DNA of 64,000 bases from NCBI RefSeq assembly GCF_002777825.1, contig NZ_MEIR01000043.1, positions 110,772 to 174,771 of the forward strand, written 5' to 3'. The notes beneath the pieces were generated by a model that worked only from the letters and a program-made list of their open reading frames with translations, ran no database searches and was not told the DNA's origin. The stretch comes from Snodgrassella alvi (GTDB taxonomy: Bacteria; Pseudomonadota; Gammaproteobacteria; Burkholderiales; Neisseriaceae). Of the stretch, positions 1 to 64,000 are shown piece after piece. The position numbers were made by a program, and so were the translations under genes. How positions within the stretch are numbered: the stretch's first letter is position 1; every line of letters starts with the position of its first letter.

Positions 1-54
1 AAGCAATACAACCAGCAATATGACTAAAAGGGCAATAGGCAAATATAACTCCAT
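1..54 (-). CDS. N-terminus of an unidentified membrane protein (partial)
   Basis: An ATG at 54-52 opens a frame that runs off the left edge of the window. It is preceded on the minus strand by a good ribosome binding site (AAGGGATG, about 8 bases upstream). The 18 visible residues begin MELYLPIALL and are almost all hydrophobic, so they look like an N-terminal membrane anchor. The family cannot be named from so little. The gene is co-directional with mltA, which ends 144 bases upstream of this start. Confidence 0.55.
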   Translation of the reverse strand, partial: MELYLPIALLVILLVVLL

Positions 55-197
55 AATTTACATCCCTTTTATCGTAGTTAACTGCCAGATGCATGAGCGC
101 ATGGTTAAATGCATGTTTTTCATTTACGGTAACGCTTCACATACAATTGTCAATACTTTAACTATTTTACCTTAGCTTGCATTTGTTCGCCAGATTT

Positions 198-1514
198 TTA
201 TTTAACCTGAGGCAAGATTCCATTGGGTAATAGTTGCCATATGTAACCAGGATACTTCATTTTACCTGCCAGAGTGCCGGCATCATCGCCATAACCCCAG
301 AAATAATCTACTCTTGTGGCGCCATTGATGGCACTGCCGGTATCTTGCGCCATCAGTAACCGGTTTAATCCATAACCACTAGCCGGATGGGTTGTTGCCA
401 CAAATAGTGGTGCGCCAAGGTTAATAAAATGACTGTCTACAGCAGCAGAATAGTCCTTGGTAAGTGGTACACCTAATGCACCTGTTGGTCCACTGGCTGG
501 TTCTGCTGAAGCACGAAAGAAGACATAGCTTGGATTTTGTCCTAATACTTCGGCCAACTGCTGCGAGTGTTGTTTTAACCACACTTTGATGCCCTGCATT
601 GAAGTCTGTGCCAAAGGCAAGTACCCTTTGTTAGCCATGTATTTACCAATTGATACATAGGGGTAGTCATTTTTATCGGCAAAACTGAGACGTATCATCC
701 GTCCATCTGGTGTTTTCAACTGCCCTGATCCCTGCACGTGCAGAAAAAATAACTCTACTGGATCATTGGCATAACCTAGAATGGGCGCTTTACCATTGAG
801 TGCCCCGGCATTGATTTGAGCCCGAGTGTAATACGGGACAAGCTGATTACCGCTTATCCGGCCTTTTAGTGCTCGTGTTTTCTCATTTAAGGGAAAGGAA
901 GCCAGATTGGCCGTGTAATTCCCACTAGGTGTGATGACACCACTGTTTGCGCCGGTAAGGCGAATACGAACGATACCCTGACGCTGCCCTGAGCTGAGCG
1001 GGACGACGACAAAGTCATTAGGAATACCATAAATGGGAAAGCGTGCGGATGTTGTCTGTCTGGTATCGCCCAGCAGCATGGGTTCGTAATAACCGGTTAC
1101 TGTACCGGCTAGTTGCCCGTTCTGACTAACTTCCCAAGGTGTGAAGTAAGTTTCAAAAAATGCTTTGGCCTGATGATTGTGTCTGGTTGTACGTGCCGCC
1201 TGCTGACACACGGTTTGCCAGGCTGGCTGCATTTGCAATTTGTTGCAGCTGGTTTTAAATGCTTCCAGACTATCAATAAATGACTGGGCAGACCATTGCG
1301 GCAACTCCTGATAGGAGACTACCCGATAGCTGACTCCGGCTTTACCTGGAGTATAAACATAATTTGGTGGGAGGGGCTTGCCTGCTGGCAGTGCGCTACC
1401 CCCACCAGAAAGAATACTGTCTACTGGTTTATGACTGAGGGGACAGGCTGCAAGAAATAACACATTGAACCACAGCACCCAACGGCGAATTGAGCAGAAT
1501 TTCATTGATGGCAT
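198..1514 (-). CDS. mltA: Membrane-bound lytic murein transglycosylase A
   Basis: This outer-membrane lipoprotein cleaves the beta-1,4 bond between MurNAc and GlcNAc in peptidoglycan, leaving 1,6-anhydro ends. A positively charged, hydrophobic N-terminus leads to a lipobox LAAC with the lipidated Cys at residue 24. The C-terminal 3D domain carries AQDTGSAI (Asp391) and the TRVD motif (Asp403). Asp403 aligns with the catalytic aspartate of E. coli MltA (Asp308). At 438 aa it is somewhat longer than the E. coli enzyme because of extra N-terminal sequence. The start could be Met1 or Met4; neither has a strong ribosome binding site. The gene is divergent from mutS, with a ~200-bp shared upstream region. 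It appears intact. Confidence 0.93.
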   Translation of the reverse strand: MPSMKFCSIRRWVLWFNVLFLAACPLSHKPVDSILSGGGSALPAGKPLPPNYVYTPGKAGVSYRVVSYQELPQWSAQSFIDSLEAFKTSCNKLQMQPAWQTVCQQAARTTRHNHQAKAFFETYFTPWEVSQNGQLAGTVTGYYEPMLLGDTRQTTSARFPIYGIPNDFVVVPLSSGQRQGIVRIRLTGANSGVITPSGNYTANLASFPLNEKTRALKGRISGNQLVPYYTRAQINAGALNGKAPILGYANDPVELFFLHVQGSGQLKTPDGRMIRLSFADKNDYPYVSIGKYMANKGYLPLAQTSMQGIKVWLKQHSQQLAEVLGQNPSYVFFRASAEPASGPTGALGVPLTKDYSAAVDSHFINLGAPLFVATTHPASGYGLNRLLMAQDTGSAINGATRVDYFWGYGDDAGTLAGKMKYPGYIWQLLPNGILPQVK

Positions 1515-1711
1515 GATTTTGACATATTCTTAAATGGAAAGCGATACGGATACAAATTGTATTTTTTGTATCATTATGACAGCCATCCGCACTATTAAAC
1601 AAGAATCACTGGTGGTCATATTTTTCATCGGGATATCCGCCTGTAAACAAACGGAAGCTGAACACTCTGTTACAATAGCTTTTTTAGTCAAATCCAATAT
1701 CTTGCTACGCC

Positions 1712-4330
1712 ATGAGTAAACCCACCCTGACACCGATGATGACGCAATATCTGGCCATTAAGGCTGACCATCAGGACAAACTGCTGTTTTACCGGATGGG
1801 CGACTTTTATGAGCTGTTTCTGGATGATGCTGTTGAAGCTGCACGTCTGTTGGATATTACGCTAACTACTCGTGGGCAGATTAACGGGGAGCCCATCAAA
1901 ATGGCTGGTGTGCCCTATCATGCGGTGGAACAGTATCTGGCCAAGCTGGTAAAGCTGGGCAAAAGTGTGGCCATTTGTGAGCAGACTGGTGAAGTGGGCG
2001 CAAGTAAGGGGCCGGTTGAGCGGCAGGTAGTGCGTATTGTTACACCAGGCACGCTGACTGATACGGCCTTGCTGGAAGATAAGGAAACCAACCGTATTGT
2101 GGCCGTTTCTTTGTTGAAAAAGCAGCTTGGCGTAGCATGGTTATCGTTACAAAATGGAGAATTCTGTTGCAAAATTATTTCGCCGGAAACGCTGCCACAT
2201 GAACTTGCCCGCTTGCAGGCTGCGGAAATCCTGCTATCTGACCAGACACAGGACAAGCTGAATCTTGCCAGTCATGACCGGCGACTAACCCGTTTACATG
2301 CATGGCAATTTGCAGCTGATACGGGTGCCCGTATGATTCAGCGCTATTTTGGCAGTCAGGATTTACGTGCTTTCGGCTTGCAGTCAGGCGAACATGATGC
2401 CGCTATTGGAGCGGCAGGGGCTTTGCTGAATTATGTGCAGCAGACACAAATGCAGTTACCTAAACATCTGGATAGTCTGACACTGGAGCAGGAATCGGCT
2501 TATATCGGCATGGATGCGGCCACACGGCGTAATCTGGAATTAACCCAGACGTTAAGCGGCCAGAAAGCGCCGACACTGTTTTCGGTTTTGGATCATTGTG
2601 CAACGCATATGGGTAGCCGCCTGCTGGCGCAGTGGCTGCATCAGCCGTTACGCCGGCATGAGCAAATTATAGCTCGCCAGCAGGCGGTGGCTGCACTGGC
2701 ACCACAGTGTGTGCAAGTCACTGCTATGTTAAATCAGGTGGCAGATATTGAGCGTATTGCTGCACGTATTGCTATTGGTAGTGCACGGCCAAGGGATTTA
2801 TCGGCTTTGCGTGATAGTTTGGCTGTTTTGTCAGCTTTTTGTTTGGAGGAGTCTGGCCAAAGTAGTCTGGTACAGACTCTGCTGGAGCAATTTCCGCCGG
2901 CAGCACCTGTCGCCCAGCAATTAACTATGGCTATTATGCCTGAACCGGCAATATGGTTGCGTGATGGCGGGGTGATTAATGACGGCTTTGATGCTGAGCT
3001 GGATGAGCTGCGCCGCTTGCAAAATCATGCAGATGAATTTTTGCAGCAATTGGAAAGCCGGGAGCGTGAGCGCACGGGCTTATCTAGTTTGAAAGTTGAA
3101 TTTAATCGTGTGCATGGTTTTTATATTGAGTTAAGCAAGGTACAGTCTGAACAGGCACCGGCAGACTATCAGCGACGCCAAACTCTGAAAAATGCTGAAC
3201 GTTATATCACTCCTGAATTAAAGGCTTTTGAAGAGAAAGTATTGAGTGCACAGCAAAATGCACTGGCTCGGGAAAAGCAGTTATATGATGCTCTGATGTT
3301 GCAGTTACAGGCCGAGCTGTCGCTATTGCAACGTTGTGCCCGCGCTGCCGCTACTCTGGATGTATTAACTACGTTGGCCAGCTATGCTGATACTGAACAT
3401 TACTGTTTTCCAAAGCTGGTGAATTATCCATGTCTACAGATTAGTAATGGCCGCCATCCTGTTGTAGCGGCACAGGTTAAGCAGTTTACCGCTAATGATA
3501 CTCAGCTTGATGATAAACGCCGGCTGATGTTGCTGACTGGTCCGAATATGGGCGGTAAATCGACGTATATGCGGCAGGTAGCTTTAATTGTGTTACTGGC
3601 GCATATTGGTGCACCTGTGCCGGCAGACAACTGTATTCTGGGAGAGTTTGATCAGATATTTACCCGCATTGGGGCTTCGGATGATCTGGCGGGCAATCGT
3701 TCTACCTTTATGGTGGAAATGTCGGAAACTGCCTATATTCTGCATCATGCTACTGAGCGCTCGCTGGTATTAATGGATGAAGTTGGCCGTGGTACCTCTA
3801 CTTTTGACGGTTTGGCGCTGGCACAGGCTATTGCTGAACATTTGTTGCAAAAAAATCGCAGCTATACTCTTTTTGCCACTCATTATTTTGAGTTAACCAG
3901 ATTACCGGAACAGTATACGCATGCATTCAATATGCATCTGGCCGCTTTGGAGCAAGGGCAGGATATTATTTTTCTGCATCATATTGAACCCGGACCAGCC
4001 AGTAAAAGCTATGGGATAGCGGTGGCAAAACTGGCCGGCCTACCTACACGGGCACTGAACGCTGCTTACCGGCATTTGCAGGCACTAGAACAACATGCGG
4101 CTGATAAGCAACCACAATTAGATATGTTTCAGGCACAGTTAGAAGATGTGGTAGAAGCAGAGGTGGCCAATGCCGATGCAGACACTTCTTCTGCAACCAT
4201 GATGCCAGCGGATTTATGTGCTCAGCTAAATGCTCTTAATCCCGATGAGTTGACGCCTAAAGCGGCTCTTACTGCGGTATATGATTTGGTACGTTGCTGG
4301 AAAAATCATCAGCAAAATCAACAGTCATAA
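1712..4330 (+). CDS. mutS: DNA mismatch repair protein MutS
   Basis: MutS recognises base mismatches and small loops and, with MutL, starts strand-directed repair in the cytoplasm. The N-terminal mismatch-binding Phe-x-Glu motif is visible (Phe32, Glu34 within GDFYELF). The Walker A loop GPNMGGKST starts at residue 610, followed by the ABC-type signature and Walker B ([15 protein letters not shown]) and the [10 protein letters not shown] segment. The 872-aa length is normal for the family. The ATG at 1712 directly precedes a typical MutS N-terminus. The gene seems monocistronic, since the next gene is the tRNA with its own promoter. There is no sign of damage. Confidence 0.97.
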
Positions 4331-4360
4331 TAAAATATGTACGGTTAATCCGCTTTTTAG

Positions 4361-4388
4361 TTGACATTGCGCTGGTTATCCGTATAAT
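4361..4388 (+). promoter_or_regulatory. Sigma-70 promoter of the initiator tRNA gene
   Basis: A perfect -35 box TTGACA (4361-4366) and a perfect -10 box TATAAT (4383-4388) are separated by 16 bp. The -10 ends 15 bp before the first base of the tRNA, which suits a stable-RNA promoter. Confidence 0.85.
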
Positions 4389-4403
4389 GACTTTCTTACC
4401 AGA

Positions 4404-4480
<77 letters not shown>

Positions 4481-4490
4481 GATTTTAAAA

Positions 4491-4517
4491 TGCCCTGTTA
4501 CAACAGGGCATTTTATT
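4491..4517 (+). terminator. Rho-independent terminator after tRNA-fMet
   Basis: A 9-bp inverted repeat (TGCCCTGTT / AACAGGGCA) with a very short loop is followed directly by TTTTATTTT, starting 10 bases after the tRNA. Confidence 0.85.
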
Positions 4518-5783
4518 TTGCCTGTTTAATTTGAAGAATGATTTACTCAATTGCAATTATGGTGTAGGTAGGCAGATATTCATCTGGCTATATTATTTTG
4601 TTGCATACGGTTTTATAACTAATGACTTTACAAAAATCTGCCAGGTACAAAACAGGCCAGTAAAGTTTATGTAATGTTGCTAAATATTATTCTGAATAGA
4701 ATTTAGTCCATTTTTCTGCCAATAATATTAATATAATATCTCTATGATGTTCTGGTTGTAATCAGGATTTATGGTTAACCTGTAAATTAAAGATTCTTAT
4801 CTAGAATGCAGCTAATTCATTTTTATGTCTGTTCTGCAATTAAGGTGATAATGAAATCTCATGTATTTATCAAGGTATTTTTCAGCGTATTGCTTAAAGC
4901 AAGTTATAAATCTAAAAATTGATTAGCAGTTATTTTTATTTCTAACAAATCATTTCTGTGTTTGTTTCTTCATTGACTAATATGTCTAGAACGGGAATCA
5001 AAAGTTTTCCCATTCAAGCAATCCATATTCTCATTTTATGGATGTGATGCTTTAGCTTATTAAATCGCATGGCTGGTTTCCATTGACCAGTAAAGAATGA
5101 TTATTCTTCTGATTATAGCCAAGTCCACTATCTATTAGTTTATCAGTATTGCGATGTTCGCTTTTATACTTTCCTTTTAATTTAAATAGTATATAACCTG
5201 CATTGGTATGGTTTAAGTTAAGAGCTATTTATACTAATGATGTTTTTATTTATGGATGGGCTAAAGTTAATTTAGCGATTTCTGCTGGTGTATTAAAAGC
5301 AAATTACATTAAATCTAGCCACTACAAGGCTACGCTGGTGGATATTTTAAAACTGTTTAAATTAGCTATGAATATGTGCATGCCAATTATCAACCTGTAT
5401 CTGCGGTGTCTGGGACAAATAATACACCTGAAGTAGATTAGACGATGGCATTGGATGAAATTAATGAGAGTGCCTAGAACTTCATTTGCTGGATTAGAAG
5501 ATTACACATATTGATGTCATTCTGTTGCGGGATAAGTTGATCTGTTTGCTTAAAGAGAGTTTTTTTCAAATAGCGGTAAACATATAAATAAATTGTAGAT
5601 ATTAGTGATATAGACAGGAAGCATTATGGATCGCATTCATTTGCTCTAAATGAATTAACCTGTCTGGTCAAATTGTTGTTTATTCATCACTGGATTAATT
5701 TCATTGTTTGCTTTTTTCGTTCATGTATTTGTAACAAATGCTATTTGCTGTTCGAGTTGGGATTAAGAATGCGGCATGTTATT
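4518..5783. other. 1.27-kb AT-rich stretch without an intact gene
   Basis: No open frame with convincing coding character is intact here. The only coding-like segment is the possible gene remnant at 5203-5441, listed separately. The rest is AT-rich sequence with no recognised RNA, repeat or insertion element. Confidence 0.6.
5203..5441 (+). pseudogene. Possible frameshifted gene remnant, family unknown
   Basis: A frame opening near 5203 reads as plausible protein (for example FIYGWAKVNLAISAGVLKAN, then TLVDILKLFKLA). Near 5369 the coding-like sequence jumps to another frame and continues as YEYVHANYQPVSAVSGTNN to a TAG at 5439-5441. The second segment has better residue composition than the continuation in the original frame. 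This suggests one ancestral gene with a one-base shift. The length and pattern would suit a small DNA-binding protein, but no family can be named. It could be chance. Confidence 0.35.
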
Positions 5784-6428
5784 TCAGCTGACTTTTTTGA
5801 CATCTGGATAAACCCAGAGTTTCTGTTCATGCACTTCGGCCAGAAAGACTTCCTCCAGTTTCTGCCCCTGACGGTTGAGTTCTTTTTTCAGCCATTCTTC
5901 GTCATGTCCTAATGCTTCCAGACTGGGATAATTAATTACACCATTTTCTATCACTACTACGGCCATGGCTGGATCGCCTTTTTTGACGACTGTCATCTGT
6001 CCGTTATATTCAAACCAAACATCACTGAGTACTTCTAGACTGGGATAGCCACGTTGATGCAATAACATGATGAAATCGCGGATTGACAGTTTGGCTTTGC
6101 GAAAGTTCTGTGATAGTACGATGCCATTTTCCATTAAGCGTACTGAGGTGCCATCGACAAAGTCTTTGGCGATATTGCGCTTGAATGTGACATAACGTAC
6201 AAGTAATAACAGCCCTGCCCAGAAAATGGATGCACTCATCAGTAATGTTATGCTGATGGAAGGATTATATAAAGGGCCACCAATAATCGCTCCCAAAACC
6301 ACATTGCCTACTTGATCAATGGCGGAAATCGGTGCCAGAGACCCTTTACCGGATAAATTGATGTACACCAGCAATATGCAAAATGCAACTAACATTTTGG
6401 AGATGATATTGATATAGATGGGGTTCAT
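5784..6428 (-). CDS. DUF421/YetF-family membrane protein
   Basis: The protein belongs to the DUF421 (YetF/YcaP-like) family of inner-membrane proteins, whose function is poorly known. From the preferred start, three hydrophobic segments fill roughly the first 75 residues. A soluble domain follows with the typical pattern of the family (LMENGIVLSQNFRKAKLSIRD, then a segment resembling LEVLSDVWFEYNG). The ATG at 6428 is chosen over the Met seven codons upstream because it has AAGGAAG at the correct distance. The usual DUF3290 partner gene is not adjacent. The gene stands alone, and downstream (lower coordinates) lies the gene-poor stretch. Confidence 0.8.
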   Translation of the reverse strand: MNPIYINIISKMLVAFCILLVYINLSGKGSLAPISAIDQVGNVVLGAIIGGPLYNPSISITLLMSASIFWAGLLLLVRYVTFKRNIAKDFVDGTSVRLMENGIVLSQNFRKAKLSIRDFIMLLHQRGYPSLEVLSDVWFEYNGQMTVVKKGDPAMAVVVIENGVINYPSLEALGHDEEWLKKELNRQGQKLEEVFLAEVHEQKLWVYPDVKKVS

Positions 6429-6684
6429 TATGGCTTCCTTTGTCTGCATAACAGGCGTTTTATCTAGGCATGATTTGCATGGATTGTTTTTTACAACCGT
6501 AGCGTTTTGCCAGGTATTGTGCTGATACTGTATCTGTTATGCCTGAAGCAGACTATGGTAGCTACCTGTTTTTTATGATTTATTTACATTATTTTCCTCA
6601 TGTATTTTGTTTTTTTCATAAAAGCACTTATTGTAATTACTTGTTTAAGTGTAGCTATTATGGCTATTTGCAGGCTGTGTCTGG

Positions 6685-6714
6685 CAGGCAACCATGAATA
6701 TATCTGGTTGCCTG
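6685..6714 (-). terminator. Inverted repeat downstream of prfH, possible terminator
   Basis: Perfect 10-bp arms (CAGGCAACCA / TGGTTGCCTG) with a 10-base spacer start 8 bases past the prfH stop. No T-run follows on the minus strand, so termination is plausible but not of the standard type. Confidence 0.45.
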
Positions 6715-6721
6715 TAGACGA

Positions 6722-7330
6722 CTATAAAGGTTTGAAATCAAGTTGGGTAAATATTCGCACCGGATTACCGCGTGCTATCTGATGATGGTGTTTGTGCTGC
6801 ACGGCTTTATGTTTTGCCTGTAACTGCTGCGCCTGTTGTGACAGTTTATGCTGAAGCAGCAACACAGCGAGTTTTTTGTTGGCATGCTGGCTACGCTCAG
6901 TTTGCACTTTAACGCTGATACCACTGGCTACATGGGTGGCTCTGACTGCTGATTCGGTTTTGTTAATATGCTGACCACCGGCTCCAGATGCGCGCATGGT
7001 TTCAAAGACAATTTCATCTGGCTGTTGCTGAACAATTGGGTCAAAACAGCTTGCTCCGATAAACCAGTTTTTGCGTTTGTGCTTTGGGCGATAAGGGCTG
7101 GGGCAAATCCATTGAATGGTGCCCTGCCACCTATCAGACAATGCCTTGGCCTGAGCACCCTCCAAGGTAACCAGTACTGAATGCAACCCGTGTTTAGCTG
7201 GTTCCTGTTCCACAATTTCTACTTTAACCTGCATTTGTTTGGCTTCATATTGTAAGCGTGCCAACGCTTTTACCACCGCCAGACAGCATTCTGCCGGTCC
7301 GTAAGCGGCAGATAATTGCAAAAGTTGCAT
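6722..7330 (-). CDS. prfH: Peptide chain release factor homolog PrfH
   Basis: PrfH is a release-factor-like protein that hydrolyses peptidyl-tRNA on ribosomes. Work on the PrfH/RtcB2 pair shows it rescuing ribosomes cut in the 16S rRNA decoding centre. At 202 aa it is about half the size of RF1/RF2. It keeps the catalytic GGQ motif at residues 118-120 in the context [16 protein letters not shown], and ends in a basic, Gln/Lys-rich helix as in other domain-3 proteins. The stop of rtcB2 and the ATG of prfH overlap by one base (TAATG), so translation is probably coupled. There is no stop-codon recognition domain, which fits rescue rather than normal termination. Confidence 0.92.
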
Positions 7331-8466
7331 TATTTTTTCTCCGTTTGAACTTTATAGGTGATTACCGGCTTGAAGCGTGCTATTGGCCGGATTAAATCGG
7401 CCTGAACCATGGCAGCAATGACACTGTCGATTGATTTATAGGCTTGTGGTGCTTCTTCATACAGGAGCTCACGGTCGCAGCAGATTACCCGGCTGCCATG
7501 TACGGTACGGGTGAGCTGGTCAGCTGTATAGCGTCCGTCCAGTCTGCCTTTGCAGGCTGAGCGCTGCCATTTGCGTCCGGCGCCGTGTGCCAGTGAATAC
7601 AGTGCGGATGCTGTATCCAGTGGCTGCACCAGATAGCTGAAGTCACCGCGTGAGCCCGGAATAATCACCAGTCCTTTCGTGGCTGCTGCGGCACCTTTGC
7701 GATGCAGCCAGCCGCATTCACCGTTAATGGTGACTGGCTCGATAAAGTTGTGGCTGATATCTACCAGCTTTTGTCCCTGCGCGCGCAGGTTGGCCAGTAT
7801 GCGCCGGCTAATCAGCTCTCGGTTTTGTTGTGCATAATCCAGAGCCTGATTGTGCTGCATCAGGTAAGTGCTGCCAGCAACGCTATTGGCAACTAAACCC
7901 TGATGGCCATACTGGCGGATGTGCTTATCCAGAATCACACCGCCCAGACCACGTGAACCGCTATGCACCATCAGTTGCAGATGTTGCCGGTTTAAGCCAA
8001 TTTGCCGGGCAGTTTCCGGCGCATAAATGGTTTCCAGCATTTGCAGTTCGGCAAAGTGATTGCCGCCGCCAATGGTGCCGGAAGCATACGTGTGTTCTGC
8101 AAGTGGCCGGATATCTGGCCACAGGCTGATGCATTCTGCTTCAGACAGGGGCTGGTCGATATTGCCCAGACGTTTAATCAGTTTGGCCTGATTCATGGCA
8201 TGGATTTTTACTGTGGTTTGCCATAATGACATGCCACAGCCGATATCACCGCCAATGAGTGCCGGATAAAGATATTGTGTAGTAAAAAAAGCAGCACCTA
8301 CCGGATAACCGCGGCCGGGGTGTAAATCCGGCATACCAGCTACGTATTTAATGTTAGGAAGTGTTGCTGTTGTTTGCAGTTGCTGGATGGCTTCGCCCTC
8401 TAACCAGAGTTCTGGTGTTGCTATCAGGGTGATGTTGTCCGCCAGCGGCTGAATAGAATTGCCCAT
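7330..8466 (-). CDS. rtcB: RNA 3'-phosphate/5'-OH ligase, RtcB2 type
   Basis: RtcB seals RNA ends carrying 2',3'-cyclic phosphate (or 3'-phosphate) and 5'-OH, using GTP and Mn2+. All core motifs are present, numbered from the ATG at 8466: [16 protein letters not shown] (Asp74, Cys77), GGGNHF (His137), MVHSGSRG (His168), PGSRGDFSY, and HGAGR with the histidine that becomes guanylylated (His294). A TTG five codons upstream is an alternative start. The short length (~378 aa) and coupling to prfH place it in the RtcB2 group, whose proposed role is religation of 16S rRNA after decoding-centre cleavage. PrfH then releases the stalled chain. Confidence 0.93.
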
Positions 8467-8830
8467 TCTGATCCGTTCCAAATTATTTTATTTTGGTAAT
8501 AAGCAAGCAATAGTTAGCCATGTTCATTAGAAATGAACAGGATTAGCGTGCTGAAGAATAAATTGGCAGGCCGAAGCCAAGGATCAGGAGATGATTAACC
8601 CTGGATTGACCTGCAAAGGATAGGTAGTACAAACATAATTATTCCTTTCCATTGCAATGTTGATGATTTGATAGAGTGGCGTACTGTAAATTATGTTTTA
8701 CAGGTAGTCAAAAATAATCAGCCGTTTTTATTCTAATAGGCCAATTATGGTTAATGGTGTGTGGCTATTTCACTACTGTTTGGCTATTTTGGGCACTTTT
8801 GTTATGGGTTTATTTTAAGCTTAAAAAATA
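8467..8830. other. Intergenic region upstream of rtcB2
   Basis: AT-rich sequence between the rtcB2 start and the acetyltransferase remnant. It must hold the promoter of the rtcB2-prfH operon on the minus strand, but no clear -35/-10 pair stands out. No open frame of coding quality was seen. Confidence 0.5.
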
Positions 8831-9147
8831 TTAAACAAATTGATCAGCAATTTGATATCCCGCCTGTTTATATAGGGCTCTTGCCTTGTGATTGTTACTG
8901 ACGGTGCATAATGAAATGCTACTGTAGCCACCATCACAGGCAAATTTTTTACGTATTGCATGAGATGGGCGGCGATGCCTTTTTGCCGGCAGCTTGCGGG
9001 GATATATAAGTCGTTGAATATTATAGTAGGCGATATTGGTAATGAAGAAAAGGAAAAATATGGCTGTACAAATCCGCAGGCTTGTTGCTGATAATAAGCA
9101 CTGAAAATGGCTGAACTCTGCGTTTCTAGTCTATCCTGAATAGATTT
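8831..9147 (-). pseudogene. GNAT-family N-acetyltransferase remnant with frameshift
   Basis: Reading the minus strand from about 9147, the frame gives a typical GNAT core: ACGFVQPYFSFSS, then LYIPASCRQKGIAAHLM, which matches the acetyl-CoA binding pattern (R/Q)xxGxG/A. At the run of six A's near 8946-8951 the coding sequence moves to the next frame. It continues as FACDGGYSSISLCTVSNN, then ARALYKQAGYQ, the usual C-terminal motif, to a TAA at 8833-8831. One more A in the run would restore the frame. The N-terminus is not recognisable and a stop lies just upstream, so the gene seems dead. The base run would be worth checking for slippage. Confidence 0.75.
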
Positions 9148-9279
9148 TTATGCTTTCTATTTGGTTGTCTATCATGCTGTAAGCTGGCGATAGCAGGCAA
9201 ACAGTAAAGCAGCATTATCAATGCTACTCTAATGCAAAAAAATTACAAATGTATCGATAATTTATCGCACAGATATTGA

Positions 9280-9747
9280 TTATGCGGATACATATTTAAC
9301 GATGATAACCCGTGCTTTGGTTTCGACTGATATCAGTGTTTCCTGCATGATTTGCAGTGCCTGCTCCGAACTGAAGCCACCTGAACCGGCGCCAATCAAT
9401 GGAAAAGCAACAGAAGCATAGTTCTGGGTATTAACAATATTCATGGCGGAAATAACTGATGTGCGAATTGAATAAGCACTGGCGCGCCAGAACATGTTGA
9501 TGCCGGCTACATGAATAATGGCTCGATAGGGCAATTTACCGGCACTGGTAACGACTGCGGAACCTAATTTGAGCGCTCCTGCTCTGCCCAACTGGCGAAA
9601 GGGAGCGTAACCGGCTTTTCGCTTGATGGCACCGGATACACCCTGTGGCAACAGTAACCACCATGGAATGATGTTCCGGTTCCATGCGTTGACGATAACA
9701 TCAACAGGTTGTTCCAATAAATTTCCATAGACGATTTCAGGCTGCAT
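9280..9747 (-). CDS. Macro-domain protein, probable ADP-ribose-binding/hydrolase
   Basis: Macro domains bind ADP-ribose, and many remove it from proteins, nucleic acids or O-acetyl-ADP-ribose. The ~155-aa protein is a single domain with the expected motifs: VDVIVNAWN near residue 15, LPQGVSGAIKRKAG (the loop usually written GGGVAxAI), AIIHVAGI, and FPLIGAGSGGFSSEQAL near the phosphate-binding loop. The start at 9747 (MQPEIV) is preferred because the domain begins right after it; an upstream Met (9789) would add 14 residues with no homology. The substrate cannot be told. The gene stands alone, divergent from yciO. Confidence 0.85.
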   Translation of the reverse strand: MQPEIVYGNLLEQPVDVIVNAWNRNIIPWWLLLPQGVSGAIKRKAGYAPFRQLGRAGALKLGSAVVTSAGKLPYRAIIHVAGINMFWRASAYSIRTSVISAMNIVNTQNYASVAFPLIGAGSGGFSSEQALQIMQETLISVETKARVIIVKYVSA

Positions 9748-9927
9748 GGTGAATTTTTCCGCAAAATTTCTGTTTATACTAATGCCCACATCTAAGCATT
9801 TGTTGTATCTGTTACTGCCTGTAGCACTTCTTGATGGCTAGTCGGGCATATTATTGTCTGTCAGTGTGGCATGCTTATGTTTACAATAACTGATTGTAAT
9901 TATGAATACAAGATAAGGAAATCATTT

Positions 9928-10548
9928 ATGGCACAGTTTTTTGCTATCCATCCTACTGATCCGCAGGAACGACTGATTGCTCAGGCAGCGGATATTGTTC
10001 GTCATGGCGGTGTGATTGTTTATCCAACTGATTCCTGTTATGCACTGGGTTGCCAACTGGGTAATAAAGAGGCAATGGAACGGATTCTGCGTTTGCGTGG
10101 TATTGATCAGAAACACCATCTTACGCTGATGTGCCATGATCTGAGCCAACTGGGTGTTTATGCCAAAGTAGATAATAGTCAGTTTCGCTTGCTCAAAGCC
10201 ACGACGCCCGGCAGTTATACTTTTATTTTACAGGCGACTAAAGAAGTACCTGCCCGTACGCTGCATCCAAAACGTAAAACCATTGGTTTACGTGTACCGG
10301 ATAATCGGATTGCGCTGGCGTTATTACAGAATTTGGGTGAGCCAATGTTATCGTGTACGCTGATGCTGCCACATGAAAGTGAACCTTTAACTGATCCGTA
10401 TGAGATACGCGACCAGCTGGAACATACAGTTGATTTGGTGATAGATGGTGGCTGGTGCGGTACGGAACCGACAACGGTAATCGATATGACCGAGGGTATT
10501 TCGCTGATACGCGCAGGCAAAGGTGATACGGCCGTATTTGGTTTGTAA
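9928..10548 (+). CDS. yciO: YciO/Sua5/YrdC-family protein (threonylcarbamoyl-AMP synthase-like)
   Basis: The family makes or binds threonylcarbamoyl-AMP for the t6A modification of ANN-decoding tRNAs. YciO is a paralog of TsaC whose own role is less certain. Visible features are GGVIVYPTDSCYALGC near the N-terminus, the RLRGIDQKHHLTLMC stretch, the PGSYTFIL motif, and a C-terminal SLIRAGKGD. The 206-aa length fits YciO. The start at 9928 is chosen for the AAGGAA ribosome binding site and the direct match to the family N-terminus. The longer upstream frame has no support. Confidence 0.85.
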   Translation: MAQFFAIHPTDPQERLIAQAADIVRHGGVIVYPTDSCYALGCQLGNKEAMERILRLRGIDQKHHLTLMCHDLSQLGVYAKVDNSQFRLLKATTPGSYTFILQATKEVPARTLHPKRKTIGLRVPDNRIALALLQNLGEPMLSCTLMLPHESEPLTDPYEIRDQLEHTVDLVIDGGWCGTEPTTVIDMTEGISLIRAGKGDTAVFGL

Positions 10549-10613
10549 AGAACAAACTGGTACTATGTTGTGCTCAGTGTGGTAGTTTTTATTTATGTTT
10601 TAAGGATTTTACC

Positions 10614-11264
10614 TTGGAGAAAGTTGATTTAGCTTTTTTATTGCTGGCCATTTTGCCGATTTTACTGGCCATTACTCTTTCGGAAGCGGCCTGTGGCTAT
10701 ATGGCACGTTATTGTGGAGACCGTACGGCTGAGACGATGGGGCGGCTAAGCCTAAACCCAGCTAAATACATTGATATTATTGGAACAATCATTGTACCGA
10801 TCTTTACACTAATTGTTTTGCAGGGTTTTTTTATGGTTGGCTGGGCAAAGCCAGTACCGATTGACCCGCGTAATTTCAAGGATCCGCGTAAAGGTGAACG
10901 TCTGGTAGCTATTGCCGGCCCTCTAGCCAATCTACTGATGTGTGTATGCTGGACAATTGTGGTGATTATCAGCAACTGGGTACCAGAATACTTTCAGGAA
11001 CCGATGGCACTGATGGGGGAACTGGGTGTTCTGTTTAATGCAGTATTCTGCTTTTTCAGTTTACTGCCGATCCCACCGCAACCCGGTGCCCGTTTCGTTA
11101 ACAGCTTTCTGTCGCCACGTGCTTCGATGCAGTACCTCAAGCTGGAACCTTATGGCTCATGGATTCTTATATTTATGATTATCAGCGGTTTAATGTCGCC
11201 TATTCTACGACCGTTTATCAATCTAATTATTTCGATGATGTCATTTTTAATTAATCTATTCTGA
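10614..11264 (+). CDS. Site-2-protease-like (M50) membrane protein lacking the catalytic motifs
   Basis: The fold and several motifs are those of small M50 intramembrane metalloproteases of the YwhC/SpoIVFB type: multiple membrane segments, LNPAKYIDIIGTIIVP, GWAKPVPIDPRNFKDPR and GPLANLL. The zinc-binding HExxH is replaced by SEAAC (residues 23-27). The second metal-ligand motif (usually LDGGR) reads PQPGAR (about 155-160). It therefore should not be an active protease. From memory, Neisseria homologs share a degenerate motif, so this appears to be a conserved pseudoenzyme. The start is a TTG with AAGGA about 8 bases upstream. A strong terminator follows. Confidence 0.85.
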   Translation: MEKVDLAFLLLAILPILLAITLSEAACGYMARYCGDRTAETMGRLSLNPAKYIDIIGTIIVPIFTLIVLQGFFMVGWAKPVPIDPRNFKDPRKGERLVAIAGPLANLLMCVCWTIVVIISNWVPEYFQEPMALMGELGVLFNAVFCFFSLLPIPPQPGARFVNSFLSPRASMQYLKLEPYGSWILIFMIISGLMSPILRPFINLIISMMSFLINLF

Positions 11265-11292
11265 GTATTTCAAGTAATGACAAATAGTATCG

Positions 11293-11332
11293 GGCCGCAG
11301 ACTGTATTTCTGCGGCCTGATGTTTTTATTTT
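11293..11332 (+). terminator. Rho-independent terminator after the S2P-like gene
   Basis: A 9-bp GC-rich stem (GGCCGCAGA / TCTGCGGCC) has a 7-base loop and is followed within a few bases by TGTTTTTATTTT. It lies between convergent genes. Confidence 0.85.
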
Positions 11333-11360
11333 GGATGAAAAAGTTAAGCTACGCGGCAAA

Positions 11361-12200
11361 TCAGGGATGGATATTGCTTTGTCCCAGTGTCACTCTGTCC
11401 AGACCGGCCAAATCAGGCAGGGTGTGAATCTGGCTGAAACCATGTTGCGCCAGCATATCACGCACCGCTTTTCCCTGATCGAACCCATGCTCCAGTAACA
11501 GCCAACCAGCCGGACGCAGAAAGGCTGCGGCACCGGCAATAATTGTTACCAATGCACTCAAACCATTATGATTATCTGTTAGTGCATGCTGCGGCTCAAA
11601 GCGTAAATCCCCTTGCTGCAAATGCTGGTCGTGTGCGGGGATATACGGTGGATTGGATACAATCACATCTACACTATGCAACGCTGGCTGTGGCTGCGCC
11701 TGATACCATGAACCCTGCCCGAAATGTACATTTGCCTGCAAGGCCGTGGCATTGCTACTTGCGACGGCCAGTGCCTCTGTGCTGATGTCTGCTGCCCATA
11801 CCTGCGCATCAGGACGTTCACAAGCAACGGTAACAGCGATAACGCCACTGCCTGTACCCAAATCCCACAGAGTGCCCTGTTCAGGCAAATGTGCCAGCGC
11901 AGCTTCTACCAGATGTTCGGTTTCCGGGCGGGGAATCAGTACTGCTGAGGAAACCTGAAAACGCCGGCTGTAAAATTCGCGCCAGCCAAGCAGATAGGCT
12001 AATGGTTCACCTGCCAGCCGTCGCTGTGCCAATTGATTCAGACTGGCCTGTTCACTAATACTCAATGGCTGCTGGCCATGAGCAATGATGTAGGTATGGT
12101 TGATATCCAGCACCTGCTGGAGCAACATGCGCGCTTCCAGTCGTGGTAAGCCACTGTTGCGTAACCAGCCCTCAAGGGTAATGGGTAAATCCGTATTCAT
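11361..12200 (-). CDS. prmC: Release factor glutamine methyltransferase PrmC (HemK)
   Basis: PrmC methylates the glutamine of the GGQ motif in RF1 and RF2, using S-adenosylmethionine. The 279-aa protein has the family's N-terminal helical domain, LIPRPETE (residues 89-95), the SAM-binding loop DLGTGSG (113-119) and the catalytic NPPY motif at 183-186. It lies 21 bases after mgtE on the same strand, so the two are probably co-transcribed, although no functional link is known. Confidence 0.95.
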   Translation of the reverse strand: MNTDLPITLEGWLRNSGLPRLEARMLLQQVLDINHTYIIAHGQQPLSISEQASLNQLAQRRLAGEPLAYLLGWREFYSRRFQVSSAVLIPRPETEHLVEAALAHLPEQGTLWDLGTGSGVIAVTVACERPDAQVWAADISTEALAVASSNATALQANVHFGQGSWYQAQPQPALHSVDVIVSNPPYIPAHDQHLQQGDLRFEPQHALTDNHNGLSALVTIIAGAAAFLRPAGWLLLEHGFDQGKAVRDMLAQHGFSQIHTLPDLAGLDRVTLGQSNIHP

Positions 12201-12221
12201 TATTTACTTAGCAAAGCCGGT

Positions 12222-13655
12222 TTATAACAGAAACAGTGTGGCCAGACCGAGAAAGATAAAAAAGCCGCCGGAATCTGTGACAGCGGTAATCAGCACACTG
12301 CTGCCCAGTGCCGGATCGCGGCCGGCTTTCTGCATGCACACGGGAATGAGCACGCCTACGGTAGCGGCCAGTAACAGATTCAGTGTCATGGCAGCCACCA
12401 TCACCAAACCAATACCAACACTGTGATATAGGAAATAGGAAACTATGCCCATCACTGAGCCCCAGATAATGCCATTGACGAGAGCAACGCCCTCTTCTTT
12501 GCGCAGTAGACGCCACGCCTGACTATTGCTAATCTGGCCAGAAGTCATGGCACGCACAATCATGGTAATAGTCTGGTTACCGGAATTACCACCAATACCA
12601 GCCACAATCGGCATCAGGGTAGCCAGTGCCACAATCTTTTCAATTGAGTTTTCAAACATGCCAATCACGCGACTGGCCACAAAAGCCGTACACAGATTGA
12701 CAGCCAGCCAAATCCAGCGGTTTTTTACTGAATCCACTACCGGTGCAAACAAGTCTTCCTCTTCGCGCAAACCTGCCATGTTCAGCATATCGGTTTCAGA
12801 TTCTTCACGAATCACGTCGACCATTTCATCTACAGTGATACGTCCGATTAATTTGCGGTTACTGTCTACTACCGGCGCCGTTACCAAGTCATAGCGTTCA
12901 AATGCTGCGGCCGCTTCTTCGGCATCGTCTTCAGGACGGAAAGTAACCACATCATCGGCCATGACGGCAGAAACCAGCAAATCAGGGTCGGCTACCAGCA
13001 GGCTGCGGATAGGCAATACACCTTGCAATACATCGTAATTATCGACAACAAAGATTTTATCTGTATGGTCGGGCAGGCGTTCAAACCGACGCAGATAACG
13101 CAATACCACTTCGCAGGTTACATCAGCACGGATACTGACCAGTTCAAAATCCATCAGCGCTCCGACCTGATTGTCTTCGAACGACATAGCTGCGGTAATC
13201 TGCGCCCGTTCTTCTTCATCACGGCTGCTTATTGCTTCATAGACAACTTCTTTGGGCAAATCCGGTGCCAGCTGGGCAAGCTCATCGGCATCCAGATTAT
13301 CCACCGCGGCCAGCAGCTCCTGCTGTGCCATATTCTCAATCAGGGTTTCACGTACTGGATCAGAAACTTCCAATAACACTTCACCATCTTCAGTGGGTGT
13401 AGCCAGCTTCCACACCAGCATACGTTCCTGCAATGGCAATGATTCCAGCAGGGTAGCCATATCGGCAGGATGCAGTTCATGCAGAGCGGTAATCAGTTCA
13501 GCCAGTGCCTGCTGCTGTTCTGATGTCTGTAAATAAGACTGAGTAGGCGAATGAATATGTTCGGCAACCGGTAAAATGGTAGCAACCAGCTTACAAATGT
13601 GATCGGTGTCCAAATGCAGACGTTCCTGCTCGCCGAAATTGCTATGGCTATCCAT
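12222..13655 (-). CDS. mgtE: Magnesium transporter MgtE
   Basis: MgtE is a Mg2+-gated channel in the inner membrane that imports magnesium. The 477-aa protein shows the standard order: an N-terminal superhelical domain (roughly 40-140; HPADMATLLESLP is typical), a pair of CBS domains (about 150-275), a plug helix, and a C-terminal membrane domain of five helices including MPIVAGIGGNSGNQTITM, which carries conserved pore residues. The length is normal. The ATG is preceded by a GGATAAGGAT-type ribosome binding site. The ~150-base leader contains a strong hairpin, listed separately. Confidence 0.95.
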   Translation of the reverse strand: MDSHSNFGEQERLHLDTDHICKLVATILPVAEHIHSPTQSYLQTSEQQQALAELITALHELHPADMATLLESLPLQERMLVWKLATPTEDGEVLLEVSDPVRETLIENMAQQELLAAVDNLDADELAQLAPDLPKEVVYEAISSRDEEERAQITAAMSFEDNQVGALMDFELVSIRADVTCEVVLRYLRRFERLPDHTDKIFVVDNYDVLQGVLPIRSLLVADPDLLVSAVMADDVVTFRPEDDAEEAAAAFERYDLVTAPVVDSNRKLIGRITVDEMVDVIREESETDMLNMAGLREEEDLFAPVVDSVKNRWIWLAVNLCTAFVASRVIGMFENSIEKIVALATLMPIVAGIGGNSGNQTITMIVRAMTSGQISNSQAWRLLRKEEGVALVNGIIWGSVMGIVSYFLYHSVGIGLVMVAAMTLNLLLAATVGVLIPVCMQKAGRDPALGSSVLITAVTDSGGFFIFLGLATLFLL

Positions 13656-13760
13656 TATATCCTTATCCTAATTGTTACACCGTAAAATCTGGGATATTAC
13701 CGCCGTGAGTGCAGACGGCATATCCTGACGCAACAGTACTTGCCTGATATGATAAATTAA

Positions 13761-13778
13761 AGCCTGCTTCGGCAGGCT
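13761..13778 (-). promoter_or_regulatory. Stable hairpin in the mgtE leader region
   Basis: Perfect 7-bp arms (AGCCTGC / GCAGGCT) enclose a UUCG-type tetraloop on the plus strand. On the minus strand the hairpin is followed by TTTAATTT, so it could terminate or attenuate transcription toward mgtE. A TATAAT on the minus strand lies just upstream (about 13787-13792), with only a weak -35. No known magnesium riboswitch fold was recognised. Confidence 0.45.
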
Positions 13779-13917
13779 GTGGATATTATATTGTACACGG
13801 ATTTTAGCGGAGTACTGTTACTTTATACTGTATAACCGTCTACTACGGATGTATTAATATATACATAGTGCAGACTGTGTGAGGGTTTGAAAACAAATAC
13901 CAATGGCAAAAGGGTAA

Positions 13918-14940
<1,023 letters not shown>

Positions 14941-14972
14941 CTAGTTTCAACAATAAAACACAGTTACTCTGC

Positions 14973-16034
<1,062 letters not shown>

Positions 16035-16114
16035 TTAAGTCCCAATATTTTTCAGGGTTTATGAGTAGGATTCATCAATATGACTGCATAGCACAGCCAC
16101 CATTGCCTGTAGAT

Positions 16115-16150
16115 AAAATAAAACCATCAGACATTGGAAGCTGATGGTTT
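16115..16150 (-). terminator. Rho-independent terminator after dld
   Basis: On the minus strand AAACCATCAG and CTGATGGTTT form a 10-bp stem with a 10-base loop, followed by TTATTTTATC. It lies 22 bases past the dld stop. Confidence 0.85.
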
Positions 16151-16171
16151 CGGTATCTAAAGACTGTTTGC

Positions 16172-17869
16172 TTAAGCCCAGTATTTCTTTTTCGAGGTTT
16201 TGCCAATACCGGGATTAAAGCTATTGGTTGGATCAAGCTGGCGATAGAATTTTTTTAGGGCTGGCTTGGCATGATATAAATGACCAACATTATGTTCTGC
16301 CGGATACTGTGCGCCACGCTGATCCAGCAATACCAGCATTTCATCTTCAACCTTATTGCAGTCGGTACCTTTTTTGGCAATATAGTCCTGATGGAAAACA
16401 TGGCAGAAAAAGTGGCCATAATACATTTTATGGATAAAGTGTTGGTTGATGCTTTCCGGCAAGGTTTCAAACCATTCACTATCATTGCGCCGCAAGGCCA
16501 CATCCAGCGCAACAATGTTTTCTACCGTATCACTATGCACATTGCGGTAGGTAGTAGCCGCGCCGGCTGCGGCAAAGCGATGCAGCATTGCGGCTTCGGC
16601 TTCTTTTTCATTACAGCGGAAATAACTACCGGTTTTTTGCTCGAAAAAGGTTTGCAGAAATTCTTCTGCTTCAGCAATACCATCATCAGCCATTTTCAAG
16701 ATAAGATGATGCTCGTAACGGTCGCGATAGTCACGGATTGACTGGGGTAAATGCTGAGGCAGGAATTTACACATGAATACCGCAAAATGGTCAGAAAAAT
16801 TCTTCGGAAAAAACGGAATTTTCGCCAAGATACGGTCGACAAAATTCTTGAAGGCAAACAGGCGCGGCATGGCATCAGTACCGAATTTCTGAATGGCAAC
16901 AAAAATATCCTTGCCATATACCGCAGCAATGTCAAAAGCTTCACGGTGCATGTATTCGCCTGATACCGGCAGATTTTTGAATGTACTGAGAATATGACGG
17001 CGAATATCATCCAGCTCATGCGTATCATTACTGCCGATATAGAAAACCGCAGAATTTTTTTCTAATGGGAAAGTGTCCAGACGCACGGCAAATACCATCA
17101 GACGTCCGGCACTGCCGGAAGCCTCATAGTGGCGTGCCGGATCGGCATTAAAGCGTGCCGGTGTATCTGCATCAATCTCGCGCACATGGTCGCGGTATTC
17201 GTGGTCATGCCCCATGCCGGCATCACGCTTGATATCTTTGTCACTGTAATGAGCATTTTGCAGATTCTGCAAAATGGTTTCCGGGTCATCTCCCAGCTCA
17301 ATGCCAAGATGATTAACCAGATGCAGCTCGCTGTTTTCATCCAACTGAGCAAATACGGCCATCTGGGTATAAGCAGGGCCGCGCTGGATAAGCGCACCGC
17401 CTGAATTATTGCACACACCACCCATAACTGATGCGCCGATACAGGATGAACCAATCACGGAATGCGGGCCACGCTGGTATTTTTTTAATTCTTTTTCCAG
17501 ACGATACAAGGTACTGCCCGGCAAACAGACTACCTGTTCGCCATTTTCAATTACCTGAATGCCATCCAGCCGGCGTGTGCTGACAATCACAATCGGCCGG
17601 TCATAATCATTACCATCCGGTGTAGAACCACCCGTCAGTCCAGTATTGGCAGACTGGGTGATAACAATCACATCCGCTTCCACACAGGCTTTTAATACAC
17701 GCCACTGCTCTACCAGTGTACCCGGAAGCACAACAGCCAGAGCATCACCAACACCAAAACGGATGCCCTGCCGGTAAGGCAGAGTATGTGTTGGGTCGGT
17801 GAGAATATGCTCTTGTCCGACAATCGCTTGTAATGTGTGAATAAGCTCTGTATTTGCATTTATATCCAT
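16172..17869 (-). CDS. dld: Quinone-dependent D-lactate dehydrogenase
   Basis: Dld is a peripheral inner-membrane FAD enzyme that oxidises D-lactate to pyruvate and passes electrons to the quinone pool. The 565-aa protein matches the E. coli Dld type in length and pattern. It has an FAD-binding domain with QSANTGLTGGSTPDGNDYDR and a GSSCIGASVMGGVCNNSGG segment, then the membrane-binding/cap region, and ends in NPGIGKTSKKKYWA. It is monocistronic with its own terminator. Lactate respiration is a known energy route in Neisseriaceae. An L-lactate dehydrogenase (NAD type) is encoded about 10 kb away. Confidence 0.95.
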   Translation of the reverse strand: MDINANTELIHTLQAIVGQEHILTDPTHTLPYRQGIRFGVGDALAVVLPGTLVEQWRVLKACVEADVIVITQSANTGLTGGSTPDGNDYDRPIVIVSTRRLDGIQVIENGEQVVCLPGSTLYRLEKELKKYQRGPHSVIGSSCIGASVMGGVCNNSGGALIQRGPAYTQMAVFAQLDENSELHLVNHLGIELGDDPETILQNLQNAHYSDKDIKRDAGMGHDHEYRDHVREIDADTPARFNADPARHYEASGSAGRLMVFAVRLDTFPLEKNSAVFYIGSNDTHELDDIRRHILSTFKNLPVSGEYMHREAFDIAAVYGKDIFVAIQKFGTDAMPRLFAFKNFVDRILAKIPFFPKNFSDHFAVFMCKFLPQHLPQSIRDYRDRYEHHLILKMADDGIAEAEEFLQTFFEQKTGSYFRCNEKEAEAAMLHRFAAAGAATTYRNVHSDTVENIVALDVALRRNDSEWFETLPESINQHFIHKMYYGHFFCHVFHQDYIAKKGTDCNKVEDEMLVLLDQRGAQYPAEHNVGHLYHAKPALKKFYRQLDPTNSFNPGIGKTSKKKYWA

Positions 17870-18195
17870 ATTGATTCTCCTTTTAAATATAATTACTTAT
17901 TCCTAATCAATACAGACCATTTTAGAACAGTTATATGTTAACGAGAAGAACTTTAACATATACCTGTAACACATCAGGCTTCAGGCAAAAAACCACCACT
18001 CTGCCGCTGCCACAGCATGGCATAAACCCCATTTTTGGCCAGCAGCTCACTGTGCGTGCCCTGCTCGACGATCTGCCCCTTATCCATCACAATCAGCCGA
18101 TCCATAGCCGCAATCGTAGACAAGCGATGCGCAATAGCTATCACGGTTTTACCCTGCATCAGCCGGGTAAGATTTTCCTGAATGGCCGCCTCCAC

Positions 18196-18313
18196 TGGCT
18201 GATAGGTTTTTGGTGCTCATTTTTTGCAGGCTCTGACATCTTAATATCACGTTTTTTCCTGTCCCTAATTCAATCCCTTGCTGGCTGAGTTTGATATAGC
18301 TGCCGCCACTGAT
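18196..18313 (-). pseudogene. 3'-end fragment of a vgrG gene (T6SS spike, DUF2345 region)
   Basis: After an in-frame stop, the minus strand reads GGSYIKLSQQGIELGTGKNV, then [12 protein letters not shown]. This is the repeat pattern of the C-terminal beta-helix (DUF2345) of VgrG spike proteins of type VI secretion systems (compare G-SYI-L-S-GIEIGT). Only about 40 codons are present, running straight into the resumed ABC transporter sequence. There is no start and no remainder of the spike. It lies at the distal edge of the insert. Confidence 0.7.
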
Positions 18314-18352
18314 TTATTCTCTGGTTCTTAGTAAACTAAATCGAATATATTG

Positions 18353-18970
18353 TTATGCCTTTAGTGGAAATAATTCAAACTGTCCACCAGTAAGTATGAA
18401 TTGAATATATTCTTGAGAATAAAGTTGATCCGCATGTTTTTTAAAACGTTCTTGCCAATCAGGTAACCACCAAAAATAACTAATTATTCCATAATAAGGA
18501 TCAGGGCTTATCACTTCTTGAAGCAAGCGTTTGTTAATAATGCCTTGCTCATAAGCCTTATTAGTAGTATCCATAACACACAGATAATGCTTTACAGAAA
18601 GATATTTCATAGGAAATATGGCAGACATTTTTTGATTTTCATCATATTTGGATGAGCTAATCACTTTTAGAACATCCCCTAAATAAGTAACAGGATCTTT
18701 TCTCATTTTTTGAGTAATAGAAAATTGAAATATCTCATCCCGGTGTTCTATTGTCTCCCATAAAAGGGGATTAGTAGCATTTATAGCTTGCTGATCAATA
18801 AAATCGAAAAAATCTTTATTTATATCTGTTTTTGCTAACTGTTGTCGGCAAAAATCTACATCAACCTTAACTCTATAAATATAGTACCAGAACGTTGTTA
18901 GGCTAAAACATAGTAATAAACATAAAGAAATTATTTTTATTATTATCATTAATTTATTTTTAATTATCAT
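18353..18970 (-). CDS. Probable immunity protein of a T6SS-type peptidoglycan hydrolase effector
   Basis: A 205-aa protein with one N-terminal membrane helix (residues ~8-30) and a soluble remainder that would face the periplasm. No family was recognised by name. The role is inferred from context: its ATG overlaps the stop of the toxin-like fragment by four bases (ATGA), the usual arrangement of effector-immunity pairs, and a vgrG tail follows. A periplasm-facing anchor suits protection against a cell-wall hydrolase. The base composition is more AT-rich than the flanking ABC gene, consistent with transfer. The frame is intact, but with the upstream ABC gene broken its promoter is uncertain. 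Confidence 0.65.
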   Translation of the reverse strand: MIIKNKLMIIIKIISLCLLLCFSLTTFWYYIYRVKVDVDFCRQQLAKTDINKDFFDFIDQQAINATNPLLWETIEHRDEIFQFSITQKMRKDPVTYLGDVLKVISSSKYDENQKMSAIFPMKYLSVKHYLCVMDTTNKAYEQGIINKRLLQEVISPDPYYGIISYFWWLPDWQERFKKHADQLYSQEYIQFILTGGQFELFPLKA

Positions 18971-19158
18971 TTAATGGTCCCTTTATATCGGCGAAATACG
19001 GTAAAATCATGGTCATTACTGGTTGCCGTCCTGTTTTTATGTCGAAAACCAGAATCATTTACTTCGATGCGTTCCCAACTTGCTGATATAGTGACGCCAT
19101 CGGCAATAATAATCCCAACATGTCCAGATGCATCACTATATTCATGTGCATATGCACC
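18967..19158 (-). pseudogene. C-terminal fragment of a peptidoglycan-hydrolase-like effector
   Basis: In frame with the interrupted ABC transporter, 63 foreign codons follow the LLDEATSALDSE motif. They include YSDASGHVGIIIADGVTISA, NDSGFRHKN and FTVFRRYK. The HVGI element with an upstream SG and the closing W/F-RR-Y pattern resemble the last part of NlpC/P60- or CHAP-type cell-wall hydrolases used as T6SS effectors. The N-terminal part with the catalytic Cys is missing, so it cannot be active. It is translated, if at all, as a tail on the ABC fragment. Confidence 0.6.
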
Positions 19159-20916
19159 TTCTGAATCCAGCGCGCTGGTGGCTTCATCCAATAGCAGAAT
19201 AGGCGCATCTTTCAGAATTACCCGCGCAATGGCAATACGTTGCCGCTGTCCGCCAGACAGTTTTACCCCGCGTTCGCCAACATGGGCATCATAGCCATGC
19301 CGTGCCTTGGCATCACTCAATGCCGGAATAAAGCCATCAGCAGCAGCCTGTTGCGCGGCCTGTATCATCGCTTCTTCTGAGGTATCCGGGCGACCATAGA
19401 CAATATTGTCACGCACAGAACGATGCAGCAGAGAAGTATCCTGCGTTACCAACCCTAATGCTGCGCGCAGGCTATCCTGCGTCACATCGCGAATATCTTG
19501 CCCATCAATCAGAATACGGCCATCTTTCACATCATAAAAACGCAGCAGCAGATTAGTCAGTGTGGTTTTACCGGCACCACTGTGCCCGACCAGACCAACT
19601 TTCTCACCGGCACGGATATGCAGATTAAAATCGCGCAACAGCGGTTTATCGTCGCTATAGGCAAAATTCACATGCTCAAAATCAATTGCGCCCTGATTAA
19701 CTTTTAACGGCAGAGCTTTAGGCTTGTCCACAATAGCATGAGGACGAGACAGGATTTTCATGCCATCTTCCACTGTGCCGATATTCTCAAACAGGCGCGC
19801 ACTTTCCCACATTACCCAGTGTGACAACCCATTAATCCGCGACGCCATTGCCGTAGCGGTGGCAATCGCACCAACACCAACCTGCCCATTTATCCATAAC
19901 CAGATACCCAAACCAGCGGAGCTGACCACCAGCATAATATTAATTGCGGGTACTCAGACTGTCGAGCAAAGTAGCCAGCCGCATCTGCGCGTTGACCGTC
20001 ACCAGAAATTCCTGCATGGATGCCTTAGCATAGGCAGCTTCACGTGCACTATGGGAAAACAACTTCACCGTAGCAATATTGGTATAGGCATCAGTAATGC
20101 GGCCAGTCATCAGGCTGCGTGCATCCGCCTGCTGTTGTGCAGTTTTGGATAATCTCGGAATCAGGAAGCGCAATACCAGCACAAACAGCACAATCCACAG
20201 AATAAATGGCAGCAATAACCAGCTATCCATGCCGGCCAGAATAATGCCGCTGGTGACAAAATACACCAGTACATACACCAACATATTGGCTACCGACATT
20301 ACTGTATCGCGTACCGCCAGCGCCGTTTGCATTACCTTAGCAGAAACCCGTCCGGCAAATTCGTCCTGATAAAAACCCATACTCTGCCCGAGCATCAGAC
20401 GGTGGAAATTCCAGCGCAAGCGCATCGGGAAAGCGCCCTGTAAGGTTTGAAACTGCACATTGGAAGACAGAAACGACCAGAAAATACTGAATATCATTAC
20501 CGCCGCCATCAGAATCAGCTCATGTCCTTTTTCCGGCCATAATCTGTCTGGTGCATAAGCACCAACCCAGTCGACTACCGTACCAAGAAACCGGAATACC
20601 AAAGCCTCCAGAATCCCCGTACCAATGGTCATGATTACCATCACCAGCAGCCAGGGGCGTGCGCCTTCCAGACAGCTCCAAATAAACGGCAGCACACCTT
20701 TTCGCGACGGCTGCGGCAACGTCTCGGGATAAGCATCAATGCGGTTTTCAAACCAGCTTAAGAATCGGTTCAATAACATACTACGTGGACTTTCTGCATA
20801 ATTGAGCCATAACGGCAGCACAAACGATTATTGCAGCCAGAAAAATGATAAGCGAAATCATTATACATAATCTGAAATATAAATCAGCTCTCATTGGTTT
20901 GTGTTAAAATCCTGCC

Positions 20917-21284
20917 GGCACATCAGCATACCAGACAGTCGCTGTGCGCAATACGTGCATGGAGGAAAGTCCGGGCTCCACAGAGCGGAATGCCGGCTAA
21001 CAGCCGGGCGTCGTGAGGCGACGGAAAGTGGAACAGAAAGCATAACCGCCGATGGCTGTGGTTTACCCATAGCACAGGTAAGGGTGAAATGGTGCGGTAA
21101 GAGCGCACCGTGCCGTTGGTAACAACGTGTAGCAGGCCAAACCCCATTCGGAGCAAGACCAAACAGAATGCGCTGACGCTGCTCGCCGAGCATTCGGGTA
21201 GGTTGCTTGAGCGGCACAGTAATGTGTCGCCCAGATGAATGACTGTCCCAGACAGAACCCGGCTTATCGGTTGTCTGATGTGCC
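20917..21284 (+). ncRNA. rnpB: RNase P RNA (bacterial type A)
   Basis: This is the catalytic RNA that removes 5' leaders from pre-tRNAs. The ends pair with each other (GGCACATCAG at 20917-20926 with CTGATGTGCC at 21275-21284) to form P1. Conserved core elements are present: GGAGGAAAGTCCGGGCTCC-like sequence near the 5' end, the GTGCGGTAAGAGCGCACC stem region, AACCCCATTCGGAGCAAGAC, and the closing AGACAGAACCCGGCTTATCG. The length of about 368 nt is normal. The exact 5' and 3' ends are estimated from P1. A run of nine C's follows at once. Confidence 0.96.
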
Positions 21285-21616
21285 CCCCCCCAGCATTGCT
21301 GTTTATCCGTCTGGCTGTTTAAACTTCTATCAGACTATGTACTGCCAGTTTGCTGTACAATCAGGCACAATATAGATGACTCGGTAACCGCTACCCGGCA
21401 TCAGCCTTAAAATTCCTGTATATTACTTATATAGCATACCATGGACTGCTACAAAGAATATGTTGGGATTTACTGGCAACATTAACCGGACAGTGTCATT
21501 AAGCTACACAAAATAAACTGTTTTTTACTTATAAATTGGCATCTGACAGTCTCTCTTCCTGTACATTGACAGCTGTTTGATGTCAGGCTTCGCTATTCTT
21601 ATTTTTCGGTATCCGC
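21285..21616. other. Intergenic region between rnpB and the MFS gene
   Basis: It begins with the remainder of a nine-C tract. No open frame, RNA or strong promoter could be assigned. It should contain the rnpB terminator and the promoter of the transporter, but neither has a standard form. Confidence 0.5.
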
Positions 21617-22927
21617 ATGCATACGCGCCAGTTTCTCTCTTTATATGGTTCCATTTTTTTCCTGTTTTCCGGTTATGGGCTGTTTCTGAATTCGGCTGGG
21701 GTAAAGCTGTCCCAAATGGGGATCAGCAATATCACCATCGGTATCTTGAATGCAGCCTTTTTTATTGGTGGTACCATTTCTGCCATTATGTCACACCGCA
21801 TTATTTCGCGCGTTGGACATATCCGCAGCTTCAGCGTGTTTGGTGCCCTATTTGCCATTGCCGCCCTCGCCCATCTGATGGTGGAACAATTATGGATGTG
21901 GGGCATATTGCGTGCAGTACTGGGATTTTGTCATTACAGCTTATTAATGGTCGTAGAAAGCTGGTTTACTACACGCAGTATCCCACAGACCCGCGCCAAG
22001 ATTCTGGCACTGTATGAAGTAGTATATTACGTATCATCAGCAACCAGTGTATTGCTACTGAGCCTGAATATGTCCAGTAACAATATCTTCACTCTGGCAG
22101 CCATTCTGGTTATCGCCGCTACATTACCGGTAGGACTAACGCGGATACAGCAGCCGGAGATTCCCAAGCGCGAGCGCATCAGCCTGCCGCATGTCCTTTC
22201 CATCGTGCCTCTGGCATGGATAGCCTGTTTTATGGCCGGAATTTTTATTAATGGCTTTTTTACCATGGGCTCCGTATTTATGCTGAAGCTGGGTTACAGC
22301 CTGCGTAATGTATCCATGTTTCTTGGTTCGGCAATGATTGGTGGTTTCACCATTCAACTATTTATCGCTTGGTTGTCGAATAAATTCGGCCGCCCACGCA
22401 CTATTTTCGGCTGTGCCTGTGTGGCCGCTGTAGCCGCAATCAGTGGTATGCTGCTGTTATTAATTTTGCCAGGTAATATCTGGGCACAATGTGTGATTGC
22501 TCTGGCTATCGGCTGTAGCGGCTTTCCGCTGTACGCGCTGGGGCTGGCGCGCGCCAACGATGTTTTGCCAGCCAATATGAATACAGTGGAAGTGAATCGC
22601 AGTTTGCTGTTTGTGTATGGCTTGGGTTCACTGGTAGCACCATTACTTCTCGGTACGGTGATGCAGTTGTTTAATCACTATGGCTTTTACAGTGTGTATG
22701 CCATTATTGCAACTGCGCTGGCGTTATATGCCTTTATGCAGCCGGCCGTACCGATATCGGAGCGTAGTGTTTATGTACCCGTATCCGGCAATGTTGGGCC
22801 GATAGCTCCTGAACTTGACCCACGTAACAATGATGCTACCGATACACCGTATGATGCCGACAGTGCTGAACAGCATGTTCAAACCACCTTGCAGAATACC
22901 GAAAAGCAACAGCAAGCAGACAATTAG
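21617..22927 (+). CDS. Major facilitator superfamily transporter, YcaD-like
   Basis: A 436-aa inner-membrane transporter with 12 predicted helices. The first ~400 residues follow the YcaD/MFS pattern: GSIFFLFSGYGLFLNSAGVK, IISRVGHIRSFSVFG in the loop between helices 2 and 3, MVVESWFT, and a central cytoplasmic loop. A hydrophilic, acidic C-terminal tail of about 45 residues follows (DPRNNDATDTPYDADSAEQH). The substrate is unknown; the E. coli relative is also uncharacterised. No strong ribosome binding site precedes the ATG at 21617, but the family N-terminus starts here. It stands alone. Confidence 0.88.
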   Translation: MHTRQFLSLYGSIFFLFSGYGLFLNSAGVKLSQMGISNITIGILNAAFFIGGTISAIMSHRIISRVGHIRSFSVFGALFAIAALAHLMVEQLWMWGILRAVLGFCHYSLLMVVESWFTTRSIPQTRAKILALYEVVYYVSSATSVLLLSLNMSSNNIFTLAAILVIAATLPVGLTRIQQPEIPKRERISLPHVLSIVPLAWIACFMAGIFINGFFTMGSVFMLKLGYSLRNVSMFLGSAMIGGFTIQLFIAWLSNKFGRPRTIFGCACVAAVAAISGMLLLLILPGNIWAQCVIALAIGCSGFPLYALGLARANDVLPANMNTVEVNRSLLFVYGLGSLVAPLLLGTVMQLFNHYGFYSVYAIIATALALYAFMQPAVPISERSVYVPVSGNVGPIAPELDPRNNDATDTPYDADSAEQHVQTTLQNTEKQQQADN

Positions 22928-22956
22928 TTATTTCTGAAATAACACCCAGATACTGT

Positions 22957-22997
22957 ATAAAGAAAACTGCCCGGGATAGTGTAACTATTCCGAGCAG
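22957..22997 (-). terminator. Terminator between the MFS gene and the acyltransferase remnant
   Basis: A 14-bp imperfect stem (CTGCCCGGGATAGT / ACTATTCCGAGCAG, one mismatch and one wobble) has a 3-base loop. On the minus strand it is followed by TTTTCTTTAT, so it mainly serves the minus-strand gene, and possibly both. Confidence 0.75.
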
Positions 22998-23018
22998 ATA
23001 TCATGTAATGTCTGAAAC

Positions 23019-24164
23019 CTATTCTTTCAGCCACGGAGACTTACGCCGTCCCAAAGCCATAAACGGCTTTTCGATATACTGATAAGTTAAGGTACAGATA
23101 ATCAGTAATACAAACATAACTGCGGTGGATACCAATGTGTACTGCGTACGGTTCAAAACCAGATTGTGCACCGCAATATATTTATTCATACCATACCAAG
23201 CAAGACCATGCAGCAGATAGATACTGTAACTGGCATCACCGAGCCGTACAAATCCTCTTTGTCTTAATAAACCAAAAACATCACCACCCATAGTAATAAA
23301 TATAAATAGCAAAGCCATAACGGGCAGGTAAACTATATTGTAAACTCTATCAGCAACTGTAAGCATGAAAAGTACAGTTAATATAATCCCAATATTGCAG
23401 ATATATTTGGGTATTTGTATTTTCTCAGGTAATTTTCTGCCCAAAGCACCAATAGCAAAATAAGATATAAATACTGCATAATTCTGATTATATAGTGAAA
23501 CAAAATATACACAGATAAACAGCACCGCCATGCTTAAAGACAGAATCCCTATTTTGTCTCTTAGTATGCAAAGAACTGGCAATGAGAAATAAAACCCCCA
23601 CTCCCAGAACAGCGTTCATGTAACACCGGCATTAATCAAATGGGCATTTTCTAAGCCAAATAAATGTGGTTTATTGCCAATAATACCTACATCAAGCCAG
23701 TAGTATAAGTTGTTAACTAGCTTATCAGCATTTATATTATCTTTTTGAATATAGAAAGCAATAATAATACAGAATATTGAGGAGATGAAAAAAATGGGAG
23801 CTATACGGCAAAAGCGTTTCTTATAAAACTGCAACCATGAAGAAGGTTGAGTAGAAGCAAACAGATAACCGGAAATCATGAAAAATACAGCTACCCCCAA
23901 GCCACCCATGTTTATAAGATTTGGATATGCCACACGATTAATATGCTCTGACCAGTCCTGCCCATGGAAATAGGAATAACATAAAATATAATGAAATAGT
24001 GCCACTATAAATGCCAGAAAAAATCTTAACCCATCTAAATGCTCTACTCTAGATTGAGTTTGATTGCCCTTATCCATAAAAGCAAAAAACTTTGAACCGA
24101 ATAACAGCCAGATAAGAAATATCAGCCCGAACATCCATAAGATAAATTTATATTGAATCAGCAT
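23019..24164 (-). pseudogene. Acyltransferase-3 family membrane protein with an internal TGA
   Basis: The two open frames 24164-23616 and 23612-23019 are parts of one 381-codon gene, aligned end to end with the intact neighbour at 24269-25426. Where the neighbour reads NAGVAWTLYWEWAFYFSLPL, this copy reads NAGVT-stop-TLFWEWGFYFSLPV. A Trp codon (TGG) has become TGA at 23618-23616, with no frameshift. Acyltransferase-3 proteins are ten-helix enzymes that O-acetylate surface polysaccharides or lipids; the catalytic His lies in FIVALFHYILCYS. Apart from the stop the gene reads well, so the change is recent or the TGA is sometimes read through. Confidence 0.85.
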
Positions 24165-24268
24165 TTATAAAATTTCAGAAAAAGTTAAAAATTAGTTTTT
24201 ATTTTTTTAAAACAATTCTAATATTAACTTATTTTATCATAATTAATTTATTCAAACTGTTCTTATCC

Positions 24269-25426
24269 TCAAATACGTTGGTTACTCCTACCCAGCCGCA
24301 TAAAAGGCTGTTCAATAAACCGATAGGTTAAGGTGCATATCAGCATTAAACCAATTAATACCACTGTAGCAAGCAGGGTATATTCGGCCTTATTCAGATT
24401 GATTGCAGTTAGCTGGATAACTTTATTCAAACAGAACCAGCCAATGCCATGTAACAAATAAATGCTGTAACTGGCATCCCCGAGCCGTACAAAAGCTTTC
24501 AGCCGGAGCAGTCCAAATATATCGCCGCCCAGCGCAATCAGTATAAACAGCAGGGCAAACAGTGGCAGGAAATTGATGTTGTAGCGGCCAGTGGTGATGC
24601 TGAAAATCAGCACCAATAACAGCACAATTGCGCTGTCACACAGCTTTTTCGGTATCTGTATGGATTCTGGCACTATTCTGGCCAGTGCGCCCACGGCAAA
24701 GCAGGCGATAAAGTAGGCTTTTTGCTGATTAAATGGTGCAACAAAATAAACTGCAATAAATATTACAGTAATCGCCAGTGGTAGCTGGCCGGTTTTCTGG
24801 CGCACAAAGCACAACAGCGGCAGGGAAAAGTAAAAAGCCCATTCCCAGTATAATGTCCACGCTACACCAGCATTAATCAGCCGTGCATCCTGCATACCGA
24901 ATAACGGCGGTTTGATACCGGTAATACCGGCATCAAACCAATAATACAGGTTAAGCAGCATATCCTTGTATACCAGTGTATGCCGTTGCAGATACAATGC
25001 CAGCAGTACACAGCAGCATGAAGACAAATAAAATATCGGGGCAATGCGCAAAAAGCGCTTCAGATAAAAATGCAGCCACGATGCTGGGCTGGATTGAGCA
25101 AACAGATAGCCTGATAGCATGAAAAACAGAGTAACGCCGAATACGCCCATGCGCAGATTGAGCGGATTATGGGCAAATACAGCCGGTGTCCATGGCTGGC
25201 CACGCAGATAATAATAGCTGTAAACATAATGATGCATGACCACACTGAAGGCCAGCAGAAAACGCAAACCATCCAACCGCTCTACCCGCCGGCTATTGGA
25301 ATTATCCATAAATGTAAACAGTCGCGAACCGAATACAGCCACACACAGCAATAATAATCCCAGCATCCAGCCAAACATCTTATATGAATAAAGCATAATC
25401 CCTGCAAACGGACAAAGGTTGGACAC
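24269..25426 (-). CDS. Acyltransferase-3 family membrane protein (probable polysaccharide O-acyltransferase)
   Basis: A 385-aa protein of the OafA/NodX-type acyltransferase-3 family, with about ten membrane helices. LDGLRFLLAFSVVMHHY carries the conserved Arg and the catalytic His near residues 50-65. FGVTLFFMLSGYLF and the C-terminal GDASYSIYLLHG are typical. It would move an acyl, usually acetyl, group from the cytoplasm onto a surface glycan. It is in tandem with a similar copy, now interrupted, 104 bases downstream, which indicates duplication followed by decay of one copy. Its acceptor may be the polysaccharide made by the 53-58 kb cluster (inference). Confidence 0.88.
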   Translation of the reverse strand: MSNLCPFAGIMLYSYKMFGWMLGLLLLCVAVFGSRLFTFMDNSNSRRVERLDGLRFLLAFSVVMHHYVYSYYYLRGQPWTPAVFAHNPLNLRMGVFGVTLFFMLSGYLFAQSSPASWLHFYLKRFLRIAPIFYLSSCCCVLLALYLQRHTLVYKDMLLNLYYWFDAGITGIKPPLFGMQDARLINAGVAWTLYWEWAFYFSLPLLCFVRQKTGQLPLAITVIFIAVYFVAPFNQQKAYFIACFAVGALARIVPESIQIPKKLCDSAIVLLLVLIFSITTGRYNINFLPLFALLFILIALGGDIFGLLRLKAFVRLGDASYSIYLLHGIGWFCLNKVIQLTAINLNKAEYTLLATVVLIGLMLICTLTYRFIEQPFMRLGRSNQRI

Positions 25427-25489
25427 AACCCGATATTAATTGGTTTGGTCAGGGTTTGTGAATCGCATTTCCATATTAATACATGGCAG

Positions 25490-27271
25490 TTAATACACAT
25501 CCCGCTGATAACGCTGCTGCTGCCGTAGTTCACTTAGGTATTCATCTGCATCTTCAAGGCTGAACTGCCCTTGGGTGGCAACAATCTCTAGCAATGCCTG
25601 TTCTACATCATGTGCCATTTTGCTGGCATCGCCGCAAACATAAATATGTGCTCCGCGCTGTAGCCATGCCCAGATATCTGCGGCCTGTTCACGCAACTTA
25701 TGCTGCACATAGATTTTTTCATTGCTCTGCCGGCTCCATGCAAAGTCATAACGAGTCAATAACCCGCTTTTGCGGTATTGCAGCCATTCAGTCTGATAAA
25801 GAAAATCATCAGTAAATTTCTGATTACCGAAAACCAGCCAGTTTTCTCCCGCGTCGCCATTAGCATCCCGCTGCTGCATAAATGCGCGAAAAGGAGCAAT
25901 GCCGGTGCCGGCACCAATCATAATGATAGGCGTATTACCGTCTTCGGGTAAGCGGAATCGATGATTTTCTTCCACAAATACCCGTACTGCCCCACCCTCC
26001 TGCAAATGTTCACCCAGAAAACCGGAAGCACCGCCGGTATATTGCCGGCCACGCTGGCTAAAGCGCACAACGCCCACCGTTAAATGTACTTCTTCCCCAA
26101 CCTCGTCCTGACTGGAGGCAATGGAATACAGGCGTGGTGTCAGCGGGCGGAAGAGGTCATGCAGTGTCTGCGCACTGAGTAATTGCGGATAGGTGGCCAA
26201 TATGCTTACTGGTGGTGTAGTGGCAATAAACTGTTTTAGGGCAGCAGTATCTGCAATGATGCCATCCAGTTCGGCAATATGTGCCTGCTGCGCATAGGCC
26301 TGTACCAGCGCGGGTGTAGTCTGGGTAATATCCAGCTCGTTTTGTAATGCCTGTTCGATAGTCACTTCGCGGCCATCGGCCAGACGCACCGGTGTATCCT
26401 TATCCACCTGCGTATGTTGCAGAATTTCGCTTACCAGCGCGGGGGCATTCTGGTAGAACACCCCCAATGCATCACCGGGCTGATAGCGGATACCAGAACC
26501 GGTAAGATCGATTTCAATATGCTCAACGTCTTTGCTGGCATTAGGCGTGGTAATTCGCTGTCGCACACTCAGGCTGGCCGTAAAAGGAACTTCTTTGGTA
26601 AATATCGCAGTTTGTGCAGCAACCACACTTTGCTGCACCTCATTACTCACGCCGGCATGACTGTTATTCAGTTGACTGATGAGCGCAACGATTTTATCCT
26701 GCCACGCTGCTGCGCTACTTTGATAATCAACATCACAATCTACCCGTTCGGTAAGGCGCTGTGCACCTAATAGTGCCAACTGGCTGTCAAAATCTTTACC
26801 ACACTGACAAAATTGCGGATAACTGCTGTCGCCCAGCCCGAGTACGGCAAAGTGAAGCCGATTAAGAGCCGGCGCTTTTTTACCAAACAGATATTTATAC
26901 AGTGGTAAGGCCTCTTCCGGAGGTTCACCTTCACCCTGAGTGGAAGTTACCAGCAGGAGAATATCTTCATTGGGAAGTTGTTTGCTTTTATAGTCGCCAC
27001 TGGCACAGAGGGTAGCATTAATGCCGGCTGCTTCAAGTTTCAGTTGCAGGCTTTCTGCCACACGGCGAGCATTGCCGGTTTGTGAGGCGGATAAAACCAG
27101 TACTTTACGTGCCACAACTGGTGTAGCAAAACTGGCTACAGGAACAGCTACCGGAGCAGCAGCACTTCCCTGCTGGCTGGTTGCCCATGCATAGCCAGAT
27201 AGCCATGCTAGCTGCGTGGGCGATAGCTGGGCGAGCGATTGCAGCAGTTCGGGGGATACGGGTGTGGTCAT
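25490..27271 (-). CDS. cysJ: Sulfite reductase (NADPH) flavoprotein alpha subunit
   Basis: CysJ takes electrons from NADPH through FAD and FMN and gives them to CysI, which reduces sulfite to sulfide. The 593-aa protein shows an N-terminal flavodoxin domain (LVLSASQTGNARRVAESL, then TSTQGEGEPPEEA and LGLGDSSYPQFC), an FAD domain with PRLYSIASSQ and GGASGFLGEHL, and an NADP domain with IGAGTGIAPFRAF, ending in YQRDVY as in E. coli CysJ. The cysI gene is not in this window and must be elsewhere. The other sulfate genes lie 9-14 kb downstream, so the pathway is split. Confidence 0.95.
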   Translation of the reverse strand: MTTPVSPELLQSLAQLSPTQLAWLSGYAWATSQQGSAAAPVAVPVASFATPVVARKVLVLSASQTGNARRVAESLQLKLEAAGINATLCASGDYKSKQLPNEDILLLVTSTQGEGEPPEEALPLYKYLFGKKAPALNRLHFAVLGLGDSSYPQFCQCGKDFDSQLALLGAQRLTERVDCDVDYQSSAAAWQDKIVALISQLNNSHAGVSNEVQQSVVAAQTAIFTKEVPFTASLSVRQRITTPNASKDVEHIEIDLTGSGIRYQPGDALGVFYQNAPALVSEILQHTQVDKDTPVRLADGREVTIEQALQNELDITQTTPALVQAYAQQAHIAELDGIIADTAALKQFIATTPPVSILATYPQLLSAQTLHDLFRPLTPRLYSIASSQDEVGEEVHLTVGVVRFSQRGRQYTGGASGFLGEHLQEGGAVRVFVEENHRFRLPEDGNTPIIMIGAGTGIAPFRAFMQQRDANGDAGENWLVFGNQKFTDDFLYQTEWLQYRKSGLLTRYDFAWSRQSNEKIYVQHKLREQAADIWAWLQRGAHIYVCGDASKMAHDVEQALLEIVATQGQFSLEDADEYLSELRQQQRYQRDVY

Positions 27272-27400
27272 GGTTTGTGCTCGATAAAATTATGATTAAT
27301 TTCATTTTCAGGCTGCTAAAACGATTCAGCCATACTAGCAAGCACAAAGATTTTTGAGAAAGAAATGGCGCTTATTTAGTTAGAAGCGACAAGTATATGT

Positions 27401-27422
27401 AAAAAGGCAGCCGGCGGGCTGC
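27401..27422 (-). terminator. Rho-independent terminator after ldh
   Basis: A 6-bp GC stem (GCAGCC / GGCTGC) with a four-base loop is followed on the minus strand by CTTTTT. It sits 41 bases past the ldh stop. Confidence 0.8.
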
Positions 27423-27462
27423 TCTGAAACAGATAATCCGGCTTGCCTCCAGACTGTTGTGC

Positions 27463-28440
27463 TTAACGTTGTATACCGATTTCTGCAAAGGCATTGCGCA
27501 TCACCTCATCCAACTGGCTGGCTGAGGCTCGCATTAAGCCCTGCTCTTTTTCATTCAGCGGAATTTCAATTACCTGACGGACACCATGCCGGTTGAGCAC
27601 AGCCGGAGTACCAATATACATATCCTGAACACCATACTGGCCGTTCAGATAGGCGGAAACAGGCAAAATAGTATTTTCATCATCCAGCAGCGCACGACAG
27701 ATACGCGCCAGAGCCGCACCAACACCATAATAAGTTGCGCCCTTGAGGCGGATGATATCGTAAGCAGCATTAACTACCCGTTTGGCAATAATATCCAGAT
27801 CGGCTTCGGTATAGCGCGGGTCACCTTTAATCCATTCTTCCATAGTCAAGCCGCCTACACTCAGGTGTGACCAGGCCGGAAATTCAGTATCGCCATGTTC
27901 ACCAAGCATATAGCCACTCACAGTACGCGGGTCGACATTAAGCAGGTAGCCTACATATTTACATAAGCGGGCAGAATCCAGTGAAGTGCCGGAGCCGATT
28001 ACCCGCTCTGCCGGAAAGCCAGACAGTTTCCATGTGGCATAGGTAAGAATATCCACCGGATTGGATGCTACTAAGAAAATACCATTAAAGCCGGATTCAA
28101 TTACATGTGATACGATGCTTTTAATGATCGATAAATTGCGGTTTACCAAATCCAGACGCGATTCGCCCGGTTTTTGTGCCGAACCGGCGGTAATGACCAC
28201 GATATCGGCGTCGGCAGCATCGCTGTAATCGCCGGCATAAATGTTTTTCGGATAGGTAAACAGCAATGCATCAGCAATATCTTTAGCATCACCATGAGCC
28301 TTGTCGCGGGCAACATCAACAATGACCAGCTCCTGACCGATACCTTGCAGAGTAGCAACATAAGCAAAAGTAGAACCAACAGCACCAGCACCTACCAGAA
28401 CAATTTTCTGATGGTTTTTAGCATTAGTGGGTTGTAGCAT
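27463..28440 (-). CDS. ldh: NAD-dependent L-lactate dehydrogenase
   Basis: The enzyme interconverts pyruvate and L-lactate with NADH. The 325-aa protein has the Rossmann motif VGAGAVGS (residues 16-23). It carries Gln89 in AQKPGESR, the position that selects lactate over malate (malate dehydrogenases have Arg), plus Asp155 and His182 (GEHGDTEF) of the catalytic relay. The pattern is that of Bacillus/Lactobacillus LDH. Such NAD-type LDHs are unusual in Neisseriaceae, which normally rely on membrane lactate dehydrogenases. Transfer from a Firmicute is possible but not proven. It is monocistronic. Confidence 0.92.
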   Translation of the reverse strand: MLQPTNAKNHQKIVLVGAGAVGSTFAYVATLQGIGQELVIVDVARDKAHGDAKDIADALLFTYPKNIYAGDYSDAADADIVVITAGSAQKPGESRLDLVNRNLSIIKSIVSHVIESGFNGIFLVASNPVDILTYATWKLSGFPAERVIGSGTSLDSARLCKYVGYLLNVDPRTVSGYMLGEHGDTEFPAWSHLSVGGLTMEEWIKGDPRYTEADLDIIAKRVVNAAYDIIRLKGATYYGVGAALARICRALLDDENTILPVSAYLNGQYGVQDMYIGTPAVLNRHGVRQVIEIPLNEKEQGLMRASASQLDEVMRNAFAEIGIQR

Positions 28441-28880
28441 AATTCAACCTCATTTCTATGGATAAATGCAAATCTATGCGAATTTATGCATAAATTATAA
28501 CAGATTACCACGTGACGATTTCATTATTTATTAATATTCATCATTAACTACATATTTTGGTGCATACTGCCTGTAAATATAATTTTGTATAAATGTTTTC
28601 TAATTTCTTTGTTTTGTATTGGATCCTGAATGCTTTTGCTATACAAAAAACAGTGCCACAATCGGATTCATTTTTCTGGCTGTACCAAGCGCTGAAGCAG
28701 AGAATCAAAATAAATCACTCAGGAATGCTGTTTACCAACTAATTGAGCCATTAAAAATAGCCGGCAAATAAGCGCTATTTATTGATTGCTCTTGTTTCAT
28801 TTTGACTATCTGCTTCATCTTTATCCTTACTTCCTTGTTATAGTTGAAAAAATAGTGGATAAAATTTTCTGCTAAGCAGG
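28441..28880. other. Intergenic region between ldh and the YobI-like gene
   Basis: This 440-bp stretch holds the ldh promoter on the minus strand (AT-rich sequence just above 28441). The rest shows no coding frame and no recognised element. Confidence 0.5.
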
Positions 28881-31800
28881 CTATTTTTGCTTTTGACGTA
28901 GTTTCTCCCTGATTTCCTCATTAGTAATCTGATTTAATTCGGTGATAACTGTTGAAAGTTTATCTATATAGGCTATTTTTGCCTTTAAGGATATGTATTT
29001 ATGATTTAATATAAATAATACAGTATCTTCATTATCGTCAATTATTACGATATCTTCCGATGCGGTGATGGATAAAACTAATTTTTCAGGGTTATCCAGA
29101 AAATATGATTTAATAGGAACACCCTCATCCAATGCCAATAAGGTTTGAATCATATGGGTAGCACAATTTTCCTGATGATATCTATTTTCTAATATATGCT
29201 GTACGTTGGCTTGATTTAATTCATAGTGATTCCCTGTTTCAACCATTTTTAGCAATTGTGGTGTTGATTCACCAATCTTTTTGAATTTAATACCTAACGC
29301 GTTAAAAGCTGTGCTGATTTTGGCTATGTTATTTAACCAATAATTATCAAAATATAAAATATTATGCCATTCATCTTTAATAAGTAAAAAATCGGCTGAA
29401 TCCTCAATACGCTCTTTAAGTGCTTGTTCTTTATTCATTTCACTTAATGTTGATAGATCATCATCATAAATAAACAAAAGATAAAAATAAAGTTTTAGAT
29501 CAAAAAGGTCAATTTGCTGCCATAACAGAGGAAATCGTTGGTTGAGTTGTTGTATCAATAAACCAAGATATTGTGGTTTATATTGCCTCTCTCGCTTTGC
29601 TAGTGCTTGTGTTAGTGTTTTATTTGATTGTATTAGTACTTTTTGTGCTTTTTCTTGTTCTATTTCTTGTGCTAAGATCATTTCTTCTTCTATCAGTAAA
29701 GAATAGTACCTTGCTAAATATTTATTGACAAACCAAACTTGATTAGCATCAATTGGTTCTAATAGGCTGATAAAGATTGATAAATTTTCTAGTTTATCTA
29801 CTTTTTTGGTTACTAAAATATAATCTAGCAAAGAATAATTTAAAACAGATTCGCGATCAAAGTGAGTATTCTTATATTTTTTTAATCTTTCAAGCACTAG
29901 TTCCGGTTTTGTTAATTCAAGCTCCCAGTCGCCTTTGTCGGACGATTTACGCTCATAAATATTGCGCAGAAATAATGTATCGTTTCGGGATAGTCCTTGC
30001 TCATTATAAGCACTGGTATAGTCACTATAGTATTCATCAATATAGCCTTGAATAATCAGTACCCGCAAAAGTGGAAAATAACTTGAAGATGACAGTTTTT
30101 CATACTCTGCCTTATATTGAGCATATTTTTTATCTTCCCCCTTAGTATGCCGTTCAAATAAAAACTCAACACTCTTATCTTGCTGAGCTCTAATAAATTC
30201 TGTGATTTTTTTTGGAAAATTTTGTTGCTGTTTTTCTTTTACTTCTGCTAATTTTTTTATATCAGCTTCAAGCTCTGCTTCTATATTTTTATGATAAATT
30301 TCAATTTTATATTTTTCTTGTACATATTTTTCCTCTTTCTGAATATTTTCAACGTATTCTTTGCAATGTATTTCTTGATAAGAATCATCAATTTGATATG
30401 CTTGATTAGCTATTCTCCAGTGATTTTTCTCAAAGATTTTAATCTGTTCTACTTTATCCATAAGCGAAAAGATGTTTTTTACACCAACATATTGATATTT
30501 TGCACAATCAAACATTTCCCTAAAGCACAATTTTGATGCCAATAGTTGATAAAGCCTAAATGATTTATTTACTTCGTTAAACGCAACCTTTTGCTTTATA
30601 ACATCGATTTCATCATTAATCTTATTAATTTCCTTTTGGCAATACTCACTTTTTTGTTTTACTAATGAATCAATAATACGGTGAACAACGCCTTGGCCGC
30701 TTCCTAATCGGGTTAAGGAGAAATCAGCCGGAAAAATATTTTTATATACAATAATAGCAAGTAATTTTTCATGCTTAAACCAACTGCCGCCATGCGCTAT
30801 TCTGGTTTTATAAATGATATACTCGTTACAAATATTTTTGATTAGCCGTATATCATCCAGATATAAGGAAAGGGTATCTAACAATGTGATTGAAAAATCT
30901 TTGCGAATATTTCTTTCTTCAAAAATTTGTTCCATTTTACCCAATGAATTGGCATTACCCATCCCAAGAATAATAGGCAACCTACTATCAAAAAATTTGG
31001 TCCAGTCTTTAGATTCAAATATTTCATCTTCAATTAAATAGAAAAATTTAATTGGTTTTGGTTTATTTTTGCCATATTTTTTATTATAGATATAATTCAG
31101 CTCTCTTAATTTATTAAGAATCAGATTATCATCGTAGCGATCAATATCTTCAAAAACGATATAATCTAATTGTGACTTGTCTAAGATATAAATAATATCA
31201 TTTAAATACTTATCAAAATAATAAACATCATTCCCAGATGATGAAATATCAATTTCATTCTCAAATATTTTCAGTTTGCTAATTAAACTTTTACGGTTTT
31301 GCAGATCAATTAGTTTATAAATTGAACTTACAAAACACAAGAACAGTGATACTACAACTAGATTACGGTATACACTTGGCAGATTGGCTAGCCAAGCTTT
31401 GTCGATAAAAATTGTACCAAATATAAGAACTGAGATTATCACAGCCCAGATCATATTACAGCATATTTTCGGTTCACTTTTTATTCTAAATTCGGTAGCA
31501 GGGATTTTTTCTGGATCAATTTGATGAACAAGTTGGTTTATGATTTTCTTTTCTATTATTAATTCATCTTCAAGGTTTAAATTATTATCTTGCTTTTGTC
31601 TTTTGATTCTTGATTCTAATGCTGGCGAAAAATAGGCAAGTGAAATGTGGATACCTTTAAGTTTATTATGCTTATCTACATAGGTTTTAACCACACTACT
31701 TTTTTCTGAGGCATAGGGCCCAGTAATGGCTATATTATGTAAATCATTTTCTTTAAATATGAAATCAAGGGCTTGAGTATAGCCTTGCATTTCGGTTTCT

Positions 31801-31913
31801 GACAGGTCTGTAGGTGTGAGCTTTTCAAAGGCGATTGGTTTTTCAGATTCAGTGGCAGGTTGTTCTTGGGATGGTTGAGCTGATGATTTTGCTTCATTTT
31901 GTCTATGTTCCAT
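28881..31913 (-). CDS. YobI-like P-loop NTPase, membrane-associated
   Basis: A 1010-aa protein whose first ~330 residues match the YobI P-loop family: FEKLTPTDLSE, an NIAITGPYASEKSSVVKTY segment, two membrane helices around residues 153-200, and a Walker-B-like YIVFEDIDRYDD. The Walker A loop is degenerate. Residues 65-72 read GPYASEKS where GPxGSGKS is expected, so the glycine before the Lys is Glu70. The codon, GAA, is one base from GGA. The remaining ~650 residues are charged and helical with coiled-coil segments (rich in K/E/Q near 560-620) and have no recognised domain. It follows the radC-like gene by 58 bases, probably as one operon. YobI-type proteins have been linked by comparative genomics to conflict systems; the role here is inferred. 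Confidence 0.75.
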   Translation of the reverse strand: MEHRQNEAKSSAQPSQEQPATESEKPIAFEKLTPTDLSETEMQGYTQALDFIFKENDLHNIAITGPYASEKSSVVKTYVDKHNKLKGIHISLAYFSPALESRIKRQKQDNNLNLEDELIIEKKIINQLVHQIDPEKIPATEFRIKSEPKICCNMIWAVIISVLIFGTIFIDKAWLANLPSVYRNLVVVSLFLCFVSSIYKLIDLQNRKSLISKLKIFENEIDISSSGNDVYYFDKYLNDIIYILDKSQLDYIVFEDIDRYDDNLILNKLRELNYIYNKKYGKNKPKPIKFFYLIEDEIFESKDWTKFFDSRLPIILGMGNANSLGKMEQIFEERNIRKDFSITLLDTLSLYLDDIRLIKNICNEYIIYKTRIAHGGSWFKHEKLLAIIVYKNIFPADFSLTRLGSGQGVVHRIIDSLVKQKSEYCQKEINKINDEIDVIKQKVAFNEVNKSFRLYQLLASKLCFREMFDCAKYQYVGVKNIFSLMDKVEQIKIFEKNHWRIANQAYQIDDSYQEIHCKEYVENIQKEEKYVQEKYKIEIYHKNIEAELEADIKKLAEVKEKQQQNFPKKITEFIRAQQDKSVEFLFERHTKGEDKKYAQYKAEYEKLSSSSYFPLLRVLIIQGYIDEYYSDYTSAYNEQGLSRNDTLFLRNIYERKSSDKGDWELELTKPELVLERLKKYKNTHFDRESVLNYSLLDYILVTKKVDKLENLSIFISLLEPIDANQVWFVNKYLARYYSLLIEEEMILAQEIEQEKAQKVLIQSNKTLTQALAKRERQYKPQYLGLLIQQLNQRFPLLWQQIDLFDLKLYFYLLFIYDDDLSTLSEMNKEQALKERIEDSADFLLIKDEWHNILYFDNYWLNNIAKISTAFNALGIKFKKIGESTPQLLKMVETGNHYELNQANVQHILENRYHQENCATHMIQTLLALDEGVPIKSYFLDNPEKLVLSITASEDIVIIDDNEDTVLFILNHKYISLKAKIAYIDKLSTVITELNQITNEEIREKLRQKQK

Positions 31914-31971
31914 TCTATATACCTTATGCTGATTTTTTTAAAACCAATCACTTTATCTATAAGATGTTCTA

Positions 31972-32664
31972 CTATTTTAAGTTAACCAATCTCTCAACTG
32001 CTATAGGAGTGATTTCTAAAATCTTGGCAATATCTTCAATGGATACACCTTTTTCCAATAAAACATTAATCAATGCTTTTTTCTCGGAATCAGCTTTTTC
32101 TTTTATCTCTTTTGCTTTTTGCCTTGCTGTTTTGGTCTTGCTCTTTTCAACCGCTAGTTGTTCTTTGGCGATTTTCTTTTCTTCTTTGCGTATTCGTTCA
32201 ACCACTTGGTAAGGCGGGACGTATTTAATACTTTGTTCGAGCTCTTCCATCAGTCTGATATTGCGAAAGCTGATGTAGCTTCTTGGGGTGATAATCAGGT
32301 GGTCGGTAAGCTCGATATTTAAAATACGGGCTACTTGGATTAAGCGGTCGGTGGTGTCTTTATCGTCTTCAGAAGGGGTTAGCGAGCCGGATGGATGGTT
32401 ATGTACGATAATCACGCGTGATGCATTTTTCATTACGGCTACGCGAAATACGTTCATGGGCTCGATGTTGACTGCTTTATAGGTGCCGAGCGCAATCAGT
32501 TCGATATACAGGATATAACCGCGCAGATTCATGCCGATGATCCAGAAATGTTCTTTTTCTTGGTCAATTTTGTTTTCACGCAATAATACGCGCTGCATGA
32601 TGCTGTATACGTCGTCTGTGTTCTGGATATAGCGTTTGTCATTTTTGGTCAGTTTAATATCCAT
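31972..32664 (-). CDS. RadC-like JAB-domain protein with a coiled-coil and HTH tail
   Basis: A 230-aa protein. Residues ~25-140 form a RadC-type JAB/MPN domain with the metal-binding motif HNHPSGSLTPSEDD; the two His and the final Asp are intact, so zinc binding is expected. The N-terminal helix-hairpin-helix of chromosomal RadC is absent. Instead the C-terminus is a Lys/Glu-rich coiled coil (about 150-195) ending in a short helix-turn-helix-like segment (GVSIEDIAKILEITPIAVER). This tail resembles those of mobile-element-associated proteins. RadC-like genes are frequent in defence islands and mobile elements. It is the first gene of a probable operon with the YobI-like gene. Confidence 0.8.
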   Translation of the reverse strand: MDIKLTKNDKRYIQNTDDVYSIMQRVLLRENKIDQEKEHFWIIGMNLRGYILYIELIALGTYKAVNIEPMNVFRVAVMKNASRVIIVHNHPSGSLTPSEDDKDTTDRLIQVARILNIELTDHLIITPRSYISFRNIRLMEELEQSIKYVPPYQVVERIRKEEKKIAKEQLAVEKSKTKTARQKAKEIKEKADSEKKALINVLLEKGVSIEDIAKILEITPIAVERLVNLK

Positions 32665-33297
32665 CTTATTCCTATGTAAAATAACTTAAAAAATAATATA
32701 ACGTATTCTGTATGTGCTAAGCAGTAGTTAATCTACACCGATAATTCATGTTGATAAAGAATGTTTGATTTGGGCTGGCAATACTCTTTTAAACAATAAT
32801 ATTAAGTGGTGATGGTTTGCTAAAACCAACGAGAGGCAGATAACCTGGCTGTGCCTGCTATTGTTTATGATTATACCATTAGATACAAGCTGTAAAGGCC
32901 TGTTGTGTTTCAAGTGTGATGGTGAATTTTTTTGTGTATCTATGTTGTTTTAATGGTTTTTAAATGTTGCTTCTGCTGCGCTTTATCATGCGGATATCCT
33001 TTGCCGTATATATGGCACATGGCTGATTCTGTTTTTATCAATGGCGGGGAAATACGGCGCGCTGGATATATCCGCTATCAGATGCTTACTGGAGCTGTGG
33101 GGAGGATTTCTGACTTTGAGTTTCTGCTATTTTATGGGGTAATTTCCATAAGGAAACTGGTTTAGGTTATAAGTTGTTTCGGTATGATGAGTCTGGCTGT
33201 AGCCGGTTTAGCCAGCCATACCCGATAGAATTAGCTGAATGCATTAATTTCTATTAGAGTCTGGCTGGCTGCAATGGCTTGTGATACTAAAGCTGTT
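32665..33297. other. Intergenic region between the radC-like gene and the S24 repressor
   Basis: About 630 bp with no convincing gene; the short open frames have poor composition. The left part should hold the promoter of the radC-yobI operon on the minus strand. No strong -35/-10 pair or repeat was recognised. Confidence 0.45.
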
Positions 33298-33960
33298 TTA
33301 CAGTCCTACGGCATAATAGAATACGCGGCCAACTATAACTATTTGTTTAACCGATACGTATTCATCCTGATACTCTGCTTTGTTATAGGCATGCAGGCGT
33401 ACTTCATCGTAAGGCATGGAATACAGTTTTCTGATGCGATACTGGTGATTCTGTTTAATTAGATACAGATTGCCGTCAATTACATTGGTACGGTTTAAAT
33501 CTACGGCAAAAATTGTTCCGTGCGGAATGATGGGATCCATGCTGTTATCTCTCACTGGAAAGCACACCACCATTTCGGGGCTGATTTTTTTGCGCTCCAG
33601 AAGCTCGGTACTCAGGCTGATTTTTTTGCAATGCTGTCCGTGTAGTTGTTTTGAATGTGCATAACCGGCCATTTCAATCGATGAATACAGGCATACCTGT
33701 GTTTCATCCTGATTGTACGGGGCAATGTTAATTACAGCAGGCACGTTGGTAGTCTGTGTCGGAAACGGTTTGCCACGACCTTCTCGTAACCACGCTAAAT
33801 TGACATTTAATATGTTGGCAAGTATATCAAGACTTTTAGGTTCGTAATGGCCACACTCCCATTTGAATACGGCAGTTTTGGAAACGCCCATTTTATCGGC
33901 AATCTGTTGTTGAGACAGGCCAATACGCTGCCGAGCCTGTTTAATGCGATCACTTAACAT
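33298..33960 (-). CDS. Phage-type repressor: XRE HTH plus S24 (LexA-like) domain
   Basis: A 220-aa CI-like regulator. Residues 1-60 form an XRE helix-turn-helix (LSQQQIADKMGVSKTAVFKW). The C-terminal S24 domain has the nucleophile serine in RDNSMDP (Ser140), and an Ala-Gly (98-99, in MAGYAH) that could be the self-cleavage site. Where LexA-type proteins carry the general-base Lys, this one has RIRKL (Arg177/Lys178), so autocleavage is uncertain. Proteins of this type repress prophage genes and respond to DNA damage. No phage structural genes are present, so it may be a remnant or may control neighbouring accessory genes. Confidence 0.88.
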   Translation of the reverse strand: MLSDRIKQARQRIGLSQQQIADKMGVSKTAVFKWECGHYEPKSLDILANILNVNLAWLREGRGKPFPTQTTNVPAVINIAPYNQDETQVCLYSSIEMAGYAHSKQLHGQHCKKISLSTELLERKKISPEMVVCFPVRDNSMDPIIPHGTIFAVDLNRTNVIDGNLYLIKQNHQYRIRKLYSMPYDEVRLHAYNKAEYQDEYVSVKQIVIVGRVFYYAVGL

Positions 33961-34289
33961 CTGTTATTTCCCGATTAAAAGACAATAGAATGTTAACTTA
34001 ATTGCCGTTATGTTTTGTTTACGAAATTAGTTATTGTCAACATATAATTTGACAAATTTTCTGGTTATTCTTTTAATATTTACATTATTTACGCTATTTA
34101 TAATTGCCTTGGGTTGTTAACCTGCGATTGGATTTATATAACATATACAGGTTATAGCAATATAACCTATATTTTTATCTGTTGTTTATACTGATGCATT
34201 TAAATTTACTTCTAAGGCCTGTGCTGTGAATAATCTTTAAACAAATATTTACGGGGTATGTATGCTTGGGTATATGTTTTAATCAATAG
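33961..34289. other. Regulatory region upstream of the S24 repressor
   Basis: AT-rich DNA with no gene. It contains the palindrome at 34034-34055 (listed separately), which is the best candidate for autoregulation of the repressor. No other element was recognised. Confidence 0.5.
34034..34055. promoter_or_regulatory. Operator-like palindrome upstream of the S24 repressor
   Basis: Perfect 7-bp arms TTGTCAA / TTGACAA with an 8-bp AT-rich centre, 74 bp upstream of the repressor start. The right-hand complement contains TTGACA facing the repressor gene, so it may overlap its -35 box. This is the usual layout of an autoregulated phage repressor. Confidence 0.45.
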
Positions 34290-34475
34290 CTAGCTGAAAG
34301 CATCTGTAAATGGTTTCCCAATAAGTTTGGCTATTGCCTCTGCAATTCTTTTACTTCTTCTACCACTTGTTATAACTTCAGCAACGGAATGATTTGTCAC
34401 ATTTAAAGCATCTGCAATTAATCGCGCAGATAAGCCTTTTTTCTTTGAATCTTCATAAATTTCATTCGGCTCCAT
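34290..34475 (-). CDS. Small Ner/Nlp-like DNA-binding protein
   Basis: A 61-aa protein made of a single helix-turn-helix domain (LSARLIADALNVTNHSVAEV, then SKRIAEAIAKLIGKP). This resembles the Ner/Nlp family of regulators from transposable phages (HTH_35 type). It is divergent from the next regulator gene at 34599, with an operator-like palindrome between them. This resembles a phage genetic switch. It would be easily missed because of its size. Function is inferred from sequence pattern only. Confidence 0.7.
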   Translation of the reverse strand: MEPNEIYEDSKKKGLSARLIADALNVTNHSVAEVITSGRRSKRIAEAIAKLIGKPFTDAFS

Positions 34476-34525
34476 AGTTTTCCCATTAAAATACTGGTCT
34501 ACTTGACTGATTTACCTGCTTGTTT

Positions 34526-34578
34526 AACTAACGAACTAACTTTACTACAAAGATATTTGGTATAGCAAGTATCTTTGT
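34526..34578. promoter_or_regulatory. Divergent regulatory region with palindrome and direct repeat
   Basis: Two direct copies of AACTAAC (34526-34532 and 34534-34540) are followed by a perfect 9-bp inverted repeat ACAAAGATA / TATCTTTGT (34547-34555 and 34570-34578, 14-bp spacer). The block sits exactly in the 123-bp gap between divergent regulator genes and is a good candidate operator for one or both. Confidence 0.55.
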
Positions 34579-34598
34579 GAATTTAAAGGGGTTTAATT

Positions 34599-35231
34599 AT
34601 GCAATTAATTGATTTGGCAATAAATTTAATTAATGAAAGAGAGCGTCTCGGCTATTCACGCAAAAATTTCGCAGCACAAACAAATGTTAGTAGTGAAAGT
34701 CTACGTTTATATGAATCAGGAAAAGTTAATATGTCTGCTGAGTTTTTACTTGCGGCAACAAAACTGGGAGTTGATATTCAGTTTATATTTACGGGGATAA
34801 GATCTATGAATTTAGATGTTGTTTCTTCTAAAAATAAGGAGGAGATTACTGAAAATGTCTATGCTGTAGGAAATTTAATATCTGGCAATGTCAATAATTC
34901 GGTTATTGCGGCATCTGAAGCGGTTGTGCACCATACTCAAATTTATTCTAACAAACGAGAAAATGAAAAAAATAAAGAAATTATTTATATCACTGATAAG
35001 GAAATAAGAAATTTACAAGAGCTGGTGAGACAAATTGTAGAAACTGAAAAAATTTTGAAAAAAAAACCGAGGACAGCACGGTCGGTTTGGCAGAGTTTAA
35101 GCGCATATTGTAATACCAGTAGTTATAAATGCATAGCATTAAAGGATTACGAAAAAGCAGAAACATATTTAAAAAAATGGCTTAGCTTGTTAACCTATGA
35201 ATTTGGGCGCAACAAGCTGCAATCAAAATAA
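34599..35231 (+). CDS. XRE-family phage regulator with ORF6C-like C-terminal domain
   Basis: A 210-aa protein. Residues ~8-65 form an XRE helix-turn-helix (GYSRKNFAAQTNVSSESLRL, YESGKVNMS). A central linker of about 60 residues includes NLISGNVNNSVI. The C-terminal ~75 residues have the pattern of the phage ORF6C domain (LQELVRQIVETEKILKK, then a segment like YKCIALKDYEKAETYLKKW). Such proteins are regulators or antirepressor-like factors of prophages. The ATG follows AAAGGGG. AT-rich codon use and the neighbouring regulators suggest an acquired segment. Confidence 0.75.
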   Translation: MQLIDLAINLINERERLGYSRKNFAAQTNVSSESLRLYESGKVNMSAEFLLAATKLGVDIQFIFTGIRSMNLDVVSSKNKEEITENVYAVGNLISGNVNNSVIAASEAVVHHTQIYSNKRENEKNKEIIYITDKEIRNLQELVRQIVETEKILKKKPRTARSVWQSLSAYCNTSSYKCIALKDYEKAETYLKKWLSLLTYEFGRNKLQSK

Positions 35232-35345
35232 TTGATTAAATGATTTCTATACTAGTTAGTTGTGACTGGTTATGCTGTTTTAATTTGATTAATATAAGCT
35301 AGTGAATATGCAAATAAATCCAAGCGTCTGTATATTTCTTTGTAG

Positions 35346-35388
35346 TGGTTATCGACCAAACAAATGTTTTTTGTTTGGTCGATAACCA
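35346..35388. repeat. Perfect 19-bp inverted repeat
   Basis: The arms at 35346-35364 and 35370-35388 are exact reverse complements with a five-base loop (TGTTT). The stem is AT-rich (centre CGACCAAACAAA) and no T-run follows on either strand, so it is not an ordinary terminator. It could be a protein-binding palindrome, a transcript-end hairpin for the regulator gene 115 bases upstream, or a recombination site. Confidence 0.7.
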
Positions 35389-35435
35389 TATTAATTCATA
35401 CTTTTCTATAACCAATTAATTTAATTAAACAAATT

Positions 35436-35467
35436 ACTAAACAAAAAAGCTGTGCATTTTGTTTAGT
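35436..35467. repeat. 11-bp inverted repeat sharing the AAACAAA motif
   Basis: Perfect arms ACTAAACAAAA / TTTTGTTTAGT with a 10-base spacer, 48 bp from the larger palindrome. It shares the AAACAAA/TTTGTTT core. Confidence 0.6.
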
Positions 35468-35970
35468 TTGCTAATTATAAACAAATCAAACTTACTTAAT
35501 AGCCCATGCTTTCTACAATGGAATTGGTTTACTCATGACTTGCAAGTGAAACACAGAAATAATGGTAAAAAACAAGGTTACTATACGATTTAATTTATAC
35601 AACACTGTATAACTTAGAAAAAAGTAATAGGTAATAAAATTTTAGAAATCGAATTCAATTTAATGTTTTTAAAAAACTTTTTAAGTTGCACTCTGGAAAT
35701 AAGAATAATTGCGCCATATAAACGCTTGAAACCGGTATGGCACAACAGTTTAAATATTGCTCAAACCTTTTTATTATCTGCTTAAAAGGTTTCAAAATTT
35801 GCGCAATTTTTGCTTAGAAAGGTACAAAAGCTGAATTTCAGATTTTTGCTCTTGCCCTCGTTTAATGCCCGTGTTTCCTATATTTCAGCCTTTTGTGTGT
35901 GTTGCAGAAAGGCTCAAAAGAAAGCACTACCTCGACGTGTAAATGCTGCTGTGGCTAATAATGGATAACT

Positions 35971-36006
35971 ATACACTGCCAGTATGAAATGAGGCTGGCA
36001 GTGTAT
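35971..36006 (-). terminator. Inverted repeat downstream of cysN, probable terminator
   Basis: Perfect 12-bp arms (ATACACTGCCAG / CTGGCAGTGTAT) with a 12-base loop, about 60 bases past the cysN stop. The stem is strong, but no T-run follows. Confidence 0.5.
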
Positions 36007-36068
36007 GTGAGAGGGGGATTATCTGTGCTGGGTTTTTCAGGCTACAGACATGGCTGTTGAGGCTGGTT

Positions 36069-37364
36069 TTAGGCCTGTGAGGTAATCATGCCGGCGGCAA
36101 CGGTGTGATTGGTGGCTTCGTCAATCAGAATGAAGGCACCGGTAGCCGGATTGGCTTGGTAGGTAGTGGCGACTATTGGTTTCTGCACGCTAAGCTGTAT
36201 GCGGCCGATATCATTCAGTTGCAGGCTGTCGCTGTCTTGGCGGTGATTCAGGCTTTGTACATCCAGCAGGTAATCAACCTGCCTGATTTTAGTATAAACG
36301 GTCTGTGTGGTGTGTTTGAGCCAGTAGCGTCGGGCGGAATTCAATGGTTTGCTGTCAAACCAGCATATTGAAGCGCTGATATTTTTGACTGGCTGCAATG
36401 TGCTGTCTGCGGCAACGATGCTGTCGCCGCGTGATACATCTATATCATCAGCCAGTACTATGGTTAACACGGTACCGACCTGTGCCTGCTCCACTTGACC
36501 GTCCGGGGTATATATGGCGGCAATGGTGCTGGTCTGGCCGGCCGGTTCGATGCGCACAGGGTCGCCCACGCGCAGGCAGCCCTGTTCCAGCCGCCCCTGA
36601 TATCCGCGAAAATCATCGGTACTGCTGCCATCCAGCCGCGCAACGCGCTGTACTGGAAATAATGCTGGTGCAGCCAGAAGCTGGCTGCTGCGATTATCTA
36701 CAGGCAAGCTTTCTAGCAACGGTAACAGCGGCTTTCCCTGATACCATGGCATATGTGCGCTGGCTGTTACAATATTGTCACCATTCAGGGCTGATATGGG
36801 TATGTAGTTTATATTGTGCAAATCCAGTGTTGTAGCCAGTTTGTTATAGGCTCGTTTGATGGCGTTGAATTTTTCTTCGCTGTAATCAAGTAAATCCAGT
36901 TTGTTCACGGCTACGATGATGTGCGCTGTTCCAAGCAGTTTGAGGATGGCGCTGTGGCGGCGTGTTTGCGGCAATAGTTTGGGTGTTTGTTCGGTGTAAT
37001 CCAGCCGGCTGGCGTCTATAAGGATTATGGCGGCATCGGCGGTGGAGGCTCCGGTAACCATGTTGCGGGTGTATTGTTCATGCCCAGGGGTGTCGGCAAT
37101 GATGAATTTGCGTGCCGGGGTGGCAAAATAACGGTAGGCTACGTCGATGGTTATACCCTGCTCGCGCTCGGCTGCCAGCCCGTCGGTGAGCTGGGCAAAA
37201 TCGGGGACGCCATCGGCGGTACGTTTGTGTTTGCCGTGGTACAGCGCAGCTACCTGATCGGCCAGTAATGACTGGCTGTCAAACAGTAGTCGCCCTATCA
37301 GGGTAGATTTGCCATCATCCACGCTGCCGGCAGTAATAAAACGCAATACGGAATCGGTGCTCAT
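36069..37364 (-). CDS. cysN: Sulfate adenylyltransferase large subunit (GTPase)
   Basis: CysN hydrolyses GTP to drive CysD-catalysed formation of adenosine 5'-phosphosulfate (APS) from ATP and sulfate. The 431-aa protein has the EF-Tu-like G motifs near the N-terminus: GSVDDGKSTLIG (G1), the REQGITIDVAYRYF region (G2), DTPGHEQYTRN (G3) and NKLD (G4), followed by beta-barrel domains. It carries no C-terminal APS kinase domain, which fits reduction of APS rather than PAPS by the CysH here. It lies 7 bases after the hydrolase gene, in the cysH-cysD-hydrolase-cysN operon. Confidence 0.95.
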   Translation of the reverse strand: MSTDSVLRFITAGSVDDGKSTLIGRLLFDSQSLLADQVAALYHGKHKRTADGVPDFAQLTDGLAAEREQGITIDVAYRYFATPARKFIIADTPGHEQYTRNMVTGASTADAAIILIDASRLDYTEQTPKLLPQTRRHSAILKLLGTAHIIVAVNKLDLLDYSEEKFNAIKRAYNKLATTLDLHNINYIPISALNGDNIVTASAHMPWYQGKPLLPLLESLPVDNRSSQLLAAPALFPVQRVARLDGSSTDDFRGYQGRLEQGCLRVGDPVRIEPAGQTSTIAAIYTPDGQVEQAQVGTVLTIVLADDIDVSRGDSIVAADSTLQPVKNISASICWFDSKPLNSARRYWLKHTTQTVYTKIRQVDYLLDVQSLNHRQDSDSLQLNDIGRIQLSVQKPIVATTYQANPATGAFILIDEATNHTVAAGMITSQA

Positions 37365-37371
37365 CGGTGTC

Positions 37372-37974
37372 TCACTTTTGTGGGGTTGCTGCCTGCGCCA
37401 GCATCTGTTGCAGGCTCTGCCAGACGGGTGGTAATTCGCTGAATCCGTCTTCGGCCATTAGGTGGCCGCCAGATGGTACATAATCGATGCTGCTATGCAA
37501 TGCATGGGCGATGGTGCTGCTGGCGGCTTCGGGAACATAGGGGTCATTGGTGGAAATAATGCTGTGTACCGGCATGCTGATGTGCTGCAAAACGGTGAAA
37601 TCGGGCTGGCTGGCATGGATATAGTCATCCAGTATTTTTAATTTGGGCAGTTGGGTGGCAAAGCCGGCCGCCAGTATGAGCCCGCCTAGCCGCACTGGTC
37701 GGTGCCGGCTGAGAAAGTGCAGTAAGGTGATGACGCCAAGGCTGTGGCCAATCAGAAAGGTGTTTGCTTGGGGCTGGCCGATAATTTCATCTAGTGTCTG
37801 CTGCCACTCTGCGGCCTGTGGGTAGTCTGGTGCGGGCATGGCTGGCTGGGTTACGGTGTTTCCGGCGGCGCGTGCCTGTGTAGCCAGCCAGTCAAACCAG
37901 TTATCATGCGGGCTACTTTGGAAGCCGTGCACGATAAATATATGCGGTGTTGCTGTGGTTGATGTTTTGGCCAT
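37372..37974 (-). CDS. RBBP9/YdeN-family serine hydrolase within the cys operon
   Basis: A 200-aa alpha/beta hydrolase. FIVHGFQSSPHDNWFDWL is followed by a nucleophile elbow GHSLG (Ser near residue 78). An acidic residue in STNDPYVPEA and a His in SGGHLMAEDGF complete a catalytic triad. The pattern is that of the RBBP9/YdeN family, whose substrates are mostly unknown. Its start overlaps the cysD stop by one base (TGATG) and its stop is 7 bases before cysN. It is thus translationally embedded between the two subunits of one enzyme, which implies a role connected to sulfate activation. Confidence 0.85.
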   Translation of the reverse strand: MAKTSTTATPHIFIVHGFQSSPHDNWFDWLATQARAAGNTVTQPAMPAPDYPQAAEWQQTLDEIIGQPQANTFLIGHSLGVITLLHFLSRHRPVRLGGLILAAGFATQLPKLKILDDYIHASQPDFTVLQHISMPVHSIISTNDPYVPEAASSTIAHALHSSIDYVPSGGHLMAEDGFSELPPVWQSLQQMLAQAATPQK

Positions 37975-38888
37975 CAGAAATAACCTGCTTTCTTGCGCTC
38001 TTCCATTGCTGCCTCTGATACTTGATCATCCATGCGGGTAGCGTTGCGCTCGGAGATGGTGGTTTGTGCGGTTTCGGCTATGATTTCTGCTGCGGTAGCT
38101 GCTACGCTGGCTACGGGGCAGGTGCAGGAAATATCGCCTACGGTACGGAAGCGTACGCTGCGGATTACGCTTACTTCGTTTTCTTTTTTCGGTGTCAGCT
38201 CAGTTACTGGTACCAGCATATTGCCACGTTCTACTACTTCTCGCTGGTGTGCATAGTAAATTGCTGGTAAGGCAAGCTGTTCGCGCGCGATGTATTGCCA
38301 GATATCGAGTTCTGTCCAGTTGGAAATCGGGAATACACGCATGTTTTCACCCGGATGCAGGCGGGTATTGTATAAATCCCATAATTCCGGCCGCTGGTTT
38401 TTCGGATCCCACTGCCCAAATTCATCCCGAAAAGAGAAAATCCGTTCTTTGGCACGGGCTTTTTCTTCATCCCGCCGCGCGCCGCCCATTAGTGCATCAA
38501 AGCCATTGGCTTCGATGGTTTCCAGCAGGGTGATGGCCTGTGCGGCATTGCGTGAATCGGTAGCACGGCGCAAGGTAACGCTGCCGCGGCGGATAGAATC
38601 TTCTACGCTGCCAACAATCAGCCGTGCGCCCAACTGTTGTACGGTGGCATCGCGAAAAGTGATGACTTCTGGGTAGTTGTGTCCGGTATCTATATGTACC
38701 AGTGTCAGCGGTAATTGCAGGCTGTGTCCGGGAATCTGAAATGCTTTGACGGCCAGTGCCAGCAGTACTACTGAATCTTTGCCGCCGGAAAACAGTAACG
38801 CCGGATTGCGCGCTTCGGCCACGACTTCACGGATAATATAAATAGATTCAGCTTCCAGCCAGTCTAGATGTTTGTCTTGAATACTCAT
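37974..38888 (-). CDS. cysD: Sulfate adenylyltransferase small subunit
   Basis: CysD is the adenylyl-transfer subunit of ATP sulfurylase, making APS from ATP and sulfate together with CysN. The PP-loop motif ALLFSGGKDSVVLLALA lies near residues 30-46, followed by LPLTLVHIDTGHNYPEVI, GGARRDEEKARAKERIFSFR and RFRTVGDISCT, and the protein ends with ERKKAGYF as in other CysD proteins. The start at 38888 (MSIQDKHLDWLE) matches the family; a longer frame would overlap cysH and is not supported. The length of 304 aa is normal. Confidence 0.95.
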   Translation of the reverse strand: MSIQDKHLDWLEAESIYIIREVVAEARNPALLFSGGKDSVVLLALAVKAFQIPGHSLQLPLTLVHIDTGHNYPEVITFRDATVQQLGARLIVGSVEDSIRRGSVTLRRATDSRNAAQAITLLETIEANGFDALMGGARRDEEKARAKERIFSFRDEFGQWDPKNQRPELWDLYNTRLHPGENMRVFPISNWTELDIWQYIAREQLALPAIYYAHQREVVERGNMLVPVTELTPKKENEVSVIRSVRFRTVGDISCTCPVASVAATAAEIIAETAQTTISERNATRMDDQVSEAAMEERKKAGYF

Positions 38889-38950
38889 GATGTTTCCGTA
38901 ATGGCTGCTAAGCATGTCGGCCATGCCTGCAACGCTGGGTTGATTTCTGC

Positions 38951-39673
38951 TTATTTGTGCAAACCACATTCTTTGCTATCCTGACTTTCCCACCACCAGC
39001 GGCCGGCACGAATGTCTTCACCGGCTTTTACTGGGCGGGTACATGGCTCACAGCCTATGCTTGGGTAGCCTTGCCGGTATAGCTCGTTTACTGGTAATTG
39101 CTGCATCTGGGCATACGCCCATACTTCGGTTTCCAGCCAGTCGGCCAATGGGTTGTATTTGGCGATGCCATGGGCTTTATCCTGCTCCGCCAGTGCTAAC
39201 GCTGTGCGTGTTGTTGATTGCTCCCGCCGCTGTCCGGTTATCCAGGCATCGGCCTTGCTCAGGGCGCGGCCAAGTGGTTCGATTTTGCGGATATGGCAGC
39301 ATTCACGCCGCAGGGCAACGCTGTCATAAAAAGCCTGTTTGCCATGGGCGGCTACATAGGCATCAATAGCTTCTTCATTCGGCCGGTATTCGGCAATGCG
39401 GATACCCCAATGCTCATAGGCGGCACGCAGCAGATTCTGTGTTTCGTTATTGAGTGCACCGGTATTGAGGGTAAATACTTCAATTGGTAGCTGCTCGCGC
39501 ACAATGACATCGGTGATGACCATGTCTTCAACCGCCAGACTGGAGGCAAGTTTAATATGCTGATGCTGCCGTACAATCTGCTGTAAACGTGTCTGCAACT
39601 GGGCGGTTAAGGCCGGCAGGCGTTTGGTGGCGGCCGCATCGTGCGGTGGTGTCCACAGGCGGGGGCGCAACAT
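38951..39673 (-). CDS. cysH: Adenylyl-sulfate (APS) reductase
   Basis: CysH reduces APS to sulfite with thioredoxin. The 240-aa protein has the PP-loop-like substrate domain (SLAVEDMVITDVI), WITGQRREQS, the cysteine pairs CCHIRKIEPL and IGCEPCTRPVKAGEDIRAGR of a [4Fe-4S] cluster, and the C-terminal catalytic KECGLH. The two CC/CxxC pairs mark it as an APS, not PAPS, reductase. This agrees with the absence of an APS kinase domain in CysN. The ATG at 39673 (MLRPRLW) is chosen because the preceding 79 codons have no homology. It is divergent from cysG. Confidence 0.93.
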   Translation of the reverse strand: MLRPRLWTPPHDAAATKRLPALTAQLQTRLQQIVRQHQHIKLASSLAVEDMVITDVIVREQLPIEVFTLNTGALNNETQNLLRAAYEHWGIRIAEYRPNEEAIDAYVAAHGKQAFYDSVALRRECCHIRKIEPLGRALSKADAWITGQRREQSTTRTALALAEQDKAHGIAKYNPLADWLETEVWAYAQMQQLPVNELYRQGYPSIGCEPCTRPVKAGEDIRAGRWWWESQDSKECGLHK

Positions 39674-39933
39674 GGTTATGACTATCCTGAATGTATAATT
39701 TGTTAATGACAGCAACTGTTTAAGCAGATTACTGTCTGAATCACACGGATAGTAGCAAGCGCAGGCAATGGCAAGGAAAGAATAAAAATTTCTTTCTTTA
39801 TAACCAAATTTCCTGTCTGCGCATGGGCTACTCACAGATATAACTGCCAACGCTTTGGTTAGAAAAATTGCTTCTTTTTCAGGCGGGCGCTGGTGCTTAT
39901 AAGATGGCATGCTAAATACAACGATAAGCCAGT
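39674..39933. promoter_or_regulatory. Divergent cysH/cysG regulatory region
   Basis: This 260-bp gap separates the two divergent sulfur assimilation units and must hold both promoters. It is AT-rich, with several TTTCTTT/AAAGAAA tracts near 39770-39800. A CysB-type site is expected in such regions but could not be identified with confidence by eye. Confidence 0.4.
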
Positions 39934-41346
39934 ATGAATCACTATCCGATATTTACTCATTTACACCAGCGCAAGGTATTACTGGTAGGCGGCGGTCTGG
40001 TGGCCGAACGTAAGGCCAGCGCGCTGTTACAGGCCGGCGCACGGTTACAGGTGGTTGCGCAGCAAACCACTGCTCAGTTTGCAGACTGGTTTGCTGCGCA
40101 ACAGGCCGAATACATTGGTACGGAATTCAGCCCCGATTTATTAAATGGTGTGTTTCTGGTGGTTGCAGCCACCAGTGACCATGCACTGAATCGGCGTATT
40201 TTTCAGGCGGCCGAAGCGGCGGCGACATTTTGCAACTGTGTCGACCAGCCGGCTTACTGTTCCTTTATTGTGCCGGCAGTGATTGACCGCAGCCCGATAC
40301 AGGTAGCGGTGAGCAGCGGCGGCCACGCGCCGGTGCTGGCGCGCCTGATTCGCCAGCAGATTGAAGTGTTGCTGCCTTTCTCTCTTGGGCGTGTGGCTGC
40401 GGTAGCCGGACGCTGGCGCAAACAGGTGAAAACTGCCTTACGGAGCCTCAGTGAGCGGCGGCGTTTCTGGGAGCAGTTGTTTCAGCACAGCCGCTTTGGC
40501 CAGTATATTGCCAGCGGCGATGAAGTTGCGGCAGAAACGCTGTTGCAGCAACAGTTAACTCAGCACCAGCCGCTGCCGCAGGGTGAAGTGGCGCTCGTGG
40601 GTGCCGGCCCGGGCGATGCTGGGCTGCTAACTTTACATGCTTTGCAGGCCATGCAGGCAGCGGATGTGGTGTTATACGATGCTCTGGTATCGGCAGAAGT
40701 GCTGGCGCTGGTGCGTCGCGATGCCTTAAAAATCAGTGTGGGTAAACGTTGCGGACGCCATCAGGTGCAACAGTGGCAAACCAATGAGCTGCTGGTAGAG
40801 TGGGCACAGCAAGGTAAGCGTGTGGTACGCCTCAAAGGCGGTGATCCGTTTGTCTTTGGCCGTGGCGGTGAAGAATGTGCGGTATTGCAAGCGGCCAATA
40901 TTCCTTTTCGTATTATTCCCGGCATCAGTGCTGGTTTGGGAGCCACTGCCTATGCCGGTATTCCACTTACGCATCGCGATTATGCACAGAGTGTTTTGTT
41001 TATCACTGGCCACCAGCAATTGGGCAGCCAAAACCATGGCTGGCAGGCACTGGCCTGTGCGCGGCAAACTCTGGTGATTTATATGGGAACACTGCAAGCG
41101 GCAGAAATCAGCCACCAGTTGATTGCCCACGGACGAGCTGCCAGTACGCCGGTAGCGATTATTTCGCATGGTACTCAGGTCAGCCAGCATGTATTAACCG
41201 GTGAACTGCACCAACTGGCAGCACTGGCTCAACAGGCAGCCACGCCGGCGCTGATAGTTATTGGGGAAGTGGTACAGTTGCATCAGCAACTGGCGTGGTT
41301 TCAGCCACAGGGCAATGATGTTGTCGTCGACGAAGCAGCAGCTTAG
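39934..41346 (+). CDS. cysG: Trifunctional sirohaem synthase
   Basis: CysG converts uroporphyrinogen III to sirohaem, the cofactor of sulfite reductase. The N-terminal ~210 residues are the precorrin-2 dehydrogenase/ferrochelatase part (KVLLVGGGLVAERKASALLQ, FCNCVDQPAYCSFIVPA, VAVSSGGHAPVLARLIR). Residues ~215-460 are the SAM-dependent methyltransferase (EVALVGAGPGDAGLLTLHAL, VVLYDALVS, RLKGGDPFVFGRGGEE, PGISAGLGATAYAGIPLTHR). The length of 470 aa is normal. It is divergent from the cysH operon and followed by a strong bidirectional terminator. Confidence 0.96.
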   Translation: MNHYPIFTHLHQRKVLLVGGGLVAERKASALLQAGARLQVVAQQTTAQFADWFAAQQAEYIGTEFSPDLLNGVFLVVAATSDHALNRRIFQAAEAAATFCNCVDQPAYCSFIVPAVIDRSPIQVAVSSGGHAPVLARLIRQQIEVLLPFSLGRVAAVAGRWRKQVKTALRSLSERRRFWEQLFQHSRFGQYIASGDEVAAETLLQQQLTQHQPLPQGEVALVGAGPGDAGLLTLHALQAMQAADVVLYDALVSAEVLALVRRDALKISVGKRCGRHQVQQWQTNELLVEWAQQGKRVVRLKGGDPFVFGRGGEECAVLQAANIPFRIIPGISAGLGATAYAGIPLTHRDYAQSVLFITGHQQLGSQNHGWQALACARQTLVIYMGTLQAAEISHQLIAHGRAASTPVAIISHGTQVSQHVLTGELHQLAALAQQAATPALIVIGEVVQLHQQLAWFQPQGNDVVVDEAAA

Positions 41347-41368
41347 TCATGATGTGCTTGCTGCTATA

Positions 41369-41400
41369 AACAACAGCACGTGCGCAGACGTGCTGTTGTT
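41369..41400. terminator. Bidirectional terminator between cysG and bfrB
   Basis: Perfect 13-bp arms (AACAACAGCACGT / ACGTGCTGTTGTT) with a six-base loop lie between convergent genes. The outer ends give T-rich tails in both directions. Confidence 0.8.
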
Positions 41401-41419
41401 GTTTTCTGCATAACCTGTA

Positions 41420-41893
41420 TCAGTCTGCCTGTACTGCTGTCTGGGCATAATTGGCTAAGCCAATTTCTTCAATCAGGTCTAGCTGTGTGCCCAGCCAGTC
41501 GAGATATTCTTCATTTACTGCTTTTTGCTGTTCAAGCAAATCACGTGACACATAATCAAGCTGGTTTTCACACACGGCAATCGCATCGGCCAGCGCAATA
41601 TGCTTGGCCTGTTCCGCCTGCTGGTCACACTGTAAAATTTCGGTGATGTTTTCACCCACCAGAATTTTGCCATATTCCTGCAAGTTGGGCAGTCCTTCCA
41701 GCAGCAGTATGCGTTCAATCAGTGCATCTGCACTTTTCATGTCGCGAATTGAGTGTTTGTACAGCACTTCGCCCAGCTCGGCAAAGCCCCAGTTGCGTAA
41801 AATTCGTGCATGTAAAAAATACTGATTGATGGATACCAGAAGCAAACCTAAATTTTTATTCAGTGCCTGTAAGGCCAAACGGTCACCCTGCAT
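41420..41893 (-). CDS. bfrB: Bacterioferritin haem-binding subunit
   Basis: Bacterioferritin is a 24-subunit iron-storage shell with haem at subunit interfaces. This 157-aa subunit keeps the haem ligand Met52 (IRDMKSAD) but has lost the ferroxidase ligands: position 18 is Leu instead of Glu, 51 is Asp and 54 is Ser instead of His. It therefore should bind haem but not oxidise iron on its own. The neighbouring subunit has the opposite pattern, so the two should form a mixed shell as in Neisseria. It lies 10 bases after bfrA in one operon. Confidence 0.92.
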   Translation of the reverse strand: MQGDRLALQALNKNLGLLLVSINQYFLHARILRNWGFAELGEVLYKHSIRDMKSADALIERILLLEGLPNLQEYGKILVGENITEILQCDQQAEQAKHIALADAIAVCENQLDYVSRDLLEQQKAVNEEYLDWLGTQLDLIEEIGLANYAQTAVQAD

Positions 41894-41903
41894 ATTTTTC
41901 TCC

Positions 41904-42368
41904 TTACAACTGGCTTTGCAGATAGTTTGGCAAACCCATTACTTCAATCTGGCGTAATTGCTGTTCCAGCCAGTGGGCATGGTCTTCTTCGGTATCTTTC
42001 AACTGCGCCACCAGAAATTGCCGGGTGACATAGTCTTGTTCTTGTTCACACAGCTTAATTGCATCTTTTAGATTCTTGCGCACACTCAGCTCGGTAGCCA
42101 AATCATTTTGCAGCATGCTCACTACATCGGTACCGATATTAACTGCATCCGGTACCATCTCCGGCTTGCCATTGAGCATCAGAATACGGTGAATAAACTG
42201 GTGGGCATGGTCGGTTTCCTCCTGCATCTCATGGTCTATGCGCTGAAAAAGCTGCATATAGCCCATATCCTCATACATACGTGAGTGCGCAAAATACTGG
42301 TCACGTGCGGCCAGCTCTCCTGCCAGTAAGCGGTTTAAACAATCCAGTACAACTTTTTTGCCTTCCAT
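41904..42368 (-). CDS. bfrA: Bacterioferritin ferroxidase subunit
   Basis: A 154-aa bacterioferritin with the ferroxidase residues in place, numbered from MEGKK: Glu18, Glu51 and His54 (EEETDHAH), and the C-terminal EEDHAHW that supplies the later ligands. Haem-ligand position 52 is Thr, not Met, so this subunit should oxidise and store iron without binding haem by itself. The start at 42368 gives the correct numbering; a Met seven codons upstream is less likely. It is the first gene of the bfrA-bfrB operon. An iron-responsive promoter is likely, but no clear Fur box was identified. Confidence 0.94.
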   Translation of the reverse strand: MEGKKVVLDCLNRLLAGELAARDQYFAHSRMYEDMGYMQLFQRIDHEMQEETDHAHQFIHRILMLNGKPEMVPDAVNIGTDVVSMLQNDLATELSVRKNLKDAIKLCEQEQDYVTRQFLVAQLKDTEEDHAHWLEQQLRQIEVMGLPNYLQSQL

Positions 42369-43173
42369 ATTTGCTTCCTTTTTGCTCAAAACTGTTCTGT
42401 TGGCATAGCCAGACAGCTTTGATTAATTATTAAACAATCATTAACAATCCAGCCTGACGCTGAAAACGTTATCACCAGATAAACCATTTAAAAGAATAAA
42501 TTTATGCCGTTACTTTTTAACCGTGCTGCATGCACTATACCTATAAGCAGATTAAGCATGTATTTGCAACACAGTACCGTATCCAATAGGGATATATAGT
42601 CTGCCGCAGTATTTTGTGCAGTCATGGATTGCAGGCTTAAATTAATCTGCCATCCTATTCTCCGCTGCTAAACAGTTGTATTAATTACGCAATGCTTTCA
42701 ATACAATAATCAATACAATCATTTAAACTTATCATAACATTAAATATCATCATTATTTTTAATCTAAATAAGACTAATTTTCATACTTATTCATCTAAAA
42801 ATTCAAAATTTAACTTAATTATTCAACAAAAACATAGTATTAGAATAGTAATGGTTCTCATCATTTATTAAAATTTATCAGCAGGCCTGCCTGAGCCAGC
42901 CAATTTAGAAAATATTTATATAAATTAACTTTATTTAACTATTATACAGACACTTGCACAACTAAATTATTCCACAACCATAAGGAAGTTATATCAGAGA
43001 GAATATAACCATTCGCATTTATTGCCTATTGATGCCACATCCGCTAATCCTCATATTTTTGTCGTATTTATTGTTGATATAAATGTAATGAACGCCAGTG
43101 GTACAGATAGTCGCAACTGATGCGAGAAAATAGGACAATAAAATATATTCTGCAACGATATGCTTTAGCTTAC
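42369..43173. other. Gene-free AT-rich region upstream of bfrA
   Basis: About 800 bp with no coding frame. It should hold the bfrA promoter near its left end. A weakly Fur-box-like AATGGTTCTCATCATT lies at about 42849-42864, too far upstream to be assigned with confidence. The remainder is probably decayed DNA adjoining the pseudogene cluster. Confidence 0.5.
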
Positions 43174-43935
43174 TTAGCTTAGGGGAGCAGATTTACTTGG
43201 GTATTCGTACAATACGGCGACGCTTGGCATTAAATTGCGGCAAAATAGGCGCTGACTGTACCTGCCAGTGTATTTTTCCACTGCAATATTATGCTTTTGA
43301 AATAAATCAATCAACTGCCGGCGGCAATTTTCCAATACCGATAAATCACAATCACCCAGCAATTGCAGTTGATTGCCACGCTGGATAAAGCGGTAATCAG
43401 CTACCGCAGGCAAAGCATTGGCAATCACCCGCTGGCATAAATCCGCAAATACCCGCTGGACACCGCTATCACGCGCAGGTAATGCGAGCTGGTCATCACA
43501 GCCTCCTTCAATGCGTTCTAGCGCCATTGTTACCTGTCCGCAGCGGCGAGGCTGTTGGCGCATTACCAGAATATCATTGAGGCGATAACGCACAATTGGC
43601 TGAGTAATACGGCTGAAATCAGTAATTAGCGGCACAAAGCGTTCTTCATCCAACCATTGCGGTTCAACATAAATAAACTCTTCATTCGAATGCAAAGTAC
43701 CATATTGACAGCTCGCCGCCAGAAATCCTTCTGTTGCCTGATAAACTTCTCCTACATTAGCAAACACCTGCTGCAACAATAATTTGTCCTGTGGTTCTAA
43801 CACTTCTGCCCCGGAAATCACTTTTTTTCACCCGCAGGTTTAATTGTCGGCACTGCACCGCTTGAGCCAGCGCACATAGTACCTGCGCCGGTCCTACCAC
43901 CATAGTCGGCTATAATTGCTGCAAACGCGGTAAAT
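43174..43935 (-). pseudogene. Adenylate-forming ligase remnant (CapK/F390-synthetase-like)
   Basis: The last ~215 codons are open (from 43821) and match the C-terminal half of CapK/PaaK-like acyl-adenylating enzymes: VISGAEVLEPQDKLLLQQVF, NVGEVYQATEGFLA, and FSRITQPIVRYRLNDIL. Upstream, the same protein continues in another frame as TMVVGPAQVLCALAQAV, RQLNLRVKK. It is separated by a one-base shift at a run of seven A's near 43826-43832, with a TAG a little further up. The N-terminal half is missing. The gene is inactive. Confidence 0.75.
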
Positions 43936-43941
43936 GCTCAG

Positions 43942-44175
43942 CTAAAGGGTTGAACAAATCGAAAGATTAGTGATATTGTAAATTCGCCCCAACACCAAAG
44001 TGGCTGTAGTGGTAGCCAGCATCATCGCCTGCACCACATTCAGCATATAAGTCAGGTCTATCTGCGTTTTACCACCCCCGGGCAGGCATAGTTGCTGCCG
44101 CATGTCCTGCAACTGGGTCAAAATCCGCGGCAAAATTACTCTATCATAAGGACCAAATAAAGCACGTGGGCGCAA
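43942..44175 (-). pseudogene. NAD-dependent epimerase/dehydratase (OleD-like) fragment
   Basis: About 75 codons match the central/C-terminal part of extended short-chain dehydrogenases: RPRALFGPYDRVILPRIL, LPGGGKTQIDLTYMLNVVQA, MMLATT and YNITN. The Rossmann N-terminus and the C-terminal end are missing. It lies between the ligase and ketosynthase remnants on the same strand, so all three were probably one operon. Confidence 0.75.
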
Positions 44176-44204
44176 ATTTATATAGTTTGTCGCCTGAAAG
44201 TGAG

Positions 44205-44625
44205 GTAATAACTTTAATCACGCAAACCGCGCCATCACTAAAGCTCTATGTAGATTCTTCATCATCCCAATTAAGCCCCTGCGAAACCAGATGGGCAAAA
44301 ACAATAGCAATATGCCGGTATACTCCCTGATTAAGCAGACAAGCCGCCATTTCCAGCGCTGTCATAAAGCCTACACGGTTATAATTGATATCAAAACTAG
44401 CAATAATCTGTGGCAAATCGCTGATTTTCAGAATATGCGTGGCGGTATACGGTAAAGCCTGAGTACAATTGCTGCAACAGAAATTAGTAGGTTAATAGAT
44501 TCCAGCACAATTTGTTGGCGTTGCAGCGAATCGGTCAGCGCCATGGCTGCTATCTGCGCCTAACTAACACCATCACTAATGTGAAAACGGTGCTCAATAT
44601 CTGAACGTCACTGCACATAATGTCA
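44205..44625 (-). pseudogene. 3-oxoacyl-ACP synthase III-like (KASIII/OleA) remnant
   Basis: The minus strand reads RSDIEHRFHISDGVS, stop, AQIAAMALTDSLQR, then after a frameshift ALPYTATHILKISDLPQIIA, SFDINYNRVGFMTALEMAA, and GLNWDDEEST, stop, SFSDGAVCV. These are successive blocks of a KASIII/OleA-type condensing enzyme. At the active-site block, usually NxxC-x-G, the Cys is Arg (NRVGF). With several stops, a frameshift and the catalytic Cys lost, the gene is clearly dead. Confidence 0.75.
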
Positions 44626-45074
44626 GGCTTGTTAAACGCCTACCTAGCTCGAATGACGTCACACATCTTGCTGATATAACTGCACCGGTAAATAGAATTA
44701 TTAATGGTATTATTGCGCGTACTGAATTTGATACAGTCATACGTTTCTCCCAATATATTAATAGTCACCGTGAGAAATTAATAATATAAATCAATACTAT
44801 CAAGTATCTACAAAATTTTATACAGCACAAGCATTAACCCGAAAACCAATTATTCTAATAATGCTAAGGCAGCAATTTATAACCATATTAAATAAAAATA
44901 TTATAAAAATACAAATCTAATAAATAAATTTATACTTAACTACAATAATATACAGTTAAAAATAACAATATAAAATATAAATTCACATATATAGTATAAA
45001 TATCATATATAAATTTACATATAAATTAGTCTGTGCATAAAAACAATTAATTATGCAAACAGGTTGATATCAAT
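44626..45074. other. AT-rich gene-free stretch beside the pseudogene cluster
   Basis: Very AT-rich from about 44760 to 45060, with repeated ATATAAATTTA-type words. No gene or defined element was recognised. Confidence 0.5.
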
Positions 45075-45147
45075 AAAAAATCCGCATTGGAGCTCATTTC
45101 TTCGGCTGGTATACGACCAGTGCGAAAAAAAAGTTCCAGTACGGATT
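45075..45147 (-). terminator. Rho-independent terminator-like structure after the SDR gene
   Basis: On the minus strand 13-base arms (AATCCGTACTGGA / TCCAATGCGGATT, one wobble and one mismatch) enclose a smaller hairpin (CTGGT / ACCAG) and are followed by TTTTTTATTG. It begins about 30 bases past the SDR stop. Confidence 0.6.
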
Positions 45148-45174
45148 GATTTAGATTACAAACGGGTTATTGCC

Positions 45175-46068
45175 TTATAACACAATACCGCCAGTAACCC
45201 CGTATACCTGAGCTGTCACATAGCTGGATTCATCAGACATCAAGAAAACATAGGTAGGTGCAAGTTCAGCAGGCTGACCGGCGCGGCCAAGTACAGATTC
45301 ACTCTGGCCAAATTTCGGAATAGCTTCAGTAGGCTGGCCACCGGTAATTTCCAGTGCAGTCCAGATGGGGCCTGGTGCCACAGAATTTACCCGGATACCT
45401 TTTTCGGCCACCTGTTTGGCCAATGCCTGAGTAAAGGCCACAATCGCGGCTTTAGTTGCAGCATAATCCACCAAATTAGGGCTGGGTTCATAAGCCTGTA
45501 CAGAACTGGTAGTAACAATAGTAGCACCAGCAGGCAAATGAGGCATAGCAGCCTGAATTACCCAGAACAGAGAAAACACATTAATCTCAAATGTTTTTTT
45601 CAACTGTTCCGTACTGATATCACAGAAGCGCTCTACTGCGGTCTGTTTGCCGGCAACCAAAGTCAAACCATCCAGCCCGCCCAGCTCCGTATGCGCTTTT
45701 TCCACTAGCTGTTTGCAGAAATGCTCATCGCTTAAATCACCGGGAATGCATACCACTTTACGGCCAGCTTCCTGTACCAGCGCTGCAACTTGTTTAGCGT
45801 CTTCCTCTTCAGAAGGCAAATAATTAATAGCCAAATCTGCGCCTTCACGGGCATAGGCAATTGCTGCGGCGCGGCCAATACCCGAATCGGCACCGGTGAC
45901 CAGAATCTTGCGTCCGCACAAACGGCCATGACCTTCATAGCTTTTTTCGCCGCAATCCGGTACCGGATCCATCCTGCTTTGCAGGCCCGGTGCAGGCTGA
46001 TACTGTTTAGAAAAATCCTGATGGTAGTACTTGGTTCTTGGATCTTGTAAACCTTCTTGATGATTCAT
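45175..46068 (-). CDS. Short-chain dehydrogenase/reductase (YghA/glucose-dehydrogenase-like)
   Basis: A 297-aa SDR of the subgroup with an N-terminal extension of about 50 residues ([20 protein letters not shown]), as in E. coli YghA and general-stress SDRs. The cofactor motif [12 protein letters not shown] is near residue 58, the catalytic Ser in [13 protein letters not shown], and the Tyr/Lys pair in [10 protein letters not shown]. The C-terminus [17 protein letters not shown] segment is normal. The ATG follows a GGAGA ribosome binding site. The substrate is unknown; relatives are often induced by osmotic or oxidative stress. Confidence 0.92.
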
Positions 46069-46305
46069 AATACATCTCCATGTTTAACAATGCTTTATCC
46101 AAATGGAACAGCAAAACCATCATACGACAGATCATGATACGCGCAAAGAAAATCCCCTGTAATTTATGTCAATATTGTAGTTAAAATTTATTAATCTCAA
46201 TGGCTTAGATATTTAAAAACAAATTATGACAAAAAATAACCAGAACAGGCTGAATACTAAATATAATTATCCATATTCAGCATAAACAGTCTGTCTGGAT
46301 AAAGC

Positions 46306-47706
46306 TTAGAAACGGTGCGTATACGAAACACCAGCAATATGTGCATGTGAACGGTAATCCGCCTCACCTCGTACATTGCTGGAAACATGCACACCCTGAT
46401 CCTGCTGGTTCATATGCGTCTGCTGAATATGCAGATAGGCATATGACACAGCCACAGTATCGTTTTTATTCACATCATATTTGGCACCGGCGCCAAACAG
46501 CCAGCGATTCCCATCAGGAATAGTAGACAGCCGCGTAGCCGAGCTGCGCACCGGCGACTGGTCATAATTTACCCCAAAGCGCCACTGTAGACGCGGATTC
46601 TGCTGATAAGAAGCCCCCACGCCCACCGCATAGGTATCACGCCAATTAGTGGCAATATGCGTGGTATTCGAAGTAGCTCCATGCACGGGATCAACCGCCT
46701 TATCATGCTCAAAATTAATATCCAGCTCATGCAGACGCGAAGAACGTGTCCAGCTCACATTACCAAACACATTCCACTGCGGATTCACTTTCCACATACC
46801 ATGTAGCGACACTACTTCCGGCGTAGTAATCTGTACCTGCGCACTTTCCAGAGCCTTAAAGCCAAACTGCTCAAACAGCGGTGCATAGTTTTTTGCATAG
46901 CTGCCCATTGGCTTCCAGCGTGCGGTACCGTGCAGATGCTGGTTAATCTTGGAACGATAGCTAACACCTACTCGCACATCATCATTAATATCCCACAGCC
47001 AGCCAGCATTGAAGCCATAGCCCCAGTCATTGCCTTTCACCGTGGCGCGCGCATCAAATGCGCCTGGCATTTTCTGGTGCAATGCAGCCTGCGCAATGCC
47101 AGACTGCGCACTGCCCACCGGCGTAAAATCAGCATACTTCTGTACTTCTGCATGCAGGTACTGCGCAATCAGCCCCACACCAATTGAGTGTCGGTCATTG
47201 ATTTTATAAGCGATAGCCGGATTAATATCTAGCGCTTTCACATTAGTTTTATTCACGTTATAGCGCAGCACTGAATCAGAACTATCATTAGTTCTGGCTG
47301 CATACGGAATATATACCCCCAGCCCCATACCCCATTTATCATTCAGACGATGGGAAAAATACAGTTGCGGTATCAATTGTGCCGTATTAGCAATATTATC
47401 CTGCTCAGGCCCCTGCACAGCAGAGCCATCCGCAAACGTACCGCGGGCATGACGATATTTAATATCGGGCTTAACTACAAATAAATTAGTATCGATCTGT
47501 GTACCATCCAGATTCACCAGTCCGGCCGGGTTATTCACAATAGTTGCCGCATCCGCAGCCTCAGCAGCCGCAGCATTACCGGCTGCTACCGCCGTTACAG
47601 ACTGTAAACCCAAATGATATCCAGACGCATATACAGGAGAAATAATCGTTGCAGCACTGATAAATACAGTGCTTATTTTCATCACAGCTGGCAAATGTCT
47701 TGTCAT
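46306..47706 (-). CDS. FadL-family outer-membrane transport protein
   Basis: A 466-aa outer-membrane beta-barrel of the FadL/OMPP1 family, which takes up long-chain fatty acids or other hydrophobic compounds. After a signal peptide (cleavage near ...SPVYASG), the mature N-terminus shows the hatch pattern GLQSVTAVAAGNAAAAEAAD, TIVNNPAGL, followed by alternating beta-strand sequence, and ends in Phe (HRF) as barrel proteins do. The ATG at 47706 is used; an in-frame TTG at 47721 is an alternative. A terminator-like hairpin stands just upstream, listed separately. Confidence 0.9.
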   Translation of the reverse strand: MTRHLPAVMKISTVFISAATIISPVYASGYHLGLQSVTAVAAGNAAAAEAADAATIVNNPAGLVNLDGTQIDTNLFVVKPDIKYRHARGTFADGSAVQGPEQDNIANTAQLIPQLYFSHRLNDKWGMGLGVYIPYAARTNDSSDSVLRYNVNKTNVKALDINPAIAYKINDRHSIGVGLIAQYLHAEVQKYADFTPVGSAQSGIAQAALHQKMPGAFDARATVKGNDWGYGFNAGWLWDINDDVRVGVSYRSKINQHLHGTARWKPMGSYAKNYAPLFEQFGFKALESAQVQITTPEVVSLHGMWKVNPQWNVFGNVSWTRSSRLHELDINFEHDKAVDPVHGATSNTTHIATNWRDTYAVGVGASYQQNPRLQWRFGVNYDQSPVRSSATRLSTIPDGNRWLFGAGAKYDVNKNDTVAVSYAYLHIQQTHMNQQDQGVHVSSNVRGEADYRSHAHIAGVSYTHRF

Positions 47707-47732
47707 TGTGTTTTTTCTCAAAAGCAGAAAAC

Positions 47733-47756
47733 AAAAAAGACCTTAATTAAAGGTCT
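47733..47756 (-). promoter_or_regulatory. Terminator-like hairpin immediately upstream of fadL
   Basis: On the minus strand AGACCTT / AAGGTCT arms (7 bp, five-base loop) are followed by TTTTT, 27 bases before the fadL ATG. There is no upstream gene on this strand within ~700 bp, so it may attenuate fadL transcription or mark the end of an unrecognised short RNA. Confidence 0.45.
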
Positions 47757-48494
47757 GAAAACAAATAAAAATATTCAGAAAAATTGAAAATCAGCTAAAT
47801 TTGAGTGTTTATTCTAACTCAAAAATACCAAAATTGCCGTTTAGCATCCTTACAATTTTTCAATTAAATTAAATTCACCATATCTAAATACAATTATTTT
47901 TCACCCCAAAAGCATAAAAATTCAGCTTAACAACCGCACCAGCATAAATAGAAATCACTAATTTTCAATAATATACACAAGAATCAAATTATACCCCAAA
48001 GATTAAAATCATCACTATGCCTTACAACTCAAAAGTATATAAAATCAAATAACAATAAACTGGTTTTTCCAGCCCGAACATGAAACATATCTGCCCAACA
48101 CAAATTGCAGCCCAAATATTCTTTGCCAACAGCAACTGCCAGTCAATTGACAGAGCATAAATACCCTCAACATAAATACAGCCAGAAAATAATGGCACAA
48201 GAGCTAAGTACAGCCATCCATCAAAACCTCATCACCGCACCAACCCTTTATTTGCCCGACTTTGCAATCATTAATTATTTTTTATACAGCCACTTTGGCA
48301 TTTTATAACAACAAATACAATAAACTATTCCGGCATGCATACATGCATATTTCCCAGTTGCAGATTACAAGTACAACAGCCCAACCGCAATGTCGGCCGT
48401 TTTTACCGTAATCATCCACCTGACAGCCATTTACAGCAGCCAGTACCAATGGTTACACTGTTACATTATTATCGGTTTATATGGTTACACAACA
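47757..48494. other. Gene-poor region between fadL and the membrane-protein gene
   Basis: AT-rich sequence up to about 48330 with no gene. The 48390-48494 part is an in-frame extension of the following gene and may or may not be translated. The fadL promoter must lie in the left part on the minus strand. Confidence 0.45.
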
Positions 48495-49019
48495 ATGTTT
48501 CAACGACTGAAACGCACCTGGCCGCTATTACTGTTATGGCTGGATCTGATTTACAGTTTTATCCTGAATATTGTTGCCAGCATCTCACTAGAACAAACGC
48601 CAGCGTCGCAAAACAGTTTACCGGTATCACCAGACATTGCCTTCAGCTGGTTACAGGTAATTGCTAATGGCGGCATGGTGCTTACCCTTAGCTTTGCTTT
48701 CTCTATTCTGCTACAGCTGAATCGTGCCGTGCAACAACATCAGTCCTGGCCGATGACACCAGTGAGAATTTCCGCCCTGCTGATTGTGCTGGCTTTCAGT
48801 CTGCCAGCCTGGTGGCAATGGTTATGGGCATTATGGGCACTGGCTCATGGCCAAATGGTAGTCGAATGGCACAATCTGCGTTATCTCATCGTTTCGATAC
48901 TGTTACTGTATCCGGCCTGCCTGTGCCTGCGTTTACTCTGGATTCGGCATCGGCAGCACAAAAACATAGATGATTCTGACAATTTCATCCAGCCTGCCGG
49001 TACCCAACCACCATACTGA
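48495..49019 (+). CDS. Hypothetical inner-membrane protein
   Basis: From the ATG at 48495 the protein has about 174 residues (209 if the upstream start at 48390 is used). It has four hydrophobic helices: TWPLLLLWLDLIYSFILNI, a second around MVLTLSFAFSILLQ, a third ISALLIVLAFSLPAWWQWLW, and a fourth LIVSILLLYPACLCLRL. A polar C-terminus follows. No family was recognised. It lies 88 bases before mrp on the same strand. The start is uncertain because neither candidate has a good ribosome binding site. Confidence 0.6.
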   Translation: MFQRLKRTWPLLLLWLDLIYSFILNIVASISLEQTPASQNSLPVSPDIAFSWLQVIANGGMVLTLSFAFSILLQLNRAVQQHQSWPMTPVRISALLIVLAFSLPAWWQWLWALWALAHGQMVVEWHNLRYLIVSILLLYPACLCLRLLWIRHRQHKNIDDSDNFIQPAGTQPPY

Positions 49020-49107
49020 TTACCCGGCACTGCCTCAAGCAAATGCTGGCCGCAAGCCAATATAGGATAAAATATGCGCCAGAAATACAGCTGCGGATTA
49101 AACTTAC

Positions 49108-50187
49108 ATGAACACACAATCCATTACCACCTTACTCAACAGCATCACCATTCCAGCCAGTAGCCGTACCCTGGGTAGTGAAAAAGCCGTCAGTAACGTT
49201 ACCATCGTCAGCGATGGCATTCATCTTGACCTCACCTTTCCCTATCCCGTTGCACACCTCATTGATGAACTGCAACAGCGTATCGATCAGGCCATCACTG
49301 CCGAATTTGGCGATACCCCCTTATTTGTACAGGTACAGCTGGCTATAGGCAAACACAAAGTACAGCCCGGCGTACAAACCATTGCCGGCGTTAAAAACAT
49401 CATCGCCGTAGCCTCAGGCAAAGGCGGTGTGGGTAAATCCACCACCAGCGCCAATCTGGCCGTTGCTTTAAGCCGTATGGGCGCACGCGTAGGCGTACTT
49501 GATGCCGATATTTACGGCCCCAGCCAGCCTACCATGCTTGGCGTAGCCACACAGGAACCACGCCAGCATGACGGCAAAATGATTCCCGTAATGGCCGCCG
49601 GTGAAATTCAGGTGATGTCAGTGGGCTTTCTGGTTGATACCGATCAGGCAGTTATCTGGCGCGGCCCGATGGTAAGTCAGGCTTTACAGCAGCTACTGTT
49701 TCAAAGCCAGTGGGACGATGTGGATTATCTGATTATCGACTTACCCCCCGGTACCGGCGATATCCAGCTCACACTGGCACAGAAAATTCCGGTTACCGGT
49801 GCAGTAGTAGTCACCACACCGCAAGATGTGGCTCTGATTGATGCCCGCAAAGCTGTGAATATGTTCCAAAAAGTGAATATTCCCATTTTCGGCGTGCTCG
49901 AAAACATGTCCATGCATATCTGTTCTCAATGCGGCCATGTCGAATCCATTTTTGGTCAGAATGGCGGTAAAGAATTGGCAGACAAACTCGGCGTCCCCCT
50001 GCTGGGACAGCTACCGTTAACACTGGCGGTACGTGAAGCCATGGATAATGGTAGCGCCTGCATACTGGCACAACAGCAGCCCCAAATCGCCAGCCTGTAT
50101 GAACAGGCAGCATGGAAGCTGGTACAGGCACTGGCCGATCAGGGCAAAGACTATAGCCAGCGTTTCCCCAAAATTGTGGTTGAGTAA
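49108..50187 (+). CDS. mrp: Iron-sulfur cluster carrier protein Mrp/ApbC
   Basis: Mrp/ApbC is a P-loop ATPase that binds and delivers [4Fe-4S] clusters to apoproteins. The 359-aa protein has an N-terminal DUF59-like segment, the deviant Walker A loop ASGKGGVGKSTTSANLA (about 107-123), DADIYGPSQP, VDYLIIDLPPGTGDIQL, and near residue 271 the CSQCGH motif that binds the cluster. The length and all motifs are normal. It is the first gene of a co-directional series leading into birA-coaX. Confidence 0.95.
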   Translation: MNTQSITTLLNSITIPASSRTLGSEKAVSNVTIVSDGIHLDLTFPYPVAHLIDELQQRIDQAITAEFGDTPLFVQVQLAIGKHKVQPGVQTIAGVKNIIAVASGKGGVGKSTTSANLAVALSRMGARVGVLDADIYGPSQPTMLGVATQEPRQHDGKMIPVMAAGEIQVMSVGFLVDTDQAVIWRGPMVSQALQQLLFQSQWDDVDYLIIDLPPGTGDIQLTLAQKIPVTGAVVVTTPQDVALIDARKAVNMFQKVNIPIFGVLENMSMHICSQCGHVESIFGQNGGKELADKLGVPLLGQLPLTLAVREAMDNGSACILAQQQPQIASLYEQAAWKLVQALADQGKDYSQRFPKIVVE

Positions 50188-50348
50188 GCCCGAACAAACA
50201 GAGACAATTCCCCAACCATGCGATAACATTCACAACGGTTATGCCCGCACAACCGTTGACACAGCCTACCCGTATCCGGTCATATAGCAAAAGCAGCAAC
50301 ACCGAATTAACCCATTGTTATCGATAATAACTATGGTGATGCCATTTT

Positions 50349-52076
50349 ATGAACACACCGTTTTGGCCTTTACTGGCTCTACTTGCCGATGGTCTGGCAC
50401 ATAATGTCCAGACACTGGCAAATACCCTGAATAAAAAAATCCCCCAGCTCAATGCAGCCTGGCAGGATATGCCTGCCCACATCCAGAATCTATTGCGCCA
50501 GCACAATGACGTCTGGCAGCTCACCAAAACCCTGGCACTGATACCAGAACACACCTTCAACAATTGTGCCCGCCAGTATGGGTTTAATCCCCGTCTGCTG
50601 GTACAAACCACCTCCACCAACACCATCCTGCTGGAACAGGTACGCCACGCACCTACTAACGCCCCACCACAAATCTGTCTGGCCTATGAACAGACTGCCG
50701 GCCGTGGCCGGCAAGGTAAAACGTGGCAAAACCGTATTGGCGAATGCCTGATGTTTAGCCTGAGCTGGTCATTCCAACGCCCGCAGGTTCAATTGGGCGG
50801 CCTGGCACTGGTCGTAGCACTGGCCGTAGCCCAAACCCTGCGCGAACTCGGCATAACAGCACAAATCAAATGGCCGAATGATCTCATGCTGGATAACAGC
50901 AAACTTGGCGGCATTCTGATTGAAACCGTACCACAACAGAAACAAACCACCGCCATCATCGGTATCGGCTTAAACTTCAGTATCCCCGATCAGGTGGGCA
51001 CAGCCACCGCTATCCTGTCGCTGCTGCCACAGGCGCAGGTAACACAGATTTTTCAGGGCATTCTGTCCCGACTGGCACAATACCTGCCACGTTTCAATCA
51101 GGATGGACTCAGCCCCTTTCTGGCCGATTACAACCAGCTGCACCGCGATCAGGGACAACTAGTACACCTGTTAGCCAATGGCAGCAGCATTGCCGAAGGC
51201 ACAGTCAGCGGTATTGCCGCTTCCGGTGCCCTGCTGCTGCAAACCGCCAGCGGTGAACGCAGCTTTGTCACCGGCGAAATCAGCCTGCGTCCGGGTGCAG
51301 CACAGAACCAGCTCAAAGAAGCTGGCAGCAAACGTTACCTGCTGCTGGACGCCGGCAACAGCAAACTCAAATGGGCCTGGGTAGAAAACGGCTGTATACT
51401 CAGCTATGGCAAAGCAGCCTATTACGACCTGCAACCATTAATACAGGACTGGGCACAACATGGTACCGGTGTACAGCGTATTATCGGCTGCGCTGTTTGT
51501 GGCAAAACACGCCAGCAGCAAATCGCCAGCATTCTGCCCAGCCCAGTAATGTGGCTGCCTTCCATGCCAGAAGCGCTTGGAATCTACAATCATTACCGCA
51601 AGCCCGCCGAACATGGTGCCGATCGCTGGTTTAACATCATTGGCAGCCGGCGCTACAGCCGTCAGGCCTGCGTTGTGGTCAGCTGTGGTACAGCCGTCAC
51701 CGTGGATGCACTTACCGATAACAATCATTATCTGGGTGGCAGCATCCTACCAGGATTTCATTTAATGAAAGAAGCATTATCCAAACGCACAGCCAACCTC
51801 AACCGCCCGCTGGGTAAACCCTATGCATTTGCCACCACCACCCCAAATGCCATGGCCAGCGGCATCATGGATGCAGTCTGTGGTGCCATCATCCTGATGC
51901 ATGCACGCCTGCAACAGAAAGTCGGTGAAGGCAAGCCTGTCGACATCATTATTACCGGCGGTGGTGCCAATAAAGTAGCTCAGGCACTACCCAACACATT
52001 TGTCTTAGACAACCGCATTGAAATTGTGGATAATTTAGTAATTTATGGTTTACTCAATTGGGTTGAATACGCATGA
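50349..52076 (+). CDS. birA/coaX: Fused biotin-protein ligase and type III pantothenate kinase
   Basis: One 575-aa protein joins two enzymes. Residues 1-~320 are BirA: an N-terminal winged-helix-like region, the biotinyl-AMP loop AGRGRQGKTW (GRGRQG at 118-123), KWPNDLML (174-178) and the C-terminal SH3-like domain. It attaches biotin to acetyl-CoA carboxylase. From ~330 on it is CoaX: LLLDAGNSKLKWAW, EHGADRWFNIIGSR, VVSCGTAVTVDA and ITGGGANKVAQAL. It phosphorylates pantothenate in the first step of CoA synthesis. This fusion is known from Neisseria. The stop overlaps the next start (ATGA). Confidence 0.95.
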   Translation: MNTPFWPLLALLADGLAHNVQTLANTLNKKIPQLNAAWQDMPAHIQNLLRQHNDVWQLTKTLALIPEHTFNNCARQYGFNPRLLVQTTSTNTILLEQVRHAPTNAPPQICLAYEQTAGRGRQGKTWQNRIGECLMFSLSWSFQRPQVQLGGLALVVALAVAQTLRELGITAQIKWPNDLMLDNSKLGGILIETVPQQKQTTAIIGIGLNFSIPDQVGTATAILSLLPQAQVTQIFQGILSRLAQYLPRFNQDGLSPFLADYNQLHRDQGQLVHLLANGSSIAEGTVSGIAASGALLLQTASGERSFVTGEISLRPGAAQNQLKEAGSKRYLLLDAGNSKLKWAWVENGCILSYGKAAYYDLQPLIQDWAQHGTGVQRIIGCAVCGKTRQQQIASILPSPVMWLPSMPEALGIYNHYRKPAEHGADRWFNIIGSRRYSRQACVVVSCGTAVTVDALTDNNHYLGGSILPGFHLMKEALSKRTANLNRPLGKPYAFATTTPNAMASGIMDAVCGAIILMHARLQQKVGEGKPVDIIITGGGANKVAQALPNTFVLDNRIEIVDNLVIYGLLNWVEYA

Positions 52077-52900
52077 AATGGCTGTTTGCAATCTTGGTAG
52101 CATTAAATATTATTGTTTTCGGCAGCATGATAGCTGGTAAACTAGTGCATGGCGTGTCTGCCTCACCCGCTGCCGCCAGCGCCGCCAGCCCTGCTGCTGA
52201 AGTGGTTGAAACTGCCGCACCAGCCACCCCGGACATCAGCGTGCGCCATACATCTGAAGTAGCTGAAACAGCCACCAGCAGCAGTGTGCCTGCCACCAAA
52301 CCTGCCAGTAAAACCGATACAACTGCTGTCAACAAAACAAAAACTGACACGCCCGCCAACGCCGACAAACCGGCTACACCAACACCTACAACCAATACCT
52401 GTACCGCCACAGTTACCCTGCCAGAAGATGATTTTCACCGCATCAAAGGCTTGCTCAACCACTGGCCGTTTACCACCAGCCGCTTCATCGAACAAGCTAG
52501 CAGCCCAGCCAAACCACATCGTGCGCCCACACCTACCCGTTACATGGTGGCACTCTCTTCAAATGGCGACAACGATATCCGTGCCCGTCTGCAAGAACAT
52601 GGCTTTGACTACGGCATCAATCAGGGTAAAGTCAGCCTCGGTGTATTCAACCGGCGTGACGATGCAGAAAGCCTAATGGCTCGCGCTAAAATGCAGGGAT
52701 TCAGCGATGCCTTCATCACCACTCTAGGTGGCAGCAGTAGCGACAGTGATAGTGAAAGCGACAGCCAGTCTGGCCACACCCCCATCAGCATTGCCAAAAT
52801 GCGCGTTGTATTCAGTGGTGTAGACAACTCTGCCATGCATGATATCAACGCCATTACTGGCCGTTATGGCCGTATGCAGCGCAGCGGTAACTGTCATTAA
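52073..52900 (+). CDS. SPOR-domain-like membrane-anchored protein
   Basis: A 275-aa protein with an N-terminal membrane anchor (LFAILVALNIIVFGSMIAG). A long Ala/Thr/Pro-rich low-complexity linker (about 30-115) follows, then a C-terminal domain that resembles SPOR (RYMVALSSNGDNDIRARLQE, then KVSLGVFNRRDDAESLMARA). SPOR domains bind denuded glycan strands at the division septum. A Ser/Asp-rich insertion (about 222-232) and a short tail close the protein. Its start overlaps the birA-coaX stop by four bases, so it is translationally coupled. Confidence 0.75.
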   Translation: MKWLFAILVALNIIVFGSMIAGKLVHGVSASPAAASAASPAAEVVETAAPATPDISVRHTSEVAETATSSSVPATKPASKTDTTAVNKTKTDTPANADKPATPTPTTNTCTATVTLPEDDFHRIKGLLNHWPFTTSRFIEQASSPAKPHRAPTPTRYMVALSSNGDNDIRARLQEHGFDYGINQGKVSLGVFNRRDDAESLMARAKMQGFSDAFITTLGGSSSDSDSESDSQSGHTPISIAKMRVVFSGVDNSAMHDINAITGRYGRMQRSGNCH

Positions 52901-52928
52901 GCAAGCCAGCAAACCTTCTTGAGGCTTC

Positions 52929-54404
52929 ATGAGCACCCGTGCAGTTATCCTAAAAAACATCTCCGCCAACCTGTTGTTGCAACTGATAACTGCACTGGGC
53001 GGATTTATCCTGCCGCCGCTAATTGTCGTAACCTATGGTTCGGCCACCAACGGCATGCTCGCTTCCATCAAACAGTTCATTGCCTACCTCACCCTGCTCG
53101 AGGCAGGTATTGGTGCTGCTGCCATCGTTGCACTCTATCAGGCACTAACTGCCCACGACAACCAGCTGCGCAACCGCATTCTTGCAGCCACCCATCACTT
53201 TTATCGCATTTCCGGCAGCCTGTTTGCCATCGCACTACTCGTACTGGCCATCCTGTTTGCCTGGCTTACCCACAACGAAATCAGCGCCAGCCTTACCTTC
53301 TACATGGTACTGATAATGGGTGCGGTCAACATCCTCGACTTCTTCTTTTTCGGCAGCTACCGCGCCCTGCTCACCGCCGACCAGAAAACCTACATCATAT
53401 CCACCATACAGGCCGGCAGCATCCTCGCCAACATTACCGTCTGCTACTGGCTGATCAGCGCCGGCTACAACATCCTCACCGTACAGATAGCCTCCACCCT
53501 GATACAGGCGAGCAAATTCCTGCTGTACCGCCACTATATCAAACACCACTACCGCAACCTGAACCAGCACTACAACAAACACAACGCCTACCAACTACAA
53601 CAAACCTGGGATGCACTCACCCACCAGCTCACCGGCCTGCTTATATTCAGCTCCCCACTAGTACTGATTACCCTTTTCCTGTCACTAAAAGACGCCAGCA
53701 TTTACGCCATCTATGCCCTGATTTTTGGCGCCATCAAAATGGCCTTACAGTCCCTATCGCAGGGCATGCAGGCCATATTCGGCCATAGCCTCACCATCGA
53801 TCCCGAACGTACCAGACAAAACTTCTGCCGCTATAACCGCCTCTTCATGTGCTTTCTCGGCTGGGTTTACACCTGCACCGGCCTGCTGCTGGCACCCTTT
53901 ATTCAGCTCTACACCCACAATATGACCGATGCCAACTACCACCAGCCAGTACTGGCCATCCTGTTTTTACTGGTAGGCATCATCGAAAACAGTCGCATCC
54001 CCAGCATGACCATCATCATGGCCGCCGGCCGCTACAAGGCCACCAAACCACAGGCACTGCTTGAAGCAGGCCTCAACATCACCTGCTCCCTGTGCTTTAT
54101 CCAGCTATGGGGCAGCACCGGCATCCTGCTGGCGGCGCTAGTATCTTTCCTTTACCGCAGCAGCGAAATGGTACATTACACCTGCAAGCATATCCTGTCC
54201 CTGTCCTGCACACGCCCCTACCTGTTATGGCTGGTGGTATTTGCCACCATCAGCATCAGCATCAGCATCGGCTGGCAACCCGTCAGCAGCATCAGCGTAC
54301 ACAACTATCTGGACTGGATTAAACTCAGCTGCATTACCGGCCTGAGCGCTGCCATACCTTTCAGCCTCCTGCTATTTCTCATCTATCGTCAGCCTGCCCA
54401 ATGA
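52929..54404 (+). CDS. wzx: Wzx-type polysaccharide flippase (MATE/MVF superfamily)
   Basis: A 491-aa protein with about 12-14 membrane helices, starting with ILKNISANLLLQLITALGGF, the typical start of O-antigen/capsule flippases. It would move undecaprenyl-linked oligosaccharide units to the periplasmic face. The next gene's ATG overlaps its stop by four bases (ATGA). This is the first gene of a five-gene surface polysaccharide operon. The sequence is richer in G+C, and especially in C on the coding strand, than the genes before 52 kb. Substrate specificity cannot be told. Confidence 0.85.
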   Translation: MSTRAVILKNISANLLLQLITALGGFILPPLIVVTYGSATNGMLASIKQFIAYLTLLEAGIGAAAIVALYQALTAHDNQLRNRILAATHHFYRISGSLFAIALLVLAILFAWLTHNEISASLTFYMVLIMGAVNILDFFFFGSYRALLTADQKTYIISTIQAGSILANITVCYWLISAGYNILTVQIASTLIQASKFLLYRHYIKHHYRNLNQHYNKHNAYQLQQTWDALTHQLTGLLIFSSPLVLITLFLSLKDASIYAIYALIFGAIKMALQSLSQGMQAIFGHSLTIDPERTRQNFCRYNRLFMCFLGWVYTCTGLLLAPFIQLYTHNMTDANYHQPVLAILFLLVGIIENSRIPSMTIIMAAGRYKATKPQALLEAGLNITCSLCFIQLWGSTGILLAALVSFLYRSSEMVHYTCKHILSLSCTRPYLLWLVVFATISISISIGWQPVSSISVHNYLDWIKLSCITGLSAAIPFSLLLFLIYRQPAQ

Positions 54405-55153
54405 TACCCAAACTGATTCACTACTGCTGGTTTGGCTCCCAGCCACTGCCTGCCACCACCCAGCGCTATCTGGATAGCTGGCGCCAGTTTCTGCCCGACT
54501 ATCAAATCCAGCTGTGGAACGAACACAACTTCGACTATCAGGCCAACCCCTACGCCCGCGCCGCCTACGCCGCCGGCAAATATGCCTTTGTTGCCGACGT
54601 CTGCCGCATTCAGGCACTGTATCAGCACGGTGGCATCTATCTGGACACCGACGTACAGATGGTGGCCTCATTCGACCCCTTCCTGCACCATCACTGCTTT
54701 ACTGGTTTCGAACAGGGTATGAATCCCTACACCCGCCAGCTCACCTGTAACCCGCAGGCCGGCGTCATGGGCTGCGAAGCCGGCAGCACCCTGATGCACC
54801 ATATCTGGCAGCAATACCAGAACCTCGAATTCAACCCACAGCAGCTCACCACCATCAACCAGCTATTCAAACAGCTCTACCAGCAGCACGGCATTATCCT
54901 CAACAACCAGCAGCAGGAAATCCCCGGCTACGTCTGCGTCTACCCCAGCGACTACTTCATGGCCAAAAATGCCTATACCCACGAACTGAACCGCACCGCC
55001 AACACCGTCTGCATTCATCACTACGATGGCACCTGGCTCAACGACAGCAAACGCATCGACCAGCTCAAACGCCGGCTGCTAAACCTCCTACGTACCACCC
55101 TCGGCGCCCGCAACAGCCAGAAACTCATCGCCCTGCTCAAACGGAGACATTAA
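54401..55153 (+). CDS. Glycosyltransferase, GT32 (Och1-like)
   Basis: A 250-aa cytoplasmic glycosyltransferase with the GT32 pattern: IPKLIHYCWFG at the N-terminus, YAFVADVCRIQALYQHGGIY, and the DxD motif LDTDVQ (Asp82, Asp84) for binding the sugar nucleotide through a metal. It would add a hexose to the growing lipid-linked unit. It overlaps wzx by four bases, and its stop overlaps the next start by one base (TAATG). Donor and acceptor are unknown. Confidence 0.88.
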   Translation: MIPKLIHYCWFGSQPLPATTQRYLDSWRQFLPDYQIQLWNEHNFDYQANPYARAAYAAGKYAFVADVCRIQALYQHGGIYLDTDVQMVASFDPFLHHHCFTGFEQGMNPYTRQLTCNPQAGVMGCEAGSTLMHHIWQQYQNLEFNPQQLTTINQLFKQLYQQHGIILNNQQQEIPGYVCVYPSDYFMAKNAYTHELNRTANTVCIHHYDGTWLNDSKRIDQLKRRLLNLLRTTLGARNSQKLIALLKRRH

Positions 55154-56232
55154 TGAACACCAACACCGACAATGCCCCGATTGACTTCGTCCTGCCATGG
55201 GTAGATGGCAGCGATCCAGCATGGCAGGCCGAAAAAAACCACTACCTGCCCCGGCATGATGGGCGCAGCGATGCCACCAGCAGCAACCGCTATCAGGACT
55301 TCGGTACCCTGCGCTACGTACTGCGTTCCATCGAACAAAACTGCCCGTGGTATCACAAAATCTACCTGATTACCGCCAACCAGCGCCCGCACTGGCTGCA
55401 AACCAACCATCCCAGAATCGAAATCATCAACCACACACAACTGTTTATCCAGCCGCAGAACCTGCCCGTATTCAACTCATCCGCCATCGAAATGAACCTG
55501 GTCAACCTTCAAGGCCTGAGCGAACACTTCGTCTACCTCAACGACGACACCGTTATCCTGCGCCCCACCCCACGCGAACGCCTGTTCCAGCACGGCCTGC
55601 CCGTCGACTTCCTCTGTCACGGCTGGCTAAAGCGCAACGCCCTGTTTCGTCGCCTGCGCGGCCAGAGTAGCTGGGTAGACGCCCTCAACAACAACATCGC
55701 CCTGATTAACCGCATATATAAGCCCGCTACCCTGAACACACAGCACCTTTTCGCCCCCAGCTACAGCCTGCGCGAAAAACTCAGCAACGCCCTGCTTAAA
55801 TACCTCCACCGCCAATACTTCTGGTTTGCCCACTGGCACCAGCCCCAGCCCTATACCCGCAGCACCCTGCAACAGGTTTACCAGCATTTCCAGCCCGAAA
55901 TCCTCGCCTGTACCGCCAACCGCTTCCGTGCCCGCAACGACCTCACCATCTACCTCAACCGCTACTGGCATCTGGCCAGCGGTGCCTTCATCCCCCACAA
56001 ACACAACGACGGCTTTGTACGCAACATCAGCAACCTAACCGAACTCAACCGCGCCATCGACCACCTACACCAACACCCCGAAATCCGCTTCGTCTGCCTC
56101 AACGATACCTGCAACAACAGCAACGAACTGGCACAGCTCAACGCTGCTCAGAGCGCATTCTACGAACACTACCTGCCCAACCCAGCCTCATTCGAACACA
56201 ACAGCAGCCAGCCACCACAACAGCGCGCATAA
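55153..56232 (+). CDS. Stealth-family sugar-phosphate transferase
   Basis: A 359-aa protein of the Stealth family, hexose-1-phosphate transferases that build phosphodiester-linked capsules (examples: meningococcal CsaB/SiaD-type serogroup A/X enzymes). Conserved region 1 is IDFVLPWVDGSDPAW (about 10-24). Region 2 contains FGTLRYVLRSIEQNCPW, KIYLITANQRPHWL and FVYLNDDTVIL. Region 3 (HGLPVDFLCH) and region 4 (about 255-325) follow. The presence of this protein predicts phosphodiester bonds in the polymer. The starting ATG overlaps the previous stop by one base. Confidence 0.9.
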   Translation: MNTNTDNAPIDFVLPWVDGSDPAWQAEKNHYLPRHDGRSDATSSNRYQDFGTLRYVLRSIEQNCPWYHKIYLITANQRPHWLQTNHPRIEIINHTQLFIQPQNLPVFNSSAIEMNLVNLQGLSEHFVYLNDDTVILRPTPRERLFQHGLPVDFLCHGWLKRNALFRRLRGQSSWVDALNNNIALINRIYKPATLNTQHLFAPSYSLREKLSNALLKYLHRQYFWFAHWHQPQPYTRSTLQQVYQHFQPEILACTANRFRARNDLTIYLNRYWHLASGAFIPHKHNDGFVRNISNLTELNRAIDHLHQHPEIRFVCLNDTCNNSNELAQLNAAQSAFYEHYLPNPASFEHNSSQPPQQRA

Positions 56233-56376
56233 ATGTAAAAAAATCAGCAACTACCCTTAATTTAACTCCACAACCCCACCGCGCCAGCCACCCAAACGGC
56301 ACCAGCCAACATTGTTGCGATATAATAAACAAATCTTCACAAACACCGGGCATACACATCTACCGCAGCCAACATC

Positions 56377-57198
56377 ATGAAAACCCGTCCTTTTTCCGTT
56401 TTGCTTTCCCTGTATGCACACGAACAGCCCGGCTGGCTCAGCGCCTGCCTGGACAGCCTGTGTACCCAGAGCATACAGCCTGAAGAAATCATCATGGTAC
56501 TGGATGGCACCATCGGCACCGAGCTGCATCACGTACTTAGCCACTACCAGACCCGCCTGCCGCTGAAAATCATCCCCTTGCCACAGCACGTTGGCCTTGG
56601 CAACGCCCTCAATGCCGGCTTGCAGCATTGCCGGCACGAATGGATCATGCGCATGGATACCGACGACATCTGCGCACCTGAGCGCTTCGCGCACCAGTGG
56701 GCATACATCCAGCAACATCCTGAAGTCACCTTGTTCAGCGGCCAGATAGCCGAATTTAATACCACCCCGGAACACACCAGTGCCGTCAAACAAGTACCGC
56801 TTACCGACAGCGCCATTCGCCACTATGCCCAGTGGCGCAACCCCATCAACCACATGGCTGTGGCCTACCGTAAAAGTGCCGTACAGGCAGTAGGCGGCTA
56901 CCAGCACCACCAATGGATGGAAGACTACAACCTGTGGCTGCGCCTGCTGGCTGCCGACTATCCGGTTGCCAACCTGCCTCAAATCCTTGTCTATGCCCGT
57001 GCCGGCCACAACATGCATGCACGCCGGCGCGGATTACGCTATTTCAGCAGCGAATGGCAGCTACTGCGGCTCAAACGCCGCCTCCGCAGCCAGCCACTGC
57101 TATCTGCCCTAAGCTGCTTTGCCCTGCGCGGCAGCAGCCGCCTGCTGCCCACCCGCCTGCTGAGCAATCTCTACCAACATTTGCGCCTGAACAAATAA
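56377..57198 (+). CDS. Glycosyltransferase family 2 (AmsE-like)
   Basis: A 273-aa GT-A fold glycosyltransferase: FSVLLSLYAHEQPGWLSACL, SIQPEEIIMVLDG, the nucleotide-binding region VGLGNALNAGLQHC, and the metal-binding DTDDICAPERF (Asp94-Asp97). The acceptor-side motif WMEDYNLWLRLL follows. It resembles AmsE-type enzymes of exopolysaccharide synthesis. A gap of 144 bp separates it from the Stealth gene and may hold an internal promoter, but transcription is probably continuous. Sugar specificity is unknown. Confidence 0.9.
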   Translation: MKTRPFSVLLSLYAHEQPGWLSACLDSLCTQSIQPEEIIMVLDGTIGTELHHVLSHYQTRLPLKIIPLPQHVGLGNALNAGLQHCRHEWIMRMDTDDICAPERFAHQWAYIQQHPEVTLFSGQIAEFNTTPEHTSAVKQVPLTDSAIRHYAQWRNPINHMAVAYRKSAVQAVGGYQHHQWMEDYNLWLRLLAADYPVANLPQILVYARAGHNMHARRRGLRYFSSEWQLLRLKRRLRSQPLLSALSCFALRGSSRLLPTRLLSNLYQHLRLNK

Positions 57199-57208
57199 AC
57201 CACACATT

Positions 57209-58447
57209 ATGCGAAGATTACTGTCCTATAAAAGCCGCCTCTTCTTCGGAACCCTGCTGGTCATGCTATTGCCACTGGCCATCATGGAGCCCATCAAAGG
57301 CTTCTCGCAGGGGCGTGCCGCCTTCATCACCAGCACCATCCTTGCCGGCATCGCCCACCTACTCAACACCAAATCCCTGTCCGTATTCAGCAATTTTCCC
57401 GGCAGAAAATCCGCCGTCATCGCCCTGCCGCATACCTTCTTCTGGTTTTTCGGCATGTGGATGGCCGCCAAATTCTTCAACCTGCCCTATACCGTGTGGT
57501 TCCTGTTTATGGCCGGCTGCCTGTCTCTCTTTTTGTGCGTAGCCTACATCTACTACCGCAACAAATTCATCACTACCTACGCCTACCTGCCCTTTGGGCG
57601 CGCCCTCAATGCCGACCAGCTACCCAACGTCAACTGGATAAAACTCACCAGCCCCAGCCTGCCCCTAGCCACCACCATCAACGGCATCGTAGCCGACCTG
57701 TACGAACCCGAGCTCGACCACCACTGGCAGAAATTCCTTGCCCGCCAAACTCTCGACGGCATGCCCGTTTACAACATCCGTCAGGTAGAAGAATTCCTTA
57801 CCGGCCGCGTAAAAATCCATCACCTATACGAAAACGACCTTGGCTCCCTCCTGCCTTCACCTACTTACGTTCTCATTAAACGCATTACCGACATCTTACT
57901 TATCCTCCTGTCTGCCCCCCTTACCCTGCCGGTAATGCTCATCACCGCCATTGCCATCAAACTCGAAAGCCCCGGCGATATCCTGTTCCGCCAAAACCGC
58001 GTCGGCCGCGGCGGCCGCGAATTCTGCATCTACAAATTCCGCAGCATGTGCAGCGACTCCGAAAAAAACGGCGCCCAGATGGCACAACTGGGCGACGCCC
58101 GCGTCACCCGCATCGGCCACATCATCCGCAAAACCCGCATCGACGAATTGCCCCAGTTCTGGAATATCCTCAAAGGCGACATGAGCCTTATCGGCCCCCG
58201 CCCCGAACAAAAAATCTTTGTCGACCAGTTTATTCAGGAAATCCCCTTCTACGACTACCGCCACATCGTCAAACCCGGCATCTCCGGCTGGGCGCAGGTT
58301 ACCCAGGGCTACGCCGCCGACACCGAACAAACCCAGATAAAAATCGAACACGATTTTTACTACATCAAACATTTCTCCTTCTCACTCGACATACTCATAT
58401 TCTTCAAAACCCTCAAAACCATGCTCACCGGCTTCGGTGCACGCTAA
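57209..58447 (+). CDS. Initiating undecaprenyl-phosphate sugar-1-phosphate transferase
   Basis: A 412-aa polyprenyl-phosphate sugar transferase. The N-terminal half has two to four membrane segments and a small soluble domain. From about residue 225 the bacterial sugar transferase domain follows: a membrane-reentrant helix, SPGDILFRQNRVGRGGREF, IYKFRSM, the catalytic RKTRIDELPQFWNILKGDM, LIGPRPEQ and PGISGWAQVTQG. It transfers a sugar-1-phosphate to undecaprenyl phosphate, starting the repeat unit that the other transferases extend and Wzx exports. It is the last gene of the operon. No polymerase gene is in the operon. Confidence 0.92.
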   Translation: MRRLLSYKSRLFFGTLLVMLLPLAIMEPIKGFSQGRAAFITSTILAGIAHLLNTKSLSVFSNFPGRKSAVIALPHTFFWFFGMWMAAKFFNLPYTVWFLFMAGCLSLFLCVAYIYYRNKFITTYAYLPFGRALNADQLPNVNWIKLTSPSLPLATTINGIVADLYEPELDHHWQKFLARQTLDGMPVYNIRQVEEFLTGRVKIHHLYENDLGSLLPSPTYVLIKRITDILLILLSAPLTLPVMLITAIAIKLESPGDILFRQNRVGRGGREFCIYKFRSMCSDSEKNGAQMAQLGDARVTRIGHIIRKTRIDELPQFWNILKGDMSLIGPRPEQKIFVDQFIQEIPFYDYRHIVKPGISGWAQVTQGYAADTEQTQIKIEHDFYYIKHFSFSLDILIFFKTLKTMLTGFGAR

Positions 58448-58466
58448 ACCATCAATCCACATAAAA

Positions 58467-58498
58467 AACGCTACCAGTAAAACCTTACCGGTAGCGTT
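58467..58498. terminator. Hairpin after the polysaccharide operon
   Basis: Arms AACGCTACCAGTAA / TTACCGGTAGCGTT (14 bp, one mismatch) with a four-base loop lie 20 bases past the last gene. The strongest T-run is on the minus-strand side, so termination of the plus-strand operon may be partial or bidirectional. Confidence 0.6.
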
Positions 58499-59001
58499 AC
58501 AACATACATCATAAAAACAAAATGACACGACTGCTGCCAAACAAAAACTCATAAGCCCGATAAAAAGCAATAAAAGCAAACCACGAATATCAAAACAGCC
58601 AAGCAGTAATACCCATAACATCACTTAATCTTCTGCTTACCATCATTTTCTATAATCTATTCAATTCCTTTAATTACATACCAAACAAAACCAGCCTACA
58701 TTTCGAACCCATATAAACGTATTGAAAACCAAGATATTCATCTTAACTACCAAACACGACAAACCCATTGTAATAAATGCACAATATATCCAAACCAAAC
58801 TTATGCCTAACAAATTATCAAAACACCATCAAACCTAATCTAAATCCCAAATCATCTATCCAGAAATATTCATTCCCCAGATATAACATATATTAACAAT
58901 ATAATTAATTCACAAATCTTATTTATCCATTAATACTTATTTAATAGCAGAAAAGTTAACCACAAAATAACATTTAACCATTTTACAAATATAAAATTTC
59001 C
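58499..59001. other. AT-rich spacer between the polysaccharide operon and the lipoprotein array
   Basis: No gene of coding quality. The composition changes sharply at about 58,500 from C-rich coding DNA to very AT-rich sequence. This continues to the point (about 59,002) where homology to the array unit begins abruptly. Confidence 0.6.
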
Positions 59002-59238
59002 GTAGCTAAAATCAGAGCATGGCGTGAGCAAATATTAAATGGTGATTTATCCGATGTTGGCGAGGTGTATCAGCAACTGGCCAAACGTGGCTATCATTAT
59101 GCTAAATGGGCGTATGGGGTAGCATCGGCGGATACCCTTACCGGCAATGGCGCATTGGAATTTATGCAGGCAGTGGCGAAAGAACATCACCATATTTTAA
59201 CGGACGATGAAACCAATAAGATCCGCTGCGCTGGTTGA
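59002..59238 (+). pseudogene. 5'-truncated copy of the 86-aa array gene
   Basis: Homology to the small array gene starts abruptly at about RAWREQILNGDLSDVGEV and continues in frame, nearly identical, to the usual C-terminus (ILTDDETNKIRCAG) and a TGA at 59236-59238. The first ~11 codons with the start and ribosome binding site are replaced by unrelated AT-rich DNA. It marks the left edge of the tandem array. Confidence 0.85.
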
Positions 59239-59408
59239 GCTTAGCATAATGTAAATATTTATTAATCCAGCAAATATACATAAATACTGAACTGTTGTTT
59301 AACATTTAATTTAAAACAATAAAATTTTTAAAATCGCCTTCTTTTTCTTTTCTTTTTGTAAAATTTATGTTAATTTTTACTCTATAAAATAGAGCAACAG
59401 GGCTGCTT

Positions 59409-60299
59409 ATGAAGTCTGGATGCAAAAAGATTGTGCTTATCGTGGTGCTGCTGTGGCAGGTGTTGCTGCTTACCGGCTGTGACTATTATGTGAGCGAACA
59501 GCCGGAAAAACAATCAGCGCAGCAGGTACCAGAACCATTCCGCAATCAGGATAGTCGTGGGCGTTATGACACCATTGGCAAACTCGGCACTCACTCCATC
59601 AGCATCCCCGCGGGCGTGATTAATGGCTGGGCACGTTATATCGGCGATCCGGGCGATTTTGCCGATCCGAAAATCAAAGTCAAATACCAGCGTCCACCTA
59701 AAACCTATGATTTACCGATTGAATCATTTGGCTTTCTGTATCGGATTACTGATGGTGATGTCTATACTTCTTTCCGGCAAACAGAAGAGGATTATCGCCG
59801 CGATAATGAAACCTTAATCCCGTATGGCAAACCTTTCCCTTGGGCGAGCGTAAGTGTCTATGGCCAATATGATGCTGCGCCGTTGAATTTTAATTTTACG
59901 GTTCAGGATGACTTTAGATCAGCAAGAGATGTTACCCACTTCGATTATATCCAGCAACCACAGCCGCTGTATGGTTTAACTGTATATAAGGCCAATAATG
60001 GTATTGATCCGAAAACCGGCGAACCGTGGAAATCTGATGCTAATGCCAAGGATATTTTTATCAAAAAAGATCAGGCCGGCAATATTAAAACTTATATAGA
60101 TTGTCAATTCACTCAGCATATAAATTCTTGTCATCATATGTTTTATAACGATGACTGGCATATCCAAGTATGGATTAGTTACAGCCGTACTTATCTGCCA
60201 CAGTGGCAGGAGATGGAGGGCAATATTATCAATATACTGGATAGCTGGCGCGTAAGCCCAGAAGGCAAGCTGCTGGGCAAACAGATTGGTAAGGCCTAG
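59409..60299 (+). CDS. Array lipoprotein, copy 1
   Basis: A 296-aa predicted lipoprotein: a hydrophobic signal peptide with lipobox LTGC (Cys24), a linker (YYVSEQPEKQ), then a conserved globular domain. No named family was recognised. Invariant blocks shared by all copies are EPFRNQDSRGRYDTIGKLGT, YDLPIESFGF, DGDVYTSFRQTEEDY, LYGLTVYKANNGIDP and the closing ILDSWRVSPEG. The region at about 150-180 and the segment between two C-terminal cysteines (CQFTQHINSCHHMF) vary between copies. Asp at position +2 after the Cys (CD) suggests retention in the inner membrane. The tandem-array form is what amplified immunity genes look like; function is inferred. Confidence 0.88.
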   Translation: MKSGCKKIVLIVVLLWQVLLLTGCDYYVSEQPEKQSAQQVPEPFRNQDSRGRYDTIGKLGTHSISIPAGVINGWARYIGDPGDFADPKIKVKYQRPPKTYDLPIESFGFLYRITDGDVYTSFRQTEEDYRRDNETLIPYGKPFPWASVSVYGQYDAAPLNFNFTVQDDFRSARDVTHFDYIQQPQPLYGLTVYKANNGIDPKTGEPWKSDANAKDIFIKKDQAGNIKTYIDCQFTQHINSCHHMFYNDDWHIQVWISYSRTYLPQWQEMEGNIINILDSWRVSPEGKLLGKQIGKA

Positions 60300-60344
60300 T
60301 TTTTGGTAGCAGTAGAACTATTGATTATTTCCAAGGAGAGCACT

Positions 60345-60605
60345 ATGTTAGAAGCAAAAAAAGTAACCAAAGATGAAATTAGAGCATGGCGTGAGCAAAT
60401 ATTAAATGGAGATTTATCCGATGTTGGTGAAGTGTATCAGCAACTGGCCAAACGTGGCTATCATTATGCTCAATGGGCGTATGGGGTAGCATCGGCGGCT
60501 ACCCTTACCGGTAATGGCGCATTGGAATTTATGCAGGCGGTGGCGAAAGAGCATCACCATATTTTAACGGACGACGAAACCAATAAGATACGCTGCGCTG
60601 GTTGA
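60345..60605 (+). CDS. 86-aa array protein, copy 1
   Basis: A small soluble protein with a strong ribosome binding site (AAGGAGAG, 5 bases before the ATG at 60345), which decides the start against an upstream GTG-type extension. It has no signal peptide or membrane segment. The first ~12 residues differ most between copies (LEAKKVTKDEI). The rest (WREQILNGDLSDVGEVYQQL, AKRGYHYAQWAYGVAS, GALEFMQAVAKEHHHIL) is nearly invariant. No family was recognised with certainty. It resembles N-terminal helical segments of larger secreted or effector proteins, so it may be a stand-alone adaptor or a truncated effector start. Confidence 0.8.
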   Translation: MLEAKKVTKDEIRAWREQILNGDLSDVGEVYQQLAKRGYHYAQWAYGVASAATLTGNGALEFMQAVAKEHHHILTDDETNKIRCAG

Positions 60606-60775
60606 ACTTAGCACAATGTAAATATTTATTAATATATTCCATATGCATCAATACTAAACTATTACTTAACATTTAATTTAAAATAATAAAATTTTTAAAA
60701 TCGCATTATTTTTCTTTTCTTTTGGTAAAATTTCTGTTAATTTTTACTTTATAAAATAGAGCAACAGGGCTGCTT

Positions 60776-61669
60776 ATGAAGTCTGGATGCAAAAAGATTG
60801 TGCTTATCGTGGTGCTGCTGTGGCAAGTATTGCTGCTTGCCGGCTGTGACCAAGATTTTGGCAAACAACCGGAAACACAAGTTGTTGAGCAAGTGTCGGA
60901 ACCATTCCGCAATCAGGATAGTCGTGGGCGTTATGACACCATTGGCAAACTCGGTACTCAATCCATCAGCATCCCCGCGGGCGTGATTGATGGCTGGGCA
61001 CGTTATATGGGCGATCCGGGTGATTTTGCTGATCCTAAAATCAAAGCCAAATACCGGCATCCACCTAAAACCTATGATTTACCGATTGAATCATTTGGCT
61101 TTCTGTATCGCATCACTGATGGTGATGTCTATACGTCATTCCGGCAAACAGAAGAGGATTATCGCCGCGATAATGAAACTTTAATCCCGTATGGCAAACC
61201 TTTCCCTTGGGCTGATGTGATTATTTATAGTGAATATGATGCTGCTGCGCCGTTGAATTTTAATGTCTACGTGCAGGAAGGCTTTAAAATATCAAAAGAA
61301 GTTTCCAATATTGATTATATCCAGCAGCCACAGCCGCTGTATGGCTTAACTGTATATAAGGCCAATAATGGCATTGATCCCAAAACTGGTGAACCATGGA
61401 AATCGGATGTTAATGCCAAGGATATTTTGCTCAAAAAAGATCAGACCGGCAATATTAAAACCTATATCGACTGTCAATTTACTCAGCATATAAATATTTG
61501 CAACCATATGTTTTATAACAACAACTGGCATATAAGGGTTCTTGTTGGTTATAACCGTGTTTATCTGCCGCAATGGCAGGAAATAGAGGGCAATATTATC
61601 AAAATACTGGATAGCTGGCGCGTAAGCCCAGAAGGCCGGCTGCTGGGCAAACAGATTGGTAAGGCCTAG
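60776..61669 (+). CDS. Array lipoprotein, copy 2
   Basis: A 297-aa homolog of copy 1, starting 1367 bases further on. Lipobox LAGC (Cys24) is followed by DQDFGKQPETQVVEQVSEPF, which differs clearly from copy 1 but is shared with copy 3. The variable middle reads ADVIIYSEYDAAAPLNFNVY, VQEGFKISKEVSN. The cysteine loop is CQFTQHINICNHMF. Long blocks elsewhere are identical to copy 1 at DNA level, so the copies are recombining mosaics. It is intact. Confidence 0.88.
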   Translation: MKSGCKKIVLIVVLLWQVLLLAGCDQDFGKQPETQVVEQVSEPFRNQDSRGRYDTIGKLGTQSISIPAGVIDGWARYMGDPGDFADPKIKAKYRHPPKTYDLPIESFGFLYRITDGDVYTSFRQTEEDYRRDNETLIPYGKPFPWADVIIYSEYDAAAPLNFNVYVQEGFKISKEVSNIDYIQQPQPLYGLTVYKANNGIDPKTGEPWKSDVNAKDILLKKDQTGNIKTYIDCQFTQHINICNHMFYNNNWHIRVLVGYNRVYLPQWQEIEGNIIKILDSWRVSPEGRLLGKQIGKA

Positions 61670-61714
61670 TTTGTAGTAGTGGTATAACTTATTGATTATC
61701 TCAAGGAGAGCACT

Positions 61715-61975
61715 ATGTTAGAAGCAAAAAAAGTAAGTAGAAGTGAAATTCAGGCATGGCGTGAGCAAATATTAAATGGTGATTTATCCGATGTTGGCGC
61801 GGTGTATCTGCAACTGGCTAAACGTGGCTATCATTATGCTAAATGGGCGTATGGGGTAGCATCGGCGGATACCATTACCGGTAATGGCGCATTGGAATTT
61901 ATGCAGGCGGTGGCGAAAGAACATCACCATATTTTAACGGCCGATGAAACCAATAAGATTCGCTGCACTGGTTGA
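61715..61975 (+). CDS. 86-aa array protein, copy 2
   Basis: A second full copy with the same AAGGAGAG ribosome binding site. It differs from copy 1 mainly near the N-terminus (KKVSRSEIQAWREQ) and at GAVYLQL (copy 1: GEVYQQL), KWAYGVASADTI, and at the end (TADETNKIRCTG). It lies 45 bases after lipoprotein copy 2 and 170 bases before copy 3, and is probably co-transcribed with the preceding lipoprotein gene. Confidence 0.8.
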   Translation: MLEAKKVSRSEIQAWREQILNGDLSDVGAVYLQLAKRGYHYAKWAYGVASADTITGNGALEFMQAVAKEHHHILTADETNKIRCTG

Positions 61976-62145
61976 ACTTAGCGCAATGTAAATATTTATT
62001 AATATATCCCATATACATGAATACTGATTTGTTGTTTAGCTTTTAATTTAAAACAATAAAATTTTTAAAGTCGCATTATTTTTCTTTTCTTTTGGTAAAA
62101 TTTATGTTAATTTTTACTCTATAAAGTAGAACAACAGGGCTGCTT

Positions 62146-63036
62146 ATGAAGTCTGGATTTAGGAAAAGTCTACTTATTGTGGTGTTGCTGTGGCAGGTAT
62201 TGCTGCTTGCCGGCTGTGACCAAGATTTTGGCAAACAACCGGAAACACAAGTTGTTGAGCAAGTGTCGGAACCATTCCGCAATCAGGATAGTCGTGGACG
62301 TTATGACACCATTGGCAAACTAGGTACTCAATCCATCAGTATCCCCGCGGGCGTGATTGATGGCTGGGCGCGCTATATGGGCGATCCGGGCGATTTTGCC
62401 GATCCTAAAATCAAAGCCAAATACCAGCATCCACCTAAAACCTATGATTTACCGATTGAATCATTTGGCTTTCTGTATCGCATTACTGATGGTGATGTCT
62501 ATACGTCATTCCGGCAAACATAAGAGGATTATCGCCGCGATAATGAAACCTTAATCCCGTATGGCAAACCTTTTCCGTGGGCCGATGTCATTATCTATGG
62601 TGAATATGATGCTGCGCCGTTGAATTTTAATTTTACGGTTCAGGATGACTTTAGAGTATCAAAAGAAGTAACCAATATTGATTATATCCAGCAGGAAAAG
62701 CCGCTGTATGGTTTAACCGTATATAAGGCCAATAATGGTATTGATCCGGAAACCGGCGAACCATGGAAATCGGATACCCTTGCCAGAGATCGAATGATTA
62801 AAAAAGATCAGGCAGGCAATATTAAAACTTATATCCAGTGTGAATTTACCCAGCATAAAAATTTTTGTAGCCATATGTTTTATAACGATGACTGGCATAT
62901 CAGAGTATCAATTAGTTATAACCGTACTTATCTGCCACAGTGGCAGGAGATGGAGAGCAATATTATCAAAATACTGGATAGCTGGCGGGTAAGCCCAGAA
63001 GGCAAGCTGCTGGGCAAACAGATTGGTAAAGCTTAG
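62146..63036 (+). pseudogene. Array lipoprotein, copy 3, with an internal stop
   Basis: This copy aligns over its full length with copies 1 and 2. GAA of the invariant SFRQTEEDY block has become TAA at 62521-62523. The reading frame after the stop is kept and the rest of the protein (ADVIIYGEYDAAPLNFNFTV, then IQCEFTQHKNFCSHMF) is intact. The first 125 codons would give a truncated lipoprotein. The signal peptide differs (KSGFRKSLLIVVLLW). A single base change accounts for the loss, so it is recent. Confidence 0.9.
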
Positions 63037-63081
63037 TTTTTGGTAGCAGTAGAACTGTTGATTATTTTCAAGGAGAGCACT

Positions 63082-63342
63082 ATGTTAGAAGCACAAAAAG
63101 TATCAGCAGCTGAAATCAAGGCATGGCGTGAGCAAATATTAAATGGTGATTTATCCGATGTTGGCGCGGTGTATCTGCAACTGGCTAAACGTGGCTATCA
63201 TTATGCTAAATGGGCGTATGGGGTAGCATCGGCGGATACCATTACCGGTAATGGCGCATTGGAATTTATGCAGGCGGTGGCGAAAGAGCATCACCATATT
63301 TTAACGGACGACGAAACCAATAAGATTCGCTGCACTGGTTGA
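63082..63342 (+). CDS. 86-aa array protein, copy 3
   Basis: The third full copy, with ribosome binding site AAGGAGAG and ATG at 63082. The N-terminus reads EAQKVSAAEIKAWREQ; from there it is almost identical to copy 2. It remains open although the lipoprotein gene before it carries a nonsense mutation, so selection on the small gene may be independent. Confidence 0.8.
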   Translation: MLEAQKVSAAEIKAWREQILNGDLSDVGAVYLQLAKRGYHYAKWAYGVASADTITGNGALEFMQAVAKEHHHILTDDETNKIRCTG

Positions 63343-63512
63343 ACTTAGCGCAATGTAAATATTTATTAATATATCCCATATACATGAATACTGATTTGTT
63401 GTTTAGCTTTTAATTTAAAACAATAAAAATTTTAAAATCGCCTTCTTTTTCTTTTATTTTGGTAAAATTTATGTTAATTTTTACTCTATAAAATAGAGCA
63501 ACAGGGCTGCTT

Positions 63513-64000
63513 ATGAAGTCTGGATATAAAAAGATTGTGCTTATCGTGGTGCTGCTGTGGCAGGTATTGCTGCTTACCGGCTGTGACTATTATTTGAGCG
63601 AACAGCCGGAAAAACAACCAGCGCAGCAGGTACCGGAACCATTCCGCAATCAGGATAGTCGTGGGCGTTATGACACCATTGGCAAACTAGGTACTCAATC
63701 CATCAGCATCCCTGCTGGCGTAATTGATGGCTGGGCGCGTTATATGGGCGATCCGGGCGATTTTGCCGATCCGAAAATCAAAGCCAAATACCAGCGCCCA
63801 CCTAAAACCTATGATTTACCAATTGAATCATTTGGCTTTCAATATCGCATTAGCGATGGCGATGTCTATACTTCATTCCGGCAAACAGAAGAGGATTATC
63901 GTCGCGATAATGAAACCTTAATCCCATATGGCAAACCTTTTCCGTGGGCTGGTGTAATCATTTATGGAGAATATGATGCTGCAGCGCCGTTGAATTTTAA
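63513..64000 (+). CDS. Array lipoprotein, copy 4 (partial, runs off the window)
   Basis: The fourth copy starts 1367 bases after copy 3 and is open to the window edge (about 162 codons). The lipobox is LTGC. The linker YYLSEQPEKQPAQQVPEPF is of the copy-1 type. The variable middle AGVIIYGEYDAAAPLNFN is closer to copies 2 and 3. It also differs at FGFQYRISDGDV. This mixture of copy types within one gene shows recombination between units. Confidence 0.88.
   Translation, partial: MKSGYKKIVLIVVLLWQVLLLTGCDYYLSEQPEKQPAQQVPEPFRNQDSRGRYDTIGKLGTQSISIPAGVIDGWARYMGDPGDFADPKIKAKYQRPPKTYDLPIESFGFQYRISDGDVYTSFRQTEEDYRRDNETLIPYGKPFPWAGVIIYGEYDAAAPLNF

Follow-up and report, generated by a model that had tools for sequence, protein, structure and literature searches.

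The tandem array that closes the 64,000-nt stretch of Snodgrassella alvi DNA analysed here (the window) is best explained as an amplified, recombining repertoire of predicted immunity lipoproteins of the Smlt3025/FrpD type, directed against a putative antibacterial RTX effector that would leave the cell through a type I secretion system (T1SS). The 86-codon open reading frames (ORFs) lying between the lipoprotein genes would be cut-off heads of the effector gene. We place the probability of this reading, which is built on sequence comparison, at roughly 0.73.

Copies and ORFs were located at repeat spacings of 1367, 1370 and 1367 nt, confirming the tandem lipoprotein/86-aa array of the original prediction; each ~1.37-kb unit comprises one lipoprotein gene and one 86-codon ORF (Table 1), and the reported 300-nt copies of the repeat are 83–93% identical to one another. 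The remnant at the start of the array is 94.9% identical to residues 6–83 of the effector. Four lipoprotein copies had been described: the array is present, but copy 3 is not intact, its codon 126 being TAA, whereas GAA or CAA stands there in each of the other 22 copies in an alignment of 23. A frameshift in this copy was ruled out, the lesion being a single nonsense codon instead. A strong ribosome binding site, claimed for every gene, was found before the 86-codon ORFs (AAGGAG) but not before the lipoprotein genes, which are preceded only by a modest AGGG. Promoter- and terminator-like sites within the array were no commoner than in shuffled sequence.

Table 1 Features of the array within the window (positions in nt).
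Feature	Position	Strand	Remarks
Effector-head remnant, 5'-truncated, at array start	58993..59238	+	codons 6-83, short tail and stop; start lost
Lipoprotein copy 1, 296 aa	59409..60299	+	FrpD/Smlt3025-like predicted immunity lipoprotein; X-type N-terminal segment
Effector-head ORF 1, 86 codons	60345..60605	+	matches effector head
Lipoprotein copy 2, 297 aa	60776..61669	+	first row of profile A2, which matches 6PDK
Effector-head ORF 2, 86 codons	61715..61975	+	matches effector head
Lipoprotein copy 3	62146..63036	+	in-frame TAA at codon 126
Effector-head ORF 3, 86 codons	63082..63342	+	matches effector head
Lipoprotein copy 4, first 162 codons	63513..64000	+	cut at contig end

Because the end of the window coincides with the end of its contig (C43), the count of 'at least four' units reflects a limit of the assembly. 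The visible stretch of copy 4 matches, at every position, the first complete lipoprotein gene of another contig of this genome, C36; the upstream end of the C36 array repeats the final 839 nt of C43 without a mismatch, and the final 882 nt of C43 are identical to those of contig C85. The flanks of the window and of C36 are both syntenic with S. alvi App4-8. The link between C43 and C36 is drawn from synteny and shared repeat sequence rather than from a single contig.

On C36 the array ends in a full-length RTX gene encoding 1697 aa, residues 1–83 of which match the 86-aa protein of the window. Both the proposal that the small protein corresponds to the conserved 5' end of some larger gene and the expectation that the array would end at a full-length effector gene were therefore borne out. 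In L011 coordinates on C36 (minus strand), the effector gene (5250-10343) lies directly downstream of a lipoprotein gene (10389-11282), and in App4-8 the array and an intact RTX effector gene run uninterrupted on one contig, again with a lipoprotein gene immediately upstream. RTX nonapeptide repeats were recognised in 21 stretches of the effector (PF00353, E 1.3e-122), together with a match to PF06594 (E 1.8e-6). A profile of the effector head matched 9p3h, a 444-aa PDB protein (E 5.5e-10); the 86-aa protein found no match in a single-sequence PDB search. The effector is predicted to be an antibacterial toxin.

Secretion genes accompany the effector in two relatives. In ESL0693, TolC-, HlyD- and HlyB-like genes lie directly upstream of the effector/lipoprotein pair, and in Pararobbsia (L116) HlyD and OEP genes are found upstream. 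The original prediction had named the absence of effector or secretion genes near the array, coupled with a housekeeping match of the lipoprotein, as what would count against it; this combination did not arise, and T1SS genes adjoin the pair in these two genomes. Across the genus the effector was present in 9 of 14 genomes, eight of which carried an HlyB-type transporter above the curated cut-off, while the ninth (G002) had a 702-bit HlyB-type piece at the start of a contig. Among the five effector-less genomes, one had such a transporter above the cut-off. In the genome studied here the HlyB-type gene, also above the cut-off, is on C81, a different contig from the array.

The immunity reading is supported by homology. 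A profile of 63 lipoproteins matched PDB entry 6PDK over profile positions 193–268 (E 9.9e-8). This entry is Smlt3025, an immunity lipoprotein that protects E. coli from Smlt3024, according to a paper that also names Snodgrassella among the RTX proteins with Smlt3024-like N-termini and in which FrpC/FrpD is proposed as an effector/immunity pair (PMC6759196). The original suggestion of immunity to toxins acting in the envelope, made from the layout of the array, is consistent with this match. Single-sequence searches of the PDB with the window proteins gave nothing convincing (copy 1 against 6pdk, E 0.3), and Pfam, PADLOC and PHROGs assigned these proteins to no clear family. A tyrosine-phosphatase-domain protein, 8dhi, that scored E 0.032 and 0.0081 over 50 residues was absent from the profile search and was taken as a chance match. 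Copy 1 matched NF050129 over its C-terminal ~45 aa (E 2.7e-6), scoring at most 26.8 bits against an equivalog cut-off of 500. Since a search of 274 genomes of the class with NF050129 gave a match in this genome only, the Smlt3024/3025 loci themselves were not retrieved. The FrpD chains in the PDB were not matched by the lipoprotein profile, which returned two distinct sequences up to E = 10, neither of them FrpD.

The lipoprotein could instead be a surface anchor of the RTX protein, as in the FrpD/FrpC adhesion model, with the array serving as a reservoir for antigenic variation. Such a role would fit copies that are amplified and mosaic, as well as the suggestion in a review that RTX proteins may aid the association of Snodgrassella with the gut epithelium (PMC12866650). 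It sits poorly with the homologue Smlt3025 being a tested immunity protein (PMC6759196). Lipoproteins also persist without the effector in three related genomes (G001, G004 and G007), and in Psychrobacter (L112) the homologue of the head bears a Tox-PAAR-like domain (PF13665) and no RTX part; its gene, preceded by two lipoprotein genes, is flanked by DUF2169 and RHS genes in a T6SS-type locus. Under the enterobacterial rule, Asp after the lipid-bearing Cys would retain a lipoprotein in the inner membrane. In the clade of the window Asp occupied this position in all 91 lipoboxes recognised among 96 lipoproteins, which argues against surface anchoring. On the other side, the residue was not Asp (Ser, Asn, Leu or Gly) in nine of 13 more distant or other lipoproteins (15 examined, two of them with no recognised lipobox), and we therefore dropped inner-membrane placement as a rule of the family. 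Overall, we regard surface anchoring as very unlikely.

The head stubs form a graded series of 804, 99, 91, 86 and 63 aa, followed by short remnants and none at all. Every stub that reaches codon 83 is an open frame (14/14, ending at 86, 91 or 99 aa), and the pN/pS of these 14 full-length stubs was 0.26, versus 0.24 for the effector starts. Open frames with a low pN/pS could mean that the small proteins are functional. They might then be translated spacers for a long operon, or partners of the lipoprotein or effector, and the strong ribosome binding site of the copies in this genome and the three 63-aa stubs retained in Stenoxybacter would agree with such roles. The same pN/pS would, however, result if the stubs underwent gene conversion with the 5' end of the effector gene. 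Shorter remnants are seen in G009 and G004, two stubs at the array edges in this genome have no start, and type II arrays showed no stubs in the three spacers examined. The 86-aa proteins have no signal peptide apparent by eye and so would stay in the cytosol. A function for the small proteins is accordingly judged improbable, and we favour cut-off effector heads.

That the copies recombine, as originally proposed, was confirmed by a PHI-type test implemented in our own code: for the six full-length copies of this genome, none of 1000 shuffles was as extreme as the observed value. The same was true for G010 (0/1000) and for 23 copies taken together (0/300). Consistent with this, copy 4 was confirmed from its sequence to combine the linker type of copy 1 with a middle segment like that of copy 2. 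No lipoprotein segment had a pN/pS above 1 (maximum 0.60 among the copies of this genome), so that arms-race selection is not demonstrated.

These values would also suit a simpler account in which the copies only raise the dosage of one immunity activity, with recombination spreading sequence differences that arose by drift. The window includes a broken copy, and the pairs of G008 and G013, whose effectors are 93–99% identical over residues 146–545, have adjacent lipoproteins only 50–51% identical over residues 121–280; adjacent pairs thus do not always co-vary. Against dosage alone, effector residues 146–330 and lipoprotein residues 26–60 divide five adjacent type I pairs into the same two groups, a weak signal, as this is one of ten possible splits. 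In these pairs only the linker/N-terminal segment of the lipoprotein tracks the effector type, and segments within residues 146–270 do not follow it. In ESL0693, two effectors of similar sequence along most of the stretch compared diverge sharply at residues 201–240 (22%), and their lipoproteins differ chiefly after residue 150. Co-variation of every one of the three variable segments with the effector was rejected on the type I, G008/G013 and ESL0693 comparisons, and these natural comparisons disagree on which lipoprotein segment would set specificity. We consider a pure dosage effect unlikely.

In the favoured reading of an immunity repertoire, the effector would be secreted and would attack neighbouring bacteria in their periplasm. 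Its N-terminal domain would be bound by the lipoprotein, which would have an envelope anchor (in which membrane is uncertain) and face the periplasm. Since the immunity gene precedes the toxin gene, a tandem duplication, or an incoming cassette of lipoprotein plus head that displaces the resident one, would leave the old lipoprotein gene and a head stub on the upstream side of the intact gene, and the stubs would shorten afterwards. Orphan lipoprotein copies may protect against effector types that the strain does not encode. Head stubs and spacers would act as homology handles for further exchange rather than as functional proteins.

A broader and more tentative proposal, which we hold to be possible though on balance doubtful, is that of a head-displacement polymorphic toxin system that mirrors Rhs and CDI systems, with N-terminal specificity and upstream immunity. 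Incoming cassettes would push old immunity genes and stubs outward, the array would form an ordered, heritable record of rival toxins that is shuffled into chimeric antidotes, and the same head would be delivered by T1SS, T4SS or T6SS depending on lineage. Such a mirror-image route of toxin/immunity diversification, with 5' stubs upstream, has parts that annotation pipelines would call unrelated hypothetical proteins. The array makes a genomic case, in a bee gut symbiont, for the idea put forward in 2019 that FrpC-like RTX proteins serve as antibacterial effectors of the T1SS, and the immunity reading, if true, would add a T1SS weapon to the T6SS warfare known among bee-gut bacteria. For work on cross-protection, material is at hand in the form of arrays, natural chimeras and genomes that carry immunity genes but no effector.

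Snodgrassella RTX genes have been reported before, and remarks on them lean to colonisation, adhesion or surface roles as much as to a bacteriocin role; the portions of these sources consulted say nothing of an immunity lipoprotein or an array alongside the RTX proteins (PMC10704631, PMC12866650). An RTX toxin of Frischella is mentioned in PMC10104596. Term searches for T1SS, RTX and lipoprotein in PMC9239279, and for T1SS and RTX in PMC8125069, found none.

Of the known systems, Smlt3024/Smlt3025 of Stenotrophomonas maltophilia shares a homologous C-terminal half of the lipoprotein, and Smlt3025 is itself a predicted lipoprotein; delivery there is by the X-T4SS through an XVIPCD, in contrast to the RTX repeats and T1SS here (PMC6759196). 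The tandem array with head stubs and the NF050129 score of 26.8 of 500 bits further set the present system apart. FrpD/FrpC of Neisseria meningitidis, from the same family, likewise pairs a lipoprotein with a giant RTX protein in one operon, frpDC (PMC5233953), and the FrpD fold resembles Smlt3025 (PMC6759196). FrpD is, however, an outer-membrane lipoprotein, the portion of PMC5233953 consulted mentions no array for frpDC, and our lipoprotein profile had no sequence match to FrpD in the PDB. The esaG and tipC arrays of the Firmicutes T7SS also hold non-identical immunity paralogues that recombine between homology blocks, and TipC has a probable lipoprotein signal, although the proteins and the secretion system are different; a tsaI cluster contains a fragment of the tspA toxin gene, which matches the 3' end, whereas 5' toxin stubs lie between the copies here (PMC9484751). 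In Rhs C-terminal displacement in bee gut bacteria, Snodgrassella included, recombination likewise leaves pieces of toxin genes and immunity genes next to an intact gene (PMC8125069). Orphan 3' ends lie downstream there and were not found downstream of the intact gene here; the stubs of the present array are 5' ends lying upstream, in keeping with an immunity gene upstream of its toxin.

The tandem array at the end of the window consists of lipoprotein genes alternating with 86-codon open reading frames (ORFs), with a period of 1367–1370 nt. Lipoprotein copy 3 is interrupted by a TAA at codon 126; of the 23 copies aligned, the remaining 22 read GAA or CAA there. The first of the 86-codon copies lacks its start. 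Since the window (positions 110772–174771 of contig C43) ends on the final base of that contig, the array was cut by the assembly. Three contigs of this genome terminate in array sequence, C43 and C85 on 5′ sides and C36 on a 3′ side; C43 and C85 share an identical terminal stretch of 882 nt, and the terminal 839 nt of C43 also recur unchanged at the upstream edge of the C36 array. On C36, a cut head stub, a lipoprotein, a head stub and a lipoprotein precede an ORF of 1697 aa, the predicted effector, residues 1–83 of which correspond to the 86-aa protein. The small protein is therefore the conserved 5′ end of an effector gene, as originally predicted, and an array ending at a full-length effector was also seen without a break in S. 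alvi App4-8, where one 198-kb contig carries lipoprotein, stub, lipoprotein, stub, lipoprotein and an effector of ~1700 aa. The C43 and C36 flanks match the two sides of this single contiguous array; C85 corresponds to sequence flanking a second locus in S. gandavensis. A second effector, on C60, is 99.7% identical over residues 146–530, its head being cut by the contig end. Across these unjoined contigs, we infer two arrays in this genome, each with an effector at its end. Neighbouring features and related loci are listed in the table.

Features of the array, its surroundings and related loci
Location	Feature	Remarks
window:50349-52076	Biotin protein ligase fused to type III pantothenate kinase	One 575-aa ORF
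window:54401-58447	Cluster of envelope-polysaccharide genes next to the array	Glycosyltransferase with DXD sugar-binding region, Stealth protein (CR1-CR4), glycosyltransferase-like ORF (by eye), bacterial sugar transferase (PF02397)
window:58993-64000	Tandem array	
L011:839-2548 (C36)	569-aa protein beyond the effector	Regular LPxNL/DLxxT-like repeats (by eye); flank kept in S. alvi App4-8
L011:2876-4822 (C36)	648-aa protein beyond the effector	As above; matches DUF5649 repeats
L012:8822-10062 (C82)	Decayed array remnant	Head pieces and C-terminal-like piece of a related effector; no lipoprotein match adjoining
L105:1503, L103:12080, L106:2196	Type II loci, same genus	More distant effector and lipoprotein set, mostly tandem too
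L112:4514-5581	355-aa head homologue, Psychrobacter sp. FME13	Fused to a Tox-PAAR-like domain (PF13665)

The lipoprotein carries a lipobox. Among 96 close homologues, Asp follows the lipobox Cys in all 91 recognised lipoboxes; of the other five, four lack their start and one begins with a long extension. Under the enterobacterial sorting rule, Asp in this position causes retention in the inner membrane, so that the lipoprotein of the window's clade is likely placed there. For the wider family placement is uncertain, because residues differ: 13 of 15 other relatives read have a recognised lipobox, and nine of these 13 have Ser, Asn, Leu or Gly after the Cys, which may reflect different membrane placement inside one immunity family.

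A profile of 63 lipoproteins matched PDB 6PDK over the C-terminal part (E 9.9e-8). This is Smlt3025, which relieves the toxicity that Smlt3024 has in the periplasm (PMC6759196). The same source reports 221 larger proteins resembling Smlt3024, with Snodgrassella among those named; the resemblance lies in the N-terminal region for all except one, and RTX-type repeats occur in all except six. It describes the topology of Smlt3025 as like that of FrpD and proposes FrpC and FrpD as effector and immunity protein. The effector contains 21 stretches of PF00353 repeats, with PF06594 near the C-terminus, and a Pfam search of the whole protein found only RTX-related families. The profile of its head matched PDB 9p3h, a solved 444-aa 'conserved hypothetical protein' (E 5.5e-10), which may be a structure of this predicted toxin head; if so, the variable segment could be mapped on it.

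In a search with lipoprotein copy 2, the homologues whose displayed name gives an organism were from Snodgrassella, a gut genus of honeybee and bumblebee (PMC9239279). Within the genus, 11 of 14 genomes (own included) have lipoproteins and nine have more of an effector than a stub, counting G012, in which it is visible only from residue 155 on, at a contig start. A HlyB-type gene exceeds the curated cut-off in 8/9 effector genomes (the ninth, G002, has a fragment scoring 702 bits where a contig begins) and in one of the five effector-less genomes (G005); each of the 31 genomes searched also contains weaker matches to the HlyB model. This co-occurrence gives a one-sided Fisher value of 0.005, computed by hand with G002 counted as having HlyB, relatedness uncorrected, and two of the effector-less genomes, G004 and G007, being 86% and 60% complete. 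Lipoproteins with no effector at their locus were seen in G001 (a lone copy between patatin-like and methyltransferase-like genes), in G004 (two copies with stubs, between sigma-factor-like and Ppx-like genes; all four names by eye) and in G007. Across the relatives searched, the lipoprotein was found in 12 of 61, and in 2 of 36 genera. Psychrobacter vallis has a lone lipoprotein, and Stenoxybacter acetivorans, of another genus, has, at ~30% identity, three lipoprotein and 63-aa stub units followed by a further lipoprotein and an effector that extends past the contig end.

Secretion genes do exist near the pair: T1SS-type genes adjoin it in two relatives. In ESL0693, of the same genus, a lipoprotein, a truncated effector (804 aa), a lipoprotein and an effector (1763 aa), in that order, are immediately preceded on their own strand by OEP/TolC-like, HlyD and HlyB genes. 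In Pararobbsia, HlyD and OEP genes come before a pair of lipoproteins and an RTX effector of 1517 aa. The Psychrobacter sp. FME13 head homologue is flanked by DUF2169 and RHS genes and preceded by two adjacent immunity-like lipoproteins, which makes it a T6SS-type version of this module. One head and lipoprotein with three kinds of delivery, a published T4SS case included, favours a toxin and immunity module.

All 14 stubs that reach codon 83 are open (86 aa in 10, 91 aa in three, 99 aa in one; edge-cut, decayed and shorter copies excluded). Their pN/pS is 0.26 versus 0.24 for five effector starts, so that either selection or gene conversion keeps the two alike. Shorter head remnants are present in other arrays, and three type II spacers examined (G008, G010) contained none. 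Lengths thus range from 804 through 99, 91, 86 and 63 aa to short pieces and nothing at all; together with the several different junctions seen, this series is consistent with remnants of independent duplications. With the predicted immunity gene located before the toxin gene, a tandem duplication or a displacement just ahead of the effector would strand a lipoprotein and a head on its upstream side.

That lipoprotein copies recombine was upheld by PHI-type tests (own code): 0/1000 shuffles were as extreme for six copies of this genome, 0/1000 for six of G010 and 0/300 for all 23 aligned copies. Over these 23, pN/pS was 0.13 in the conserved core (46–145), 0.57 in the linker, 0.53 in the middle, 0.41 in block 210–224 and 0.37 in the Cys loop, exceeding 1 in no segment examined. 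Effector residues 146–330 split into two types (45–48% identity between, 75–95% within), while residues 1–83 (84–95%) and 331–530 (74–92%) are alike across both; the same split appears, with one outlier, in the best 12 of 35 database effectors. Among the five type I pairs of neighbouring genes, residues 26–60 of the lipoprotein follow the split (49–54% between, 77–100% within) and residues 146–270 do not, although a chance match is expected for 1 in 10 splits with so few pairs. A different candidate specificity part is suggested by the ESL0693 tandem, since its lipoproteins are 97–100% identical up to residue 150 and 49–80% after; its effectors, over the compared stretch, share 71–100% per 40-residue window, except at 201–240 (22%) and the truncated end (52%). 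Against both patterns, the G008 and G013 effectors are 93–99% identical over 146–545 and 77–79% before, with adjoining lipoproteins at 50–51% over 121–280 and 85–91% before. G002, in which a Y-type effector was the only one found, has two X-type orphan lipoproteins, and G009, with Y-type and type II effectors, has both kinds of lipoprotein; such orphans are suggestive of a repertoire against the effectors of others.

RTX genes have been described from Snodgrassella before, and roles as bacteriocins, in adhesion or at the surface were suggested for them (PMC12866650, PMC10704631). Searches of open-licence PMC showed no earlier report of such a lipoprotein array. Mosaic immunity arrays are already known from esaG and tipC (PMC9484751). 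The kind of system is thus known; what is new here is that an array of immunity-like lipoproteins is associated with T1SS and RTX genes, that 5′ stubs recur along it and that its layout is a mirror image.
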